Shown here piece after piece: positions 1 through 64,000 of a stretch of DNA of 64,000 nt (positions are counted from its first letter, which is position 1; each line of letters begins with the position of its first letter). Below the pieces are notes generated by a model. It had not been told where the DNA came from and made no database searches. It saw nothing but the letters and a program-made list of their open reading frames with translations. A program made the translations under genes and the position numbers. The stretch is from a bacterium (GTDB lineage: Bacteria; SZUA-182; DTGQ01): the NCBI GenBank assembly GCA_040755755.1, contig JBFLZW010000031.1:1-64000 (forward strand), in the 5' to 3' direction.

Positions 1-32
1 ACTTTCATCAGGACCTTGCCGGATTGGTTGTT

Positions 33-62
33 CTCTGCGTCTCTGCGTCTCTGCGGGAGATC
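33..62. repeat. Short CTCTGCGT tandem repeat
   Basis: Three degenerate units of the type TCTCTGCG stand in tandem, followed at 80-95 by TTTGTGTCCTCTC. They match the CACAGAGG/CACAAAGG repeat family seen elsewhere in the window (686-835, 19752-19830, 42412-42457, 46834-46872). No gene is visible in the first 108 bases. Confidence 0.6.
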
Positions 63-108
63 TTTTTTCCCTGTGTGCTTTGTGTCCTCTCTATATTATA
101 AGCTTGGC

Positions 109-408
109 TTATGTAAGTGCCATTCCACCTAACATCCTTTCCGGTAGCTCTTGTTCGATTACTATCGGAAGATCACGGAGCAAAGCGATAAATCGTGCAC
201 TGTCCGCCAAGCTCAGGCGCTTCTTACGTTCAGCCACTAACAACACATTGCCAACTTCCAAAGCCCAAATTGATGGCACGAAGGCGGTAGATACCTCCAG
301 TTGATCCAAAATGACCTCAGCATATCGATTCACCTCGTCCTCGAAGCACCAGGTCATGATAATGGAGTTATCAATAACAAAATTCTCGTTCATCTTAACG
401 CCTTCCAC
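109..408 (-). CDS. Truncated PIN-domain toxin (VapC-like)
   Basis: The product resembles the N-terminal part of PIN-domain ribonuclease toxins. The first acidic residue of the PIN site is visible in NFVIDNSIIMTWCFEDE, followed by the typical VPSIWALEVGNVL helix. Only 99 residues are present (94 if the internal ATG at 393 is used; the longer start is GTG at 408), against about 130-140 for full family members, so the C-terminal half with the remaining acidic residues is missing. The reading frame ends inside a TAAGTGCCATTC motif that recurs in tandem at 7339-7366, which suggests the toxin was cut by a repeat. It lies directly downstream of a Phd/YefM antitoxin gene and was probably co-transcribed with it. 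Loss of half the fold makes an active nuclease unlikely. Confidence 0.75.
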   Translation of the reverse strand: MEGVKMNENFVIDNSIIMTWCFEDEVNRYAEVILDQLEVSTAFVPSIWALEVGNVLLVAERKKRLSLADSARFIALLRDLPIVIEQELPERMLGGMALT

Positions 409-414
409 ATATCT

Positions 415-654
415 TTAACGCCTTCCCTCTTCGATCATTTCCCGAAGGGAAAATCCTTTAAGATGATGTTGGCGACGAAATTTGCGCAGTTCAGCAATGG
501 CCTTTTTAGGTTCTGCCTTTCGCAGTGGTTCAGGAGGCAGCAATACCGCTACCGGTACACCATGTTTCGTAATGGTAATGCGCTCTCCTTTGAGCACCTG
601 TTCAAGTAATTCAGGAAGATGAGTCTTGGCTTCATATGCACCGACTGTTTTCAT
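415..654 (-). CDS. Phd/YefM-family antitoxin
   Basis: This 79-residue protein begins MKTVGAYEAKTHLPELLEQV and continues GERITITKHGVPVAVLLP, the standard N-terminal DNA-binding fold of Phd/YefM antitoxins. The C-terminal third is basic and would be the toxin-binding, unfolded part. It sits upstream of the truncated PIN toxin with only a few bases between the two genes, the usual antitoxin-first order. Antitoxins of this family normally neutralise the toxin and repress their own operon. Because the partner is truncated, the gene may persist as an orphan repressor. Confidence 0.85.
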   Translation of the reverse strand: MKTVGAYEAKTHLPELLEQVLKGERITITKHGVPVAVLLPPEPLRKAEPKKAIAELRKFRRQHHLKGFSLREMIEEGRR

Positions 655-685
655 AAGTCACTCCATAAGCTGGTTTAGACTATTT

Positions 686-835
686 GTAACTACTCAGGCA
701 CAAAGGGGCAAAGGCACAGAGGCACAAAGTTACCTTTGGTTATTCGATGCTCAACTGCCCGATTACCGTGCTCAATATACATGGTATCTTCTTTTCCCCC
801 TTTGTGCCTTTGCTCCTCTGTGCCTGAGTAGTTAC
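686..835. repeat. Inverted-repeat element, CACAGAGG family
   Basis: The left end begins GTAACTACTCAGGCACA and runs into AAGGGGCAAAGGCACAGAGG. The right end, read on the other strand, begins with the same 17 bases and similar inner repeats. About 65 bases separate the arms. Solo ends occur near 37133-37147 and 46653-46667. The structure is that of a small non-autonomous palindromic element without a coding frame. Confidence 0.75.
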
Positions 836-919
836 GACTATTTTAATAATACTATGTCGATCCGTCAAGCCGGAAAGTCCTGGGCAGCGATTCTGCCATT
901 ATACACTTATCCCGCATTC

Positions 920-3900
920 TTATCCCTCCCCCCTTATGACCTTGAGCAATACCTCGTTAAGCTCCTTCATTTCAAAGGGCTTGGCAACGACGCCCTTGAA
1001 CCCGTACTGCTGATATTCCGATATTACCGGATCATTGAAATAACCGCTTGAAACAACCGCTTTCACGTCAGGATCGAGCTGCCGGAGTTTTTGCATGGCT
1101 TCCCGGCCCCCCATGCCTCCAGGAACAGTTAAATCCAGAATAACGGCATCGAAGCCCTGGCCTGCCTCTTTATGTTTTTTATAAAGCTCGACCGCCTCGG
1201 CACCATCCTGGGCAGATTCTACCTGGTATCCAAGATGAGTCAATATTCGCTCGGTCATCTTTCTGATCTGCACTTGATCATCCATAATCAAAACATTACC
1301 CTTGCCTGCAAGGGGCTTTTCCCTTTTGACTCCCTGCTGAACAGGGGTTTCTCTTTCCGAAGCGGGCAGATAGAAGGTGAAGGTGGTTCCAATGCCAGGG
1401 GTAGACTCCACCGTGATGTGCCCTTCATGCTTTTTGACAATGGAATAGGTAATCGCCAGGCCAAGCCCGCTCCCCTTCTCCTTGGTCGTAAAGAATGGGT
1501 CGAATATTTTCTGCACATGCTCTTGTGGGATTCCCCCTCCCTGATCTCTCATTGATATTTTTACATATCTTCCACTTTTCAGGAATCCGTTATCCTTTGA
1601 CTCAAGGGTGACATTCTCAGCATGCACCGTAATTGTTCCGCCTTCAGGCATAGCCTGATTGGCATTGATCATGATATTATTGATAACCTGGCTTATCTGG
1701 CCTTCATCGGCTTCGACACACCAAAGATCATCCGCTATGAATAATTCACATTTGACCTGAGAACCGCTCAAGGCAAGCATCTGCGCCTCCTGGAATAATT
1801 TTGTCAGAGCAATGCTCTTCTTGATTGGCTTGCCCCCCTTTGAGAAGGTAAGTAACTGCTGAGTTAATCGCTTGGCCTGTTTTGATGCCTTTTTTACCTC
1901 TTCTACTATTTCACCGATGTCTTTTCCCGTCAGCGCATTCAGCTCAATGAGAGAAACATTGCCTATGATAGCGGTCAGTAAGTTATTGAAGTCGTGAGCA
2001 ATACCTCCAGCAAGAATCCCCAGGGACTCCAGCTTCTGAATTTTTTGCATCTCCTCTTCCATTTTCTTCCGCTCGGTAATGTCACGGACCAGGGCGAGAA
2101 TGAGCTTGCGCCCATGATATTCAAGAGAACTCAACTTTATCTCAACAGGGTACGTTGATCCGTCCTTACGCCGGTGAACGCCGGAAAATGTTACCGGGAT
2201 TTTCTCGATCGCTTGTAAAATCGAAGGTATTTTCTCACGGTCATAATTCATCTCAAAATCTGCAACCGTCATATTCAAAAGCTCTGTACGGGTATATCCC
2301 AAACTGTCACAGACCCGTTGATTTGCGTTGATGATCCTGCCCTTTGTATCATGCACAAAAACCATGTCAGGGGCCTGTTCAATCAGCGCTTGCATGAAAC
2401 GCTCCTGGTCAACAAGGTTCTTTACCAAATGAGCATTCTCTATTGAAACAGCCGCCTGGACTGCAAAAGACTTCATGAGATTCAGTGCTTCCTGGCTAAA
2501 AATTCCACCCGCCAGCGAATTATCCAGATAAATCATACCCAGGCACTTGCCTTGTGCTCTCAAAGGGATGCAGAGTGCCTCCTTAATTCCATAATTTCTC
2601 AGTTCCCGCGATATCCCCTCTCCCTGCCCGTCGCAGTGACCCTGCGGCTCTGGCAGAGCGGATCCTTCCTGAGCGGCGATTACCGCTTCCTGACTTTTTT
2701 CAACAGCGTGGATCATCTCAAGGCTTATTCGGTAGCTGTCATACGCAAAGCTCTGCTCGACAATATCTTTTTTCATCCCCCGGACCACCGCGGGCCGTAA
2801 ACGATTATCTTCCCTGCCGTAAAGAAACAATGCTCCTCTTTCCGCACCGGTTGCCTTGAGAGCGTAATCCATTACCCTGTCCAGTAATTCTTCCAGGTTA
2901 AAAATAGAACCTACAGCCTCGGTCATTGACAGGAGAGATTCCAGGTAACGCTTTTGGGTGAGGGTTTCACAGGATTCCAGGTCTTTTTCCGCTCTCCCTG
3001 TCCCATCAAGTAATTTATTGGTCCACGCCAGATCACCCTGTGCATCCGTCCGGATGAATAATTCCCTGGCTTCAAGAAGATATTCATACGCCCTGGAATC
3101 CCTGGAGTTATCCTGAAGCAGAAGCGAAGCCTCCTGGAGAAGTATATGCCCGAGGCGATAGGTATCTTCAGTATGCTCTCGTAAAAATTTTATCCCCTTT
3201 TCCCAGAGTTTCTTCGCCTTTTCCTTGTTCCCGCTCAACCAATAATACGTTCCATTAACTTGACAGGCCCATCCGAAAATATACGGGAACCTTTTCCCCC
3301 ACCGCATCGATTGCCTGCAATACCAGGCACCTTTGGGGAGGCATTTCTTTCTTTCCTCAATCGATAAGGCCGGAGTATATAAGATCTTTCTCAGGTAAAC
3401 CTCTGCTCCCATCGTGAACATATCCAAAAAATAGCATCCCGTATGGTAGCGGAAATAATAATCCCTCGATTTTTCTATGGCATCTATGGCCTTGTCATGT
3501 TCCTCTCTTCTTGAATAAGCGAAAGCCAATACCGATAAGGCAAATCCTGCCACAAAGTGATCTGCGGTTTTCTCCAGCAGCTCTATTGATTTTTGCAGAT
3601 CATCGATGATTTGATCATCTACCTTCCCAAGACGGGAGAATACTCTTCCCTTCGTAACCAAAGCCCAGCCGAGGGCCTGCATAACTTTGGCTTCCTGCAT
3701 GGCCCTTACAAACTCTTCATTATCCCGGATATTCTCCTGGAAGCTTCTTCCGAGGAGACAATTATGGTGATCTCTGAAAAAGTAACCCATCCCCAGTTCC
3801 CAGTATTCACCCAGCTTTTTCAGCAAATCGATCGATTCCTGTGCATATTCGCGGGCTTCTCCCGGTCTATTTGATATAAATAAAGGCATACTGAAATAGC

Positions 3901-6889
3901 AGTAGCCCCGTCCCTCCTGGATCCTGTCACCTATCCTTCTGGCCATCTCTATTCCTAACCTTCCATCCCTGAAGGCGCGGGATAGCCAGGGGAATATGGT
4001 TAATGTGAAAGCAGGGGGCCCGGTTACATAAAGGTGGGCTAATTCTGTGCAGGGACCTATCTTCTTCTCGGTAAAATTGAGTGCTTTTATATAGAAGTAA
4101 AACATCCTGTCCATATCCGAGAAGTAGTAAATATAGGCCAATCTCATAAAAATACGCGAGATGATTAAGTTTTTCTGATCATTGCAGTAATTTCTCCGGA
4201 TAAAAACCTTGGGGAACCAGGTGTGCGCCATCTGGATAAGAAATTCCCCTGCCAGCCCCGCCATTACCCCGGCCTGGGTTCGAGGAACACTGAGGTTCAA
4301 CATCTTCAAAGCACTCACCAGTGACTCTATCGCTTCCTCTACCTCTCCCTTTTCCCATAACGTATTCCCGATCTTATAGAGCAACTGGGCGCGATGCAGT
4401 TTATCCGATGCGGGTACAAGGACTTCACAGATTCTCAGTGCTTCCAGCGATTCAGTAAACCTCCCGGTGAGCCGGTAAATTTCGCCAAGGCTCTCCAGTA
4501 TTTCCGCATATTGAGGAGTTTTCGTTTTACCTTGTTTCTCAAGTATTCTTCTTGCGGTTGTATAAAGCTCTACGGCCTGATTATGAGCATACGATGCCCT
4601 GGCCTTATGCCCAGCTTGTATCGAATATGGCAAGGCCCTGTCCTCTATCTTTGCCTGGGTAAAATGATAGGCCAATGCGTACAGGAAAGACTCACTGTCT
4701 TTACTTTCCCTCTCAAAATACTCCCCTATGAGCCGGTGAACAGGAATCCTGTCCTCCTCTTTCAACCTCTGATAAAATGCCTCCCGTATTCGGTCATGGA
4801 CAAAACAGATATTCTCTCTCCTGCTGATATCTCCCATCACCAACTGTCTCTTGATCCCCTCCTCTATGGCTGACAAGAGTACTTCTGGTGCCTGATGAGA
4901 GATTCTCATCAGGATTTCAAATTGTATCTCTCTTCCCATTACCGCGGCATACGAGAGAATTTCCCGGTTTTCGGCCGATAGCTCCTGTGTTCGTTTGAGC
5001 ACTACCTCGACAACGCTCTCAGGCGTGATGGCCTTTATGCCTCGCGATGCATCATAGGAATAATGATTATCCTTCCGGTAGACTATTCCCTCTTCAACCA
5101 AATAGTGCAGTGTTTCAACGAGAAAGAAGGGGTTCCCCCGGGATTTTTGATATATGTCATCAGCCAGGGGGGAAATGGTGTCTTCGTCCTCGGTCAGTAT
5201 TTGTGAGATGATCTTCCTGGTATCTTCAATTCCAAGGTTTTCCAGGTGAATCTCGGAAGGGGGTGTTCCACCTATTTCGAGTTTCTCCACTGTTTGCCGC
5301 AAAGGATGGCTCTCTCCTAACTCGGTGTCCCTGAAGCCCCCTATGATCAGGAGTGGATAAGAGCCTGCTTTTTCAGCGATTCTTCCGAAAAGCTCGATGC
5401 TCCCTTCATCCGCCCACTGTAAGTCATCGAAAAAAAGTATCACCGGAATTTCCGGAGTTCCCAGGTTTACGATGAAGTTAGTCACCGTGATCAGGAACCT
5501 GGTTCGCTCTTTCTCCGTTTCAAGCTCTGCCAGTCTGCCTGATTCGCCTGTCAACTCGGTCATTTCCGGGGCTATTTTTACTATTTCACCTGCCAGGTCT
5601 CCTAAAGTATCTTTGATTCTTTTTCTTAAGACCTCCTGTTCTTCACTGCATCTGCGCTTGAGCTTCTCAAGATAGGCTCTGATTATTTCGCTGAAGATTT
5701 TATACGGGGTCTGGAATTCAAATTGATTACACTTGCCTCCGGCAAATATTCCCCTGATACTCTGGACATGGCCAGCCGCCTCATCCACCAGCTTGCTCTT
5801 GCCTACTCCTGCTTCTCCATAAACGAGAATCAGTGCTCCTTTTGACTCTCTGGTATTCTCGATACAGACTTTGAGCTGATGAAGCTCTTTTTCTCTGCCA
5901 AAAAGCCGGGTGGAATAGGTGATTTCCCGGACACGATCCTGAAGAGCAATGGGAAAATCTATCCTTCCCCCCTGTTTCCGGTAAGCTTTGTATTTATCCA
6001 AATCAGCAATCAGGCCGGAAAGACTTTGATATCTGTCTTGTGGCTCTTTAGCGATTAACCGCAGGATGATGCGATCGAGCACCTCCGGAACAGCCTTATT
6101 GATTGTGCCTGGAGGCTCAGGCCGTTGAGCGATATGCTGGTAGACTAAAGCCGAAACATCCTGGGCTTTGTAGGGGAGCTCGCCGGTGACAAGCCGGTAG
6201 AATAATATTCCAATCGAGTAAATGTCTGTCCGCTCATCGATCGGCCTTCGCAAAATACCGCTGGCTTCAGGAGACAGATACCCAAAGATCGTCTGTATTG
6301 TGCCTGCTCCTGCTACCAGGGTCAGATCCAGAAGCGAGCTGTAGCCAAAATTGGTTACCTTAACGTATGGTATGGTATCCGTTGCAGCATCAGGCGGCTC
6401 TCCATCCTGAAAAACCTGCGAAGATACCAGGATATTGTCCGGGTTGATTCTCCCGTGAATAGTACCTTTTTGATGACAAAGACTTAAGCATGAGGAAAGC
6501 TGAAGGATCATCTCTACCGCCCGGTCGACTGCTATCGGTTGAGCGAGATATTGTGAAAGAGGCTGCCCAGGGAAATTTTCCGTTACGGTATAGTATCTCC
6601 CTTCGAATTCTCCGACGGCATATATTTTCAGGAGGTTCCTATGGTCTGCTTTTGAAATCGTCTCCAATCTCCTCTTAAAATGGAGCTGCGAAGCGAGGGG
6701 TAACTTTTTAACCTCTTCCTTGAATATATGTATTATGACCCGGCGGTCACTTTTCTGGTCAATAGCTGTATAGTCCTCAGCCAGAGAGCTGGAGCCTATG
6801 TGTTCCCGTATCTTATAGCGGGAGGCGATTACCCTGTTTATCATGCCATTGCCAAAAGTGTTCATATCCTGACCCCTGGTGTCTGTCAC
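920..6889 (-). CDS. Pseudokinase-AAA ATPase-TPR-GAF-PAS hybrid histidine kinase
   Basis: This 1,989-residue multidomain sensor has, in order: a Ser/Thr kinase fold (about 25-300), a PknK/MalT-like ATPase with Walker A GEAGVGKS at 358-365 and Walker B ILFFDD, a long helical TPR region, GAF (about 1330-1490), PAS (about 1500-1610), a histidine kinase with phospho-acceptor motif IAHDFNN near 1631, a HATPase domain with DQGGGIP and GSGLGLAI, and a C-terminal receiver with acceptor Asp in VILDLT near 1918. The kinase fold lacks its catalytic residues: the VAIK Lys is His54, the HRD motif reads HGR at 145-147, and DFG reads NFG at 180-182; the glycine loop is also degenerate. The structural motifs SPE and DIYSIGILF remain. 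The first start is GTG at 6889; ATG at 6865 with an AGGGG upstream is an alternative. The histidine kinase and receiver look active. It stands alone, with no adjacent regulator. Confidence 0.93.
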
Positions 6890-6957
6890 TTTTCATTACT
6901 GCCTTGGGTCTGTGAGTATTCAAAAAGTATGCTTATTCCTGATAAAATGTTACTTCT

Positions 6958-6963
6958 ATTATA
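6958..6963 (-). promoter_or_regulatory. Extended -10 promoter for the hybrid kinase gene
   Basis: On the minus strand TATAAT is preceded by TATGG, giving an extended -10 element about 70 bases upstream of the kinase start. A recognisable -35 is lacking (TTAACT at about 18 bases is the best match). Confidence 0.45.
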
Positions 6964-7114
6964 CCATAAGTCAAATCAATCAGTTAACGATTAATATCAT
7001 AATATGCAGTCAATCTCGAAAAGAGCTGTATGCCCTATAATGCGTCACTCTCAGGCCGAATGGCACCTACAGAATGAATTGGATGGCTATCCTTATTCCT
7101 CTGGGAGCAATGCC

Positions 7115-7180
7115 ATACTGCGAACGGGTGAATATTAAACTTTTTATTCAGGAGTCAGGGGTCAGGAACCAGAAGTCAGA
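7115..7180. repeat. Solo end of AGTCAGA-type palindromic element
   Basis: The sequence ATACTGCGAACGGGTGAA followed by TATTAAACTTTTTATTCAGG and AGTCAGG repeats matches the terminal inverted repeat of the elements at 14571-14715, 21301-21424, 34370-34540 and 46675-46823. No opposite end is visible, so this is a half copy. The gap 6964-7381 otherwise holds no convincing gene. Confidence 0.7.
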
Positions 7181-7338
7181 ATTAGGCTATCACCTTCTCA
7201 TGGACTTTAAGGATGTACATGCGGCCACTTTCCTTGCGCATGGCTCAATGCAGCAGCCGCTTTTGAGAAAGCCGGGCTTAACTGAATAACAAGCCCCGGA
7301 GGGACTGGCCGCGGATTTATCGCGAACCTGTACTTAGG

Positions 7339-7366
7339 TAAGTGCCATTCAATAAGTGCCATTCAA
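7339..7366. repeat. Tandem TAAGTGCCATTC motif
   Basis: TAAGTGCCATTC occurs twice in a row here and once at 114-125, where it ends the truncated PIN toxin frame. A related GTAGGTGCCATTC lies on the minus strand near 7060. The origin is unknown. Confidence 0.55.
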
Positions 7367-7381
7367 CTTAAATCCCCTCTA

Positions 7382-7423
7382 CTCCGCAGGGAGCCCTGCC
7401 ATATGGCAGGGCTCCCTGCGGAG
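7382..7423. repeat. Perfect 42-bp palindrome
   Basis: Two 21-base arms meet without a loop at CATATG; the inner arms read GGGAGCCCTGCCAT and its complement. It lies about 60 bases past the stop codon of the large propeller/HYR gene. No T-tract follows on either strand, so it is not a standard intrinsic terminator, although it could form a strong RNA hairpin or a DNA cruciform. Confidence 0.85.
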
Positions 7424-7440
7424 CTCTGATAGCCGATATT

Positions 7441-7480
7441 TTTTAACTGACCACTGTCTTTACTGACCAGTGGCCACTTC
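7441..7480. repeat. ACTGACC heptamer repeat copy
   Basis: AACTGACCACTG and ACTGACCAGTGGCCACTT form one copy of a heptamer repeat family also found at 13531-13560, 22411-22442, 39300-39332, 42549-42570 and 47977-48013. The family commonly starts TTTTTTAACTGACC and ends GACCACTT. Confidence 0.65.
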
Positions 7481-7481
7481 T

Positions 7482-10400
7482 CTACATCCCATCGCACAGC
7501 GGCCCGGTGCACCATGTTCCATCGAACACTGACCTGCGGCCACTCGCCCCTGGCCATAGAGACTGGATTCGGTCCGGCCACACCACAAACTGGATGGTAT
7601 CGGTACCGAAAAAGGTGCATTCCGTGCCTTTGTACCGGAAGGAGCCTGTCACCTCGAATTGGGTATCGAGCGGCAGCGTTTTGATATCGGCTCTCTGGAA
7701 CTCGCAGACAGCCCTTTGTTCTGAGGGCTGGTAGTTGATGCCAAGATGCGGAGCTCCATCAGCTACTGCATCATACACGGTCGAGGTATCGTATGGCGGG
7801 GGAAGGGTCAGGGAGACGGTAAATGTGCCGGGAAAGGCCCGGAGAATTTCAGGTTTGATGGTAATCTGATTTCCGCTCAGTTTGAGGGCCACCTCAAAAT
7901 TTACCGTTTCTTTCTTCACGTTGCCGCTCCTATCGGTGACTGTCAGAGTAACCGTATTTTCTCCGGCCAATTCTGCCAGGGGAAGGAGAATGGGTGAGCC
8001 TGCGGTAATATCGACTGGCTTATCCCTGTTGTTGGAAAGCTCCACCTTGACCGTCGGGGCAGGATCGCAGGTATCGCTTGCCGTGTAGTGTATTCTCATG
8101 ACCTGGGTGGTGTCATAGGGAGGATTTTCGCCAAGGGTCAGGGTTGCCAGCGGGGTTGCGGTATCCTGGACAATCACCCTGAAGGTGCAGGTTCCGGTGT
8201 TGCCCGCAGAATCCGTGGCCCTCACTTTAACGGTTGTTGTCCCCGGGGAGAACTCGGTGCCTGATTCGGGATCACAGACTATTACCGGCTGGGGATCGGC
8301 ATTGTCTGAGGCTGTAGCCGTAAAATACACTCTGGTCTTTGGGCCTGTGGCTGCAACGGTCATATCGGAAGGGCAGTTGACCTGGGGGGCTGTGGTGTCC
8401 CCGACCGTCACCTGAAAAGAGCAGGTCCCGACATTCCCTGAAGCATCCGTGGCTGTCACCCTGACGGTCGTTGTTCCCGAAGGGAACTCGGTGCCTGGCC
8501 TGGGGGCGTAGGTTATCACCGGATTACGGTCCGCGTTATCCGTGGCCGTGGCCGTGAAATATACTCTGGCCCCACCATTGCCGGTGCTGGCCGCAACGGT
8601 CATGTTGGCCGGACAGGTTATTACCGGAGGGGTCGTGTCCTTTACCACTACGATGAAGGTGCATTCACTGGAATTGCCCGCCGAGTCAACAGCCGTCACC
8701 CTGACCGGCGTCGATCCTGCCGGAAATTCAGAGCCTGGTCTGTGGTCGTAGGATATTATCGGACTGTCATCCGCATTGTCGGTGGCCGTAGCGGTGAAAT
8801 TCACCCTGGTTGTACCTCCTGTGGCCGGGGCCACAATCTGATCAGGGCAGGTGATTCTGGGAGGCTCGGTATCCCTGACAGTGACCTGAAAGGTGCACTC
8901 ATCGTAATTGCCCGAACCGTCGTTGACCTTTACCCTGACCCTGGTCGTTCCTACAGGGAATTCTGATCCCGGCTCATGGTCATAGACTATCCTCGGAGCC
9001 GGGTCCACATCGTCGATGGCCCTGGCGGTAAAATCCACCCTGGTTCTGCTGCCGGTGGCTGAAACGACCTTATCGGACGGGCACAGGGCCCTCGGAGGAT
9101 CCTCATCCCTGACTGTGACATGGAAGGTGCACTCATCGCCATTACCTGAAGCGTCAGTGGCCTTCACCGTGACCGGAGTCGTTCCCAGGAAAAATTCAGA
9201 GCCGGGCACATGGTCATAGACAATGGTCAGTCTCGAGTCCACAGCGTCAGTGGCCCTGGCGGAAAAATCGACCCTGGTCTTCCATCCGGTGGCTGGAACT
9301 GTCATATCTTCCGGACAGGTGACCAGCGGGGAACCGGAGTCCCGTACGTTCACGCTCATATAACTGGTACTGGAGTTGCCCGCTGCATCAGTGGCCGTTA
9401 TCTTGACCGTGGTTATGCCGGGGGGAAATTCAGAGCCGGATTCATGGTCACAGACTATTTTCGGATTTTGATCCACGTTATCCGTAGCCGTGACCGTAAA
9501 ATTCACTCTGGTCAGCGGACCTGAAGCGATGGCATCTACCGTGGACGGACAGTTGATCACCGGCGGCCTGGTGTCTTTTACTTCAACTTCAAATGAGCAG
9601 TCGCTGGAATTACCCGCTGCGTCAGTGGCCGTTACCTTGACTTGCCGTGTTCCCACAGGAAATTCGGAACCGGACTCAGGATTACAGACTATTTTCGGAT
9701 TTGTATCCACATTGTCCGTGGCCGTGATGGTATAACTCACTCTGGTCATACTGTCCTCTGCCGGAATGACCAGATTACGGGAGCACTGGATCACCGGCGG
9801 GGTGGTATCCCGTACGGTTACCCGAAAGGAGCAGGTGCTGGAGTTACCCGAATCGTCGGTGGCCGTCACCCTGACATCGGTGTCACCCAGAGGGAATTCA
9901 GAGCCGGGCTCATGGTCACAGAGCACATTTGGGTCCTGATCCACGATATCACTGGCTGTGGCCGTGAAATATACCCTGGTCTTCTCCCCCAGGGCTGAAA
10001 CGGTCATATCACCCGGACAGGTGATCCGGGGCGCTTCTGTATCCTTCACCTGCACCGTGAAAGAGCAGGTACTGGACTTGCCTGCCGAGTCGGTTGCCGT
10101 CACCGTAACCGGGGTTGTGCCCAGGGGGAATTCCGATCCCGGCTCAGGATCATAGGCTATCAGCGGCATGGGACCGCTGGTATCAGGGACTGGAGCCGAA
10201 TAATACACCCTGGTCTTTGAGCCTGTGGCTGAAACGGTCATATCGGATGGGCAGGTGATTGCAGGAGGCTTATCCGTGACCGTTACCGTAAAGGTGTAGG
10301 TACTGATGATGTTGCCCGATGCATCTTTGACTGTCACCGTAACCGGGGTTGTGCCCACGGGAAATTCGAATCCCGGCGCAGGATCATAGGTTATCAGCGG

Positions 10401-13400
10401 CATGGGGCCGCCGGTGTCAGGGACTGTGACCGAATAATACACCCTGGTCTTTGAGCCTGTAGCTGAAACGGTCATATCGGATGGGAAGGTGATTGCAGAA
10501 GGCTTATCTATGACCGTTACCGTAAAGGTGCAGGTACTGATGATGCTGCCCGATGCATCTTTGACCGTCACCTTGACCGGCGTTGTACCCACGGGAAATT
10601 CTGATCCCGGCTCATGATCGTAGGTGATTATTATGGATGCAGGGTCTACGCAGTTTGCAGCCGTAGCCTGATAGTTTACTCTGGTCATTTTGCCGGTAGC
10701 GGAAACGGTTATATCAGAGGGGCAGATTACCGGACTCAAGAGGCTGCCTGCAGTCACCTTAAAGGAGCAGGGGCTCGAATTGCCTGATGCGTCCGTGGCC
10801 ACTACCCTGACCGTGGTTGTTTTCCCGGCAGGAAATTCAGAGCCTGGCGCAGGATCGTAGGTTATCTTGGGGTTGGGGTCTACCGTGTCAATGGCCGTGG
10901 CCACAAAATTAACCCTGGTCATACAGCCTGTGGCCGGAACAATCTGATCGGGCGGACAGGAAACAACGGGCGGATCGGTATCCTTGACTATTACCGAAAA
11001 ATCGCAGGTGCTGGAATTACCCGAAGCATCTGTGGCTGTAACCTTGACCATAGTCTTTCCAACAGGAAATTCAGAACCCGGATTGTGATCATAGACGATC
11101 ATCGGCTGAGGATCTATATCATCGGAGGCAGTGGCGGTAAATGACACTTTGGTCATTCTGCCGGTGGCTGCAACAGTCAGCTCCCCTGGACAGGTCAGTC
11201 GGGGCGGTTCGGTATCCTTTCGGTCATCGGCGAAGGCATAAACCATGCCGCTTAAATCCACGGCATACACCCTGCCTCCGGCGGCAATGGCCGGTGAGGA
11301 ATCAACGCGGCTGCCAGCCTTGTAGCTCCACTTCAGGCTGCCGTCCCGGGAGTCGAGAGCATAGATATGGCTGTCCAGGCTGCCGATATAGATTGTTCCA
11401 TCCGCACCGAGGGCCGGTGAGGAGTAGATTCCTCCGCCGGTCTGATAGCTCCACTTCAGGCTGCCGTCATGGGTATTCAGGGCATAGATCCGTCCATCCA
11501 GGCTGCCGATATACAGCCCGCCGTCAGCGCCAAGGGCCGGGGAGGAATAGACCCCGCCGTCGGTCTGATACTTCCATTTCAGGCTGCCGTCATAGGTGTT
11601 CAGAGCGTAGATACTGCCGTCCAGACTGCCGATATAAACCGCACCGTCGGCACCAAGGGCCGGGGAAGAGTAGATGCGCTCTCCGGTCTGGTAACTCCAT
11701 TGCTGGCTCCCATCCTGGGAAGAAAAGGCGTAGATCCTTCCATCCCCGCTTCCAACATACACCAGGCCGTCAGACCCTATGGCCGGGGAAGAATAAATCC
11801 CGCCGCCGGTTTTTGCGCTCCATTTCAGACTGCCGTCAGGTTTGAGCGCATATACCTTACTGTCGAGCCCTGCAATGTAGACCGTGCCATCGAGCCCGAC
11901 AGCCGGAGAGGAATAAATCCAATTGCCGGTCTGATAACTCCACTTCAGAGTGCCATTCCAGGATTTGAGCGCATACACCACTCCGTCAAGACCTGCGGCA
12001 TAGAGGGTGCCATCGGCGGTAATGGCAGGCGTTGACCTGATCCGGCCCCCGGCCTGGTAGCTCCATTTCACACCGTGTCCCGCAGGATCAAGGGCATAAA
12101 TTTTGGAGTCATAGCTTCCGATATAGATTGTGCCATCCATACCGGTGACCGGCGATGCGTAAACTTCCCCTCCGACCTGGTATTTCCATTTCAGGGTGCT
12201 GGTTTGCGGACCGATCGAGGAGCTCTGGCCGGTATGCAGGGCATTGAGCCTCCAGCATGGCCAACTGCTGTCCGCCACCCCTTCCTCCGGAAAACCGAAG
12301 GCATAGATCCAGCCATCCAGACCGCCGAAGCAGACTGTGCCGTCAGCGCCGATCGCCGGTTGGGAATAGACCCCGCCCTCGGTTTTGTAGCTCCACTTCA
12401 GGCTGCCATCCTGGGCTTTCAGGGCATAGATCCGGCTGTCCAGGCTGCCGATGTAGACCGTGCCATCCGATCCTATGGCAGGTGAGGATCCGATTCCGGC
12501 CCCGGTTTTATAGCTCCATTTCTGACGCCCGTCAATGGAATTGAGGGCATAGATCCGGCCATCCAGACTGCCCACATAGATCGTGCCGTCATTGCCGATT
12601 GCCGGTGATCCGTAAATGTCATCAGCGGTCTGGAAATTCCACTTCGGCTGGCCGTTCTGAGGTTTCAGGGCATAGATCCGGCCATCCAGGCTGCCCACAT
12701 AGATTGTGCCGTCCGACCCGACAGCGGGGGAGGAATGAATCCAGTACCCTGTTTTATAACTCCACTTCAGGCTGCCGTCCCGGGCGTTCAGGGCATAGAC
12801 CTGCCCATCGAGACTGCCGATATAGATTGTGCTGCCGTCCGGCCCGACAGCGGGGGAGCAGTAAATATCATCCCCGGTCCTGAAGCTCCACTTCAGACTG
12901 CCATCCTGGGTCAAGGCGTAAAGGGAATTATCCAGGCTGCCGACATAGATTGTGCCGTCCGGCCCGACAGTCGGCGAGGAATAAATTTCATCAGCGGTCT
13001 GATAGCTCCACTTCAGGCTGCCATTCTGGGTCAAGGCATAGAGCCGGCCATCGAGACTGCCGACGTACAGCGTTCCATCCTGGCCAAGGGCGGGTGAGGA
13101 GTTTATGCTGTCTCCGGTTTCATAACTCCACTTCAGGCTGCCATTCTGAGACCGAAGGGCGCATATCTGTCCGTTATCGCTGCCGGCATAAACCGTGCCG
13201 TCAGCCCCTATGGCCGGTGAGGAGTAAATCCTCCCCCCCGCTGACCATTTCCACTTCAGGGCATTGGTTTGAGCCCCCAGAAACGGGCTCTGGCCGGTAT
13301 GTCTTGAATCATGCCCCTGGCAGGGCCAGGCATGCATGGCCACACCTCCCGGCTGAGCATCGGCAGCCCAGGCGTGGTGCACAGTCAGATAATATACCCC

Positions 13401-13493
13401 TCCTGCCAGCAGAACCACGAGAAAACACAAGATCAATTGCAAAGGAATAGAGCCCGGTCCACTTCTTTGAATGAAAAAAGACACTTTCTTCAT
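7482..13493 (-). CDS. Exported protein: two 8-bladed PQQ-type propellers plus 13 HYR repeats
   Basis: The 2,003-residue product starts at the ATG at 13493, preceded by GGAGGGGGGAGGTT; the frame stays open upstream, but that extension reads through repeat DNA. Residues 1-45 form a signal peptide (LILCFLVVLLAGGVYYL, then AWA). Next come two blocks of eight blades of about 40 residues, typified by SSPAIGADGTIYIGSLDG and ALNTHDGSLKWSYQTG. Each block opens with a similar header, WPCQGHDSRHTGQS and WPCWRLNALHTGQS, so the propeller was duplicated as a unit. About 13 HYR domains of roughly 80 residues follow (DTTPPVITCPANMTV, ATDNAD, GSEFPVGTTPVKVTATDASG). The C-terminal part is non-repetitive and no LPXTG or PEP-CTERM sorting signal is seen. 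PQQ-like propellers of this type usually bind proteins or polysaccharide, and HYR domains form adhesive stalks, so a surface adhesin role is inferred. Confidence 0.9.
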   Translation of the reverse strand: MKKVSFFIQRSGPGSIPLQLILCFLVVLLAGGVYYLTVHHAWAADAQPGGVAMHAWPCQGHDSRHTGQSPFLGAQTNALKWKWSAGGRIYSSPAIGADGTVYAGSDNGQICALRSQNGSLKWSYETGDSINSSPALGQDGTLYVGSLDGRLYALTQNGSLKWSYQTADEIYSSPTVGPDGTIYVGSLDNSLYALTQDGSLKWSFRTGDDIYCSPAVGPDGSTIYIGSLDGQVYALNARDGSLKWSYKTGYWIHSSPAVGSDGTIYVGSLDGRIYALKPQNGQPKWNFQTADDIYGSPAIGNDGTIYVGSLDGRIYALNSIDGRQKWSYKTGAGIGSSPAIGSDGTVYIGSLDSRIYALKAQDGSLKWSYKTEGGVYSQPAIGADGTVCFGGLDGWIYAFGFPEEGVADSSWPCWRLNALHTGQSSSIGPQTSTLKWKYQVGGEVYASPVTGMDGTIYIGSYDSKIYALDPAGHGVKWSYQAGGRIRSTPAITADGTLYAAGLDGVVYALKSWNGTLKWSYQTGNWIYSSPAVGLDGTVYIAGLDSKVYALKPDGSLKWSAKTGGGIYSSPAIGSDGLVYVGSGDGRIYAFSSQDGSQQWSYQTGERIYSSPALGADGAVYIGSLDGSIYALNTYDGSLKWKYQTDGGVYSSPALGADGGLYIGSLDGRIYALNTHDGSLKWSYQTGGGIYSSPALGADGTIYIGSLDSHIYALDSRDGSLKWSYKAGSRVDSSPAIAAGGRVYAVDLSGMVYAFADDRKDTEPPRLTCPGELTVAATGRMTKVSFTATASDDIDPQPMIVYDHNPGSEFPVGKTMVKVTATDASGNSSTCDFSVIVKDTDPPVVSCPPDQIVPATGCMTRVNFVATAIDTVDPNPKITYDPAPGSEFPAGKTTTVRVVATDASGNSSPCSFKVTAGSLLSPVICPSDITVSATGKMTRVNYQATAANCVDPASIIITYDHEPGSEFPVGTTPVKVTVKDASGSIISTCTFTVTVIDKPSAITFPSDMTVSATGSKTRVYYSVTVPDTGGPMPLITYDPAPGFEFPVGTTPVTVTVKDASGNIISTYTFTVTVTDKPPAITCPSDMTVSATGSKTRVYYSAPVPDTSGPMPLIAYDPEPGSEFPLGTTPVTVTATDSAGKSSTCSFTVQVKDTEAPRITCPGDMTVSALGEKTRVYFTATASDIVDQDPNVLCDHEPGSEFPLGDTDVRVTATDDSGNSSTCSFRVTVRDTTPPVIQCSRNLVIPAEDSMTRVSYTITATDNVDTNPKIVCNPESGSEFPVGTRQVKVTATDAAGNSSDCSFEVEVKDTRPPVINCPSTVDAIASGPLTRVNFTVTATDNVDQNPKIVCDHESGSEFPPGITTVKITATDAAGNSSTSYMSVNVRDSGSPLVTCPEDMTVPATGWKTRVDFSARATDAVDSRLTIVYDHVPGSEFFLGTTPVTVKATDASGNGDECTFHVTVRDEDPPRALCPSDKVVSATGSRTRVDFTARAIDDVDPAPRIVYDHEPGSEFPVGTTRVRVKVNDGSGNYDECTFQVTVRDTEPPRITCPDQIVAPATGGTTRVNFTATATDNADDSPIISYDHRPGSEFPAGSTPVRVTAVDSAGNSSECTFIVVVKDTTPPVITCPANMTVAASTGNGGARVYFTATATDNADRNPVITYAPRPGTEFPSGTTTVRVTATDASGNVGTCSFQVTVGDTTAPQVNCPSDMTVAATGPKTRVYFTATASDNADPQPVIVCDPESGTEFSPGTTTVKVRATDSAGNTGTCTFRVIVQDTATPLATLTLGENPPYDTTQVMRIHYTASDTCDPAPTVKVELSNNRDKPVDITAGSPILLPLAELAGENTVTLTVTDRSGNVKKETVNFEVALKLSGNQITIKPEILRAFPGTFTVSLTLPPPYDTSTVYDAVADGAPHLGINYQPSEQRAVCEFQRADIKTLPLDTQFEVTGSFRYKGTECTFFGTDTIQFVVWPDRIQSLWPGASGRRSVFDGTWCTGPLCDGM

Positions 13494-13530
13494 AACCTCC
13501 CCCCTCCTGGCTGTGATTATCCTGAGAAAA

Positions 13531-13560
13531 GTGGTCAGTGGCCAGTGGCCAGTGATCAGT
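13531..13560. repeat. ACTGACC heptamer repeat copy
   Basis: On the minus strand the sequence reads ACTGATCACTGGCCACTGGC and then CACTGACCACTT. It lies in the leader between the acyltransferase stop and the propeller gene start. The upstream extension of the propeller frame passes through it. Confidence 0.65.
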
Positions 13561-13603
13561 TTTTTCCTGACAACTGAAAATTGGTACCGGACAGCTTCTT
13601 TAT

Positions 13604-14320
13604 TCAAGATGAATAGTCCCTGACCACCCTGGCCGGGTTGCCACCGGCAATTACCAGAGATGGTACGCTTTTCATCACCACGCTTCCAGCCGCTATGACA
13701 CTTCCGCAGCCAATATGAGTGCCCGGCAGGATGATGCAATTGGCCCCAATCCAGACATTATCTTCGATGACAATAGGCCTGGGACTGCCGGTTGTATGGA
13801 TCCTGTTTTCAACCTGAGAGAAAGAAAGATCATGTCCGCTGGAATCAAATATCTGAGTATTGGCTGCTATCAGGCAACCCTGGCCGATACTGATCCTGCG
13901 GTGGGCATGAATGCATGTCCCGTGAATTCTCGTGTTTTTTCCGATGCTGATTTCAGCCCCCGGCCTGTCAGCGAAGAGTTTTACCGGAGAATGAAGATTA
14001 ATGTGGTATCCCCTGTTCCGCGAATTGAGCGTGACATCCTTCCCGATGGTTATCGATGCACCCCGGCTGATATCGATAAGGGGGAAACCTCTCACTATCA
14101 CTCTCCCCTCCATGTGCAGTCCCTTCTTACGGGCTATGCAGGCCGGGTATATGCACTCGCAAAGAATCTCGTCCCAGACCAGCCGGGGATGCATAAAGGA
14201 AAATTTCAATTGCCGGATAAGGTCCACACCCTGCCGTATCAGCCAAAGGGAAGTCCTCTCTCTGCCTGTCCCCAGATACAGCTCGGTATTTTCCCTCACC
14301 CTGAAGGATTCATCAGCCAT
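13604..14320 (-). CDS. Hexapeptide-repeat acyltransferase (WcaF/Maa-like)
   Basis: The 238-residue protein has a helical N-terminal 70 residues, then a left-handed beta-helix built from hexapeptide repeats such as ISIGKNTRIHGTC, ISIGQGCLIAANTQIF and VWIGANCIILPGTHIGCG. It ends VIAAGSVVMKSVPSLVIAGG and NPARVVR, the hallmark end of CoA-dependent sugar O-acetyltransferases. The catalytic His is probably in FDSSGHDLSF. The substrate is most likely a surface polysaccharide sugar. It lies about 110 bases upstream of the propeller/HYR gene on the same strand, so the two may share transcripts. The exact acyl donor and acceptor cannot be told from sequence. Confidence 0.85.
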   Translation of the reverse strand: MADESFRVRENTELYLGTGRERTSLWLIRQGVDLIRQLKFSFMHPRLVWDEILCECIYPACIARKKGLHMEGRVIVRGFPLIDISRGASITIGKDVTLNSRNRGYHINLHSPVKLFADRPGAEISIGKNTRIHGTCIHAHRRISIGQGCLIAANTQIFDSSGHDLSFSQVENRIHTTGSPRPIVIEDNVWIGANCIILPGTHIGCGSVIAAGSVVMKSVPSLVIAGGNPARVVRDYSS

Positions 14321-14570
14321 GAGTGTAGTCCAAAGGTTCTACTCTATTATGAAATTCTATATGGTAATTTATTTTAAATTAATATATAGTTTACTTAACA
14401 GCAAAACCGGCGTACATATATCGGCAAAATTTATGATTCAAATGCATGATAGTTTGGGTCTGCCGATAAATTTATTGGTCAATACATCAGGCAGGCACAG
14501 AGAGGCAGGTACAAAAGCACACAGGTAACTACTCAAGTTGTTGAGGCTATGGAAATAATGAAAGCAATGC

Positions 14571-14715
14571 TATAAACGGCTTAGAACTGAACTTTTCATC
14601 AGGAGTCAGAAGTCAGAAGTCAGAAGTCAGGAGTCAGAAGAAAAGATAGCCTTTATTCTGGCTCCTGACTCCTGAATTCTCAACAAAAAGTAAAGTTTTA
14701 ACCCCTTGGCAGTAT
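14571..14715. repeat. AGTCAGA-type palindromic element, full copy
   Basis: About 145 bases. The left end is TATAAACGGCTTAGAACTGA followed by AGTCAGA heptamers. The centre contains AAAAGATAGCCTTTATTCTG, and the right end is an inverted copy (AAAAAGTAAAGTTTTAACCC) ending GCAGTAT. Centre and right end match the copy at 46675-46823 nearly base for base. The surrounding stretch 14321-14848 holds no convincing gene; GTAACTACTCAAG at 14525 resembles an end of the 686-835 element. Confidence 0.8.
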
Positions 14716-14848
14716 AATATCTGCACCAAGACTTTCAAGTCGTCGTTATTCACGCGAAACAGGGAACCCTTCCGGCAGGGGGAATCCTTATCCTGACTTC
14801 TGGATTCCCGCTTCCAGCGGGTTGTATCCTGAAGAGCATGTCCTTTGT

Positions 14849-15238
14849 CTAATTTTTCCAAAGCCCGTGAAGATTACAAAAAGCCCTTGCCATCAAACCT
14901 TCGGCATTGACATTGACATGGCAGAACTCGGCAATCGGCTGCGTGCCAGGTTTGAGCCTTTTCTCCATGAAAACTTCACCCTCTTTGATAAGCTGGATCA
15001 ACTCAATATAGTGTTTCTCTTCCATCGGATGGAGCACAGAGCCGACGGTAACTTTTATGCCCCCATCGATGGGTTCCAGCAGCGGGACATGTTTCTCTCT
15101 GCCTTCCTGCTCCGCGGTCTTTTCCTCGAAAAGACTCATCGGTTTTCCACAGCATACCAATTCTCCCCGTCCTGCATCGAGGACGGAAACAACATTTCCG
15201 CATATCAAACATTTGTATATCCCCTGGGATTTTGCCAT
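14849..15238 (-). CDS. dfx: Desulfoferrodoxin (superoxide reductase)
   Basis: The 129-residue protein has the class I two-centre layout. The N-terminal desulforedoxin-like iron site is Cys10, Cys13, Cys29 and Cys30 (KCLICGN, LVCCGKP). The catalytic SOR site is His50 (EKHVP), His70 and His76 (HPMEEKHYIE), Cys121 and His124 (FCNLHGLW). The Glu-Lys pair before His50 is the conserved active-site lid. The enzyme reduces superoxide to hydrogen peroxide without releasing oxygen, using rubredoxin-type donors, in the cytoplasm of anaerobes. AAGGAG precedes the ATG. It stands alone, divergent from nusA. Length is normal and all metal ligands are present, so it should be functional. Confidence 0.97.
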   Translation of the reverse strand: MAKSQGIYKCLICGNVVSVLDAGRGELVCCGKPMSLFEEKTAEQEGREKHVPLLEPIDGGIKVTVGSVLHPMEEKHYIELIQLIKEGEVFMEKRLKPGTQPIAEFCHVNVNAEGLMARAFCNLHGLWKN

Positions 15239-15642
15239 CTGTCTGATCTCCTTTTTTAATCAATAACCCGCCTATAACCTGTCTTTTGAAAGCTGCAAAT
15301 GATCGGTTTCCACTTCGACAAATGCTTCAAATATCTGTTTGACTCTCGGATTGGTGGATTCTGATGCAGAGCCTTGGTATAGAATTCGATTTGGTAACTA
15401 GAGTATTATATCCTGAAACTTTCTTAAGTCAATCCCTGAAAAATACCTGACATATTATCCCCCGTGTCAGGAGAAGCATTCACCTCTGATCCGCTTTCCT
15501 TTGCCCCCGGCTCAAAGCCTTCTCCGTTGTATTCCATGCTGATCCCGACACCTATCTCTTGGCCTTGTTTTTCAAGTTTTTCCCTTGCATTAATTCATTA
15601 CTTATGCTACCTTAATGGAGGTATTAAATTAATGAAGCGGAA

Positions 15643-15670
15643 AGTGGGCAAAAAGCCCGCTTTTTGTTTT
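15643..15670 (+). terminator. Hairpin with T-tract in the nusA leader
   Basis: AGTGGGC (15643-15649) and GCCCGCT (15655-15661) pair around an AAAAA loop and are followed by TTTTTGTTTT. This has the form of an intrinsic terminator about 25 bases ahead of the nusA start, so it may attenuate the nusA-infB transcript. No gene precedes it on this strand that would need a terminator. Confidence 0.6.
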
Positions 15671-15694
15671 ATATACCAATCTGGAGGCGCACAA

Positions 15695-16975
15695 ATGGGT
15701 AGCGATTTGCTTAAAGTAATCCAACAGGTAGGAAGGGAAAAAAACATCAACCCCGAGGTGTTGATTGAGGCGGTGGAGTCTGCCTTGCTGCTCGCTTCCA
15801 AGAAGAGGTTTGGGTCCACCGATAATCTGGCCTTTCACCTTAACCGGGAAACCGGTGAGGTTGAATTATTCAGTGTCCGAAAGGTGGCAGAGGAAATCAA
15901 GGACCGGGAGAAGGAGATACTGCTGGAGGAAGCACGCAGGTTTGAAGCCCAGGCCAAAACAGGTGATACCATTGAAGTACAGATGGAAATCGAAGATTTT
16001 GGCCGGATTGCTGCCCAGACCGCCAAGCACGTTATCATTCAGAAAGTTCGCGAGGCAGAAAGAGAAAATGTTTACAATGACTTCAAGGACCGGAAGGGTG
16101 AATTGATCAACGGTATCATTCTCAGGCATGAGAAAGGCAATGCGATTGTCGATCTGGGCAAGACCGAAGTTGCCATACCTCCCAAAGAGCAGATTCCGGG
16201 GGAAAACTTCAGGACAGGGGACCGGATACGGGCCTATATTGCCGATGTGTATAAGACTACCAAGGGGCCGCAGATTACCCTGTCACGGACGCATGCCGGA
16301 TTTGTGGTTAAATTATTCGAGGTTGAGGTGCCCGAGATCTATGAAGGCATTGTCAGTATTATGGCCGCGGTACGGGAGCCGGGCGAGCGCACCAAAATCG
16401 CGGTCCATTCCAAGGACAAGGATGTGGACCCGGTGGGTGCCTGCGTCGGTGTGCGCGGCTCACGGGTGCAGTCCATCGTCAGAGAGCTGCGCGGTGAGAA
16501 GATCGATATTATCCGGTGGTCCGAGGACCCTCTCACCTTTGTAGCCAATGCCCTGAGCCCGGCTGAAATCCTTCATGCGGATTTTGATCCGAAAAGCAAA
16601 TCGGTCAAGATCGTGGTTTCGGACCAGCACCTGTCGCTGGCTATCGGCAAACGGGGACAAAATGCCCGTTTAGCCTCGAAGCTGACCGGGTGGAAAATCG
16701 ATATCAACAGTGAATCCGAAGTGAAAGAACAAAAAATGCGGTTGAACAAGAAGCGTGAGCAGGTCATCAAGCACCTGTCCAATCTTCCTGATATGAGCAT
16801 AGAAGTGGCTGAAAGAATCATTAACCGGGGAATCAACTCCCTGGAGGATGTGGCCTCCCTGTCGGTTGAGGAATTAGCCTCGATTTCCGGTGTGGGGGAG
16901 GTCATGGCCCGGAACATTATCCAGAGTGCATCGGAAAAACTCAAGAGACAAGATACGGGAGGTGATATAATTTGA
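15695..16975 (+). CDS. nusA: Transcription termination/antitermination factor NusA
   Basis: The start is the ATG at 15695, seven bases after CTGGAGG; the open frame further upstream has no support. The 426-residue product begins [18 protein letters not shown] and has the NusA N-terminal domain that contacts RNA polymerase, an S1 domain near 135-200, two KH domains (SIRELRGEK-type region around [18 protein letters not shown], and [18 protein letters not shown]) and a C-terminal helix-hairpin-helix segment ([12 protein letters not shown]). NusA binds the elongation complex and modulates pausing, termination and antitermination. Its TGA overlaps the TTG of infB by a base or two. The usual upstream rimP is absent. 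A terminator-like hairpin in the leader suggests autoregulation. Confidence 0.97.
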
Positions 16976-19050
16976 AAAAAGTTCGTGTTCATGAAATCGC
17001 TAAAAAGTTGGGTATGTCAAGCAAGGAGCTGGTAGCGGAGGTTCAGGATCTGGGAGTGGAAATCAAAAGCTATATGAGTACCGTAGATGAGGATACGGCT
17101 AAGCTGATTCTGGAGATGCTCACCCCGGCTAAAGAAGACATCGCTGGAAAGGGAGTCAAAAAATCAGAGGGTCAAAATCAAAATAAAACAGGTCAGGATA
17201 AAGTAAAGACATCTCCCGATTTCGAGGCTGAAGAGCTTCTGCAGGAAGAGCCGGTTTCGGTGGAGGATGAAAAGGCCGACGAGGTCAAAGAGGCGGAACT
17301 CCCCGCAAAGATACAACTTACGGAAGCGGTTACGGTTAAAGAGCTGGCTGAAAAAATGGGTAAAAAGCCCAATGAAGTAATCAAAAAGCTTATCCAGCTC
17401 GGAGTTATGGCTTCCATCAACCAGATTCTGGATGTCAGTATTGCCATGTCGGTAGTTGAGAGCTTCGGTTTTCAGGTCAGTATGGTTTCCCTTGAAGGGA
17501 AGGAAGATCTGGATATGACCGAAAATGATCCCGCCCTGCTCGTTCATCGCCCTCCGGTGGTAACGGTCATGGGCCATGTCGATCATGGGAAAACCAAGCT
17601 CCTGGACGCTATCCGAAAGACGAACGTGGCTTCCAGCGAGCACGGAGGTATCACCCAGCATATCGGTGCCTACAAGGTGAGGTTGAAGGGTGGAGACGTG
17701 ACGTTTCTGGACACCCCTGGTCATGAAGCCTTTACGGCCATGCGTGCCCGCGGAGCACAGGTAACAGACGTTGTTGTCCTGGTAGTCGCGGCGGATGACG
17801 GTGTTATGCCGCAAACCATCGAAGCCATTAACCACGCACGGGCTGCCGGGGTGCCGATCGTGGTCGCTATCAATAAAATAGACAAGCCGGAAGCTAATCC
17901 GGAGCGGGTTAAAAATGACCTTGCCAAGCTGGACCTATTGCCTGAAGAGTGGGGCGGAAAGACTATCGTTGTGGAAGTGTCGGCCAAAGCCGGGATCGGC
18001 ATTGACAATCTTCTGGAAATGATGCTCCTGGAGTCCGAAATGCTTGAGCTGAAGGCCAATCCCAACCGGACGGCCACGGGAACCATCATCGAAGCCAAGC
18101 TGCATAAGGGGCGAGGGCCGGTGGCTACCGTCCTGGTCCAGAACGGGACCCTGCGGGTCGGTGATCCCTTCGTGACCGGCCTGTACTACGGCAAGGTGCG
18201 TGCCCTGATTAATGACAAGGGGGAAAATGTCAAGGAGGCGCCCCCTTCTACCCCGGTGGAAATCCTGGGTATCTCAGGGGTTCCCCAGGTAGGGGATTCG
18301 TTCATTGTCGTCAGCGATGAGCGCAAGGCCCGTCTGATCAGCACTATTCGCCTTGAAAAACAAAGAACCGAGGGCTTGCGCAAAACAGCCAAAGTAACCC
18401 TCGAAGACCTCTACGACCGGATCAAAAAAGGAGAGGTCAAGGAGCTGAAAGTAATTTTGAAGGCAGATGTGCAGGGCTCCGTGCAGGCCATCACCGATTC
18501 CCTGGAGCGGCTCAGCACGCCGGAAGTCAGCCTGAAGGTCATTCACGGTTCGGTGGGAGCCATCACGGAAAGCGATATCATGCTCGCATCCTCTTCGGAT
18601 GCCATTATCCTTGGCTTCAATGTCCGGCCTGAACCGAAAGCCTCAACCCTGGCAGAAAAGGAAAAGGTGGATATCCGCAACTATACGATCATCTACGACC
18701 TGTTGAAAGATGTGCGGTCCGCCATGAAAGGGATGCTCGAGCCTACCTACAAAGAGATCATCCTTGGCCGGGCCGAAGTGCGGCAGGTATTTAATATCCC
18801 CAAGATCGGGGCCATTGGCGGGGCCTATGTCACGGAGGGGAAAATCCTCAAAGGATCAAAACTGCGCCTCCTGCGGGACAACATTGTCATTTATGAGGGG
18901 AAAATCTCTTCCCTCCGGCGGTTTAAAGACGATGCCCGCGAGGTCCAGACCGGCTACGAGTGCGGAATCGGACTGGAGAATTACAGCGACCTCAAGCCCG
19001 GAGATATTATCGAAGACTACGAATTACAGGAGATGGAGGTTAAGCTGTAA
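16972..19050 (+). CDS. infB: Translation initiation factor IF-2
   Basis: The start is TTG at 16972, overlapping the nusA stop, with GGGAGGTGAT upstream; the two genes are translationally coupled. The 692-residue protein has an IF2_N helix domain ([19 protein letters not shown]), an acidic linker, a second IF2_N domain ([19 protein letters not shown]), then the GTPase with GHVDHGKT near 201-208, [12 protein letters not shown] and SAKAG. Domains II to IV follow, ending in the fMet-tRNA-binding region ([20 protein letters not shown]). IF-2 places initiator tRNA on the 30S subunit. It is rather short for the family because the N-terminal linker is compact. rbfA and truB do not follow. Confidence 0.98.
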
Positions 19051-19126
19051 GCAGGTACAGACTGCGGCACCTCTTCTTTCTCCCCTGCTTAGCCGCTCCT
19101 CCCCCGTGTTCGTCCATGCTTCTTGC

Positions 19127-19155
19127 TTGACAAAAATCCCGAAGAATGGTAAAAA
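19127..19155 (+). promoter_or_regulatory. Sigma-70-type promoter for tRNA-Leu
   Basis: TTGACA at 19127-19132 and TAAAAA at 19150-19155 are separated by 17 bases. The predicted start lies about 55 bases ahead of the tRNA. Confidence 0.55.
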
Positions 19156-19215
19156 GATATCTGTAGAATGATTTTTTCCTGGAAACCCGATAGAATAATT
19201 CCCCGTATCTGAACT

Positions 19216-19300
19216 GCCGAAGTGGCGGAATTGGCAGACGCGCTAGATTCAGGGTCTAGTGAGGCTTAGCCTTGTGGGGGTTCGAGTCCCCCCTTCGGCA
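19216..19300 (+). tRNA. tRNA-Leu (anticodon CAG)
   Basis: The 85-base sequence folds as a class II tRNA. The acceptor stem is GCCGAAG with CTTCGGC and discriminator A. The anticodon arm is CTAGA-TTCAGGG-TCTAG, giving CAG. A variable arm (GAGGCTTAGCCTTG) and the T arm GGGGG-TTCGAGT-CCCCC complete it. The terminal CCA is not encoded. Confidence 0.97.
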
Positions 19301-19418
19301 TCCTTAAGTCAACGTTTTGGTCAACATTTTCCAAATATGCCTCCAATTTTTCAATCGCGATTTTCAAGTCGTAGAGGTTCCATATATTGTCAGCAGGGAA
19401 TGAAAATGAAGAAGAATG

Positions 19419-19712
19419 TTAATTATCCTTATGTTCAGTCAATTTTACATTGCCATGAATCAATATGGTGAGGGAATTCTCCCTGGTTCTGGCCAGGCCA
19501 TAATCGAAAGAGAGGTTAATCAGGCGGCTGTCCATGAGATGAATTCTGATGGTCCCCTTCTTGACCTTGGTAATGAGCGGAGCATGATGAGCATAGATGC
19601 CGATCTCTCCGTCAGAGGTTGGCATTACGACATGGTCCACCTGCTGATCAAATATGGTTTTATCAGGGGTAATGACTCTGAGCTGTAAGGATTGATGCTT
19701 CTCTCCTTCCAT
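19419..19712 (-). CDS. atpC: ATP synthase F1 subunit epsilon (short form)
   Basis: The start is the ATG at 19712, preceded by GGAGAGAGGAGAA. The 97-residue product is the N-terminal beta-sandwich of epsilon (LQLRVITPDKTIFDQQVDHV, PTSDGEIGIYAHHAPLIT). The C-terminal helical hairpin that normally brings the subunit to about 130-140 residues is absent. That hairpin inhibits ATP hydrolysis in many bacteria, so this enzyme may lack that brake; similarly short epsilons are known, for example in Chlorobi. It is the last gene of the atp operon. A 163-base gap containing a CACAGAGG-type repeat separates it from atpD. Confidence 0.93.
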   Translation of the reverse strand: MEGEKHQSLQLRVITPDKTIFDQQVDHVVMPTSDGEIGIYAHHAPLITKVKKGTIRIHLMDSRLINLSFDYGLARTRENSLTILIHGNVKLTEHKDN

Positions 19713-19751
19713 CGCCGTTCTCCTCTCTCCTGTTTTGAAATGCCTGCCCTT

Positions 19752-19830
19752 ACAAAGAGGCACAAGGTTCTCATTCAGTTTTTTCTCTGTGCTCCTCTGT
19801 GCCCCAGTGTCTCAGTGGTGTCCTTATATA
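19752..19830. repeat. CACAGAGG-family repeat between atpD and atpC
   Basis: AAGAGGCACAAGG, then after a short spacer CTCTGTGCTCCTCTGTGCCC and CTCAGTGGTGTCC. The two parts form an imperfect inverted repeat like the element at 686-835. It fills most of the 163-base atpD-atpC gap. Confidence 0.65.
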
Positions 19831-19875
19831 TTTTATCGGGATTATGGAAACTGCCTGACCTCCTGTTCAACGCCT

Positions 19876-21297
<1,422 letters not shown>

Positions 21298-21300
21298 CTA

Positions 21301-21424
21301 GTATACCTGAGAATTCAGGAGTCAGAAGTCAGAAGTCAGAATAAAGGCTGTCTTTTCTCCTGACTTCTGACTTCTGGATTCTGACTCCTGACTAAAAGTT
21401 CAATAACCACCCGTTCATAGTATA
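21301..21424. repeat. AGTCAGA-type palindromic element inside the atp operon
   Basis: About 124 bases fill the gap between the atpG stop and atpD start. AGTCAGA heptamers form the left arm, TAAAGGCTGTCTTTTCTCC the centre (opposite orientation to the copies at 14571 and 46675), and GACTTCTGA heptamers plus TTCAATAACCACCCGTTC the right arm. Transcribed from the atp promoter, it would fold into a long hairpin in the operon mRNA. Confidence 0.8.
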
Positions 21425-21425
21425 T

Positions 21426-22322
21426 TTAATCCCGCTGAAGAGCTAAGACCGTGCCCATCATTTCATTGACTTCCTTGGTGATCTTGGCCTGACGGAGCGT
21501 ATGGTACATGCTGCGCAGCTCTTCGATCTTGTCCTGGGCTGCGTCCGTGGCCTGTTTCATGGCCAGCCGGCGGGCAATCTGTTCACAGACCATACTCTCC
21601 AGCAATGCCTTGTATATCCGATTGATAATCACCTCCGGCAGCATGGCCTCCATAAGCTCCGGAACGCTTGGATGACACATGACGGGGCTGACCTTCAGGG
21701 GTTTCTGTCCCTGGATCTTCTTTAATATTCCTTTCCACGGCGACAGGTGCTCGGCCACTACCCGGTAGGTGGCGCTGGCCACGTAGTGAGTATAAACCAG
21801 GTAGAGGTCGTCAATTTTACCAAGGTGAATATCCTGCATCAGCCGGTGGCCGAAGTCCACGATTTGCGCGTATGTAAACCGGTCGCTCACATTGGCCAGG
21901 GAGTGCTCGACCGGAAGGTTGCGGCGGTTTACCTGCTGGGCCGCTTTCTTGCCCGCGGTATAGTAGCGCAGCTTGATCTTCGCCTCCCGCAGCCTGCCCT
22001 CCAGCTTTTCCAGCTCATGGCTTAAAGCCACATTAAAACCGGCGCACAGCCCCTGATTGGAAGCGATAAAGACAACTCCCGCGGTTTGAATGGTTTTCCG
22101 TCCGCTTACGGTACATAATTCAGGGCTGATGCCCTCTCCCAGGGCTGAAAGAAAAAAATCCTCAGCCATATCAAGCAGCATGGCATTATACGCTTTGGCC
22201 GATTCCATCCGGTACATCATGCGGGTCATGCGGACCGTGGCGATTTTCTCCATGGTCATGGTGATTTTGCTGATGCTGATGGAAGCCTCGATTCTCTTTC
22301 TGATATCCCGTAAATTTGGCAT
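21426..22322 (-). CDS. atpG: ATP synthase F1 subunit gamma
   Basis: The 298-residue product begins MPNLRDIRKRIEASISISKI and ends AAQDKIEELRSMYHTLRQAK plus ITKEVNEMM, the two antiparallel helices that form the rotating central stalk. The middle Rossmann-like part contains FIASNQGLCAGFN, equivalent to the family motif SDRGLCGGFN. Rotation of gamma couples the c-ring to the catalytic sites. It lies between atpA and atpD; 117 bases separate it from atpA and contain ACTGACTACT heptamers. Confidence 0.96.
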   Translation of the reverse strand: MPNLRDIRKRIEASISISKITMTMEKIATVRMTRMMYRMESAKAYNAMLLDMAEDFFLSALGEGISPELCTVSGRKTIQTAGVVFIASNQGLCAGFNVALSHELEKLEGRLREAKIKLRYYTAGKKAAQQVNRRNLPVEHSLANVSDRFTYAQIVDFGHRLMQDIHLGKIDDLYLVYTHYVASATYRVVAEHLSPWKGILKKIQGQKPLKVSPVMCHPSVPELMEAMLPEVIINRIYKALLESMVCEQIARRLAMKQATDAAQDKIEELRSMYHTLRQAKITKEVNEMMGTVLALQRD

Positions 22323-22410
22323 GGTGAGTTACTCTTCGCCCTCCACAAGGAGCTTTCCCGTTTTTTTCCGGTCAGAATGTTACAAGCAGCCATAAGTTCG
22401 TTTGCTTTTC

Positions 22411-22442
22411 ACTGACTACTACTGACTACTGACTACTGATCA
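22411..22442. repeat. ACTGACT heptamers overlapping the atpA stop
   Basis: CACTGACTACT repeats run across the atpG-atpA junction to the stop codon of atpA (TGA at 22442-22440). The repeat therefore supplies the end of the atpA reading frame. Confidence 0.6.
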
Positions 22443-23996
22443 GACTACTTCATCTTCTACCCCTGTTTCCTCCTGGGTCTGAAGCTTATGGTCCCTGAAA
22501 AATTTTACTGAAAATTCTTCCATAATCTCTTTGAGCTTTTCCTCATCACCCAGGTTTCCGGTATCCTTGATCAGGGCTGGGATTTCGGAGTATATACTGT
22601 GAACGTAGTTTAAAAATTCCTTCTCGAAGGCAGGAATCAGCTTTTGGGGAACCCGGTCCAGCCCGCCGCGGGAGGCGGCAAAGAGAATCAGAACCTGGTC
22701 CTCCATGGGCATGGGCACATACTGGACCTGTTTCAGCACTTCCACCAGCTTTTCCCCCCGCTGCAATTGCCTCTGCGTGGCCTTGTCAAGGTCCGTACCA
22801 AGCTGGGCAAAGGTGAGAAGCTCGCGGTATTGGGCCATTTCAAGGCGCAGGGAGCCGGCAACCTTTTTCATGGCCTTGGTCTGGGCATTGCCTCCCACGC
22901 GGGACACGGAGATACCGACATCGACGGCAGGTCGAATACCGGAGGCAAAAAGGTTGGGCAGGAGGTAAATCTGGCCATCGGTAATGGAAATAACATTGGT
23001 GGGGATATAGGCCGAAACCTCTCCCTCCTGGGTTTCGATAATGGGCAGGGCAGTGAGAGACCCTCCGCCGAGCTTGTCTGATAGTTTGCCAGCCCTCTCA
23101 AGCAGCCTGGAATGGCAGTAAAAAACGTCCCCCGGATATGCTTCCCTGCCCGGCGGGCGGTTCAGCAGCAGGGAAAGCTGCCGGTAGGCATCGGCCTGTT
23201 TTGACAGGTCATCGTAAACTACCAGGGTGTCCTTGTGCTGTTCGTACATGAATTCTTCGGCAATGGTGCAGCCGACATAAGGTGCTATGTACTGCATGGG
23301 AGCGAAGGTACTGGCACTGGCTGAAACCACAACCGTATAATCCAGGGCATCATGTTTGCGAAGCCGTTCCACGATGGCGGCAATGGTCGAGGTTTTCTGG
23401 CCGATGGCCACGTACACACAGATAACTCCGGTATCCTTCTGGTTGAGAATAGCGTCCAGAGCAATGGCTGTCTTTCCGGTTTTCCGGTCGCCGATAATCA
23501 GCTCCCGCTGTCCCCGCCCGATGGGAACCATACTGTCAATGGCCTTGATCCCGGTCTGCAGCGGGATGCGGATGGGCTGGCGGTCAGTGATGCCGGGAGC
23601 GGGCCGCTCGACCAGTCGGCGGTGTTTGAAGGGAATGGGACCGCGACCATCCAGGGGTTCCCCCAAAGGATCGATGACCCGGCCGATCAGCCCTTCGCCA
23701 ACAGGAACAGACAAGAGCCTCTTGAGACGTTTGACCAGGCAGCCTTCACGAATCTTCAGGTAATCACCCAGAACCACCACTCCGACGGTTTCCGGCTCCA
23801 GATTAAAGGCCAGGCCCTGTATTCCGTTTTCAAATTCGATCATCTCCCCGGCCATGACATCACGAAGACCGCTGATCCGGGCAATTCCATCTCCCAGCTC
23901 CATGACAGTTCCGACCTCATCCACTTCGAGCCTGGTTTCGTAACTTTCAAGCTCTTTCTGGATGATCGTGGATAGTTCGGTCATGTTGACCTTCAT
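22440..23996 (-). CDS. atpA: ATP synthase F1 subunit alpha
   Basis: The 518-residue subunit carries the non-catalytic nucleotide site: Walker A GDRKTGKT at 169-176 (family GDRQTGKT), the [10 protein letters not shown] segment, and the arginine finger region [11 protein letters not shown]. Alpha alternates with beta in the F1 hexamer and its arginine completes each catalytic site. The start ATG at 23996 follows the atpH stop by one base. The C-terminal tail [20 protein letters not shown] is slightly longer than usual, and its last codons lie in repeat DNA, so the tail may have been extended by the repeat. Confidence 0.98.
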
Positions 23997-23997
23997 C

Positions 23998-24558
23998 TTA
24001 GTTTTTCACCCCCCTGTTCGAAAGAAGACAAAAGCGTTTTCGCATGATTTCCAGTTCATGTTTGATTGAACAGTCAATATGGAAAGTATCACTATTGATG
24101 ATAAAGCCACCCAGGATTTGCGGATCGACTACCGGCGTCAGGATAATGTTCTGGGTAAAAACCCTGGTCAGCAGGGCATGAAACCGCTCATAGTACCGAT
24201 CATCCAGAGGGAAGGGGGAAATAACCCTTACCCGCTGGTTATTCAGATATTCATCCTGCAGTTGGCTAAAGTTCCGGTAAACGAATGGAAGGACCCCGGT
24301 ATGGTTCCAGCGGATCATCAACCGGATAAAGGACCGAAAGGCCGGATGCAGGTATTTGTCAAAGATACTCTCGATCTTGGCCGCCTTCACCTCCCTGGTT
24401 ATGGCCTGAGACAGGAAGAAATTCCGCAGCAGCGTATGTTCGTTCCACACCTCCATGAGCTGCCCGAACTGCTCTCCGATCTCCTCGACCAATCCGCGGG
24501 CTTTGGCGAACTGAAAAAGGGCCCTGGCATAAGCTGCGGCTGCTTTTTGTTTTCTCAT
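23998..24558 (-). CDS. atpH: ATP synthase F1 subunit delta
   Basis: The 186-residue protein begins [19 protein letters not shown], a typical OSCP/delta N-terminal helix, and ends with the conserved [11 protein letters not shown] strand followed by a [13 protein letters not shown] helix. Delta caps F1 and joins it to the b-subunit peripheral stalk. Length is normal. The stop is one base before the atpA start. Between atpF and atpH a small hairpin (24585-24607) lies in a 66-base gap. Confidence 0.94.
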
Positions 24559-24584
24559 CCCTACCTCTATTCAGGTTGTTGAGG

Positions 24585-24607
24585 CTGCAGGCTGTTAATG
24601 CCTGCAG
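24585..24607. repeat. Hairpin between atpF and atpH
   Basis: CTGCAGGC and GCCTGCAG, 8-base perfect arms, enclose TGTTAAT. The flanking CAGGTTGTTGAGGCT also occurs, slightly altered, at 14532-14546, so this may be repeat-derived. Confidence 0.55.
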
Positions 24608-24624
24608 TCTATCCTACCTAAATA

Positions 24625-25155
24625 TCAATGCGGTTTAAACTGGGTACAATTTTGCTGGTACTCGGTCAGGTATCGCTCCAGAAGTTCGTAGCCTTTGGGG
24701 CCATCCAGATCTCTTTGCAAATAGCGATAGGTCAACTGGAAAGAGATATCAATAATATCCTTTTTAAACTCATCCAGGGCTTTGGCCCGCGTCTGCTCGA
24801 TATCCATCTCCGCCTTTTTCAGGAGCGCCTCTGCCTGAAGTTTGGCTTCGGTCAGGATCTTGTTTTTGATCTCAATAGCCGAGGCCTTGCTTTTATTGAT
24901 GATATCCAGGGCCTCTTCTTTTGCCTTGAGCAGCGTTTCTTTCCGGTTAGCCAAAAGGACATCCACCTTCTCCCGTTCCTTTTTGGCATATTGAATATCA
25001 TCGTTGATTTTGTCAGCCCGGCCGTCCAGGCCGTCGAGCACCCTACCCCACACCATTTTCCAGAGGACCGTCACGAGAAGGCCAAAGGTCAACAACGTCC
25101 AGATAAACAGGCCAGGCTCTACCTTCAACAGCCCGTCTTGCAGAATCGATAACAT
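24625..25155 (-). CDS. atpF: ATP synthase Fo subunit b
   Basis: The 176-residue protein has one N-terminal membrane helix (LFIWTLLTFGLLVTVLWKMV) followed by a long charged helix (ADKINDDIQYAKKEREKVDV, LKAKEEALDIINKSKA) that makes the right-handed coiled coil of the peripheral stalk. It holds F1 in place against rotation. Only one b-type gene is present, so the stalk should be a homodimer. The gene follows atpE by about 43 bases in the standard order. Confidence 0.95.
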   Translation of the reverse strand: MLSILQDGLLKVEPGLFIWTLLTFGLLVTVLWKMVWGRVLDGLDGRADKINDDIQYAKKEREKVDVLLANRKETLLKAKEEALDIINKSKASAIEIKNKILTEAKLQAEALLKKAEMDIEQTRAKALDEFKKDIIDISFQLTYRYLQRDLDGPKGYELLERYLTEYQQNCTQFKPH

Positions 25156-25198
25156 GGAAAGATCTCCTTGAGCCTTAAATCAGGGCTATCGGTTTCGC

Positions 25199-25429
<231 letters not shown>

Positions 25430-25484
25430 TTACCTCCTTCAATAGGTTCTTGTAATGGATTTTTGGATTTAAATACCAGGTGTC

Positions 25485-26258
25485 TTAATGCCCTTCGTTT
25501 CCTGCCATGCCTATGTAGATGGCGGACAGGAACGTAAAGATATATGCCTGAAGCAGGCATTCGAGGACTTCCAGCAAGCCTACAGCCACGGCCATAGGCA
25601 CCGAGCCCAGCCCGATGGCGGCCTGTTGAAACATGATAATCAGGTAGAGAAGAACGATCAGAATGATATGGCCACCCAGCATGTTGGCAAACAGTCGAAT
25701 CATCAGGGCAAAGGGTTTGCTGAACAGGCCGACGAATTCATTCAGCACGATTATGGGTGAGAGAATCATCGGCACACCCTCCGGCAGAAGGTGTTTCCAG
25801 TAGCGGATAACTCCCTGCCGGGCCATGCCGTAAATCTGGGTAAAAATGAAGGTCACCACTGCCAGGGCCATGGTGACAGCCAGATTGGCGGTTGCTGTTT
25901 TGCCAAAAGGGAAAAGGCCCAACAGGTTGCAAAAAAGAATAAACAGGAACTGGGTGCAGAAGAAGGGTAAAAAAGGCCGATAGTTATTGCCTACAAACGG
26001 CTTGACAATATCATCCCGGATAAAGTTGACGAAAAATTCCACCAGCATCATGAGCCTGGTGGGACGGTCCAGATTACGGGTCGAAAATTGCCGGGCGGCA
26101 ATGGACAGGATGACAATCAGCAAAACGCACACTACCCACATGGCCACAAGATGCCTGGTGATCGTCAGGTCAATGCCCCAGAGCGAGAGATGAACCAGTG
26201 GTGCATCTCCAATGTGATGAAGCAGAATATTCAAGATCCCTTCTTCATGTGCATTCAT
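25485..26258 (-). CDS. atpB: ATP synthase Fo subunit a
   Basis: The ATG at 26258 is preferred; the open frame upstream (to 26351) overlaps a promoter-like -10. The 257-residue protein has five to six membrane helices. The stator Arg lies in FALMIRLFANMLGGH, and the C-terminal helix EVLECLLQAYIFTFLSAIYI has the conserved polar pair lining the exit half channel. It forms the ion path against the c-ring. This is the first gene of the operon; no atpI precedes it. Confidence 0.96.
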   Translation of the reverse strand: MNAHEEGILNILLHHIGDAPLVHLSLWGIDLTITRHLVAMWVVCVLLIVILSIAARQFSTRNLDRPTRLMMLVEFFVNFIRDDIVKPFVGNNYRPFLPFFCTQFLFILFCNLLGLFPFGKTATANLAVTMALAVVTFIFTQIYGMARQGVIRYWKHLLPEGVPMILSPIIVLNEFVGLFSKPFALMIRLFANMLGGHIILIVLLYLIIMFQQAAIGLGSVPMAVAVGLLEVLECLLQAYIFTFLSAIYIGMAGNEGH

Positions 26259-26349
26259 GATGATCCCTCGGATTGGGAAGAGGTGAAAGTATTGTTTGAT
26301 AATAGATGCGGGTGAATAAAAGATGCTGTCGCTCTTTTTCCTCTTGCCC

Positions 26350-26355
26350 ATTATA
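26350..26355 (-). promoter_or_regulatory. -10 element of the atp operon promoter
   Basis: TATAAT on the minus strand, about 92 bases upstream of the atpB start. The -35 region is T-rich (TTTTTTGCTC) without a clear consensus hexamer. Confidence 0.45.
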
Positions 26356-26451
26356 TCGGATCAGGTTGAGCAAAAAATCGTCGGAATCAGCCGCAAAGTA
26401 TTTTCAGAATGCTCATGAATTTTGAATCTTCGAGGGATCTCCCTCCCGTGA

Positions 26452-27354
26452 TTATATTTCCTGCAGATATTTGGCCACCTTCAGTAGGGCGGTGCACCCC
26501 TGGCCTGCGGCAATGGTGTATTGATACTCGTGGATGGAAGAACAGTCCCCGGCTGCGTAGACTCCCTTGACTGAAGTGTGGGTATTGCAGTCGATGAGGA
26601 TATGGTTATGACCATCCAGTTCGACAAACCCTTCAAGGAATTCGGTATTGGGGCTGCGCCCGATTTCCACGAACACGCCCTGAACGGGAAGTCTCTTTTT
26701 CTCCCCATACTGCTCGTATTCGATGGCCTCAACACCCTGCTCGCCCAGAATAGCCGTGGTATTGGCATCGGGAATGACCCTCACCTTTTCCTGGCTGGTG
26801 ATCACGTCAATGAGATACTCATGGGCTGTAAAGTACCTGCCAATATTGATCAGATAGATCTTTCTGGCAATATGCATCAGGTAATCCGCTGCTTCCAGGG
26901 CCGAGCTTCCACCACCAATGACTGCCACCTCCCTGCCCGCAAAAAGCGGGCCGTCGCAGATGGCGCAATAGCTTACTCCCCGGTTGGCCAGGCGGTTCTC
27001 TCCGGGAACATTCAACTTTTTAGCGCGGGCTCCTGTGGCCAGAATTACCGATTTGGCATGATATTCCCCCTGATCCGAGACCACCAGAAATCCGCCTCTG
27101 AGCTTTTCGATCCGCCTGACTTCTTCCCCTTCCCGGATAGGAATTTTATTGAATTCAGCCTGCTTTCGCAAAGTCTCCATGAACTCAAAACCATTGGTTG
27201 CAACAATTCCCGGATAATTCAGGATTTCTCCACTTTCCAGAATTTGCCCCCCGAACTGCCTGGCAAGACAGAGAAAATCCATCTTTTTTCTGGCAGCATA
27301 GATCCCGGCGGTTACGCCGGCAATGCCAGCCCCAATGATAATCGTCTCGTACAT
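26452..27354 (-). CDS. Thioredoxin reductase-like flavoprotein
   Basis: The 300-residue protein has the TrxR fold: FAD-binding IIIGAGIAGVTAGIYAARKK at the N terminus, the redox-active CxxC in YCAICDGPLF, the NAD(P) motif VAVIGGGSSALEAADYL, and the C-terminal FAD motif GVYAAGDCSS. The NAD(P) motif is followed by no clear HRRxxxR arginine set; instead INIGRYFTAHEYLI is seen, so NADPH preference is uncertain and NADH or ferredoxin partners are possible. No thioredoxin gene is adjacent. It lies upstream of the atp operon on the same strand with about 100 bases between. Confidence 0.92.
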   Translation of the reverse strand: MYETIIIGAGIAGVTAGIYAARKKMDFLCLARQFGGQILESGEILNYPGIVATNGFEFMETLRKQAEFNKIPIREGEEVRRIEKLRGGFLVVSDQGEYHAKSVILATGARAKKLNVPGENRLANRGVSYCAICDGPLFAGREVAVIGGGSSALEAADYLMHIARKIYLINIGRYFTAHEYLIDVITSQEKVRVIPDANTTAILGEQGVEAIEYEQYGEKKRLPVQGVFVEIGRSPNTEFLEGFVELDGHNHILIDCNTHTSVKGVYAAGDCSSIHEYQYTIAAGQGCTALLKVAKYLQEI

Positions 27355-27515
27355 GGTATTTTTTCTCCCTTGGTAATTATCGGTTTTTGCTTATCGTATT
27401 GGCTGAAAGAGCCTGCCGCGTTTTGATTGTGCCATGTCCTGCGGCCAGTAATCAAGTATCGGCTTTTTCAGGAACGGGAGATGATCCGGTCAGGCGGGTG
27501 GTGAGGAGCAGTAGT

Positions 27516-27570
27516 GGAGTTAAGCACCTTTTCGGTGTTGTTTTACCAACACCGAAAGGTGCTTAACTCC
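27516..27570. terminator. Long hairpin after the LVIVD gene
   Basis: Arms of 24-25 bases (left inner part GCACCTTTTCGGTGTTG, right CAACACCGAAAGGTGC) enclose TTTTAC with one bulged base. It lies 29 bases past the stop of the LVIVD gene. There is no T-tract, so factor-independent termination is uncertain, but transcript protection is plausible. Confidence 0.6.
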
Positions 27571-27598
27571 TTCCCCCCCCCGAGGAAATTCCTCGCCC

Positions 27599-29314
27599 TT
27601 ATTGGAAAAAGGATACGGAAGGTGGCGGGAATAAGGAGCATGAGAAAGGATCGAAAGAGCTGGAGAACGAGCCGAACGGGAACGTCAGAAAGTCACAGGC
27701 ACTGGAAGATGAGCCGCCGCCGCCATCCAACAAATTCACAACACCGCGAGCATAAGAATAAGAGCCGCTCCCTGAGTAAGAACTTGAACTTGATCCGAGC
27801 CAGGGACCACAGACACCGGAGAAGCCGTATAAACTGGAATTAGCCACAGGTCCGTATCCTTTAGATAATGTTGTCCAGGGAGAAAAAGCAGTACCGAATA
27901 GCGACCACGGGCTCCAGGGGAACCATCCCCCCTGAAGAAATTCCCAAGTAGATGGGGTTGTAATTTCTGTATCGGAAGGTATTTCATCCAGGATCGGGTG
28001 ATCACTGTTTTCTAATTCAGCCGCAAGCAACCGGGAAGATAGATCGATGGGTTCAGCCCATGACGGATCATTGGGATCGGAAAGATCCGCTACCCGCAGG
28101 CCGGAATTATCCAAAAGGTAAAGGCAATCCTCATCGCAGGTCATGCTCAGGGGCCGCTCCGCAAGGCGGAGGGTGGAAACGATGCCCGGTGATGCCGCTT
28201 GGTCGGTCAGGTCCAGGATGTCAACATAGAAGCGGCTGTCAAAGACCGATGATTTTAAAACCAGGGCATATTCCCCCTGCAGCACAACCTGTTTCTCTCT
28301 GCCCACAAGGTTGACCGATTCCTGAAGAACAGGCTGGCCGGGATTGGTTATATCCAGGATATGCAGCCGGGACTTGACCTGCGTTTGTCCGGTGACCAGA
28401 TAGATGCGGTTTCCTTTCCAGGCCGTGCTTTCGCCGGTTATATCCGGAATACCGACGGGCAACTCCTGCGCGTCAGCCGCCTGTACATTAAAAACATACC
28501 CACCTTCGGGATATTGACCAAACACGTACAGATACCCCTGCCTCAGCAGCATGGTCCCCACTTTCCCCTCCAATGAGAAGAGGGGAGATATCTCCAGCTC
28601 ATCCGGGCTGCTCAGGGATACTTCGTAGATGATACTTTCTTCTCCGTCCCCGCCTTCATCCAGGGCCAGGTAGACATTCTCCTCTCCGATGGCCAGATCA
28701 GCTATTATCCCCCCTTCCAGGATCAGAGAATTCACCAGGAGCGGGTCTTCAGGATCAGCACAATCGACAATCCAAAGCACAGCGGGATATTTCCGGAAGA
28801 CGAAAGCCAGATCACCAGCTACCATAATTTTGTCCACTCCGGCCATTACCCCGTTCATCTCTTCATCTCCCCAGGGGAGCACAATCCGGGCTATTGGCAG
28901 CAGTCCCCCGTCCGCTTCCGGAGATTGCGTAAAAACGGCCAGGCCCGCTTCGGCAACCGGCTCATCCTCCCAGATATCAAACCCATTCCGGGCATAAATA
29001 ACATACAGATAGTCGCCGCGTACTGCTAAGTCCCGAAGCTCATAAGGCACTGTTGGATAGTCGGGCGCAGGAGTTGCCTTTTTCACCGTCCGGGTCGAGA
29101 GAGAAGAAGACAGAAAAGGTGTCCAGAGCGGCGGCATAAAATAGGGCAGTGCTGTAAGAGCGGAGAATCCGGCGTAGGTATCCGAAGATGCCTGCCCGGT
29201 TCGCTGCCGGGCTTCGCTGGATACCGCAAAAAAGTGCCCCGTCAGAAGGGCAAGGACAAGGAGCTGAAAAAGAGGTTTTCTGAAAAGAGGCTTTCTGGAA
29301 AGATTCGGCAGCAT
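27599..29314 (-). CDS. Exported LVIVD-repeat beta-propeller protein
   Basis: The 571-residue protein has an N-terminal signal peptide (PLFQLLVLALLTGHFFAV) and a series of LVIVD-type propeller blades, for example AVLWIVDCADPEDPLLVNSL, LHILDITNPGQPVLQ and GLRVADLSDPNDPSW. The last 110 residues are rich in Ser, Tyr and Gly (SSSSSYSGSGSYSYARG) and look disordered. LVIVD proteins are surface-exposed beta-propellers of unknown ligand. It is encoded alone, between trxB-like and the HAD phosphatase, with a strong hairpin after its stop. A broken LVIVD fragment lies at 59869-60115. Confidence 0.8.
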   Translation of the reverse strand: MLPNLSRKPLFRKPLFQLLVLALLTGHFFAVSSEARQRTGQASSDTYAGFSALTALPYFMPPLWTPFLSSSLSTRTVKKATPAPDYPTVPYELRDLAVRGDYLYVIYARNGFDIWEDEPVAEAGLAVFTQSPEADGGLLPIARIVLPWGDEEMNGVMAGVDKIMVAGDLAFVFRKYPAVLWIVDCADPEDPLLVNSLILEGGIIADLAIGEENVYLALDEGGDGEESIIYEVSLSSPDELEISPLFSLEGKVGTMLLRQGYLYVFGQYPEGGYVFNVQAADAQELPVGIPDITGESTAWKGNRIYLVTGQTQVKSRLHILDITNPGQPVLQESVNLVGREKQVVLQGEYALVLKSSVFDSRFYVDILDLTDQAASPGIVSTLRLAERPLSMTCDEDCLYLLDNSGLRVADLSDPNDPSWAEPIDLSSRLLAAELENSDHPILDEIPSDTEITTPSTWEFLQGGWFPWSPWSLFGTAFSPWTTLSKGYGPVANSSLYGFSGVCGPWLGSSSSSYSGSGSYSYARGVVNLLDGGGGSSSSACDFLTFPFGSFSSSFDPFSCSLFPPPSVSFFQ

Positions 29315-29530
29315 ACTTTCTCCTCATCATGAAAGATAAAGGGGGGTTCGTTGAACCGGATAACGGTTACCAGTACTTTCATCAGCCTTCACTCCGGGTA
29401 CTCATACACAGCTTACCAGTAAGCAATTTTCATGCTGACGGGGAAAGAAAGAACAGAGCAGGTTAGTGGATTCAGGGAGATATGGCCCCTGTGAAGGCAC
29501 CTGCACCTCTCTGGAGCAGTGCCAGGGAAT

Positions 29531-29560
29531 GGGCACAAAGGAGCAGAGGGGCAAAGTTTG
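29531..29560. repeat. CACAAAGG-family repeat copy
   Basis: GGGCACAAAGGAGCAGAGGG followed by GCAAAG, a degenerate copy of the 686-835 family in the 305-base gap between the LVIVD gene and the HAD gene. Nothing else is visible in that gap. Confidence 0.5.
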
Positions 29561-29619
29561 AGCATCTTGGGTGCTGGAAATGAGCAGGGCAGGAATGACA
29601 GCCTGCCATGCATACCAGG

Positions 29620-30261
29620 TCAGATAAAGTAATCCATGAGGTCGGTGAAACGGTCAGCGGTGATATCGGGCCTGATGGTCCCTTTCCGCCCGAATCCGCT
29701 GCTCAGGAAAACGGTGGTCACACCCGCCTTCTGGCCGGTTTCAACGTCAATGCAACTGTCTCCGACCATTACCGCCTCCTGCCGCCCGAGGCCGTATGTA
29801 TCCAGGATGGCCAGCAGCCTGGAAGGGTCTGGCTTCAGCGGCATTCCTCCGGCATCACCGATTACTTCGGTAAAATAGCGGGCTATGCCCAGTTGCTGAA
29901 CAATCATCCTGGCTTCCGTATCAAGCTTATTGGTCAGCACAAATTGCTTTTTGTGCCGGAAATGCTCAAGCACTTCGGTCACGCCCTGATACAGGGTGGT
30001 GAAGTCTGTCAGGTGCCGGTGGTAATAGTCACAGAAGACCCTGAATCCTTCTTCAAGAAGCTCTTCATGGCCGTCGAGCGTCCGGTTGACCAGATGCCTT
30101 ACTCCAAGGCCGATGTAGCCCTGCACTTCCTCCTCGGTTTTGGGTGCAAGGCCAAAGTGGGTGAGCATGGCATGAGCGGCTGCGTACAGATCACGCCGGG
30201 AATCGACTAATGTTCCGTCAAGATCGTAGATAAGGGCCTGGATCGGTTTTTGGTTTGTCAT
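29620..30261 (-). CDS. HAD-family phosphatase (phosphoglycolate phosphatase-like)
   Basis: The 213-residue protein carries HAD motif I DLDGTLVDS with nucleophile Asp13, motif II in FVLTNKL, motif III Lys in LKPDPSRL, and motif IV VMVGDSCIDVETG. The helical cap between residues 20 and 90 places it in the Gph/PGMB subfamily. Family members hydrolyse small phosphomonoesters; many are annotated as phosphoglycolate phosphatase without proof. Its ATG overlaps the stop of the upstream radical SAM gene by four bases, so it belongs to the reductase-radical SAM operon, which makes a substrate related to that pathway plausible. Confidence 0.9.
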   Translation of the reverse strand: MTNQKPIQALIYDLDGTLVDSRRDLYAAAHAMLTHFGLAPKTEEEVQGYIGLGVRHLVNRTLDGHEELLEEGFRVFCDYYHRHLTDFTTLYQGVTEVLEHFRHKKQFVLTNKLDTEARMIVQQLGIARYFTEVIGDAGGMPLKPDPSRLLAILDTYGLGRQEAVMVGDSCIDVETGQKAGVTTVFLSSGFGRKGTIRPDITADRFTDLMDYFI

Positions 30262-31133
30262 GAATTACCGGGAGGCCGGGAGAGTATCCGCACGGAAGAG
30301 AGAATAGCCGGGATATCGAGGCGCTGCACCAGATACATGAACTGGGGCACCGCACAGCCGCATTTCGAGCAATCCACCTCCGGTCCCATAACGCATGGGG
30401 TTTTGAATTCTCCCTGCGCGGTCAATCCGACGATGCAGTTGCCGGCCGGGCAACTCCGGCTCCAGGGAGTGGTGCAGCAATTCTCCAGTTGTTTGATGCT
30501 GTTGACGACGAAATAGGGGTGGTCATGTTTCAGCTTTTTGATGGTCTCTACGGTATCGTGACGCTCCTGGGGACTCAGGAGCAGGCCCGAAGTATCGTTG
30601 AACGTTGGCGTGTAGAAGCCGAAAATGATTCCCCGGCACCGGTCGCGCCAGAACTCCACGGTTTCCCGCAGGACCTTTTCCTCGCGGTTGATCTGGGTAA
30701 TATCGTAGATGATAAAACAGTCCGGGCGGACATTCTTGACGACCTCCTCCCATTGACCCCGCTGCCGGTTGTGGATCTCCTGATTGCCGTCGATGGAAAC
30801 CAGAAAAGAGACATTTCTCCAGGTTGCAGGAAGCGGGATGGTTCCGTTGGTGGCAACCCAGTTCCATTTAAACAGGTGAATTAATCTTTCAATGCTCTCG
30901 GCCCGCAAAAGAGGCTCTCCCCCGGTCCATGCTCCGTAGTATCGATAGCTTTGGGGAAAAGAAGAGAGTATCTTTTCCCACTGCTCGGTGGATATCTCCG
31001 GTTTATGCTGATACCATTTCATGTAGCAGGTCTTGCAGGAAAGATTACATTTGTGAGTAAGGTCAATACTGAACCCGATGGGTTTTCGCCGCAGAATGTG
31101 ATACCAAATATTGACATAGTCGATAGCGTTCAT
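30258..31133 (-). CDS. Radical SAM enzyme with C-terminal Cys cluster
   Basis: The 291-residue protein has the radical SAM motif CNLSCKTCY near residues 29-37 and the SAM-contacting GGEPLLR. The second half carries many cysteines: CCTT, SCPAGNC, TPCVMGPEVDCSKCGC, in a spacing that recalls SPASM/twitch auxiliary iron-sulfur clusters. It is in an operon with a geranylgeranyl-reductase-like flavoprotein (27 bases upstream) and a HAD phosphatase (4-base overlap downstream). I do not recognise the specific family. Possible roles are modification of a lipid or of a small peptide; no peptide substrate gene is seen next to it. Confidence 0.85.
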   Translation of the reverse strand: MNAIDYVNIWYHILRRKPIGFSIDLTHKCNLSCKTCYMKWYQHKPEISTEQWEKILSSFPQSYRYYGAWTGGEPLLRAESIERLIHLFKWNWVATNGTIPLPATWRNVSFLVSIDGNQEIHNRQRGQWEEVVKNVRPDCFIIYDITQINREEKVLRETVEFWRDRCRGIIFGFYTPTFNDTSGLLLSPQERHDTVETIKKLKHDHPYFVVNSIKQLENCCTTPWSRSCPAGNCIVGLTAQGEFKTPCVMGPEVDCSKCGCAVPQFMYLVQRLDIPAILSSVRILSRPPGNS

Positions 31134-31160
31134 AACCAGTCTTTCACCCTTCCCGCCGGT

Positions 31161-32285
31161 TCAGGGCCCGACAAAGGCACATTTCAGAGCCCGTGAAATG
31201 ACCCTGGTGCCCATAAGCCGCATCAGAATTTCCGCCGCCCAGCCGAACCGGTAAACAACAAAATCAGCCCTCTTTCGCGTATTCAGGGCATTTGCAAACT
31301 CCCGTCCACACTCTATCTTCCATTGCTTTTCATAATCTTCAAGGGGCCTGCCCTGCTGCACATGGTCGGCGCTGACCTCACCGGCAATGCGTCCGCAGAT
31401 CATGGCCGTAGGGATGCCCCCTCCGTTGGTGGCCATGACATGCCCTCCGGCATCGCCGACCAGGATGGTGTTGCCAATGACTGTCTGCGCAAGAGGGCCA
31501 TTGACCGGCACCAGCCCGGCGATCGTGGAGATTTTCCGGCCACCGGCTGCCTTCTTTACCATGTAGGGACTCTGAATAAATTCGTCCAGGAGCTTCAGAA
31601 TATTCCGGTCATAGAAGCTCTTTCGAATCCCCAGGCCGACATTCGCCCGGTCTTTCCCCTTGGGGATCACCCAGGCATATCCGCCCGGAGAGACATTCCC
31701 GTAATACATCTCGACCACTCCGGGCTCGATCCTGAGTCCCTCCATAACATACTGAACACAGACGGCCAGGTCTTTCTGAATGGAGATACCGAGAAGGGGA
31801 TTGAGCAGGTTCCGGTTCGGGCCGCAGGCAAGGATAATCACACGGGGACGATAGATTGTGCCGCGAGCGTAAACCGCGCCCTTCTCCACTTTCTCAACCC
31901 TGGTGTTCATGTGAACCGTGACCCCGGCCCTGGCCGCCTCATCGAGCAGATGCTGCTCGAACTTCTCCCGGTACACGCTGTGCCCCTTGAGCGGAACATC
32001 AAAACTCCTGCCCTTTGGAGAGTATACCCTCACAATATCAATCCGCTGGGCAATCAGATTCTCGCGAATATCGTATAATTCCGGAAGCAGTTGACTGCGC
32101 ACAAAAATCTTTTCCAACTCTTCGGCTACAGGGAAAAACTCGCCGCACCGGATAGGAATGCCGATCGTCTTTTTCTGCTCCAGCAAAAGAGTCCTGGCCC
32201 CCCCCAGTGCTGCATACCTGCCAGCTATAGCCCCGGCAGGCCCTCCTCCGATTACCACAACGTCAATGTCTTGTTTTGAATTCAT
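31161..32285 (-). CDS. Geranylgeranyl reductase-family flavoprotein
   Basis: The 374-residue FAD protein begins with DVVVIGGGPAGAIAGRYAAL, contains the GGR-family signature IGIPIRCGEFF, and the second FAD motif VGDAGGHVMATNGGG. Members of this family saturate double bonds of prenyl chains (chlorophyll side chain, archaeal lipids, menaquinone tails). In a bacterium of this type, a quinone or polyprenyl-phosphate chain is the likeliest substrate. It is the first gene of a three-gene operon with a radical SAM enzyme and a HAD phosphatase. Residues past 300 are basic and may contact the membrane. Confidence 0.88.
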   Translation of the reverse strand: MNSKQDIDVVVIGGGPAGAIAGRYAALGGARTLLLEQKKTIGIPIRCGEFFPVAEELEKIFVRSQLLPELYDIRENLIAQRIDIVRVYSPKGRSFDVPLKGHSVYREKFEQHLLDEAARAGVTVHMNTRVEKVEKGAVYARGTIYRPRVIILACGPNRNLLNPLLGISIQKDLAVCVQYVMEGLRIEPGVVEMYYGNVSPGGYAWVIPKGKDRANVGLGIRKSFYDRNILKLLDEFIQSPYMVKKAAGGRKISTIAGLVPVNGPLAQTVIGNTILVGDAGGHVMATNGGGIPTAMICGRIAGEVSADHVQQGRPLEDYEKQWKIECGREFANALNTRKRADFVVYRFGWAAEILMRLMGTRVISRALKCAFVGP

Positions 32286-32302
32286 CCTTGTGTTCCCTCA
32301 AG

Positions 32303-32356
32303 CAAAGCGACAACCTTAAGCAAAATGACGGCCTTAGGCAAAGCGACAGCCTTAAT
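32303..32356. repeat. Three tandem 18-base repeats upstream of the reductase operon
   Basis: CAAAGCGACAACCTTAAG, CAAAATGACGGCCTTAGG and CAAAGCGACAGCCTTAAT follow each other directly, ahead of the GGR start (32285, minus strand). Looser repeats of GGGAGAAAAACAGATTC follow to about 32450. They may be operator-like sites or slippage products. The rest of 32450-32800 holds no convincing gene. Confidence 0.7.
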
Positions 32357-32805
32357 TCCGGGAGAAAAACAGATTCCCACCCTCATTCTGGGAGAAAACC
32401 AGATTCTGGTTGGAAACCAGAACTCTGACAGAAAACCAGCTTCTCGATTCTCCGATCATTCTATCTGGATAAAAATCGGGAATTGCTCGAGAATGCACTG
32501 TACTGCTATGGCATATACTAATATGTTTACTATGGCAAATATGCTAATTATCCGTACGATAGGCAGTAATATAATATCGTTGGTTATTGAATAGTATACC
32601 CTTTTCTGACCTTTTTCACAATGCTAATATTGCAGCCCAGATGCTGCCCACCGCTGCCTTCATTGCTGTCCATAGTTGTAGCATAGGAGCAACCGAACAT
32701 CCATTGTTCTCCTCCCCCCCATGAATAATTCAGAGTGTCCATCCGCATCACGATAAGCAGCCTTTTCATCCGTCTTTTTCCTCCCCTCGCCACCTTTGAG
32801 GTCAC

Positions 32806-32890
32806 CTGTTCTCCCTCGCCCCTTTAATGGATCACCTTTTTACTCTTCCTCACTTAATGGGGGAATCCGGATGGGGGTGATGGTTATTAT
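32806..32890. repeat. REP-like repeat (GGGTGATGGTTATT family)
   Basis: CTCCCTCGCCCCTTTAATGG, then AATGGGGGAATCCGGATGGG and GGTGATGGTTATTATCA. Related copies stand at 33586-33655, 43543-43585 and 61078-61170. Confidence 0.6.
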
Positions 32891-32909
32891 CAACTTTCTA
32901 TTTTATTTG

Positions 32910-32939
32910 TTGACTTTAGGCAGGGAGCTTTATTATAAT
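32910..32939 (+). promoter_or_regulatory. Sigma-70 promoter for tRNA-Ala
   Basis: TTGACT (32910-32915) and TATAAT (32934-32939) are 18 bases apart. The -10 ends 16 bases before the tRNA. Confidence 0.85.
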
Positions 32940-32955
32940 CAATTCAAAGTGGATT

Positions 32956-33030
32956 GGGGGACTAGCTCAGCGGGAGAGCGCTGCCTTCGCATGGCAGAAG
33001 CCAGGGGTTCAAATCCCCTGTCCTCCACCA
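32956..33030 (+). tRNA. tRNA-Ala (anticodon CGC)
   Basis: The acceptor stem is GGGGGAC with GTCCTCC, discriminator A, and CCA is encoded. The anticodon arm CTGCC-TTCGCAT-GGCAG gives CGC. The D arm (GCTCAGCGGGAGAGC) and T arm (AGGGG-TTCAAAT-CCCCT) are regular. Confidence 0.97.
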
Positions 33031-33185
33031 AGTAAAATCAATGTGTTAAGTGAAATTCATTATTTTGTAATTTTTTATAGCCACTTCTATTTCCACTTTA
33101 TTATACTATTATGTAATTTTTTTTAAAAAATCATCAAAAATATTGCAAAAGTAAAGTTTTGGGTTGTTGTTTATAGAGTATTTCA

Positions 33186-33480
33186 TCAGTGGGCCTTTCT
33201 TTCTGCCAGGACAATATCTAAAGTCAAATTGCTTCTCTTTAACCCCTTACCTCTATTCCTTATGCATACATACCATCTCTGGTAAGGAAAATAGATATAG
33301 CTCTCTAAGACTCTTCGTAATTCCTGTGGCTTATCAGTAAAGATATCAAATGCGTACTCTGCTAAACATTCATGGCCAGGGTTTGTGTGGTCGTTGGGCT
33401 GACCCCCAGAACGCGGTATATCTCGCAGAAAATGCGACAGCTCTTAATGACCCCTCGTATGGTCTTGGATTATTTGAAAA
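33186..33480 (-). pseudogene. Possible gene remnant, unrecognised
   Basis: A minus-strand frame without a visible start codon stays open for about 95 codons and ends in TGA at 33186. It reads NPGHECLAEYAFDIFTDKP, later LESYIYFPYQRWYVCIRNRG and LKRSNLTLDIVLAERKAH, with protein-like composition. A second frame on the same strand (SLRAVAFSARYTAFWG) overlaps its upstream part, so a frameshift is possible. I do not recognise the family. The DNA around it is AT-rich relative to the rest of the window. Confidence 0.3.
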
Positions 33481-33548
33481 TGACCCAAAATAGCCGCTAC
33501 GCATCAACAGTTTAAAAATGAGAACAAATTTATCGTGGGGGAGCGCTG

Positions 33549-33673
33549 CAGATGTTCCCCATCTTGGATGAAAGCCTCCATAACTCCCATCCCCCTTTGA
33601 GGGGGGAGGCTGGGTGGGGGTGATGGTTATTTTTCACCTTCCTCATCGAGAAAAGGAACATGGGGAACATCTG
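33549..33673. repeat. REP-like repeat flanked by 14-base inverted repeats
   Basis: CAGATGTTCCCCAT (33549-33562) and ATGGGGAACATCTG (33660-33673) are perfect inverted repeats. Between them lies a copy of the REP-like family (CCCCTTTGAGGGGGGAGGCT, GGGTGGGGGTGATGG). The whole 125 bases could fold into one structure just ahead of the tRNA-Asn promoter. Confidence 0.7.
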
Positions 33674-33689
33674 GGAGGCTGTTTCGGGC

Positions 33690-33718
33690 TTGACGGAATA
33701 GGAGAGATATGTTAATAT
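33690..33718 (+). promoter_or_regulatory. Sigma-70 promoter for tRNA-Asn
   Basis: TTGACG (33690-33695) and TAATAT (33713-33718) are 17 bases apart, ending 18 bases before the tRNA. Confidence 0.8.
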
Positions 33719-33736
33719 TAAGGCCATATCTTACAT

Positions 33737-33812
<76 letters not shown>

Positions 33813-33852
33813 AAATTCAATCCGCTGATTTCGGCGGTTCTTGTTTAACGCA

Positions 33853-33890
33853 AGACCCCGAGGGATCATCCCCTCGGGGTCTCGTCGTTT
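33853..33890 (+). terminator. Terminator-like hairpin after tRNA-Asn
   Basis: AGACCCCGAGGG (33853-33864) and CCCTCGGGGTCT (33871-33882) form a perfect 12-base stem with a six-base loop. CGTCGTTT follows, a weak T-tract. Confidence 0.65.
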
Positions 33891-34369
33891 CCGGCGTGTT
33901 CACGCCGACTTACGCCCGCCCGCACATTTACCCCTATTCTCCGTTTCGAAGCCCGCAGTCCAGGGGCCGGGTGCAATCCTGGGGGTTGCGGGCGCTCACC
34001 GAAAATGTCCTTTCCGAATTCTCCCGTTCTCCGTTTTTCGAGTCGCCTTGTTTAACAGCCCGGCTGCATCCGGGCACCCGCTTCGACATTTCGAACTCTC
34101 CTCCGGTAGGTATCTGCCGAAAGCCGGACCAGTGGGTCCGGCGCAAGCGGATTACCAGACAGCGGAAACGGCCGTGAGATCGGAGACCGTTGTGGGTGCC
34201 GGCGGCATCGCCCTCGGGCGGTGTCGAACGGGCTCCAACGGCCTTCTTGATGACCGGCCTATCCAGTCCCGCGGCATCCATGACGGAACCCTTCCTCGGC
34301 CTCCCGCAAAAGGAGGACCGGATGCCGGCCAACGAACACGTCCCAATCTCTCTCGACGAGGTGATATAG
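33891..34369. other. GC-rich stretch without a recognised gene
   Basis: Several overlapping frames are open on both strands because of high GC, none with a recognisable protein. A perfect 8-base hairpin, GCCGGACC-AGTG-GGTCCGGC, stands at 34123-34142. The position just past a tRNA-Asn gene is a common integration site, so a remnant of foreign DNA or an untranslated RNA is possible. Nothing firm can be called. Confidence 0.3.
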
Positions 34370-34540
34370 TATAAACGGCTTAGAACTGAACTTTTCCAGA
34401 GGAGCCAGGAGTCAGAAGTCAGAAGTCAGAAGGAGGTATGGGCCATCTTAAGTAAGGAGTTCTTTTACCTTACTCCTGGCTCCTGGCTCCTGACTTCTGA
34501 CTCCTGAGCAAAAAGTTCAATATTCACCCGTTCGCAGTAT
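34370..34540. repeat. AGTCAGA-type palindromic element, longest copy
   Basis: About 171 bases. The left end is TATAAACGGCTTAGAACTGA, as at 14571; AGTCAGAAGTCAGA heptamers follow. The right end CAAAAAGTTCAATATTCACC then CGTTCGCAGTAT is the exact inverse of the solo end at 7115. This copy best defines both termini. Confidence 0.85.
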
Positions 34541-34659
34541 ATCTGAGATCGCCACGATCTTTGTCCGGGGTTACATGCGCCATCGAAACGGACGCCGAAT
34601 CGCCCCAGATTCCGGCAGTGGGGCAGAGCATGTAGCACAAGTCGAAGAATCTGAAGCGC

Positions 34660-36651
34660 TTACGGAGATTGACAGGCTTCGTCGATACAATTTTTCTGAG
34701 CCAGCAGGATCCCCAGGTTATAAGCGGCCTCAGCCAATGCGGGATCAGCCTTCAGGGCCACACGAAAACAGTGCTCCGCATGGCGCAGGTCGTTGTTTTC
34801 GGCCTTGAGAAGCCCCAGGTTGAAGTTTGTATCCGGATTTTCCGGGTCGATCTCTAAAGCTCTCTCAAGCAATGCCCTGGCCTTTTCCCTCTGCCCAAGG
34901 CGTACAGAAACGAGAGAGGTATTGAGCAGAGGCGGGATGCTGCGGGGCTCCAGTTTTAAGGCGGCTTCAAAGGCGGACAGGGCTTTTTGAAGATCACCAC
35001 GATTGAAGAAGTAATTTCCCAGGTTATAGTGTGATGTCCAGTCATCCGGACGGGAGAGCAATGAAGCAACGTACTCCCCGGTTGCCGTTTCAAGGCGCTT
35101 TTGGTCTTTCTCCTTCAGCAGCATTCCAGGATAACTGGACAGAGCCGCAGCAGCGCGGATACGAACCAGGCGATAATCGTCCCCGACAGCCGGGAGCAGG
35201 GCATCCCTGGCTTTGGGGTTCTGATACGAGGCCAGGGCCTCTGCTGCACTTGCCCGCACGAGTGGCGAGGGGTCTTTAATCAGCTTGAGAATTACCGGCC
35301 ACTTTCTTTCGTCCTCACATGCTCTGAGGAGTCTGATCAGAGAATTAGCGGATATCTCATCGATCTTATCGGGGCCGTTGCGATCCTTATTGGTCAGATA
35401 GTTCAGCATGTCCGGCAACCGCGACCAGTCCTGTTTCCGGGCGGCATCGATCAGACCGGCCCATCCAGGTCGATCACAGCGGGCAGGGCATAGAGGCGTT
35501 ATTAGCCGTGGCGTCCTCGAACCGGTAACGGCCGCTCGTTGTATATGGCAGTGGAGGCAGTCGAGCTTTCCGGATCGGGCGCAGGGACTCATCCGCCAGA
35601 GGGTATAGGTATAATTTTCACCCAGATCTCTGCCATCGGGGTAAAAATCCCTCTGTTCCAGGGTTACCAGGTCGTAATGATCAAAGAATCTGTCACCCGG
35701 ACTGAAATCTGCCGTTATCGGCACCATCCTGGCATGACAGGGAGCACAGGTGTCATTGGTCTCTTCTCTGGTGAAATCTCTCCCCCCTCTGATAATTTTC
35801 ATTTCTCTGGGAACCTGCCCCTTCGGTGTCTGCCGCGCCTTCCGGCAGACCGTATTGTGATCTTCAGCAGGGCCGTGGCAGGTTTCACAGTTAATGCCGG
35901 GTTCTGCCCAGGCAGTGCGGTAGGTATCGGTTTTAGGGTCATAATTGCTCGACATCTGGCTCACATGGCAGTTGTAGCAGGAAGTATTGAAGGTATACGC
36001 CCGGTCTTTCCAGTCGAGGGCTTCATCCGTAATATCAGGAAAATGGCGGACTCCGCTGGCAGCGGTATCGAACCACTCGCTTTTTCGAACATCATAAGCC
36101 ACCGCAAGAACCTGCAGCCGTCCCCGCTCCAGAGGAGTGAGAAAATAATAAACATTTTTACCCCCCAGAACAGAGGTGATCTTATACCTTTTTTCCTCCC
36201 CGGGGCCGTGCTCAAGAACCCAGCCATCATCTGCGGTTATGTCAGCACGGTAGCGAAACCCGCCGATCGGGATATCGTGTGTCTGGGGCTTGAGTTGCCG
36301 CCTTCGGGAAAACTCGCTGGTATAGGGCTGCATGGCCAGGCCGTGCCGTGAAGTAGCCCACAATTGATAGAACTTCTCATGACACTCACGGCAGCTCGAA
36401 GAGCCAGCATACCCTTTTCCCTGACAGGGAGATGGAGCCTGGACAGCAATCGACCGTTGAGGGTGGGGGCAGCGACACTGGCCTTGACAGGTGCACCGCC
36501 CGGATAGTAAAGGTATTTTGTCCGGTATGGGGTGATTTGAGGCCGTAGCTCGATAATCCGGGCCGCCGCCCGCCCGTCGAGCGGCAGAACATGATATTTG
36601 CCTGCCTCGGTCCACCAGCATGGTAAATGGCGCGATAGCCAAACATCTCAT
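34660..36651 (-). CDS. Multiheme cytochrome c-HEAT-TPR protein, probably decayed
   Basis: The open frame encodes 663 residues, but only the part from about residue 80 ([20 protein letters not shown]) is cytochrome. Five CxxCH heme sites are visible: CRECH, CYNCH, CETCH, CAPCH and CLHCH. HEAT-like repeats ([18 protein letters not shown]) and at least three TPR units ([20 protein letters not shown]) follow. After CLHCH the expected continuation [16 protein letters not shown] lies in another frame and then stops, so one or more heme sites have been lost through a frameshift and deletion. The first 79 residues are translated from arylsulfatase remnant DNA in a wrong frame, and no signal peptide remains, although c-type cytochromes need export. 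The C terminus is also short of a full TPR array. I regard it as a pseudogene kept open by chance. Confidence 0.7.
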
Positions 36652-36941
36652 AGTACTGGGTCTTTCGCTTGCCCGAAAGCTAAGATAAGCTCGCGCGCTT
36701 TGTCCCAGCCCATATCAAACTTGCCCTTGTATTTCCCGATCCATTCCCTGCGCACCTGATGCGGAGCATGCATCGCCCCGGTCGCATAGTAGAGGAAAAA
36801 CGGTTTATCCGGGGCGGCGTTCTTCAGGTCCCGGATAAACTCGATAGTAATGGAGGGTGGGGCTTGTGTCCACCAAATATCTCGGGTACTTCCAGGCTCT
36901 TGCCCCACCCAATACCTCTCAAAAGCCTCCAATCCCGTCAT
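36430..36941 (-). pseudogene. Arylsulfatase remnant with internal deletions
   Basis: Three separate blocks of an arylsulfatase can be read on the minus strand. At 36648-36870 [34 protein letters not shown] and [15 protein letters not shown] correspond to the middle of the enzyme. Then, in another frame, [17 protein letters not shown] (about 36600-36670) matches a segment normally some 190 residues further on. In a third stretch [34 protein letters not shown] and a short tail match the C-terminal region. The catalytic N-terminal CxPSR region is missing. The blocks are joined directly, so long internal pieces have been deleted. It cannot make an active sulfatase. Confidence 0.75.
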
Positions 36942-36965
36942 TCCTGCCTGCGCGGGAATGACAGA
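36935..36965. repeat. GTCATTCC...GGAATGAC hairpin repeat
   Basis: GTCATTCC and GGGAATGAC pair around TGCCTGCGC. Hairpins of this form are dispersed in many bacterial genomes. The remainder of 36966-37227 holds no gene; TGCCTGAGTAGTTAC at 37133-37147 is a solo end of the 686-835 element family. Confidence 0.6.
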
Positions 36966-37227
36966 GAATGAATCCGATGGCTGACATAATGGCTGACATA
37001 TTTGATCAGCCCTATCTTACCACAGGGATGGTGTCTAATAAATGAGAGCGAACAGCCCACTCACTAATTCAACTACTGCCTCTATCGGATAATCTACAAA
37101 AATCATGAAAACTATAACCATCATCCTGCCTATGCCTGAGTAGTTACGTATTTTCTTGGGTACCACATCATGGTAGAATAGAAGATAAAGAGAACCAAGC
37201 TGAAACATGAGCGAATAAAGTTAGGGA

Positions 37228-37256
37228 TTGCAATAAGATAGAACAATGTCTATAAT
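37228..37256 (+). promoter_or_regulatory. Sigma-70 promoter for uvrC
   Basis: TTGCAA (37228-37233) and TATAAT (37251-37256) stand 17 bases apart, 80 bases ahead of the uvrC start. No LexA-type operator is recognisable nearby. Confidence 0.8.
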
Positions 37257-37335
37257 GAAGGCATACTAAGAATCAACCCAGGGAAAGCAGCACAGCATGC
37301 GAGGATCTGCCCTTGGCAGGGAAAGGAAGCTCCTG

Positions 37336-39234
37336 ATGATTTCAGAGGATAGAGCAACGGATAGAGAGAAGGCAGGGAAAGAAGAAAAGGCAGGCAAAGC
37401 AGAGAGCCTGAAAAATTCGAAGACCCCGGAGCAATCCCTTGATGAGGTCGTCCGAAACCTGCCGGAAAATCCCGGCGTCTATCTCATGAAGGATGCTGAG
37501 GGGAGGATTCTATATATCGGCAAGGCCATCTCGCTCCGAAAACGGGTAAGCTCGTATTTCCGGAAAACCGCGGCCCAGGATCCCAAGGTGGAATCCCTGG
37601 TTCCGCAGATTCGTACCATTGACTATATTGTTACCTCATCCGAGTTGGAAGCTCTTATTCTGGAAAACAATCTTATCAAAAAGCATAAGCCAAAATATAA
37701 TATCATCCTCAAGGATGATAAAAACTATCCCTATCTCTGTCTGACCGTAACGGAGAAGTATCCCCGCCTGATCGTCAGCAGGCGGGTTTCGAAAGACGGC
37801 AATCTCTATTTTGGCCCTTACATCCCGGCCAGTGCCCTGCGAAAAACGCTGAGGATTATCTATCAGCTCTTTCCTCTGCGGCAGTGCCGGACCGTATCCA
37901 AGAGAGAACGGCCCTGCCTGCAGCACCAGATGAGAAGATGCGCGGGGCCATGCGCGGAGATAACCGATCCTGAAGAGTACCGGGCTGTCGTGCAGAAGGT
38001 GAAGCTGTTTCTGCTGGGGAAAAAGGACCATCTTCTGGCCTCGATGGAAAAACAGATGCTGGAGGCGTCCGAGCGGATGGAATATGAAAAGGCAGCCCAG
38101 ATCAGGGATCATATCCGGGCGATTCGTCAGACCCTTCAACCTCAGGATGTATTCAGCGCGCAGTTGAAAAACAAGGATATTATCGGCCTGGCCAGGTCAG
38201 GGGATATTGTCTGCTTTGTCGTTTTCTTTGTGCGCTTCGGCCATCTGATGGGGAAAAAAGATTTTCTGATCCCTGTGCTCCGCACGACCTCCGATGAAGA
38301 AGCCCTTGAGTCTTTTATCATGCAATTCTACAGCCAGGATATCGGTATTCCGAAAAATCTTCTGCTGGGACTGGAAACACCAGAAGCCAGGGTTATCGAG
38401 AACTGGCTGTCCGAGCGGCGTGGGTCTGCCGTTTCTCTCGCCACCCCCAGGAGCGGCGAGGGAAAGCGGCAGGTTGACCTGGCCGCCCAGAATGCCCGCA
38501 TCCTGCTTGAGTCCCATTTGACCAGGAATCTCCATGAAGATCCTGCCTTACGGGCCATGAGGGAAGACCTCGGCCTTCCCCGTCTGCCGTCACGGATCGA
38601 GGCCTTTGATATCTCCAATCTGGCGGGAAGTGAAGCTGTCGGGTCCATGGTTTCCTGGATCGACGACAAACCGGCCAAATCGGAGTACCGCAGATTCAAG
38701 ATCAAAAAAGTTATCGGCATCGATGACTACGCCATGATCCGGGAGGTTGTCCATCGCCGCTACGCCCGGCTTCTCCAGGAGGGCAAGGGCCTGCCGGACC
38801 TCATTCTGATCGACGGCGGGAAAGGGCATTTGCAGGCTGGCCGGACAGCGCTGCAGGAGCTTGGCATTACCACCGTTCCAGTCGTTTCACTGGCCAAACG
38901 GGAAGAAGAGATATACCTGACAGGTCAGGAATCACCACTTCGCCTTTCCCGGCATTCTGAAAGCCTGCGGTTGTTGCAGAGGATCAGGGACGAGGCGCAC
39001 CGGTATGCGATCACGTATCACCGCAAACTCAGAGGGGAAAACCTGCTGCGTTCCCCGATGCTGGAGATTGAAGGCATCGGCCCGGCCCGGCAGCGGGCAG
39101 TGCTTCGCCACTTTGGAAGCATGGCCAGAGTGAGGGATGCCAGCCTGGATCAATTGGCTGAAGTCCCGGGGATTGACAGCCACATGGCCGAGCGGATTTT
39201 CCGATTCTTTCACCCGCGGGGGGAGAATAATTGA
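37336..39234 (+). CDS. uvrC: Excinuclease ABC subunit C
   Basis: The ATG at 37336 follows AAAGGAAG; an ATG at 37297 in frame is an alternative that adds 13 residues. UvrC makes both incisions around a UvrAB-marked lesion. Visible parts are the GIY-YIG nuclease (GVYLMKDAEGRILYIGKA, RKRVSSYF), a Cys-rich CLQHQMRRCAGPCAEI, the UVR motif that binds UvrB (MEYEKAAQIRDHIRAI), the RNase H-like nuclease with IEAFDISNLAGSEAVGSM and LILIDGGKGHLQ, and two helix-hairpin-helix motifs (EIEGIGPARQRAVLRHFGSM). The first 40 residues are rich in Lys and Glu and are not conserved. The end of the gene is duplicated 125 bases downstream, ahead of the next gene. Confidence 0.97.
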   Translation: MISEDRATDREKAGKEEKAGKAESLKNSKTPEQSLDEVVRNLPENPGVYLMKDAEGRILYIGKAISLRKRVSSYFRKTAAQDPKVESLVPQIRTIDYIVTSSELEALILENNLIKKHKPKYNIILKDDKNYPYLCLTVTEKYPRLIVSRRVSKDGNLYFGPYIPASALRKTLRIIYQLFPLRQCRTVSKRERPCLQHQMRRCAGPCAEITDPEEYRAVVQKVKLFLLGKKDHLLASMEKQMLEASERMEYEKAAQIRDHIRAIRQTLQPQDVFSAQLKNKDIIGLARSGDIVCFVVFFVRFGHLMGKKDFLIPVLRTTSDEEALESFIMQFYSQDIGIPKNLLLGLETPEARVIENWLSERRGSAVSLATPRSGEGKRQVDLAAQNARILLESHLTRNLHEDPALRAMREDLGLPRLPSRIEAFDISNLAGSEAVGSMVSWIDDKPAKSEYRRFKIKKVIGIDDYAMIREVVHRRYARLLQEGKGLPDLILIDGGKGHLQAGRTALQELGITTVPVVSLAKREEEIYLTGQESPLRLSRHSESLRLLQRIRDEAHRYAITYHRKLRGENLLRSPMLEIEGIGPARQRAVLRHFGSMARVRDASLDQLAEVPGIDSHMAERIFRFFHPRGENN

Positions 39235-39361
39235 ACGGTACCGGATTTGCATTTCTATCGTGTGGTGCTTCGACCACTTCACAGGCTGGCGCTTCGCGCC
39301 ACTGGCCACTGGCCGCTGATCACTGACCACTTACTCACCCGCAGGGAGGGAATAATTGAAC
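39211..39361. repeat. 26-base direct duplication flanking a heptamer repeat
   Basis: CACCCGCGGGGGGAGAATAA plus TTGAAC (39211-39236) recurs as CACCCGCAGGGAGGGAATAA plus TTGAAC (39336-39361), 23 of 26 bases identical. The first copy ends uvrC; the second supplies the Shine-Dalgarno and TTG start of the next gene. The segment between holds an ACTGACC heptamer copy (39300-39332). Confidence 0.8.
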
Positions 39362-40156
39362 CAGTCAGAATCAAATCATGCAGATTTTATCAAGTTCCTC
39401 GGCACCGGCGGTGCGCGCTTTGTTGTCTCCCAGCAGATGCGGGCCTCAGGTGGAATATGGCTTTCTTTTCAGGGCACCAAGGTGCATATCGACCCCGGGC
39501 CGGGAGCCCTGGTCAGGTGCCTTGCCAGCCGCCCCAGGCTCGATCCTTTGCAGCTTGATGGGATCATTTTAACCCACCGGCACCTTGACCATGCGGCTGA
39601 TGTCAATATCATGATCGAGGCAATGACCAAAGGAGGATTTCAGAGGAAAGGGACCGTATTTGCCCCGGCAGACGCTCTTGAACATGATCCTGTTGTCCTG
39701 CGCTATGTCCGGTCATATCTGGGCGGGATCGAAACCCTTTCCGAGGGCGGATCCTATGCTCTTGGATCAATCCGCTTTTCGACACCCATCCGGCATAATC
39801 ATCCGGTGGAAACCTATGGTTTGAAGATTGATCTTGCGGGGAAGGTAATTTCACTTATTGCCGACACGCTCTTTTTCGATGAGCTGGCCAGTCATTATTA
39901 CCAGTCCGATTGCCTGATCATCAATGTTGTCCGCCTGAAATCGTCAGACCAGATTATTTATCACCTCTGCCTGGAGGACGCCGAAAGGATCATGACCGAA
40001 GTCCGGCCGAGAAGAGCCCTTCTGACCCATTTCGGCTCTCAGATACTTCAGGCCAAACCCTGGCTGCTGGCTGAAGAGTTATCCCAACGTACCGGCATCC
40101 AGGTTACCGCCTGCGCTGATGGGATGAGGCTCTCGATGGATGAGCTGGTTGGCTGA
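39356..40156 (+). CDS. Metallo-beta-lactamase-fold hydrolase
   Basis: The start is TTG at 39356, six bases after AGGGAGGG. The 266-residue protein has the family zinc motif THRHLDHAAD (HxHxDH), an earlier strand VHIDPGPGALVRC, a second metal region IADTLFFDELA, and a late His in LLTHFGSQIL. The spacing resembles the PhnP/RNase Z-like subgroup of small hydrolases. No partner gene identifies the substrate. It follows uvrC by about 120 bases, and its start region is a duplicated copy of the uvrC end, so it is probably co-transcribed with uvrC. Confidence 0.88.
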   Translation: MNQSESNHADFIKFLGTGGARFVVSQQMRASGGIWLSFQGTKVHIDPGPGALVRCLASRPRLDPLQLDGIILTHRHLDHAADVNIMIEAMTKGGFQRKGTVFAPADALEHDPVVLRYVRSYLGGIETLSEGGSYALGSIRFSTPIRHNHPVETYGLKIDLAGKVISLIADTLFFDELASHYYQSDCLIINVVRLKSSDQIIYHLCLEDAERIMTEVRPRRALLTHFGSQILQAKPWLLAEELSQRTGIQVTACADGMRLSMDELVG

Positions 40157-40272
40157 TTCCCACTTTCACCATTTCACCTAATTTCCGAAAAATTTCTTTC
40201 TGATCTGCACTGGAATTCTCACGGCGTTCTGCCACCGATCAATCCGGTCAATCCACAACATCGGCTGAGCGA

Positions 40273-40467
40273 TCACCTTATGAGGATATTGAGACGATAG
40301 AGAAGCGCAGCCATATCAACCAACATTTGCATGATGGTATCAAGTCGCTGGTTAATCTGATCTGCCCGTTGACCTAATGGGCCGAATTCCTTCCTTACCT
40401 GGCCGACTTGTGTATCTATCTTTTGATCGAGTTTATCAAATCGGTGGTCAAACTTCGCCAATTTCAC
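40273..40467 (-). CDS. Small coiled-coil protein, uncertain
   Basis: The likely real part of a 107-codon frame starts at VKLAKFDHRFDKLDQKID and runs through QVRKEFGPLGQRADQINQRL and a hydrophobic MLVDMAALLYRLNILI tail. It has heptad spacing and resembles the short coiled-coil proteins of unknown function that often repeat F-D-x-L-D-x-K-I-D. The upstream part of the frame (to 40596) overlaps the cobyric acid synthase relic and is not protein-like. No function can be given. Confidence 0.4.
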   Translation of the reverse strand: MKLAKFDHRFDKLDQKIDTQVGQVRKEFGPLGQRADQINQRLDTIMQMLVDMAALLYRLNILIR

Positions 40468-40527
40468 CGATTTTTCTCCCCTTGAGCTTGAGCCCGATGT
40501 TTCCCTGCGCTTTCTCAGGAGCCCTCT

Positions 40528-41002
40528 GCCGAGGCTGACCTGTGCGATGCCCTGATTTTGCCCGGCAGCAAAGCCACGCTGGCCGATGCCCGCCACCTTG
40601 CAGAGCAGGGCTGGTTTTCGCGGCTGAAAAGCGCCTGTGACCGGGGCGTGGCCCTGATCGGGTTGTCTTTCCTGAGCCTGTCACCGTACGCGGCTATGAA
40701 ATCCACATGGGCCGGACCGAAATACAGGGCAGGGTCAAACCTTTGTTTGATGCACCTGATGCTGCGGTGGGAGTAATGTCAGACGATACACTGCTGCCGG
40801 TGCTGGGGACCTGTGTTCATGGCTTCTTTGACGACGATCAGGCCCGGCGGGCTGTCATCAACTGGCTGGCCGGAAAAAGGGGCTTGCTCCGCAGGAGGCA
40901 GGCTTTTCCTACCAGCGATTTCGCCAGGAGCAGCTCGATAAACTTGCGGCTGTGGTGCGGGAAAACTGCGATCTTGAGCGGATAATGAACTGGCTGCAAT
41001 AG
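40528..41002 (+). pseudogene. Cobyric acid synthase (CobQ) remnant
   Basis: Three blocks of the CobQ glutamine amidotransferase domain are readable. LCDALILPGSKATLADARHL, AEQGW and DRGVALIG come first, in one frame. Then, without the expected CGGYQMLG active-site region between, RGYEIHMGRTEIQGRVKPLF and LPVLGTCVHGFFDDDQARRA in a second frame, and finally YQRFRQEQLDKLAAVVRENC in a third, ending at the natural C terminus. The synthetase N-terminal half (over 200 residues) and the catalytic Cys region are missing. So only pieces of the C-terminal domain survive, with an internal deletion and frameshifts. No other cobalamin genes are nearby. Confidence 0.8.
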
Positions 41003-41134
41003 CGTTTCCCCGTGCGTCCGGCCAAAGCCGTGCATTATACAATTTACATTTCCATCCCGATTATGCTAATCTCTGGTATCTTTTTTCAACTGTAAAGCCC
41101 ATCGCCCGCACAACACAAAGCAAGGAGGGAGAAA

Positions 41135-42334
41135 GTGCGAAAAATATCAGGGTGCAGGATTTTTCTGTTCGTTTCTATCTTCACAGCCTCTTTTTTGGCA
41201 ACCGGTTTGCTGTTCACACCTTGTGCCTGGAGCAAAGCCAGGACAATCAGGATCGGTTTCAACATCCCGCTTACCGGTGACATCCCCAAGGTTGGCGAGG
41301 GCTCGAAGTATTCGGCTGAAATGCTGAAGCAAAAAATCAATGCCGCCGGAGGGCTCAAAGTCGGGAAAGATACCTATCAGCTCGAATTCATCTACGAGGA
41401 CAATGAGTCAAAGGCGGAATCAGCCACTGCCGCGGCTATGAAGCTGATCACCCAGGATGAGGTCCTGGCCCTCATCGGCCCCCAGGCCAGCAAGCAGGCT
41501 ATTCCGGCGGGTGAGATCTGCAATTCGTTCAAGACACCGATGATCACCCCCTGGTCAACCAATCCCCAGGCCACCAGGGACCGGCCCTATGTCTTTCGCG
41601 GCTGCTTCCTTGATCCCTTCCAGGGGCCGGTAGTCGCCAATTTTGCCACCAGGGAATTCAAAGCCAAAAAAGCGGCCGTACTCTACGACATAGCCAGCGA
41701 TTATCCGAAAGGTCTGGCCGAATACTTCAAGGCAGCCTTCGAGAAGATCCACGGACCCGGCTCAGTGGTCGCCTTTGAGACCTTCACCACGAAAGACCGG
41801 GACTTCAGCGCCCAGCTGACCAAGATCATAAAATCCGGAGCCGATGTGCTCTTTACCCCACAGTACTACGACGAGGTTCCCCTCATTGTCAAGCAGGCCC
41901 ACGAGCTTGGCTGGAAAAAGCCGATCATGGGGAGCGATAGCTGGGGTTCGGCAGAGCTGATGAAGCTGTGCGGCGATGACTGCAAGGGGCTTTTCTTCAG
42001 CACCCATTATGCTGCTGCGGGGGCCAGGGGAGCCACCAAAGAATTCATTGACAGCTATAAGGCGAAATATGGCTATATTCCTGATGATGTCGCTGCCCTG
42101 ACCTGGGATTCCATCCGCCTGCTCCTTACGGCGATTCAAAACACCGGAGGATTGAGCGGCAAGGTCGAAAAGGACCGCGAAGCGGTCAAGAACCAGTTGG
42201 CCAGGATCAGGGATTTCGAGGGCATCACCGGCAAGATGACCTTCACCCCGGAAGGTGATCCGATCAAGTGCGCGGTCATCGTCAAAATCAACAACCAGGG
42301 CGAATTCGAGTTTTATGAATCGGTATGCCCGTGA
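41135..42334 (+). CDS. livK: Branched-chain amino-acid ABC transporter, substrate-binding protein
   Basis: The start is GTG at 41135 after AAGGAGGG. The 399-residue protein has a signal peptide (FLFVSIFTASFLATGLLF, cleavage after AWS) and a type I periplasmic binding fold beginning IRIGFNIPLTGDIPKVGEGS. LALIGPQASKQAIPAGEICN and LTWDSIRLLLTAIQNTGG are conserved LivK segments. It captures branched-chain amino acids or related amides and hands them to LivHM. It is the first gene of livKHMGF; all five genes are on the plus strand. The next gene is 255 bases away, and the gap holds a CACAGAGG repeat (42412-42457) and ACTGACC heptamers (42549-42570). Confidence 0.93.
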   Translation: MRKISGCRIFLFVSIFTASFLATGLLFTPCAWSKARTIRIGFNIPLTGDIPKVGEGSKYSAEMLKQKINAAGGLKVGKDTYQLEFIYEDNESKAESATAAAMKLITQDEVLALIGPQASKQAIPAGEICNSFKTPMITPWSTNPQATRDRPYVFRGCFLDPFQGPVVANFATREFKAKKAAVLYDIASDYPKGLAEYFKAAFEKIHGPGSVVAFETFTTKDRDFSAQLTKIIKSGADVLFTPQYYDEVPLIVKQAHELGWKKPIMGSDSWGSAELMKLCGDDCKGLFFSTHYAAAGARGATKEFIDSYKAKYGYIPDDVAALTWDSIRLLLTAIQNTGGLSGKVEKDREAVKNQLARIRDFEGITGKMTFTPEGDPIKCAVIVKINNQGEFEFYESVCP

Positions 42335-42411
42335 GGGATGAGGGAGAGGGAGAAGATGGAGAGGGGTATCTGACTTGGAGTGGTTGCCAGCAACCACATG
42401 CAGAAAAAAGA

Positions 42412-42457
42412 AAAGGACACCACAGAGACACAGAGGCACAGAGGTACACAGAGGAAA
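42412..42457. repeat. CACAGAGG-family repeat between livK and livH
   Basis: GGACACCACAGAGACACAGA, then GGCACAGAGGTACACAGAGG. At 42549-42570 GCCACTGACCACTGACCACT belongs to the ACTGACC family. Both lie in the 255-base livK-livH gap. Confidence 0.65.
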
Positions 42458-42589
42458 GTATAGAAATGGGGTGTGAGAGCGAGAGAGAGTGAAAGACTCT
42501 GTGGATTAATTTTTTGGAGGTTTGCCATTGCGCAGGATAACGCCTTGCGCCACTGACCACTGACCACTACCAAAAAGGAGAGAGCGTGA

Positions 42590-43522
42590 GTGACCATTGA
42601 GGCTTTCTTCCAGAACCTGCTGAATGCGCTTCAGTGGGGGAGTTTTTATGCCCTGATAGCCCTTGGCTATACCCTGGTGTATGGGGTGCTTCTGCTGATA
42701 AATTTCGCTCATGGGGATATTTTCATGGTCGGGGCGTATATCGGGTTCTTCATTGCGACTTTTCTGCTGGGAACCTATGCCTTCCGGCTTCCGGTCATGC
42801 TCCCCAATGAAGTCGTCTTCGTGATTACCCTGGTAGCGGCCATGCTTTTGACCGCCCTGGTCGGAGTAACCATCGAGCGGATTGCTTACCGTCCCCTGCG
42901 GCGCAAGGGTGCAAGCAGGCTCTATGTGGTGATTACCGCGCTCATGGCCGGGCTGATCCTGGAAAACGGCAATCTGGCCCTGCTGGGTGCAAGCCGCCGG
43001 TCCTTTCCGGAACTTCTGCCCAAGTCGATCTACACCCTGGGGGGAATTACCTTCAGCAATATCAAAATCCTGGTTATCGCCACGACGGTTGTGGTTTTTC
43101 TCATCCTTGAGCTGATTATTCACAAGACCAGACTGGGCATGGCCATGCGTGCCATTTCCTATGACCGGATGGCAGTGCCGCTGATGGGCATTGCCGCCGA
43201 TACGGTAATTGTATTTACCTTTGCTCTCGGCTCCGCTCTGGCTGCCCTGGCAGGGGTGTTTTTCGCCACTTCGTATCCGGTGCTTGAGCCGTACATGGGG
43301 GCGCTCGTTGGCTGGAAAGCCTTCATCGCTGCCGTGATCGGAGGGATCGGAGATATCCGGGGGGCGTTCCTGGGCGGATTTCTCCTGGGCTTCATCGAGA
43401 TTTTCGTGGCCGCGGTCTTTCCATCCACCCTGCGGGACCTGATCGCTTTCAGCGTGCTCCTGATATTTCTGACCATCAAGCCGACCGGCCTCTTCGGAGT
43501 GGCCAGGGCAACCAAGATCTGA
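42590..43522 (+). CDS. livH: Branched-chain amino-acid ABC transporter permease LivH
   Basis: The start is GTG at 42590 after AAAGGAGAGAG. The 310-residue membrane protein has about eight helices, with the conserved N-terminal ALGYTLVYGVLLLINFAHGD and the C-terminal GGIGDIRGAFLGGFLLGFIE that contacts the ATPases. LivH pairs with LivM to form the channel. Length and motifs are those of the family. A 213-base gap with a REP-like repeat separates it from livM. Confidence 0.95.
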   Translation: MTIEAFFQNLLNALQWGSFYALIALGYTLVYGVLLLINFAHGDIFMVGAYIGFFIATFLLGTYAFRLPVMLPNEVVFVITLVAAMLLTALVGVTIERIAYRPLRRKGASRLYVVITALMAGLILENGNLALLGASRRSFPELLPKSIYTLGGITFSNIKILVIATTVVVFLILELIIHKTRLGMAMRAISYDRMAVPLMGIAADTVIVFTFALGSALAALAGVFFATSYPVLEPYMGALVGWKAFIAAVIGGIGDIRGAFLGGFLLGFIEIFVAAVFPSTLRDLIAFSVLLIFLTIKPTGLFGVARATKI

Positions 43523-43542
43523 TGCGGGGGATTCGATCATTT

Positions 43543-43585
43543 TTCTCCCTCGCCCCTCTGGGGAGAGGGTTGGGGTGAGGGGCTT
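43543..43585. repeat. REP-like repeat between livH and livM
   Basis: TTCTCCCTCGCCCCTCTGGG followed by GAGAGGGTTGGGGTGAGGGG; a second GC-rich palindrome CCTCCCCC-TCAATA-GGGGGAGG lies at 43665-43685. These could form hairpins in the liv transcript. Confidence 0.6.
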
Positions 43586-43735
43586 TCCTGGTAAGTAGTA
43601 TAAAACTCATGACATTGCCTAAAATATATGGGGAAGATATTGTTTTTGTTCACCACCATCTAACCTCCCCCTCAATAGGGGGAGGGATTATGAGGGGCAT
43701 TCGCCCCCTTGTGGAGCAAGTCCTTAAGGAAGAAT

Positions 43736-44785
43736 ATGCGACGCTTCATAGTGCCGATTCTGTATCTTATCCTCTGTCTGCTGATCGTCGCCGCTATCCG
43801 CGGCGAATGGATCAATGCCTATTTGCAGCTCGTGATCATGTATGCCGGAATCAATATCATCCTGTGCAGTTCCCTGAATATGGTCAACGGGTACATGGGA
43901 GAGTTCTCCTGCGGGCATGCAGGGTTTATGGCTGTCGGGGCTTATATCACCTCGGTGCTCAACGTGGGGCTTCTGAATATGTGCTCCGGCGCTGCTTCAT
44001 CCGGGGCTGCGGCTGGCCCGTCCGCACTTCTTCCTGCGGCCTCACTGGCCCTGTTTCCGGTCACCCTGCTGATCGGCGGGGCAGGCGCGGCTCTGGTCGG
44101 ACTCCTGGTGGCCATCCCATCCTTCAGAACACGGGGGGATTATCTGGCCATTATTACCCTGGCCGTGAATTATATCGTCAAAAGCTCGGTGGAGAATATC
44201 CAGGCCATTGGCGGTGCCAGGGGTTTTATGGGCATGCAGCGGGTGGTCGAGACCATGACCGAATTTTCCGACCTTCCCTGGGTGATGATCTGGATTTTTA
44301 TTTTTACCGGCCTGACCATTGCCGTCATTCACCGGCTGGTCAATTCGACCTACGGCAAAGGCATTATTGCCATCCGGGATGACGAAATAGCCGCCGAGAT
44401 CATGAGCGTGGACACCCGGCGGATAAAGCTGGTTGTCTTTATGCTCTCCTCCGGGCTGGCCGGTATTGCCGGCGGCCTTTTTGCCCATATTCTCGGCTAC
44501 ATCAATCCCGGCTCCTTTACCATCCTAAAGTCCACCGAGGTCATGATCATGGTCTATCTGGGAGGCATGGGGTCCCTGAGCGGCTCGGTGCTGAGTGCCG
44601 TCGGATTCACCATTCTGATGGAAGTGCTGCGCCCCTTGCAGCTCATGAAGTGGGTCCTGATTCCCTTCTTTCTGATTGTCCTGATGCTCGTCCGGCCCGA
44701 AGGTCTCATGGGAAACCGTGAACTGAGCGATATCTTCCCGAAGCTCGGCTGGCTTTTCCCGCCCAGGGGCGGCGAGGAGTTATAA
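43736..44785 (+). CDS. livM: Branched-chain amino-acid ABC transporter permease LivM
   Basis: The ATG at 43736 follows AAGGAAG; the open frame further upstream passes through repeat DNA. The 349-residue membrane protein has about ten helices, with the LivM signature GHAGFMAVGAYITSVL and, near the C terminus, VMIMVYLGGMGSLSGSVLSA. Residues 95-115 are an Ala- and Gly-rich loop (GAASSGAAAGPSALLPA) not typical of the family. It forms the transport channel with LivH. livG follows within two bases. Confidence 0.94.
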   Translation: MRRFIVPILYLILCLLIVAAIRGEWINAYLQLVIMYAGINIILCSSLNMVNGYMGEFSCGHAGFMAVGAYITSVLNVGLLNMCSGAASSGAAAGPSALLPAASLALFPVTLLIGGAGAALVGLLVAIPSFRTRGDYLAIITLAVNYIVKSSVENIQAIGGARGFMGMQRVVETMTEFSDLPWVMIWIFIFTGLTIAVIHRLVNSTYGKGIIAIRDDEIAAEIMSVDTRRIKLVVFMLSSGLAGIAGGLFAHILGYINPGSFTILKSTEVMIMVYLGGMGSLSGSVLSAVGFTILMEVLRPLQLMKWVLIPFFLIVLMLVRPEGLMGNRELSDIFPKLGWLFPPRGGEEL

Positions 44786-44787
44786 CA

Positions 44788-45603
44788 ATGGCCATCCTGG
44801 AAATCAAAAATGTCAGCCACTTTTTTGGAGGTCTGCAGGCGGTGCATCAGTTGAGCTTACGACTGGCCGAGGGGGAGCTTCAGGGGCTCATCGGGCCAAA
44901 TGGTGCAGGGAAAACCACGGTTTTCAACCTTACCTGCGGATTCTATACGCCGACCGAGGGTGAAATCCTCTTCCAGGGGCGGAATATCGCCGGTCTTCGG
45001 CCCCACAAAGTGACTTCCCTTGGCCTGGCCCGTACCTTCCAGAACATCCGGCTCTGGAACAGCATGAGCGTTATGGAAAACCTCTGCCTGTCCCAGCACT
45101 GCCGACTCGGATACGGGCTGATCGACTCGATCCTGGCCACCGGAAGATACCGGGAGGCGGAACGCCAGGTTCGCCGGACTGCCGGGGAAATGCTGGAAAT
45201 CCTGCACCTTGAAGACCATGCCCGGGAGTGCCCGAAAAACCTCCCCTACGGCCTGCAGCGCCGGGTTGAAATTGGCCGGGCACTGGCCATGAAGCCGAAA
45301 CTTCTGCTCCTGGATGAGCCTGCGGCTGGAATGAACCCCTCCGAGGTGGAAAACCTCATCGAGCTGATCCGCTGGATCAGAGAGAAATTCAACCTGACCA
45401 TCTGGCTGATCGAGCACCAGATGCGGGTGGTAATGGCGCTTTGTGAGTGGATCAAGGTCCTCGATTTTGGCAAGATCATTGCCGAAGGCCCGCCATCCCG
45501 GATCAGCCGGGATGCGCGGGTCATCAAAGCCTACCTGGGAGAGGACGACACGCCGGCCTGCCAGCAGCAGGAGCCGGAAGAAGGGGGGCAGGCTGCATGC
45601 TGA
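44788..45603 (+). CDS. livG: Branched-chain amino-acid ABC transporter ATP-binding protein LivG
   Basis: The 271-residue ATPase has Walker A GPNGAGKTT near residues 34-42, a signature region LPYGLQRRVEIGRALA in which the C-loop reads LPYG rather than LSGG as usual for LivG, and Walker B KLLLLDEPAAGMNP. The C-terminal tail LDFGKIIAEGPPSRI is conserved. It hydrolyses ATP with LivF to drive import. It starts two bases after livM and overlaps livF by seven bases. The last 15 residues (CQQQEPEEGGQAAC) are unusual and Cys-bearing. Confidence 0.95.
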   Translation: MAILEIKNVSHFFGGLQAVHQLSLRLAEGELQGLIGPNGAGKTTVFNLTCGFYTPTEGEILFQGRNIAGLRPHKVTSLGLARTFQNIRLWNSMSVMENLCLSQHCRLGYGLIDSILATGRYREAERQVRRTAGEMLEILHLEDHARECPKNLPYGLQRRVEIGRALAMKPKLLLLDEPAAGMNPSEVENLIELIRWIREKFNLTIWLIEHQMRVVMALCEWIKVLDFGKIIAEGPPSRISRDARVIKAYLGEDDTPACQQQEPEEGGQAAC

Positions 45604-46316
45604 AAATCCAGAACCTGCACGTGCGGTACGGCAACATCGAAGCCCTGCACGGTATATCCCTTCACGTGAAGGAAGGGGAAATCGTGGCCCTTCTTGGTGC
45701 CAACGGGGCCGGAAAATCAACCACCCTGATGAGCATCATGCGCCTTCCTCCCCCCGAAGGTCCGGTCCTGACCGAAGGGAACATCCTCTGCCGGGGAACC
45801 GATCTCCTGAAAGCCCAGCCCCACCAGGTCGTTGCAGAGCATGGGATCGGCCTGGTGCCTGAAGGGAGAAGGATCTTCGGCAATCTGACCGTATTTGAAA
45901 ACCTCAAGATTGCCACCTACAGCCGTACGGATGACGGGCAGATCAGGAAGGACTACGAGCGGGTATTTTCTCTTTTCCCCCGGCTTTCGGACCGGAAAAA
46001 CCAGCGGGCCGACACCTTAAGCGGCGGAGAGCAGCAGATGCTGGCTGTGGGACGGGCTTTTATGTGCGCTTCAAAATTCATCCTCCTCGATGAGCCCTCC
46101 ATGGGCCTTGCCCCGGTGCTCATGCAGGAGCTGTTCAAGGCCCTGCGCCAGCTCAATGAGGCCGGAACTACCATTCTGGTGGTCGAGCAAAACGCCCATG
46201 TCGCCCTGAAGTATGCTCACCGGGCGTATCTCATGGAAACAGGCAGGATCGTCCTGGAAGGCCCGGCCAGGGAACTGGCCGAAGATCCGGAGGTGAGGAG
46301 AGCGTATCTGGGGTGA
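45597..46316 (+). CDS. livF: Branched-chain amino-acid ABC transporter ATP-binding protein LivF
   Basis: The ATG at 45597 overlaps the livG stop by seven bases, so translation is coupled. The 239-residue ATPase begins MLKIQNLHVRYGNIEALHGI, has Walker A GANGAGKST, signature LSGGEQQMLAVGRAFM and Walker B FILLDEPSMGLAP. GLVPEGRRIFGNLTVFENL is a LivF-specific stretch. It completes the livKHMGF set. No terminator is visible after it. Confidence 0.96.
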   Translation: MLKIQNLHVRYGNIEALHGISLHVKEGEIVALLGANGAGKSTTLMSIMRLPPPEGPVLTEGNILCRGTDLLKAQPHQVVAEHGIGLVPEGRRIFGNLTVFENLKIATYSRTDDGQIRKDYERVFSLFPRLSDRKNQRADTLSGGEQQMLAVGRAFMCASKFILLDEPSMGLAPVLMQELFKALRQLNEAGTTILVVEQNAHVALKYAHRAYLMETGRIVLEGPARELAEDPEVRRAYLG

Positions 46317-46396
46317 GGGGCTTGGTGGTTACTCCAAAACCGCGCGGCTGACGCCTATCGTATGTATTTAGCGAGAGGACCACTAAGAAATGGCCA

Positions 46397-46610
46397 TTAT
46401 TCTGCATTTCGCAGTTGCTCTAATTCATCCAATGTTAAATCGATATCAAAGGTTCCTAAATCCTCCCGGAGAGTTGCCCTATTATATTGCCGGATCAGTG
46501 CACGAAACCCTTTCTCAATAACCTCTCTTTTGGATCGCGCCCCTCTGTAACCTCTACGGCCCGCTCAAGGAGTTTTTCATCAATATCAGTACGGTAGTTT
46601 TTTTCATAGC
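46397..46610 (-). pseudogene. Frameshifted VapB-type antitoxin remnant
   Basis: On the minus strand a frame reads NYRTDIDEKLLERAVEVTEG, and after a one-base shift ARSKREVIEKGFRALIRQYN and LGTFDIDLTLDELEQLRNAE to a TAA stop. Together they make a VapB/DUF2191-type ribbon-helix-helix antitoxin of about 70 residues. A homopolymer of seven A bases near the ATG puts the start in the wrong frame as well. No toxin gene follows. This is a broken orphan antitoxin. Confidence 0.65.
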
Positions 46611-46674
46611 TATCCCTTGGAACACATATAAACGATACAGCAATTATTATACAACTACTCAGGCACAGGTTTTT

Positions 46675-46823
46675 ATACTGTGAACGGGTGAATATTGAAC
46701 TTCTTATTAGGAGTCAGAATCCAGGAGTCAGAAGTCAGAAGAAAAGATAGCCTTTATTCTGACTCCTGACTCCTGACTCCTGAATTCTCGACAAAAAGTA
46801 AAGTTTTAACCCGTTTGCAGTAT
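46675..46823. repeat. AGTCAGA-type palindromic element, full copy
   Basis: About 149 bases. Left end ATACTGTGAACGGGTGAATA; centre AAAAGATAGCCTTTATTCTG; right end AAAAAGTAAAGTTTTAACCC and GTTTGCAGTAT. It is flanked at 46653-46667 by a solo end of the 686-835 family and at 46834-46872 by CTCTGTGT repeats, so three repeat pieces are nested together. Confidence 0.85.
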
Positions 46824-46833
46824 ACTCTCAGGT

Positions 46834-46872
46834 TTTCTCTGTGTATCTCTGTGTCTCTATGGTGTCCTTTGT
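46834..46872. repeat. CTCTGTGT-family repeat copy
   Basis: TTTCTCTGTGTATCTCTGTG and TCTCTATGGTGTCC, next to the 46675-46823 element and about 45 bases past the stop of the LysE-type gene. Confidence 0.6.
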
Positions 46873-46917
46873 TTTTGTCCTTTTGTAGTACAGGCAATTG
46901 AGAACCGCCATAACGCT

Positions 46918-47559
46918 CTAACGTAATACCGTGCTCAGGAGAGCAAACAAACCGAATCCGGTGATAATTGCGCCTGAAATTCTGTTGACCCATTGCAACC
47001 CGGGGAGGTTGAACTTTGCTCGAAACACGCTGACACCGCAGCTCAGGATAAGCCACCACAAGATTGAGCCGATAAATACACCCAGGACCAATATTCCGGC
47101 AGAGAGATAATGTCCCCGTGCGCCCGCTATCCCCACCCCTGCAAATATCGCGGCAAAGGAAAGGATCGTCACCGGGTTGGTAAGCGTCAGGAAAAATGTC
47201 GAGGCATAAGCACCCACAAGGCCGTTTCCATTGGCCGAGGCCGCTTGCTCAGCAGATTTGGCCAGGAAGGTCTTGATGCCCAGACAGCAGAGAAACACAC
47301 CGCCGATAAGGCGAAACCATAGTTGTTGACTGATCAGGATGCCCGATATAAACGTCAGCCCGAATCCGGCAATACAGCCGTAGATCGCATCAGCCGTAGC
47401 AGCTCCAAGACCGGAAATAAGGCCACAGGCTCGCCCTTCGGCCAACGTGCGGCGTATGCACAGCACACCGATCGGCCCGACAGGGGCAGCAATCGAAAAA
47501 CCAATGATGAGACCCCTCAGCAGGAAACCGAGCTCCATAAAAGTCCACGCTTCAATCAT
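46918..47559 (-). CDS. LysE/RhtB-family amino-acid exporter
   Basis: The ATG at 47559 overlaps the stop of the upstream gene (ATGATTGA arrangement), which favours it over the ATG at 47538. The product of 213 residues has six hydrophobic segments, with the LysE signature GFSIAAPVGPIGVLCIRRTL, then GLISGLGAATADAIYG and FFLTLTNPVTILSFAAIF. The family exports amino acids such as lysine, arginine, threonine or homoserine. The exact substrate is unknown. It forms an operon with the gamma-glutamylcyclotransferase-like gene. Confidence 0.9.
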   Translation of the reverse strand: MIEAWTFMELGFLLRGLIIGFSIAAPVGPIGVLCIRRTLAEGRACGLISGLGAATADAIYGCIAGFGLTFISGILISQQLWFRLIGGVFLCCLGIKTFLAKSAEQAASANGNGLVGAYASTFFLTLTNPVTILSFAAIFAGVGIAGARGHYLSAGILVLGVFIGSILWWLILSCGVSVFRAKFNLPGLQWVNRISGAIITGFGLFALLSTVLR

Positions 47560-47968
47560 TCGGAGTGAAATCCCCTGACTGGATAGCCTCCAACCCGTTT
47601 GTGGGACGATTATACCAGTAAACCCAGGCACTGACCTCCTGGCCGTTTTCCAGAAAGATGGCGGCACGTTCACGGCGGAATTCCGTTGGCTGAGGATCAT
47701 CAGGGCCGCAGCCCTCATATTCGTCGAGGACCCGGAAAGCACAGTCCCGATCCCGAAGGGCGTAGAGCTCTCCCTGTATGATATCGGAGACCGAGGTCGA
47801 GGGGACAGCCCCAGGGTATTCACCCACCCGGTAGAGTCTGCCTCTCAATGTCCCCGTGCCGATAAAATCGGCATGCTGAACCAGGACAGAGTGCAGGCGA
47901 TGATTCCGGCATTTGCGAAGGGTTCCATAGACAAAGAGATATTCTGTCTCGTCCATTACCGGCGGCAT
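47552..47968 (-). CDS. Gamma-glutamylcyclotransferase-like (AIG2/GGACT) protein
   Basis: The ATG at 47968 is chosen because the further extension (MASQWSVKKR) is encoded by an ACTGACC repeat; an ATG at 47956 is also possible. The 138-residue protein has the GGCT fold: LFVYGTLRKCRNHRL (the YGTL substrate loop), a later LDEYEG with the catalytic Glu, and AWVYWYNRP. Members cleave gamma-glutamyl amines to 5-oxoproline and the free amine. No Shine-Dalgarno is obvious. It overlaps the exporter downstream by a few bases, so the exporter may discharge the released amino acid. Confidence 0.85.
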   Translation of the reverse strand: MPPVMDETEYLFVYGTLRKCRNHRLHSVLVQHADFIGTGTLRGRLYRVGEYPGAVPSTSVSDIIQGELYALRDRDCAFRVLDEYEGCGPDDPQPTEFRRERAAIFLENGQEVSAWVYWYNRPTNGLEAIQSGDFTPND

Positions 47969-47976
47969 TCTTTTTT

Positions 47977-48013
47977 TAACTGACCACTGACTCGCCACTG
48001 ATCACTGACCACT
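47977..48013. repeat. ACTGACC heptamer repeat copy
   Basis: AACTGACCACTGACTCGCCA then CTGATCACTGACCACTTT, between the phosphoribosyltransferase stop and the GGCT-like gene. The last codons of the former fall inside the repeat. Confidence 0.65.
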
Positions 48014-48664
48014 TTCCTGCTCCTGGCCGTGCCAGGAGCGGTTGAGCAGGTCTACGACTTCCTCATCCGATGTCTGCCTGAAGTCATCGTACCACAGACT
48101 GATGGCCCGAAAATCAGGGGGTGTTTCGAGGCAGACAAAATCATCGACTTCGGCTCTGAGCAGCCTGGCCGTATCCGGGGCACATACCGGAGAGGCAAGG
48201 ATGAGCTGCCGCGGCTCCTGCTGGCGGATAGCCTGAATCGCCGCCCGGGCCGTTACTCCGGTGGCGATGCCGTCATCTACCAGAATCACGGTCCGGTTAC
48301 GAACATCGGGCAGGGGACGGCCACCGCGATAGCGTTCGATGCGCCGCTGCATCTCCTCCCTCTCCCGGTCAGCGATCAGGTCGATCTCCTCCCGCGGGAT
48401 GCCAAGCATCCGGATAGGGCGCTCATCCAAAATGAGGACACCACCCGGAGCAATGGCACCGATGCCGTATTCCGGCATGCCGGGCGCACCGATCTTGCGG
48501 GCTACAATCACATCGAGCGGGGCTTTCAGGTTTATGGAGATTTCGAATCCGACCACCACTCCGCCCCGTGGCAGGGCCAGGATCAGCGGCTCCTGGTCCT
48601 GGTACTGTATGAGGTGCCTGGCGAGCTGACGTCCGGCATCCTTTCGATCACGAAAGAACATCAT
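48002..48664 (-). CDS. Phosphoribosyltransferase-domain protein
   Basis: The 220-residue protein has the type I PRTase fold: ILALPRGGVVVGFEIS at the start, LDVIVARKIGAPGMPEYGIG, and the PRPP-binding loop VILVDDGIATGVTARAA. Proteins of this subgroup are often annotated as predicted phosphoribosyltransferases and found alone or fused to hydrolases; their base substrate is unknown. The last residues GQEQESGQ lie in repeat DNA. It lies between sod and the GGCT-like gene on the same strand. Confidence 0.9.
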   Translation of the reverse strand: MMFFRDRKDAGRQLARHLIQYQDQEPLILALPRGGVVVGFEISINLKAPLDVIVARKIGAPGMPEYGIGAIAPGGVLILDERPIRMLGIPREEIDLIADREREEMQRRIERYRGGRPLPDVRNRTVILVDDGIATGVTARAAIQAIRQQEPRQLILASPVCAPDTARLLRAEVDDFVCLETPPDFRAISLWYDDFRQTSDEEVVDLLNRSWHGQEQESGQ

Positions 48665-48727
48665 TTACTCCTTGAGCCGGTTAATTACCTGAAACACCAG
48701 GTTATTTATCATCATGAATCTCCTGGC

Positions 48728-49534
48728 CTATTTGCGGGCCTGGTCAAACCGTTTGGCCACATCATCCCAGTTGACCAGATACCACCAGTTTTCAATCCAT
48801 TCCGCCCGGCGATTTTGGTATCTGAGGTAATATGCATGTTCCCAGACATCCACAACCAGCAGTGGTTTAATGCCCCACAAGGTCTGATTCTGGTGAATTT
48901 CAGCTTCCAGAACGACCAGCTTGCCAAATTCCGGCATCCATCCGAGGATGCTCCACCCGCTGCCTTCCACACTCGTGGCAGTCGAGCTGAACTGTTTCTT
49001 GAATGCATCGTAGCTGCCAAAATCGCGGGTAATCTGATCAGCCAATGCACCTGACGGGTTGCGGAGGGTGCCGTCACGGTTCGGGGCCATGTTGGTCCAG
49101 AAGATGCTGTGCAGAAGGTGCCCTGACCCATTGAAAGCCATAGAGCGCTCCCAATGCCTGACCAGGGAATAATCTCCCGCCCTTCGGGCCTCGGCCAGTT
49201 TTTCCTCTGCCAGGTTGAGTCCTTTTACGTATGCAGCATGGTGCTTATCATGGTGAAGACGCAAGGTTTCCTCATCATAATACGGCTCCAGTTCGTTATA
49301 GTCATACGGCAATGGGGGTACTTCATGCTTCATGATTTCCTGTTTCATTTCCCTGCTCCCTTTCTCATAACCTTGAAAATTACCCGCAGCCTGAACCTTT
49401 TGGCTTGCGGTCTGCTTCTCTCCTGCATACGCAGGGGAGAAACAAAGTCCCGCTGCCATTACTGTCAGGGCTACCACTATCACTGCCCAAAACCTGCCTC
49501 TGACCTCCTGACAGGCTAATAATCCGGTTACCAT
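48728..49534 (-). CDS. Exported Fe/Mn superoxide dismutase
   Basis: The 268-residue protein has an N-terminal signal peptide (FWAVIVVALTVMAAGLCF, cleavage after AYA) before a complete Fe/Mn SOD. Metal ligands are His94 (LRLHHDKHH), His142 (LLHSIFW) and the Asp and His of VVDVWEHAYYLRYQNRR. The usual GGGH motif reads GSGH. It converts superoxide to oxygen and hydrogen peroxide in the periplasm or at the cell surface, complementing the cytoplasmic desulfoferrodoxin at 14849-15238. Sequence alone does not decide iron against manganese. The gene faces two 81-base tandem repeat units in its upstream region. Confidence 0.94.
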   Translation of the reverse strand: MVTGLLACQEVRGRFWAVIVVALTVMAAGLCFSPAYAGEKQTASQKVQAAGNFQGYEKGSREMKQEIMKHEVPPLPYDYNELEPYYDEETLRLHHDKHHAAYVKGLNLAEEKLAEARRAGDYSLVRHWERSMAFNGSGHLLHSIFWTNMAPNRDGTLRNPSGALADQITRDFGSYDAFKKQFSSTATSVEGSGWSILGWMPEFGKLVVLEAEIHQNQTLWGIKPLLVVDVWEHAYYLRYQNRRAEWIENWWYLVNWDDVAKRFDQARK

Positions 49535-49697
49535 GTGCTTTCTTCCTCCTCCTTCTTCTCCTCATCATCACGATTTCCAGTCACTGACCAGGTGTCATTC
49601 CTGTTCTTATCATCCCGACTGGATCATCTTTCACTTACATCGGTCATTCTCACCAGAAACGAGGAGGAAGTTGACTGATTACCAGAGCATCTAAAAT

Positions 49698-49882
49698 CGG
49701 CCAAGATCTTGGCCGGTGATTAAAAATAGCCAATAATCAATGTGTTAAGACTATTAAAAGGGGTCGATAACCGAAAAACGGCCAAAAAGTTGGCCGGTGA
49801 TTAAAAATAGTCAATAATCAATATGTTAAGACTATTAAAAGGGGTCGATAATCGAAAAACGGCCAAAAAGTTGGCCGGTGAT
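49698..49882. repeat. 81-base tandem repeats with hairpins
   Basis: GGCCGGTGATTAAAAATAG starts at 49711, 49792 and (truncated) 49873, giving a period of 81 bases and two full units. Each unit boundary is a hairpin: CGGCCAAGATCTTGGCCG (49698-49715, perfect palindrome), and CGGCCAA-AAAG-TTGGCCG twice. Units differ at a few bases. It lies between the divergent sod gene (49534, minus) and the 50136 gene (plus). The rest of 49535-50135 shows nothing further. Confidence 0.85.
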
Positions 49883-50135
49883 TTCTCCCTCGGTCATCGG
49901 AAGCCAGTCAACTGAATACCCTGGGAAGCCCCGGAAAAACAGAGGCCGGAAACTTTTTTAGAGTATTTTATTCATTCTGGCCCCAAGCTTGCTTATATAT
50001 CAGTCAGCCCGGGCATTTCAGAAGATGCAGTCAATATAGCGAACAATTCAATAACAATCAACAATAAATATCACTGTCAACAGGAGACTTTTATGGTTGT
50101 GTACACCTCTTTACCGGGGAGGAGAGAATAATATC

Positions 50136-50390
50136 ATGGAAAAAAGACTTATTAAAAGCGGACTTATCTGGCTGAATGATATACAATATGAAATCAAGTT
50201 TTTTCAAACAAAAAAAACAGCCGATCAGACCAGCTATTTTTTAGAGGTTGATTTTGACAACTGCGATAAAATTATTATTGATGATGATGATTTTGACAGG
50301 CTGGAAAAAAATGCCTATGTTGTGCTGCCGATAGCTTATCAATCCAGAGTAGTAGCGAAGATGAATGTTGAATGCGTTACCATGAGATAG
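50136..50390 (+). CDS. Small hypothetical protein
   Basis: The ATG at 50136 follows GGGGAGGAGAG, a strong ribosome site. The 84-residue acidic protein reads IKSGLIWLNDIQYEIKFFQT at the start and NCDKIIIDDDDFDRLEKNAY further on, and ends in a beta-rich VVLPIAYQSRVVAKMNVECV. No family is recognised. The histidine kinase gene begins within 50 bases of its stop (or overlaps it if a start at 50372 is used), so the two are likely co-transcribed and it could be an accessory of that two-component pair. Confidence 0.75.
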   Translation: MEKRLIKSGLIWLNDIQYEIKFFQTKKTADQTSYFLEVDFDNCDKIIIDDDDFDRLEKNAYVVLPIAYQSRVVAKMNVECVTMR

Positions 50391-50434
50391 TTATCAAGGC
50401 AGCAGGCAAGATGGTATGGAAGGAGATACAGGGG

Positions 50435-51985
50435 ATGGTGAAACCGGAAAATATCAATAAGCGAAGCTATGGAGAGGCAGTGAGGACCCTGTCGCTGGAA
50501 ATCGAGAACCAGGTATTGAAGAAGCAGGTTCAGGAATATGAGGCTTTGATGAATAATTGCCCTTATGGATGCATGGTCGTCCAGGAAGGGGAAATAGCCT
50601 ATGTGAATAAAACGGCCTATCAATTCCTGGGCTGCCAGATGGATTTGCCGCTGATCGGCAGGAAATTTGAAGAGTTCCTTGCTCCTGAAGATCGGTCCCG
50701 CGTCCTTGAGGGTCTTGCGGTTACGGGTGGTGAAGCGGGCAGCATGAGGTGCCACTTCTGTATTCCGACCAAAAGAGGCAAGATGAGGCTCAGCTCTGAG
50801 CTTTTAAGCACGGCGATATCTTTTCAAGGCCGGCCGGCGGCTTACCTGATGATCAGGGACGCCGGGGAAATTCAGGAAATCAGCAGCTCCATTCTCAGGT
50901 CCAAAGCTATCCTGCAGAAAGCAATGGATGCCATTTACGATGGGGTCGCCGTTATCGACAGGCAGTATACCGTAATAATGATAAACAAAAAAAACCTTGA
51001 AATGTGCGGCCTGGAAGATTTCAGACAGGTAATTGGAAAGCCATGCTATACCGTCTTTCATCAAAGATACGCCCCGTGTCCGGATTGTCCCGCCCACTCT
51101 GTACTAAGGACACAAAAACCATTTCACCAGGTTGAACGGAGAATTTCCTGCAAGGGGAAAGAAATGGCCTATCAGTTGTCCATATTTCCTGTTTTTGAAA
51201 ACGGCGAGGTAAAACTGTTTGTCAAATATCAGCGGGATCTGAGCAGAGAGCGGGAGCTCCAGGAGCAATTGATCCATTCGGAAAAGCTGGCCATGCTGGG
51301 GACACTGGCGGGAAGGGTCGCTCACGAAATCAATAATCCCCTCACCAGTATTATCGGCATGGCCCAACTGATGGCCAGTCAGAATGAAGGGAATGAAAAT
51401 CTCGATCTGATCATTAAAGAAGGCCAGAGAATCAAGAAATTGGCTCAAGACCTCACCTCCCTGAGCCGCCCTTCAAAAAATGAGCTTTCCGATGTTGACC
51501 TCAACGAGACGATTGACGCTGCCCTGGCAGTTGTCCAGCATACGGTGGGACTGGTAAAAAATTGCCGGATTGAAAAAAAATATCTGCCGGAATCACCCGC
51601 CGTCTATGGTGATCGTGACCAGATCGAGCAGGTTTTCCTCAATTTAATGATCAATGCTGCTCACGCTCTGCAATCGAATCCTGAACACGGGGTATTGACC
51701 ATTGGCTCGAAAATGAGCCCTGATGGCAGGTATGTCATAGGGTATGTAAAGGATAATGGCTGTGGTATAGCTGAAAAGGATAAAAAGAGAGTATTTGATC
51801 CCTTCTTTACCACCAAAAAGGAGGGAGAAGGGACTGGCATTGGTTTATCCGTAGCCAGGGAGATAGTTCTTAAACATCAGGGACTGATTCAATTCAAGAG
51901 TAAAGTCAATCAGGGGACTACGTTTGAGGTCTTTTTTCCACTCTCTCAGACTGATAACAGCCAGAAGGTAAAAAACTGCTGTTGA
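50435..51985 (+). CDS. PAS-domain sensor histidine kinase (NtrB/AtoS-like)
   Basis: The ATG at 50435 follows AAGGAGATACAGGGG; an upstream ATG at 50372 would overlap the previous gene. The 516-residue cytoplasmic kinase has a short coiled coil, a PAS domain (CPYGCMVVQEGEIAYVNKTA), a second PAS domain (AIYDGVAVIDRQYTVIMINK) with CPDCPAHSVL, a dimerisation domain with phospho-acceptor His297 in VAHEINNPLTS, and a HATPase domain with NLMINAAHAL, DNGCGI and GTGIGLSV. There is no membrane segment, so it senses an internal signal. CPDCP in the second PAS could bind metal or a cluster. It pairs with the sigma-54 regulator downstream. Confidence 0.94.
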   Translation: MVKPENINKRSYGEAVRTLSLEIENQVLKKQVQEYEALMNNCPYGCMVVQEGEIAYVNKTAYQFLGCQMDLPLIGRKFEEFLAPEDRSRVLEGLAVTGGEAGSMRCHFCIPTKRGKMRLSSELLSTAISFQGRPAAYLMIRDAGEIQEISSSILRSKAILQKAMDAIYDGVAVIDRQYTVIMINKKNLEMCGLEDFRQVIGKPCYTVFHQRYAPCPDCPAHSVLRTQKPFHQVERRISCKGKEMAYQLSIFPVFENGEVKLFVKYQRDLSRERELQEQLIHSEKLAMLGTLAGRVAHEINNPLTSIIGMAQLMASQNEGNENLDLIIKEGQRIKKLAQDLTSLSRPSKNELSDVDLNETIDAALAVVQHTVGLVKNCRIEKKYLPESPAVYGDRDQIEQVFLNLMINAAHALQSNPEHGVLTIGSKMSPDGRYVIGYVKDNGCGIAEKDKKRVFDPFFTTKKEGEGTGIGLSVAREIVLKHQGLIQFKSKVNQGTTFEVFFPLSQTDNSQKVKNCC

Positions 51986-52045
51986 GTGGGGTGCAACCAG
52001 GGGCTCAAAAAAACTCCCGTAAAATCCTTATTATGAGGGCATCGT

Positions 52046-53467
52046 ATGGAATTCCAAAGGGGAAAAGACCTGCCGGCCATCCTCATCGTCGAGGATAACG
52101 AAAACACCAGGGACACGCTGGAGGCAATTTTAAAAAGAAGCTATCGGGTGATCAAGGCTCCCGATGGAGAGACTGCTCTTGAGATCGTCAAAAACACCGA
52201 GATAAACCTGGTTCTCCTGGACATCATGATGCCTGGCATCGATGGCCTTGAAGTGCTCAGGATCATTAAGGACCAGCATGAAGATATCGAAGTGATCATG
52301 ATTACCGTGGTCAAGGAGCTCGAAACCGCGGTCAAGGCCATAAAATTGGGCGCTTATGATTACGTCACCAAAGACTTTGACTATGATTCGGTTCTGAACC
52401 TGGTGGCCAGAGCACTGGAGAAGCAAAACGACCGGAAAAAGCTGCTCTACTTCCGGTCCGAAATGAAGCAGCTTGTCCGCAGCGACTTTGTCCTGGGCAC
52501 CACCGCGAAAATGAAGGAAATCTACTCCCTGGTCCAAAGAGTGGCCAAACTTCCGGCCACTGTTCTGATTACCGGCGAAAGCGGTACAGGAAAAGAGCTC
52601 ATAGCCAGAATGATCTATCAGGAAGGAGATGATCCGGCCATCCCCTTCGTAACCGTCAACCTGCCCTCCATCCCGCCGGAACTGGTGGAAAGCACCCTCT
52701 TCGGACACGAAAAGGGAGCCTTCACCGGTGCAACCCACCAGCATATCGGAAAATTTGAATTGGCCCATAAGGGTATTCTGTTCCTGGATGAGATCGCCGA
52801 CCTGCGCTACGATCTTCAGGCCAAACTTCTGCGGGCACTGCAGGAAGGAGAAATAGAAAGGATCGGCGGCAGTAAGGTCATCCACGTGAATACACGATTC
52901 ATCGCAGCCACCAACAGGGACCTGAAGCAGGCGGTCAGCCAGGGAACCTTCAGGGAGGACCTCTATTTCCGGCTGAATGTTATTCCCATTCATCTCCCAC
53001 CGCTGCGGGAGCGGGCCCAGGATATACCCCTGTTAGCGGATTTCTTCGTCAGGAAATACAGCCAGAAATTTGGGAAGAAAGTAGACGGCCTGACCGATTC
53101 GGCCCTGGAGGTGCTGACCAGCTACCATTGGCCGGGCAATATCAGGGAATTGGAAAATCTCATCGAACGGCTGGTGGCCGTCTGCGGAGGGGATGTTATT
53201 TCTCCTGCGGATATCCCCGTAGACTATTACATCTCCTATCTGGACAGCATCAGCCAGAGCGGCCAGGGCTCATCAGAAGATCTGCTGAAAAAAGCCTGTA
53301 CCACCTTTGAGCGGAATTTTATCCTGAAGGTCATGGAAAGAGTGAAATGGAAAAGAACCAAAGCCGCCGAAGCCCTGGGCATCCCCTTGAGCACCCTGAA
53401 GTACCGGATGAAACAGCTTGATATTGCCGTGCCAATCAAGGGAAAGAACGAGCCGGACGAGGAGTGA
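52046..53467 (+). CDS. NtrC-family sigma-54 response regulator
   Basis: The 473-residue protein has a receiver domain with phospho-acceptor Asp59 (LVLLDIMMPGIDG), an AAA+ domain with Walker A GESGTGKE at about 178, the sigma-54-contacting GAFTGA loop at 224-229 and GILFLDEIADL, and a Fis-type helix-turn-helix (TKAAEALGIPLSTLKYRM). Phosphorylation by the upstream kinase should let it activate sigma-54 promoters. No clear sigma-54 promoter was found in the flanks, so its targets are unknown. The 250-base stretch after it has only a weak hairpin followed by T-rich DNA (53600-53655). Confidence 0.96.
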   Translation: MEFQRGKDLPAILIVEDNENTRDTLEAILKRSYRVIKAPDGETALEIVKNTEINLVLLDIMMPGIDGLEVLRIIKDQHEDIEVIMITVVKELETAVKAIKLGAYDYVTKDFDYDSVLNLVARALEKQNDRKKLLYFRSEMKQLVRSDFVLGTTAKMKEIYSLVQRVAKLPATVLITGESGTGKELIARMIYQEGDDPAIPFVTVNLPSIPPELVESTLFGHEKGAFTGATHQHIGKFELAHKGILFLDEIADLRYDLQAKLLRALQEGEIERIGGSKVIHVNTRFIAATNRDLKQAVSQGTFREDLYFRLNVIPIHLPPLRERAQDIPLLADFFVRKYSQKFGKKVDGLTDSALEVLTSYHWPGNIRELENLIERLVAVCGGDVISPADIPVDYYISYLDSISQSGQGSSEDLLKKACTTFERNFILKVMERVKWKRTKAAEALGIPLSTLKYRMKQLDIAVPIKGKNEPDEE

Positions 53468-53717
53468 GCTCTCAAGAGGAGATTTCCCCTCTGGTGTCAG
53501 TTTCTCCTCTCTTCCCTTTCTGAGGCTAATCTCATCAATGCCTATCTTTTTATTCCATATCCTTCCCTTGTTGGCTTCTGTCCGCCGGTTAAGAGAGCGG
53601 CTTAAGCATCAGGGATCCCCGGTGGCTTTTTTCTCTTGCTTTTTCCTTGCCATTTTGAGAACATAATCAACTTAAACTGTGACTTATAGCTGCCATTGAG
53701 GTATTGGAGATCACCGC

Positions 53718-54869
53718 GTGATGTCCCTGCTTTTCCTGTTTGGAGGGTTTTCCACGGGGTTTTGTCTGCTCATCTATGGAATCTACTTCCTGGCCGTGAT
53801 CAGAGGGGAACAATACCAGCCCCCGGATGAGCTGAAAGAATACATTCCCGTTTCCGTACTTATTCCGGCACGGAACGAGGAAAAGGTCATGGAGAGAAAG
53901 ATCGGGAATCTGGCTGAGATTGACTACCCCAGAGAACTGCTTCAGGTGGTGATCATCGACGATGCCTCGACCGACCAGACCGGCAAGGTTGCTCAGGAGG
54001 CCCTGGCTCGATATCAGATCAGCGGCACCGTGGTTTCAAATGACACCCGAAAAGGAACGAATTATAATTATAACGAAGGGATGAAGCATGCGGTATACGA
54101 TATCGTGATAACCACCGATGCCGATGTGACTCTGGAAGATCAGGCCCTCAAGAGAATGGTGGCTGTCCTGCAGAATGACGAGAGGATCGGCGCGGCCTGC
54201 GGAGAACTGGTGCCGCTCATCGACGGCCAGCATCTATCCACCGGGGTCGAGAAGCCCTACCGGGAGGTTTTCGGCAGAATCTGCTCCTGGGAAAGCTCCC
54301 TGCACAGCACCTACTGCTTTAACGGCCCACTGATAGCTCTCAGGAAACGGGCTTACAGCCCTATGAATCCCCACAAGGGGGCCAGCGATACCAATATGGC
54401 TCTTTCGGTTATCCGCAACGGGTATCAGGCCAAATACATCTCGTCTGCCAGGTTCCTGGAGTGGATTCCGACCATGCTGTCTCAGCAGCGAAGACAGAAG
54501 ATCCGGCGGGCATCCCGGCTTCTGGAATCCACCTGGGCGGCCAGAGGGATGCTGTTTAACCGCAAATACGGAAAATTCGGCATGATAGTCCTGCCGCTTC
54601 GGATGGCCATGTTCTTTCTGGTCCCTCCTCTGTGCGGGATAACGATACTGTTTTGGGGGCTCTGGTTTTTTCGGCTTCCCGGTTTTACCGGCATCGTGTT
54701 TGGTTTGCTCTATGTGCTCTCCGTCCTGGGGGTTATTCTCCTGGGGGCAATCAAGAGCAATTTTTTGACCTCATTTGTCTGGCACCAGTATTATCTGCTT
54801 GCTGGCCTTATGAGCATGATCAAACCCATGCACCTGTGGGAATCTGTGGATAGAACGGTCTTGCCGTGA
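53718..54869 (+). CDS. Membrane glycosyltransferase family 2
   Basis: The 383-residue protein has an N-terminal membrane helix, then a GT2 domain: IPARNEEKVMERKI, DDASTDQT at 81-88, TDADVTLED with the metal-binding DxD, and a QQRRQKIRRASR motif equivalent to QxxRW of processive synthases. Three or four C-terminal helices follow (LRMAMFFLVPPLCGITILFW). The start is GTG at 53718 or ATG at 53721. It resembles poly-sugar or lipid-linked sugar transferases. Its stop overlaps the GT9 start (GTGA), placing it first in a four-gene glycan cluster. Confidence 0.92.
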   Translation: MMSLLFLFGGFSTGFCLLIYGIYFLAVIRGEQYQPPDELKEYIPVSVLIPARNEEKVMERKIGNLAEIDYPRELLQVVIIDDASTDQTGKVAQEALARYQISGTVVSNDTRKGTNYNYNEGMKHAVYDIVITTDADVTLEDQALKRMVAVLQNDERIGAACGELVPLIDGQHLSTGVEKPYREVFGRICSWESSLHSTYCFNGPLIALRKRAYSPMNPHKGASDTNMALSVIRNGYQAKYISSARFLEWIPTMLSQQRRQKIRRASRLLESTWAARGMLFNRKYGKFGMIVLPLRMAMFFLVPPLCGITILFWGLWFFRLPGFTGIVFGLLYVLSVLGVILLGAIKSNFLTSFVWHQYYLLAGLMSMIKPMHLWESVDRTVLP

Positions 54870-55987
54870 GATTTGCCGGAAAGGATATCATGGCCCAGGT
54901 GAAAAAAATTCTGATTATCTCCTTATCCGGCATTGGAGACCTGATCCTGTTTACTCCGGCCCTGCCCCTTTTGCGGAAAAGGTTTCCTGAGGAAGAAATT
55001 TCTCTCCTGGTGAAGAAAAAGGAAGCGGAACAGGTGATTCAGGGAAATCCCTGGATTGACAAGGTCATCGTTTTTGACCCGCAAAGGGCCACACTCAAGG
55101 AAAACTTTCGGTTCTACGTGAGCATGCGAAAACAGAAATATGACCTGAGCCTGACCGTCTTTCCGGCCATGACTGCGCTCAATAACCTTTCAACCCTGGC
55201 TATTGGGGCCAGGGAACGCTGGGTCTACAAAACCGGCAATGCAGTGCGATCTCTCGATTTCCTGAACAACAGGCACATCCCCTACCGGCACGGCAAACAC
55301 CGCATCGAGTATAATCTGGACATGGTCCAGGCCGTGACCGGCGATCAGGAACCGTATCCGGAAGATCCTCAAAAGCTGGTATATATGCATGGATATGGAC
55401 AGGGAGATATCCCCAGCGACCGGTCCGATCAAATCCTGCAACCGCTCGGTATAAATCCCGCACGGCCGCTGATCGGCATTCATGCCGGATCAGGGGGGAA
55501 CCAGCCATTCAAGCGGTGGGGTGAAGAGAAATTTGCCCTGCTGACAGACAGGATTCGGCAGGAGTTTCCTTTTCAGGTTGTGGTGCTCGGCGGACCGGAA
55601 GAAGAGGGGCTGGCCCGGAGGATTGCCCGGCGGATGAAAACCGGCCCCCCCATTGTCGCCGGAAGCTGCGGCCTTGAGGAGACCCTGGCTCTGATCAGCC
55701 GCTGTGAGCTTTTGATCTGCAATGATTCGGGGGTCATGAACATGGCCTTTGCCCTGGGCACGAGAATCCTGGCCATTTTTGGTCCGACGGATGACACCTG
55801 CACCCGGCCAATGGGCAAAAACGATGCCTATGTCGTGAAAGAATTACCCTGCAAGCCAAAATGCCGGACAAGATATCTGTATTCCAAAAAATGCAGCCTG
55901 AATTATGCGTGCCTCAGAGAGCTTTCGGTGGATGAGGTATGGAAGGTTGCCAAAAAGATGCTGGAATTTCTGAAAAATCAGCAATAA
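54866..55987 (+). CDS. Glycosyltransferase family 9 (heptosyltransferase-like)
   Basis: The 373-residue protein starts at GTG 54866 overlapping the previous stop, or at ATG 54890. It has the GT-B fold of GT9: KILIISLSGIGDLILFTPAL at the N terminus, IGIHAGSGGNQPFKRW at the start of the second domain, and CNDSGVMNMAFALGTRILAI with FGPTDDTCTRP near the end. GT9 enzymes add heptose or related sugars to lipopolysaccharide core. The Cys-rich tail CKPKCRTRYLYSKKCSLNYA is typical. It implies an outer-membrane glycolipid. Confidence 0.94.
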   Translation: MRFAGKDIMAQVKKILIISLSGIGDLILFTPALPLLRKRFPEEEISLLVKKKEAEQVIQGNPWIDKVIVFDPQRATLKENFRFYVSMRKQKYDLSLTVFPAMTALNNLSTLAIGARERWVYKTGNAVRSLDFLNNRHIPYRHGKHRIEYNLDMVQAVTGDQEPYPEDPQKLVYMHGYGQGDIPSDRSDQILQPLGINPARPLIGIHAGSGGNQPFKRWGEEKFALLTDRIRQEFPFQVVVLGGPEEEGLARRIARRMKTGPPIVAGSCGLEETLALISRCELLICNDSGVMNMAFALGTRILAIFGPTDDTCTRPMGKNDAYVVKELPCKPKCRTRYLYSKKCSLNYACLRELSVDEVWKVAKKMLEFLKNQQ

Positions 55988-56026
55988 GGGCATCTTGCAG
56001 AGTTGTGGTATGAGGAAACTTCAGCT

Positions 56027-56971
56027 ATGAATGATCGTGACAATACGCAGACACCGAGCCATCCCCGCATTGCAGTGACCATCCCCTGCTTCAACGAGGA
56101 GGCTTCCATCGGTAAAGTCATCAGGGACTTTCAGGCTGCCCTGCCGGGGGCACAGATTATTGTCTTTGATAATGACTCCACCGATAAGACCGTACTCATT
56201 GCCAAAGAGAGCGGGGCCCGTGTCATCCGGGAAACGAGGAGGGGAAAGGGCAACGTTGTCCGGGCAATCTTTGATAAGATCGATGCTGACTATTATGTCC
56301 TGGTCGATGGCGATGATACCTATCCGGCTGAGGAAGTCGGAAAACTGATGGCTCTGGTCCAGGATGAGCAGGCGGACATGGCAGTCGGCACGCGGCTTGA
56401 TAATTACACCAAGGAATCATTGGAGCTTCTCCACAGCATCGGCAACCGGGTATTGCTCAAGATCCTGAACCTCTGCTTTCATACCGACCTGTCCGATATT
56501 CTGTCCGGCTACCGGGTATTCACCCGGGAGTTTGTAAAAAACGTCCCGATCTTTTCCACCGGCTTTGAAATTGAAACCGAACTGACCATCCAGGCCCTGA
56601 TGCGGGGATTTCGCATTCTGGAAGTGCCGGTAACCTACCGGGCGAGGCCGGAAGGGGGAAGGTCCAAGGTCAAGCCCTTCAAGGACGGATACCGGATACT
56701 CATGACTATTCTCATGTTTACCAGGGATTTGCGGCCAATGATTTTTTTCCCCGTCCTCAGTCTGCTTCTCATTACCGGCGCGCTCATCCCCGGATTCCGG
56801 GTCATCCGGGAATACCTTCAGACCGGCCTCATCCGCTATCTCCCCTCGGCCATCCTGGCCACCGGAATGGTAATTCTCGGCATTCTTTTCTTTATCGCCG
56901 GCTTCATCGTTCATACCCTGAACCGCCGGTTCAATGAAATCAACTTTGTGTTAAAGAGGATGCAAAAATAA
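56027..56971 (+). CDS. Polyprenyl-phosphate sugar synthase-like GT2 (DPM1-like)
   Basis: The ATG at 56027 follows GAGGAAAC; a TTG at 56003 is less likely. The 314-residue protein has IPCFNEEASIGKVI, DNDSTDKT and DGDDTYPAEE, with the SDILSGYRVFTREFVKN acceptor loop, a GT2 domain like dolichyl-phosphate mannose synthases, then two C-terminal membrane helices (LRPMIFFPVLSLLLITG, AILATGMVILGILFFIAGF). It probably loads a sugar onto undecaprenyl phosphate for use by the GT39-like enzyme encoded four bases later. The pair suggests periplasmic transfer of the sugar to protein or glycolipid. Confidence 0.93.
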   Translation: MNDRDNTQTPSHPRIAVTIPCFNEEASIGKVIRDFQAALPGAQIIVFDNDSTDKTVLIAKESGARVIRETRRGKGNVVRAIFDKIDADYYVLVDGDDTYPAEEVGKLMALVQDEQADMAVGTRLDNYTKESLELLHSIGNRVLLKILNLCFHTDLSDILSGYRVFTREFVKNVPIFSTGFEIETELTIQALMRGFRILEVPVTYRARPEGGRSKVKPFKDGYRILMTILMFTRDLRPMIFFPVLSLLLITGALIPGFRVIREYLQTGLIRYLPSAILATGMVILGILFFIAGFIVHTLNRRFNEINFVLKRMQK

Positions 56972-56974
56972 ACC

Positions 56975-58735
56975 ATGCTGCCAAATGAGCACAGTAATCA
57001 GCAAAGACTTGATATGCACAAACCAGATGACAGGCCCCCCCGGGCGGCAATCGTGATATTGGCCGCGATCCTTCTTCTGGGGCTTGCCCTGCGGCTGTGG
57101 GGCATTCAATTCGGATTGCCTGAATACTTTTACGTCGATGCCACCAAAACCGTACACCCGGCCAAGAGAATCGCCCAGAGCTTTCTGACCGGAAAACCGA
57201 GTCTCGATCCCGGATTTTATCAGTATCCGACCTTCTATATCAACCTGCTGGCCCTGGAATATATTGTCTATGGATTCGGCAAGGGTCTCCAGATAAAGTC
57301 TCACAACCATCCTGCCAGCCTGAAGGAGGCAGTGGATGTTCTCTACCAGGATCAGAGCAGGGAACACATCTTCTTCCTGCTGGCCCGACTGACCAGCGCC
57401 GCAGCCGCCACCCTGACCATCCTGCTCCTCTACCTGGCAGCCATGGCTGCCTATAAGGACCGCAGGATAGCCCTGCTGAGCGCCTTTTTCCTTGCCGTTA
57501 CCTTCCTCCATGTTAAAGATGCAAAATACCCGATGACCGATGCCACGATGGCTGCCATGGCTACCTGGGCCTGGCTCTACATTTTGAAAATCGCCCGACA
57601 CGGAGGTGACGGGGAAGACAGGAAAAGAGGAAGCAGCGGGGGAAGGATGAAAAATTACCTTCTGGCAGGTCTTTTCATCGGCCTGGGAACATCTACCAAG
57701 TACCTGCCCCTGTTTTTAATCCTGCCCCTGGGAATGGCATTCCTGGTCGATCTGGCAAATGCCAGAAAGCAGAGCGGCTACCTGCTGCAATGCCTCGCTC
57801 TGGGCCTGGTCTTCATCCTGCTGGGGTTTATCCTTGGCACGCCGAGCTTTCTCTATCGCCACGACCAATTCATCGAACGGGCTTGCGGAGAACAAAAAGG
57901 GCAGTACAGCATCGGAGGAAAACCGGGAGATGTCCAGCAGGGATACTTCGATTACCTTTTTTCTCAAAATCCCACCTACAACGAGCCGTTTGCACAGAAT
58001 TCCCTGGCAGGCTCGATGGGTATTCCTCTCCTCCTGCTGACCCTTCTGGGAATTTTCTTTGCCCTGCGCCAGGGAGTGCTCCAAAAGCTCAAAAAGGGAA
58101 ATGCGGACCTGATCCTGAGCGTGTCGTCCCTCGTTTTTTACGCTCTTCTGGCCAGGCCGGGGCAACTGAGAACCGTGCGGCACTTTTACTGGTTTCTGCC
58201 GATCTACGCCCTTTTGTCCAGCAGGGTGCTGGTTGCCGCAGGGGAAAAGTTCCCGGACCAGAAAAAGCAAGTGGTTATTATTCCCCTCCTGGCTATCCTG
58301 GCAGCCGGTTCGACCCTGGTGCGCACCGTGCGCTGCGATTATCTCCTGTCCCATACCGATAACCGTGTCTTTGCCCAGCAGTGGATGGATGAAAACCTTC
58401 CGGCAGGCAGCAGTATCCTGATGCCGAGCATGTACTATCCCAAAATCTCGCCGGAGAAGTTCAAATTTTTCTTCTATAACCGGAATGTGGTCAATGAAAG
58501 GGTCCTGAGTGTCGAGGCCCTGCAGGCCAACAGGATCAATTACTTTGTCACTTCAAGCTACTTCGATGACCGCTACTTTACCCTGGAAGCACTGAAAGAA
58601 TTCCCCTCCATTGTCACTCATTACCGGGCGTTTTATCAGTCGCTCGGAGAACAGGGGCAATTAGTCAGGGAATTCCCGGCCAATCTTACCGACCGACCCG
58701 GCCCGACAATCAAGGTGTTCAGGATCGGGGGGTAG
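56975..58735 (+). CDS. GT39/ArnT-like membrane glycosyltransferase
   Basis: The 586-residue protein has about 11 membrane segments, starting AAIVILAAILLLGLALRLWG. The first periplasmic loop contains the likely catalytic Asp in YFYVDATKTVHPAKR, where PMT-type enzymes carry a conserved acidic pair. The C-terminal part is soluble. Such enzymes move sugars from polyprenyl phosphate to protein (PMT) or lipid A (ArnT). It lies directly after the DPM1-like gene, which would provide the donor. Which acceptor is used is unknown. A segment around residue 213 (HGGDGEDRKRGSSGGRMK) looks like an inserted cytoplasmic loop. Confidence 0.88.
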   Translation: MLPNEHSNQQRLDMHKPDDRPPRAAIVILAAILLLGLALRLWGIQFGLPEYFYVDATKTVHPAKRIAQSFLTGKPSLDPGFYQYPTFYINLLALEYIVYGFGKGLQIKSHNHPASLKEAVDVLYQDQSREHIFFLLARLTSAAAATLTILLLYLAAMAAYKDRRIALLSAFFLAVTFLHVKDAKYPMTDATMAAMATWAWLYILKIARHGGDGEDRKRGSSGGRMKNYLLAGLFIGLGTSTKYLPLFLILPLGMAFLVDLANARKQSGYLLQCLALGLVFILLGFILGTPSFLYRHDQFIERACGEQKGQYSIGGKPGDVQQGYFDYLFSQNPTYNEPFAQNSLAGSMGIPLLLLTLLGIFFALRQGVLQKLKKGNADLILSVSSLVFYALLARPGQLRTVRHFYWFLPIYALLSSRVLVAAGEKFPDQKKQVVIIPLLAILAAGSTLVRTVRCDYLLSHTDNRVFAQQWMDENLPAGSSILMPSMYYPKISPEKFKFFFYNRNVVNERVLSVEALQANRINYFVTSSYFDDRYFTLEALKEFPSIVTHYRAFYQSLGEQGQLVREFPANLTDRPGPTIKVFRIGG

Positions 58736-58778
58736 GAGCATGAAGGGACTGCACTGTGGATTATCCGGCTACAATTAT

Positions 58779-58901
58779 CTTGACAATGTTAACTTACTCA
58801 GATTGCCTTGATCATCACGGGCGAGGGAGAAAAGCGCTTACTCTCCTTCGCGTAAAATTCATAATTTTAAACAAGTCAATGGGTAATGTAACATTGTCAA
58901 G
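58779..58901. repeat. 13-base perfect inverted repeats, possible small element
   Basis: CTTGACAATGTTA (58779-58791) and TAACATTGTCAAG (58889-58901) are exact inverted repeats about 120 bases apart. The right repeat abuts the stop codon of the minus-strand gene at 58902. No coding frame lies between. Confidence 0.6.
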
Positions 58902-59105
58902 TTATTGCTGCATAACCATTTCTGATTCCGCGGTGCTCAGATACTGGATTATCTCACTCTCCCGCTGCTGTAACTCTATCAATAGAGGCTCTGATAGGGC
59001 CTTATATTCAGATGAGGTGTGTACTTTCCTCGCCTTTTCCAAAATAGTCTCTAAATTCCTAACAGCTTCTTTTGCTTTCCTTAATTGTTCATCATTCTTT
59101 ATCAT
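58902..59105 (-). CDS. Small helical protein, possible antitoxin partner
   Basis: The 67-residue product is almost entirely helical (KNDEQLRKAKEAVRNLETIL, LLIELQQRESEIIQYL). It overlaps the nucleotidyltransferase-like gene upstream by 14 bases, the spacing usual in toxin-antitoxin pairs. It resembles the N-terminal helices of larger proteins that continue into an XRE-type DNA-binding domain; such a domain is absent. The stop codon lies in the right arm of an inverted repeat, so the gene may be truncated. Function is inferred from position only. Confidence 0.6.
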   Translation of the reverse strand: MIKNDEQLRKAKEAVRNLETILEKARKVHTSSEYKALSEPLLIELQQRESEIIQYLSTAESEMVMQQ

Positions 59106-59538
59106 GAGTTATCACCTCCACTATCCCACGTGGTTCAAAATCACGGGTCATTTGGTAGGTCTCCAGCCATAGATCAATCATCTCCTCACCAATTGAAGAC
59201 TTGCTCCAAAAAATATCGGCATTGAATGCGATTCTTCCCTGTACATAATCAAATATCTTTTTTGCTTCAGAGGAAACCTCGTCGGCAATAAAATCTTCTT
59301 TCATAATGAGCAGCAGATCTATGTCTTGGGGCAATTCCTTATTTGAAACGAAACTACCCCACACAAACACTCGCTCTAATTTATCAGTATAATTTGCAAG
59401 ATTGATTATTTTTTCAAGATTTTTGATCAGCCATTTTCTCCTCGCTGAGCCTGCACCAAAGATTTCCTTTACTTCATCCAAGGTCGCTTTATGAATTCCT
59501 TTTGGTAGATTACCATCTTTATTAAACTTTGGAATCAT
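59092..59538 (-). CDS. Nucleotidyltransferase-fold protein (DUF6932-like)
   Basis: The 148-residue protein has the minimal nucleotidyltransferase motif VFVWGSFVSNKELPQDIDLL, that is GS followed by DxD with normal spacing, and a third acidic position in AFNADIFW. The N-terminal part NKDGNLPKGIHKATLDEV is typical of the DUF6932 group. Such proteins often act in MNT-type toxin-antitoxin modules, where the nucleotidyltransferase modifies the toxin. The small helical protein overlapping its 3' end is the candidate partner. I cannot tell which of the two is toxic. Confidence 0.75.
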   Translation of the reverse strand: MIPKFNKDGNLPKGIHKATLDEVKEIFGAGSARRKWLIKNLEKIINLANYTDKLERVFVWGSFVSNKELPQDIDLLLIMKEDFIADEVSSEAKKIFDYVQGRIAFNADIFWSKSSIGEEMIDLWLETYQMTRDFEPRGIVEVITHDKE

Positions 59539-59868
59539 TTTTTCTCTTACTGTTAATTTATTCGCTCATATTGGTAAGATGACACACCTCTTAAAGTGAT
59601 CAGCCCCATGTTAGGGTGGGCCTTTCCCCTCATGCCAGGATTGCTTTTTCCCTCATGGCAGTGATGAGGCATTTTAGCCCCACCCTACTGTTGCTTTGTA
59701 CTATCACAATGGTGTGATGGCTATCACCTAGTGATTTAATACAGAATAGTGTAAAAGGAGACCTTACTCACTCAAGTATCACCTAAACGAACCTCTCCTG
59801 TCAAGGCAAAAAGGCTATGTTCCTCCAGAGGAATTGCTTGTTATCCCCTGGCAGGCAGCAGGTACATC

Positions 59869-60115
59869 GTGGCGGCCTGTGGGTGTACGCTGCCTGCTGC
59901 TGAAGGGCCAAGGGTCTATATTGCCTATGAAGACAGGGAAAGGTCAACCTGGGGCCTTGCGGCCATAGATCTGACCCTGCCGTCAGATCCGGTCCTTGTG
60001 TGGTCCGTTGACCTGTCTTCGGGGCTCGATGATCTCAGGGTGGAGGAGGGGTATATCTGCCTGCCTGGCCCCGGAGGGCCGATGGTTCTGGGTTGCGCCG
60101 ATCCTGCTGACCCGG
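59869..60115 (+). pseudogene. LVIVD-repeat fragment
   Basis: About 80 residues read VYIAYEDRERSTWGLAAIDL, SSGLDDLRVEEGYICLPG and VLGCADPADPVHP, which are one to two LVIVD propeller blades like those of 27599-29314. No start or signal peptide precedes it, and the frame runs directly into alpha-2-macroglobulin DNA with a frameshift. It is a fragment of a larger exported protein. The upstream 300 bases (59540-59868) contain an imperfect palindrome around GGGTGGGCC / AGCCCCACCC and no gene. Confidence 0.6.
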
Positions 60116-60650
60116 TCCATCCGCAGGATCGAGGTTCTGCCCGACGGACAGAAGACCCAGGTCAGTTTCAGTGAACGACTGAAGAAAGATGAGGCCACCC
60201 AAGTGGTCCATATTCCGGCTGAGGCTATTGACGATGCCAGCAGGATTACGGTCAAGGTCTATCCCTGCCTGTTCAGTCAGGTCGTGGAGGGCCTGGACAA
60301 ACTCTTCCAGGTCTCGTATGGCTGCTTCGGCCAGACTACGGCAGTGACCTGGCCGAATGTTCTTGCTCTCGACTACCTGATGAGCACAAAGCAGGTGACT
60401 CCGGAAATCGAGATGACTGCCCGCCAGTATATCAATCAGGGCTATCAGCGGCTCCTTACCTTCGAGTGTTCAACCGGGGGCTTCGATTTATCTGGAGAAG
60501 ATATGGCAAGCCGATATCCATTACCTACCGGCTCCAGGCCAAATACCCGCTCAAGGTATCGACGCCGACATCAACGGCTTATGACTACAATAACCCTGAC
60601 ATCAGGGATGAGGAAAAGCCGGTGGTGCTGACCGTGTATCAAATTAATTG
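60116..60650 (+). pseudogene. Alpha-2-macroglobulin remnant
   Basis: One frame reads IRRIEVLPDGQKTQVSFSER, DEATQVVHIPAEAIDDASRI, VYPCLFSQVVEGLDKLFQVS and then YGCFGQTTAVTWPNVLALDY, which match the region around the thioester of bacterial alpha-2-macroglobulins. The thioester motif has CFGQ where a Glu-Gln pair is expected, so the thioester could not form. After GGFDLSGED the frame is lost, and in another frame ISITYRLQAKYPLK with DYNNPDIRDEEKPVVLTV gives the extreme C terminus, the intervening 200 or more residues being deleted. Over 1,000 N-terminal residues are missing and replaced by the LVIVD fragment. Confidence 0.8.
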
Positions 60651-60746
60651 ACTTATTTAATGGAATCCAATCGAATTTATTTCGATTTATTCTATTGGAG
60701 AAAAGATGAAGACATTAGTTGAATATGCAAGGGAAAAACAGGATTC

Positions 60747-61017
60747 ATTAAGACGCTCAGTAACTGGAATTATCGGGAGTTGCTGAGTATATTGCAGATG
60801 CGCTGTGAGGAAAACCGTGTTTTCTTCCGGTCGGTCAATCCCTGTAAAATCAGTCGGACATGCCCCGCATGTTCCCATACTGAGCGGGGTAATCGAGTCG
60901 GAGAAAATTTCAAGTGTCTACAGGTGTGGGTACTCAGAACAGGCCGACATTGTAGGCTCACTGAATATTTTGACTCGTTTTACCACCGGACGATATGGTG
61001 CCGGTTTCCAAACTTGA
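60747..61017 (+). mobile_element. TnpB/IS605 OrfB remnant
   Basis: One frame reads SNWNYRELLSILQMRCEENR, VFFRSVNPCKISRTCPACSH and TERGNRVGENFKCL, the end of the RuvC region and the zinc ribbon of IS200/IS605-type TnpB. After a frameshift, YRCGYSEQADIVGSLNILTR and FTTGRYGAGFQT complete the C terminus to a stop at about 61017. CPACSH and CGY supply the four zinc cysteines across the two frames. The N-terminal 80% of the protein is missing and no TnpA is nearby, so this is a dead relic. Confidence 0.85.
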
Positions 61018-61077
61018 TTGATGGATTTTCTATGAGATTCTATCAATTAGGTAACTATTGATGTGTGCTGACCGTCA

Positions 61078-61170
61078 CTCATCCCCCCTTGACTCCTCCC
61101 CCTTGAGGTAAAGAGCCCCTATGGCAGGGGAGGATGGGTGAGGGTAATGGCTGTTATCACCTTTCTCATC
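61078..61170. repeat. REP-like repeat copy
   Basis: ATCCCCCCTTGACTCCTCCC, GCAGGGGAGGATGGGTGAGG and GTAATGGCTGTTATCACC, then TTTCTCATCGGTAAAAGG; it matches the 33586-33655 copy in order and spacing. The 61018-61437 gap shows no gene otherwise. Confidence 0.6.
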
Positions 61171-61437
61171 GGTAAAAGGGAAATGAGATTACCTTGGATA
61201 TTTATGCTTAAGTAAAATATGATTCCTATTCAATTAAATTTCAAGGTTAGAATTGCTGCCATTGATTAAGTCGTATTTATCCGACAAGTCAGTGAAAAAG
61301 GTTAAGTAATTGATAATTGTCACGTTCGCTCGGATTCCGATCTGCGACTGATGGATGTGTTCAGTACAGATAAGCGACAATATCACCCGCGGGGAGATGC
61401 GGTCTACCAATAGAACAGCATTGAGGGGGATAACCCG

Positions 61438-62604
61438 GTGAATGATACAGTGAATAATAATGATACAGTTAATAATACAGTAAAGGATGTTTACCGTGTC
61501 GGCATTCTGGGCTCCTACGGAGGGCTCAATATGGGTGATGAGGCGATCCTGGAAAGCATGATAACCCAATTGCGGGAATCCCTGCCGGTTGAGATTACGG
61601 TATTTTCCCGGGATGCGGAAGATACCCTGCGGCGTCATAAGGTCGAGCGTGCGATTGCGGTACGCAAGCTCAAGCGCATCGAACTGCTGCCGGAGATGAA
61701 GAGGCTTGACCTGTTGATCCTCGGCGGAGGGGGGATACTTTTTGACACTGAGGCCAAGATATTCTGCACCCAGGTAAATCTGGCCCTTGAGAACCAGGTG
61801 CCGGTCATGGTTTATGCCGTAGGTGCCGGCCCTCTTCACGACCGGGATACTCAGAAAATGGTCAGAGACTGTCTGAATCGGGCAGCCGTGGTTACCGTGC
61901 GGGAGCGGGATGCGGCCAAGATACTGGAGGATATCGGGGTAAGCAAGGAGATTATTGTAGCCGCAGATCCTGCCCTCCTCCTCCGACCTGAGCCTTTGCC
62001 GGAAAAAACCCTGGAGCATGAATATATGGACAATGTCAAGTGCCTGGTAGGCATGTCAGTCCGCGAGCGTGGTGCGGCTGCACCGGGTATGGACGAGGAG
62101 CACTATCATGCCCTTTTGGCCAATGCGGCTGATTTCATGGTTGACCGCTTTGATGCCGACATACTCTTTATTCCGATGGAGCGCAAGATGCTGGACATGC
62201 AGCAATCGCACGCCGTTCTCTCGAGGATGGCGAGAGTGCACAGGGCACGGGTACTGAAGGGTGAGTATACCAGCAGGCAATTGCTCACCCTGGTAGGGCA
62301 TTTAAAATTTGCTGTCGGCATGCGTCTTCATTTTCTGATTTTTGCTGCGCTTCAGGGTGTACCTTTTGTAGCCCTGCCCTATGCCTCCAAAGTAATGGGA
62401 TTTCTTGAAGCTCTGGACCTGGAGACTCCGCCGACCCACTTTGTCAACCCCGGTATGTTGATTGCCTACATAGATCACTCATGGGACAGGCGGACTTACC
62501 TCCAGGACCGGATACAGCGTGCCCTTCCCTGGCTTCAGAAGCTTGCCCGGGAACCAAACGATATCGTTGTCAATTTGCTGAAGGGCAGCTATGAGACGAT
62601 ATAA
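61438..62604 (+). CDS. Polysaccharide pyruvyl transferase (CsaB-like)
   Basis: The 388-residue protein starts at GTG 61438, and its first 16 residues are a repetitive NDTVNNNDTVNNTVKD. It then reads YRVGILGSYGGLNMGDEAIL, DLLILGGGGILFDTEAKIF, VMVYAVGAGPLHD and, near the end, FAVGMRLHFLIFAALQGVPF, all typical of the pyruvyl transferase family. These enzymes add pyruvate ketals from phosphoenolpyruvate to surface glycans, which anchors SLH-domain proteins in some bacteria. The flanking DNA is relic-rich, but this gene is intact. The start could also be further downstream. Confidence 0.9.
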   Translation: MNDTVNNNDTVNNTVKDVYRVGILGSYGGLNMGDEAILESMITQLRESLPVEITVFSRDAEDTLRRHKVERAIAVRKLKRIELLPEMKRLDLLILGGGGILFDTEAKIFCTQVNLALENQVPVMVYAVGAGPLHDRDTQKMVRDCLNRAAVVTVRERDAAKILEDIGVSKEIIVAADPALLLRPEPLPEKTLEHEYMDNVKCLVGMSVRERGAAAPGMDEEHYHALLANAADFMVDRFDADILFIPMERKMLDMQQSHAVLSRMARVHRARVLKGEYTSRQLLTLVGHLKFAVGMRLHFLIFAALQGVPFVALPYASKVMGFLEALDLETPPTHFVNPGMLIAYIDHSWDRRTYLQDRIQRALPWLQKLAREPNDIVVNLLKGSYETI

Positions 62605-62628
62605 GGTTTTATTTCGAAAGAGAGGCAT

Positions 62629-63430
62629 ATGGCAGATTTCCCCGCCGGATCGGAGGGTATGGTGTATGCGTTTTCCTGCAACCGCAGGGATTTTCTTAAA
62701 CTGTGCGGTTTCCTGGCGGTTGGGTCCGGGTTCCCAATGCTGATCGCCAGGGCATGCAAACCCGAGGGGGTCGGAAATGAGGTAACTGCCGATATGTTTA
62801 TCGCCGGAGGCGGGCTGGGCGGGTGCGCTGCAGCTCTGGCGGCGACGCGCCGGGGATTTCGCGTGGTCATGGCCGAGCCGACCGACTGGATCGGCGGACA
62901 GGCCACCCAGCAGGGAGTATCGGCCCTGGATGATCACCCCTGGATCGAATCTTTTGGCCGCACCCGATCATACGCCGAATTCCGCACCCGGATCCGTGAC
63001 TATTACCGCAAACATTACCCGCTGACACCTGAGACGATGGCCTGCAGGTATTTTAATCCCGGTGACTGTCTGGTCTCGAAACTGTGCTTTGAACCCAAAG
63101 TGGCCCTGGCCGTACTTCAGGAAATGCTGGCCCCGGCAGTCAGAGACGGCCTGCTGGTGCTGCTTCCGAACACCACCCCGACGAAGCGCCGATGTGGATC
63201 ATGACCGGGTCCGGGCAGTTCGGCTTTTCAACCAGCGGGAAGGGCGGTGGATAGTGGTCTGGGCAAAGTACTTCATCGACGCATCAGAGACCGGGGAACG
63301 TGCAGGGAAGTGCTCGGCACGGATGACGGACTGGCCAAATTCCCCTCCATTCGTGAGTCACGCAGGATCAGGGCCGAGTTTACTGTCTTCGAACAAGACG
63401 TCTGCGAGGAGGCACCGAATCTTGAATACA
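62629..63430 (+). pseudogene. FAD-dependent oxidoreductase, frameshifted and deleted
   Basis: The first 191 codons encode a Tat-like leader (NRRDFLKLCGFLAVGSGFPM), the FAD loop DMFIAGGGLGGCAAALAATR and the PF12831-type IGGQATQQGVSALDDHPWIE. A frameshift at about 63175 moves the match to another frame (DHDRVRAVRLFNQREGRWIV, KYFIDASETGE). A third frame then continues DDGLAKFPSIRESRRIRAEF with an internal segment missing, and the match stops after EQDVCEEA. So the C-terminal third is absent. It lies just upstream of an apparently intact relative (63625 onwards). Confidence 0.8.
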
Positions 63431-63514
63431 CCCCAAAAAATAGGCGAGATCACATCTTATTCAACCCAATCAAGCAGAAAAATTACATAATTTTTGTTTC
63501 TGTTAACATAGGAA

Positions 63515-63526
63515 AAGTGGTATAAT
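63515..63526 (+). promoter_or_regulatory. Extended -10 promoter
   Basis: TGGTATAAT with the -10 hexamer at 63521-63526 lies about 100 bases ahead of the last gene. A good -35 is not visible; TTAACA stands only 12 bases away. Confidence 0.5.
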
Positions 63527-63624
63527 GGTTTGATTGTTATCTGAAAGACCGGCCAGAGCTGGCCTTTCTCAAGGATCTGAAACACTGTACCAAAGAAGAG
63601 AATTTTCATAAGGAGAAAGAAAAA

Positions 63625-64000
63625 TGCCTGCTCTTCCAAGCCCTGAAAGTTCCGATACCATCCCTTTGCCACCCCGGCGAGCCAGGGTTGCCGCTGAAAC
63701 CGATGTCCTGATAGTTGGCGGTGGACCTGCCGGGATTGGTGCTGCCCTTGGGGCAGCCATGTCCGGGGTTAAAGTGGTTCTGGCAGAGCGATACGGCTTT
63801 CTCGGCGGCAGTGCCACCGCTGCTCTGGTCACGATTTTCATGTCCTATTATACTCGTCGGCCGCGAGCGGAGCAGCCCGGATCGACCACCCTCCTTCCAA
63901 CAGATCATGGCGGAGGAGAACCAGTTATCGAGGGGGTTCTCAAAACGCTGGTAAACCGGATGGTCGAGCGGGGTGGAGCCATTCCTCCCTCTCCCGAAAC
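63625..64000 (+). CDS. FAD-dependent oxidoreductase (PF12831-like), partial
   Basis: The ATG at 63625 follows AAGGAGAAAG. The frame is open to the end of the window (125 codons). It encodes a short N-terminal leader and the FAD-binding ETDVLIVGGGPAGIGAALGA, VVLAERYGFLGGSATAALVT, then VIEGVLKTLVNRMVERGGA. This is the N-terminal third of a PF12831-type flavoprotein. The broken gene just upstream belongs to the same broad family but is not a close copy. The substrate is unknown. Confidence 0.88.

Follow-up and report, generated by a model that had tools for sequence, protein, structure and literature searches.

A predicted cytosolic hybrid histidine kinase whose Ser/Thr kinase head appears to have become a pseudokinase

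The gene occupying 920..6889 on the minus strand of the window (the whole 64,000-nucleotide stretch of DNA analysed here) is predicted to encode a cytosolic hybrid histidine kinase of Pkinase-AAA(COG3899-type)-TPR-GAF architecture, the head of which appears to have turned into a pseudokinase. This head probably serves as a non-catalytic allosteric or docking module that feeds the histidine kinase. The position, 920-6889, had been given in a first-pass annotation of the window and is correct; the strand is minus (6889..920). The features of the gene are as follows.

920..6889, minus strand: whole gene, pseudokinase-AAA ATPase-TPR-GAF-PAS-HisKA-HATPase-receiver; 1989 aa, GTG start, open frame without a stop
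6026..6817, minus strand: pseudokinase domain, aa 25-288 (PF00069 in the genome profile search and in Pfam; AlphaFold2; PDB match to PknB)
6779..6799, minus strand: degenerate glycine loop IGSSSLA, aa 31-37; (L/I)GEGGMS in relatives
6728..6730, minus strand: beta3 (VAIK) Lys replaced by His54, codon CAT (StkP and subfamily alignments)
6668..6670, minus strand: alphaC Glu replaced by Arg74, codon AGA (subfamily alignment)
6434..6457, minus strand: catalytic loop HGRINPDN as against HRDxKPxN, aa 145-152 (StkP and subfamily alignments)
6344..6352, minus strand: NFG as against DFG, aa 180-182, Asp replaced by Asn180 (StkP and subfamily alignments)
5342..5908, minus strand: AAA_16/STAND-like ATPase, aa 328-516 (Pfam; Walker A/B motifs)
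4304..4585, minus strand: TPR repeats, aa 769-862 (Pfam)
2441..2899, minus strand: GAF domain, aa 1331-1483 (Pfam)
2072..2371, minus strand: PAS domain, aa 1507-1606 (Pfam)
1835..2014, minus strand: HisKA, aa 1626-1685, phospho-acceptor His1632 in AHDFNN (Pfam; paralogue alignment)
1358..1708, minus strand: HATPase_c, aa 1728-1844, N, G1 and G2 boxes intact (Pfam; paralogue alignment)
950..1294, minus strand: receiver, aa 1866-1980, acidic pair, Asp1919 and Lys1970 intact (Pfam; paralogue alignment)

The kinase head and the chain behind it

The loss of the catalytic residues in the head is of particular interest. When the head was aligned with S. pneumoniae StkP using HMMER (E=2e-33), the VAIK Lys was matched by His54, HRD by HGR and DFG by NFG, and alignments to a wider set of relatives and to the nearest subfamily placed the same residues in the same way. 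In the catalytic loop HRD has become HGR (Asp to Arg147) and the Lys has become Asn149, with Asn152 retained. The three substitutions at positions 54, 147 and 180 and the degenerate glycine loop had been described in the first-pass annotation, and its numbering is borne out by all three alignments; two further losses, of the alphaC Glu (now Arg74) and of the catalytic-loop Lys (now Asn149), are absent from it. Where the absence of one or more of the VAIK Lys, HRD Asp and DFG Asp is taken to define a pseudokinase, all three are gone here. Still present are Asn152, the APE Glu, DxxxxG and the alphaI-Arg scaffold. Judged by the five replaced residues (beta3 Lys, alphaC Glu, HRD Asp, catalytic-loop Lys and DFG Asp), the head lacks what is needed for canonical phosphotransfer.

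The fold seems to have fared better than the catalytic residues. The Pkinase match in Pfam (aa 25-288) scores 83 bits against a cut-off of 31.7, and an AlphaFold2 model built from 51 aligned rows reached a pLDDT of 90.3 and a pTM of 0.90, superseding a single-sequence model of the head with a pLDDT of 35. A Foldseek search with the head model gave M. tuberculosis PknB as the best matches (E 1e-21). By the model the kinase fold is kept and by the alignments the canonical catalytic residues are not, in agreement with the earlier description of a fold-keeping pseudokinase heading the chain.

Along the protein, the Pfam domains run in the order Pkinase, AAA_16, TPR, GAF, PAS, HisKA, HATPase_c and Response_reg, and the whole 1989-aa protein holds no transmembrane-like stretch (top 19-residue hydropathy, 1.41). 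Behind the head, every catalytic residue that we examined is present: Walker A (GEAGVGKS, aa 358-365) and Walker B (ILFFDD) are both intact, and His1632, the ATP boxes and Asp1919 are in place, so that the ATPase-TPR-GAF-PAS-histidine kinase-receiver chain is as intact as it had first looked. The genome encodes nine paralogous histidine kinase-receiver proteins to which the tail (aa ~1492-1987) shows about 49-60% identity; its His1632, N and G boxes, Asp1919 and Lys1970 align with theirs, as is characteristic of a hybrid histidine kinase. From the kinase to the GAF domain (aa 19-1547, 28-29% identity), the protein is homologous to Clostridia and Spirochaetota proteins that carry other outputs, and it can be aligned with its relatives without a break across the TPR region up to GAF. 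Since the head is related to these proteins and the tail to paralogues in its own genome, a head of this family has apparently been joined to the genome's own histidine-kinase tail. The GC content, looked at for a head-tail difference as a sign of recent fusion, is equal in the two parts (47.5% in the head, 47.1% in the tail, both lower than in most neighbouring genes) and thus gives no sign of a recent join.

A known kind of protein and its nearest relatives

The protein appears to belong to a recently described kind, the COG3899-linked CP1-type kinases, among which dead heads are already known. The CP1 family comprises bacterial Ser/Thr kinases together with pseudokinases, all COG3899-linked, and the pseudokinases make up about 40% of it (O'Boyle et al. 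2025 review, PMC12599244). Its members share with the window protein a cytosolic N-terminal kinase fold and a COG3899-type ATPase, often with GAF/PAS, and show varied motif losses, sometimes several together. Here AAA_16 follows directly on the kinase, the ATPase is alignable with that of cyanobacterial members, a transmembrane region is absent and GAF and PAS are present. Unlike the CP1 core, the window head lies on a separate branch centred on Clostridia and Spirochaetota, marked by the signature PE[AQ][TSC]G...DERSD; in the tree it sits on a separate long end branch outside the cyanobacterial and proteobacterial core.

The kinase-ATPase-GAF-(PAS)-histidine kinase layout is also that of the cyanobacterial cbSTKIII or dual kinases (HstK, Pkn40/41; PMC2176072) and of proteins named by NCBI "trifunctional serine/threonine-protein kinase/ATP-binding protein/sensor histidine kinase", and identity to the cyanobacterial and "trifunctional" members over kinase and ATPase is about 26-31%. 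A literature search for experimental work on the "trifunctional" kinases gave nothing relevant. Most cyanobacterial members retain the Lys, Asp and Asp, whereas the window protein is without all three, and the stretch after APE, TGRMNRxxDYRSD in those members, is replaced here by a different one of 13 residues. In the "trifunctional" clade of alpha- and betaproteobacteria and Pseudomonas, the DFG Asp is gone throughout and the beta3 Lys mostly; K to V together with DFG to GFG is common to Microvirga, Bradyrhizobium, Rhizobium and Pseudomonas sequences, with a clade support of 99%. Given this whole dead clade and the roughly 40% of CP1 that are dead (PMC12599244), the contrast drawn earlier with relatives said to carry an N-terminal kinase was too strong, pseudokinase heads being common in this architecture.

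By layout, the fungal proteins Chk1 (Candida) and Mak2/Mak3 (S. pombe) also resemble the window protein, having a Ser/Thr-kinase-like domain, ATPase, GAF, histidine kinase and receiver (PMC9069115, PMC5383687); they are eukaryotic and are likened to it by domain layout alone. Candida Chk1 from which the kinase and ATPase domains had been removed gave a phenotype like that of the full deletion with the histidine kinase still in place (PMC9069115). That deletion took out the ATPase along with the kinase domain, and its effect is not assignable to the kinase domain alone.

The nearest relatives of the head, from Clostridia and Spirochaetota metagenome-assembled genomes (MAGs), are 33-38% identical to it over the kinase or over kinase and ATPase. 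Search and tree both give L141, L060, L061 and L062 as the closest heads, and a tree of ATPase and TPR only gives L236 and L271 (100% support). These six are homologous to the window protein without a break from kinase to GAF; unlike it, they have intact kinases and end in HisKA_3, SpoIIE, GGDEF or HTH rather than PAS-HisKA-HATPase-REC. Because the nearest heads are intact, the inactivation is specific to the lineage of the window protein and not the state of the whole family. Whether close homologues share the three substitutions had been proposed as a check at the outset, and the answer is a clear no. Searching the remaining eight of the nine genomes in the same phylum-level group gave no orthologue, and none with the same substitutions turned up in the 9 own-group genomes, 386 genomes from across the domain or 393 genomes of the phylum to which the Spirochaetes relative belongs. 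Queries against viral contigs returned only five relatives, all distant.

Kinase loss and type of output

Loss of the kinase is a recurrent event in this architecture. One or more of the three residues are missing from 22 of 129 sampled proteins, a sample biased to similarity with the query, and a 60-row tree requires at least 9 changes of kinase state. Within the head subfamily (58 proteins), the kinase died at least 8 times on the tree. Sorted by output, these 58 proteins divide as follows (intact/dead).

SpoIIE: 24/1
GGDEF: 7/2
HisKA_3: 3/0
HisKA: 1/1, the dead one being the window protein
AraC: 4/11
LuxR: 0/1
Output not seen: 3/0

Of the proteins with SpoIIE, 24 of 25 have an intact kinase, versus 15 of 30 with all other outputs (Fisher p=0.0002, kinship among the rows ignored) and 4 of the 16 with DNA-binding outputs. 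The association first came to light with 52 proteins, and six more joined the set later, which makes this p-value exploratory; many rows are related, several of the AraC proteins coming from one genome, and with tree-based independent pairs, which were too few, the association was non-significant. We hypothesize that dead heads recur chiefly with outputs other than a Ser/Thr phosphatase. An intact kinase found mostly with SpoIIE is what would be expected if the activity can be spared wherever the output does not depend on Ser/Thr phosphorylation. A tentative extension, possible but some way short of probable, is that the family head is primarily an allosteric switch and only secondarily an enzyme, with catalysis selected where SpoIIE, an opposing Ser/Thr phosphatase, lies in the same chain and lost repeatedly with DNA-binding, cyclase or histidine kinase outputs. 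The window protein is among the most completely inactivated members found in the subfamily.

Bacterial pseudokinases are abundant, and we know of almost none with an assigned function. The same head, live or dead, on different outputs amounts to a natural experiment. If loss tracks the type of output, it would reveal the job of the dead fold, namely to control its own output allosterically, and would predict which "serine/threonine-protein kinase" annotations in the family do not denote kinases.

The role of the head and its alternatives

The head might be a decaying remnant, drifting without function since its joining to a histidine-kinase tail made kinase activity needless. The window protein is a singleton in its own phylum-level group, sits on a long branch and has lost 5 of 11 conserved N-lobe positions outside the cleft (6 retained), all of which could be expected of decay. 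Against this, the losses are focused. Taking as reference the 62 kinase positions conserved to at least 90% in 41 intact subfamily members, 39 are retained, and those lost amount to 12 of 17 in the cleft (glycine loop, VAIK, alphaC Glu, catalytic loop, DFG and activation-segment GT) versus 11 of 45 elsewhere (Fisher p=0.0013); the C-lobe outside the cleft retains 28 of 34. Identity to the intact members is 33.5% for the kinase versus 31.8% for the ATPase part, so the head stands no further from the intact members than the ATPase does and is not eroding faster; the ATPase/TPR part retains 52 of 60 conserved positions. The reading frame has neither stop nor frameshift, and the fold is modelled with high confidence. 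The choice between decay and function is read indirectly, from this pattern of conservation, which is consistent with a head that has shed catalysis and retained its fold and would speak against decay, leaving the latter unlikely.

We consider it equally unlikely that the cleft has taken on a new job, either binding a Mg2+-free nucleotide or another anionic ligand via His54, Arg74 and Arg147, or carrying out another reaction, as do SelO (AMPylation) and SidJ (glutamylation). Two acidic positions in or near the cleft have become Arg and a Lys has become His, and the DLHK pseudokinases are reported to contact nucleotide phosphates by arginines (PMC12599244). However, SelO retains the beta3 Lys and the DFG Asp (PMC12599244, Table 1), both gone here, and a single sequence defines no conserved alternative set of residues. 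SelO-type AMPylating chemistry itself was rejected, its defining residues being replaced (His54, Asn180).

Compensation that would leave the head a working Ser/Thr kinase is more doubtful still, to the point of being very improbable. Some "dead" kinases elsewhere show residual activity, and the retained Asn152, APE Glu, DxxxxG and alphaI-Arg scaffold could be counted in its favor, but the head has lost the Lys, the alphaC Glu, the two residues of the catalytic loop and the metal-binding Asp, the base Asp having turned into Arg. An assembly or sequencing artefact deserves hardly any credence: the assembly is fragmented (88 contigs) and the gene a single copy, yet head and tail share the same GC content, and the five changed codons (CAT, AGA, AGA, AAC and AAT) differ from codons for the ancestral residues by no fewer than 2+2+3+1+1 = 9 base changes inside an open 1989-codon frame, which rules out sequencing error and with it the error part of the earlier proviso that this copy alone might be altered.

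We therefore return to the head as a non-catalytic module acting on the histidine kinase. A regulatory role, as first suggested, is the most plausible. Independently arisen dead heads persist elsewhere, as in the 99% clade described above, and the Candida Chk1 deletion provides the functional evidence that comes nearest to such a role. ATPases of the COG3899/AAA_16 type that carry TPRs are similar to STAND-type switches, and GAF and PAS domains relay signals to histidine kinases. The pseudokinase head may sense a partner, or a ligand in its rebuilt, more basic cleft, and its state could determine which nucleotide state the STAND-like ATPase/TPR unit adopts. This unit, via GAF and PAS, would control autophosphorylation at His1632, from which the phosphoryl group would pass to Asp1919 and then to a downstream response regulator. 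The genome holds at least 48 strong receiver matches. In a profile search of its contigs, Pkinase matches elsewhere number only two (C31:110799 and C37:13700), and the catalytic residues of the first are intact.

Catalytic residues and output domains of relatives

Two further relatives of the window protein, L259 and L266, represent two additional losses of the kinase, each independent. In L259, whose output is a LuxR-type HTH, the beta3 Lys is replaced by Thr and the DFG Asp by Asn; in L266 the HRD Asp has become Gly and the DFG Asp Asn, and this is the only protein within the set of relatives compared in which a dead head is joined to a SpoIIE output. Ten relatives, for the most part from Alphaproteobacteria or Pseudomonas (L030, L031, L036, L038, L039, L055, L069, L126, L127 and L131), lack both beta3 Lys and DFG Asp. 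Some of these are annotated as "trifunctional serine/threonine-protein kinase", and the kinase activity that this name implies is probably wrong. In L035, from a Pseudoalteromonas plasmid (4486-9725), the kinase-like head lacks the DFG Asp, and the head and the ATPase-containing part are two adjoining genes rather than one.

Relatives from the phylum of L061

The architecture pseudokinase-AAA-TPR-(GAF)-AraC-type HTH was seen in L228-L231, L261, L262 and L275-L279, from genomes of the same phylum as L061, a relative with an intact kinase. These proteins are apparently one-component transcription regulators with a dead-kinase head, and a single genome, G508, has several of them in tandem. The 3.4-Mb genome of L061 itself (G396) holds about 14 kinase-AAA-TPR-GAF family members, full or partial, a lineage-specific expansion; where the kinase region is in view, the kinases are intact.

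Neighbouring gene in the window

7482-13739, minus strand: very large protein with a PQQ beta-propeller and about 13 HYR domains

This gene probably has its true start at an ATG some 80 codons into the ORF as listed, and its product likely carries a signal peptide.
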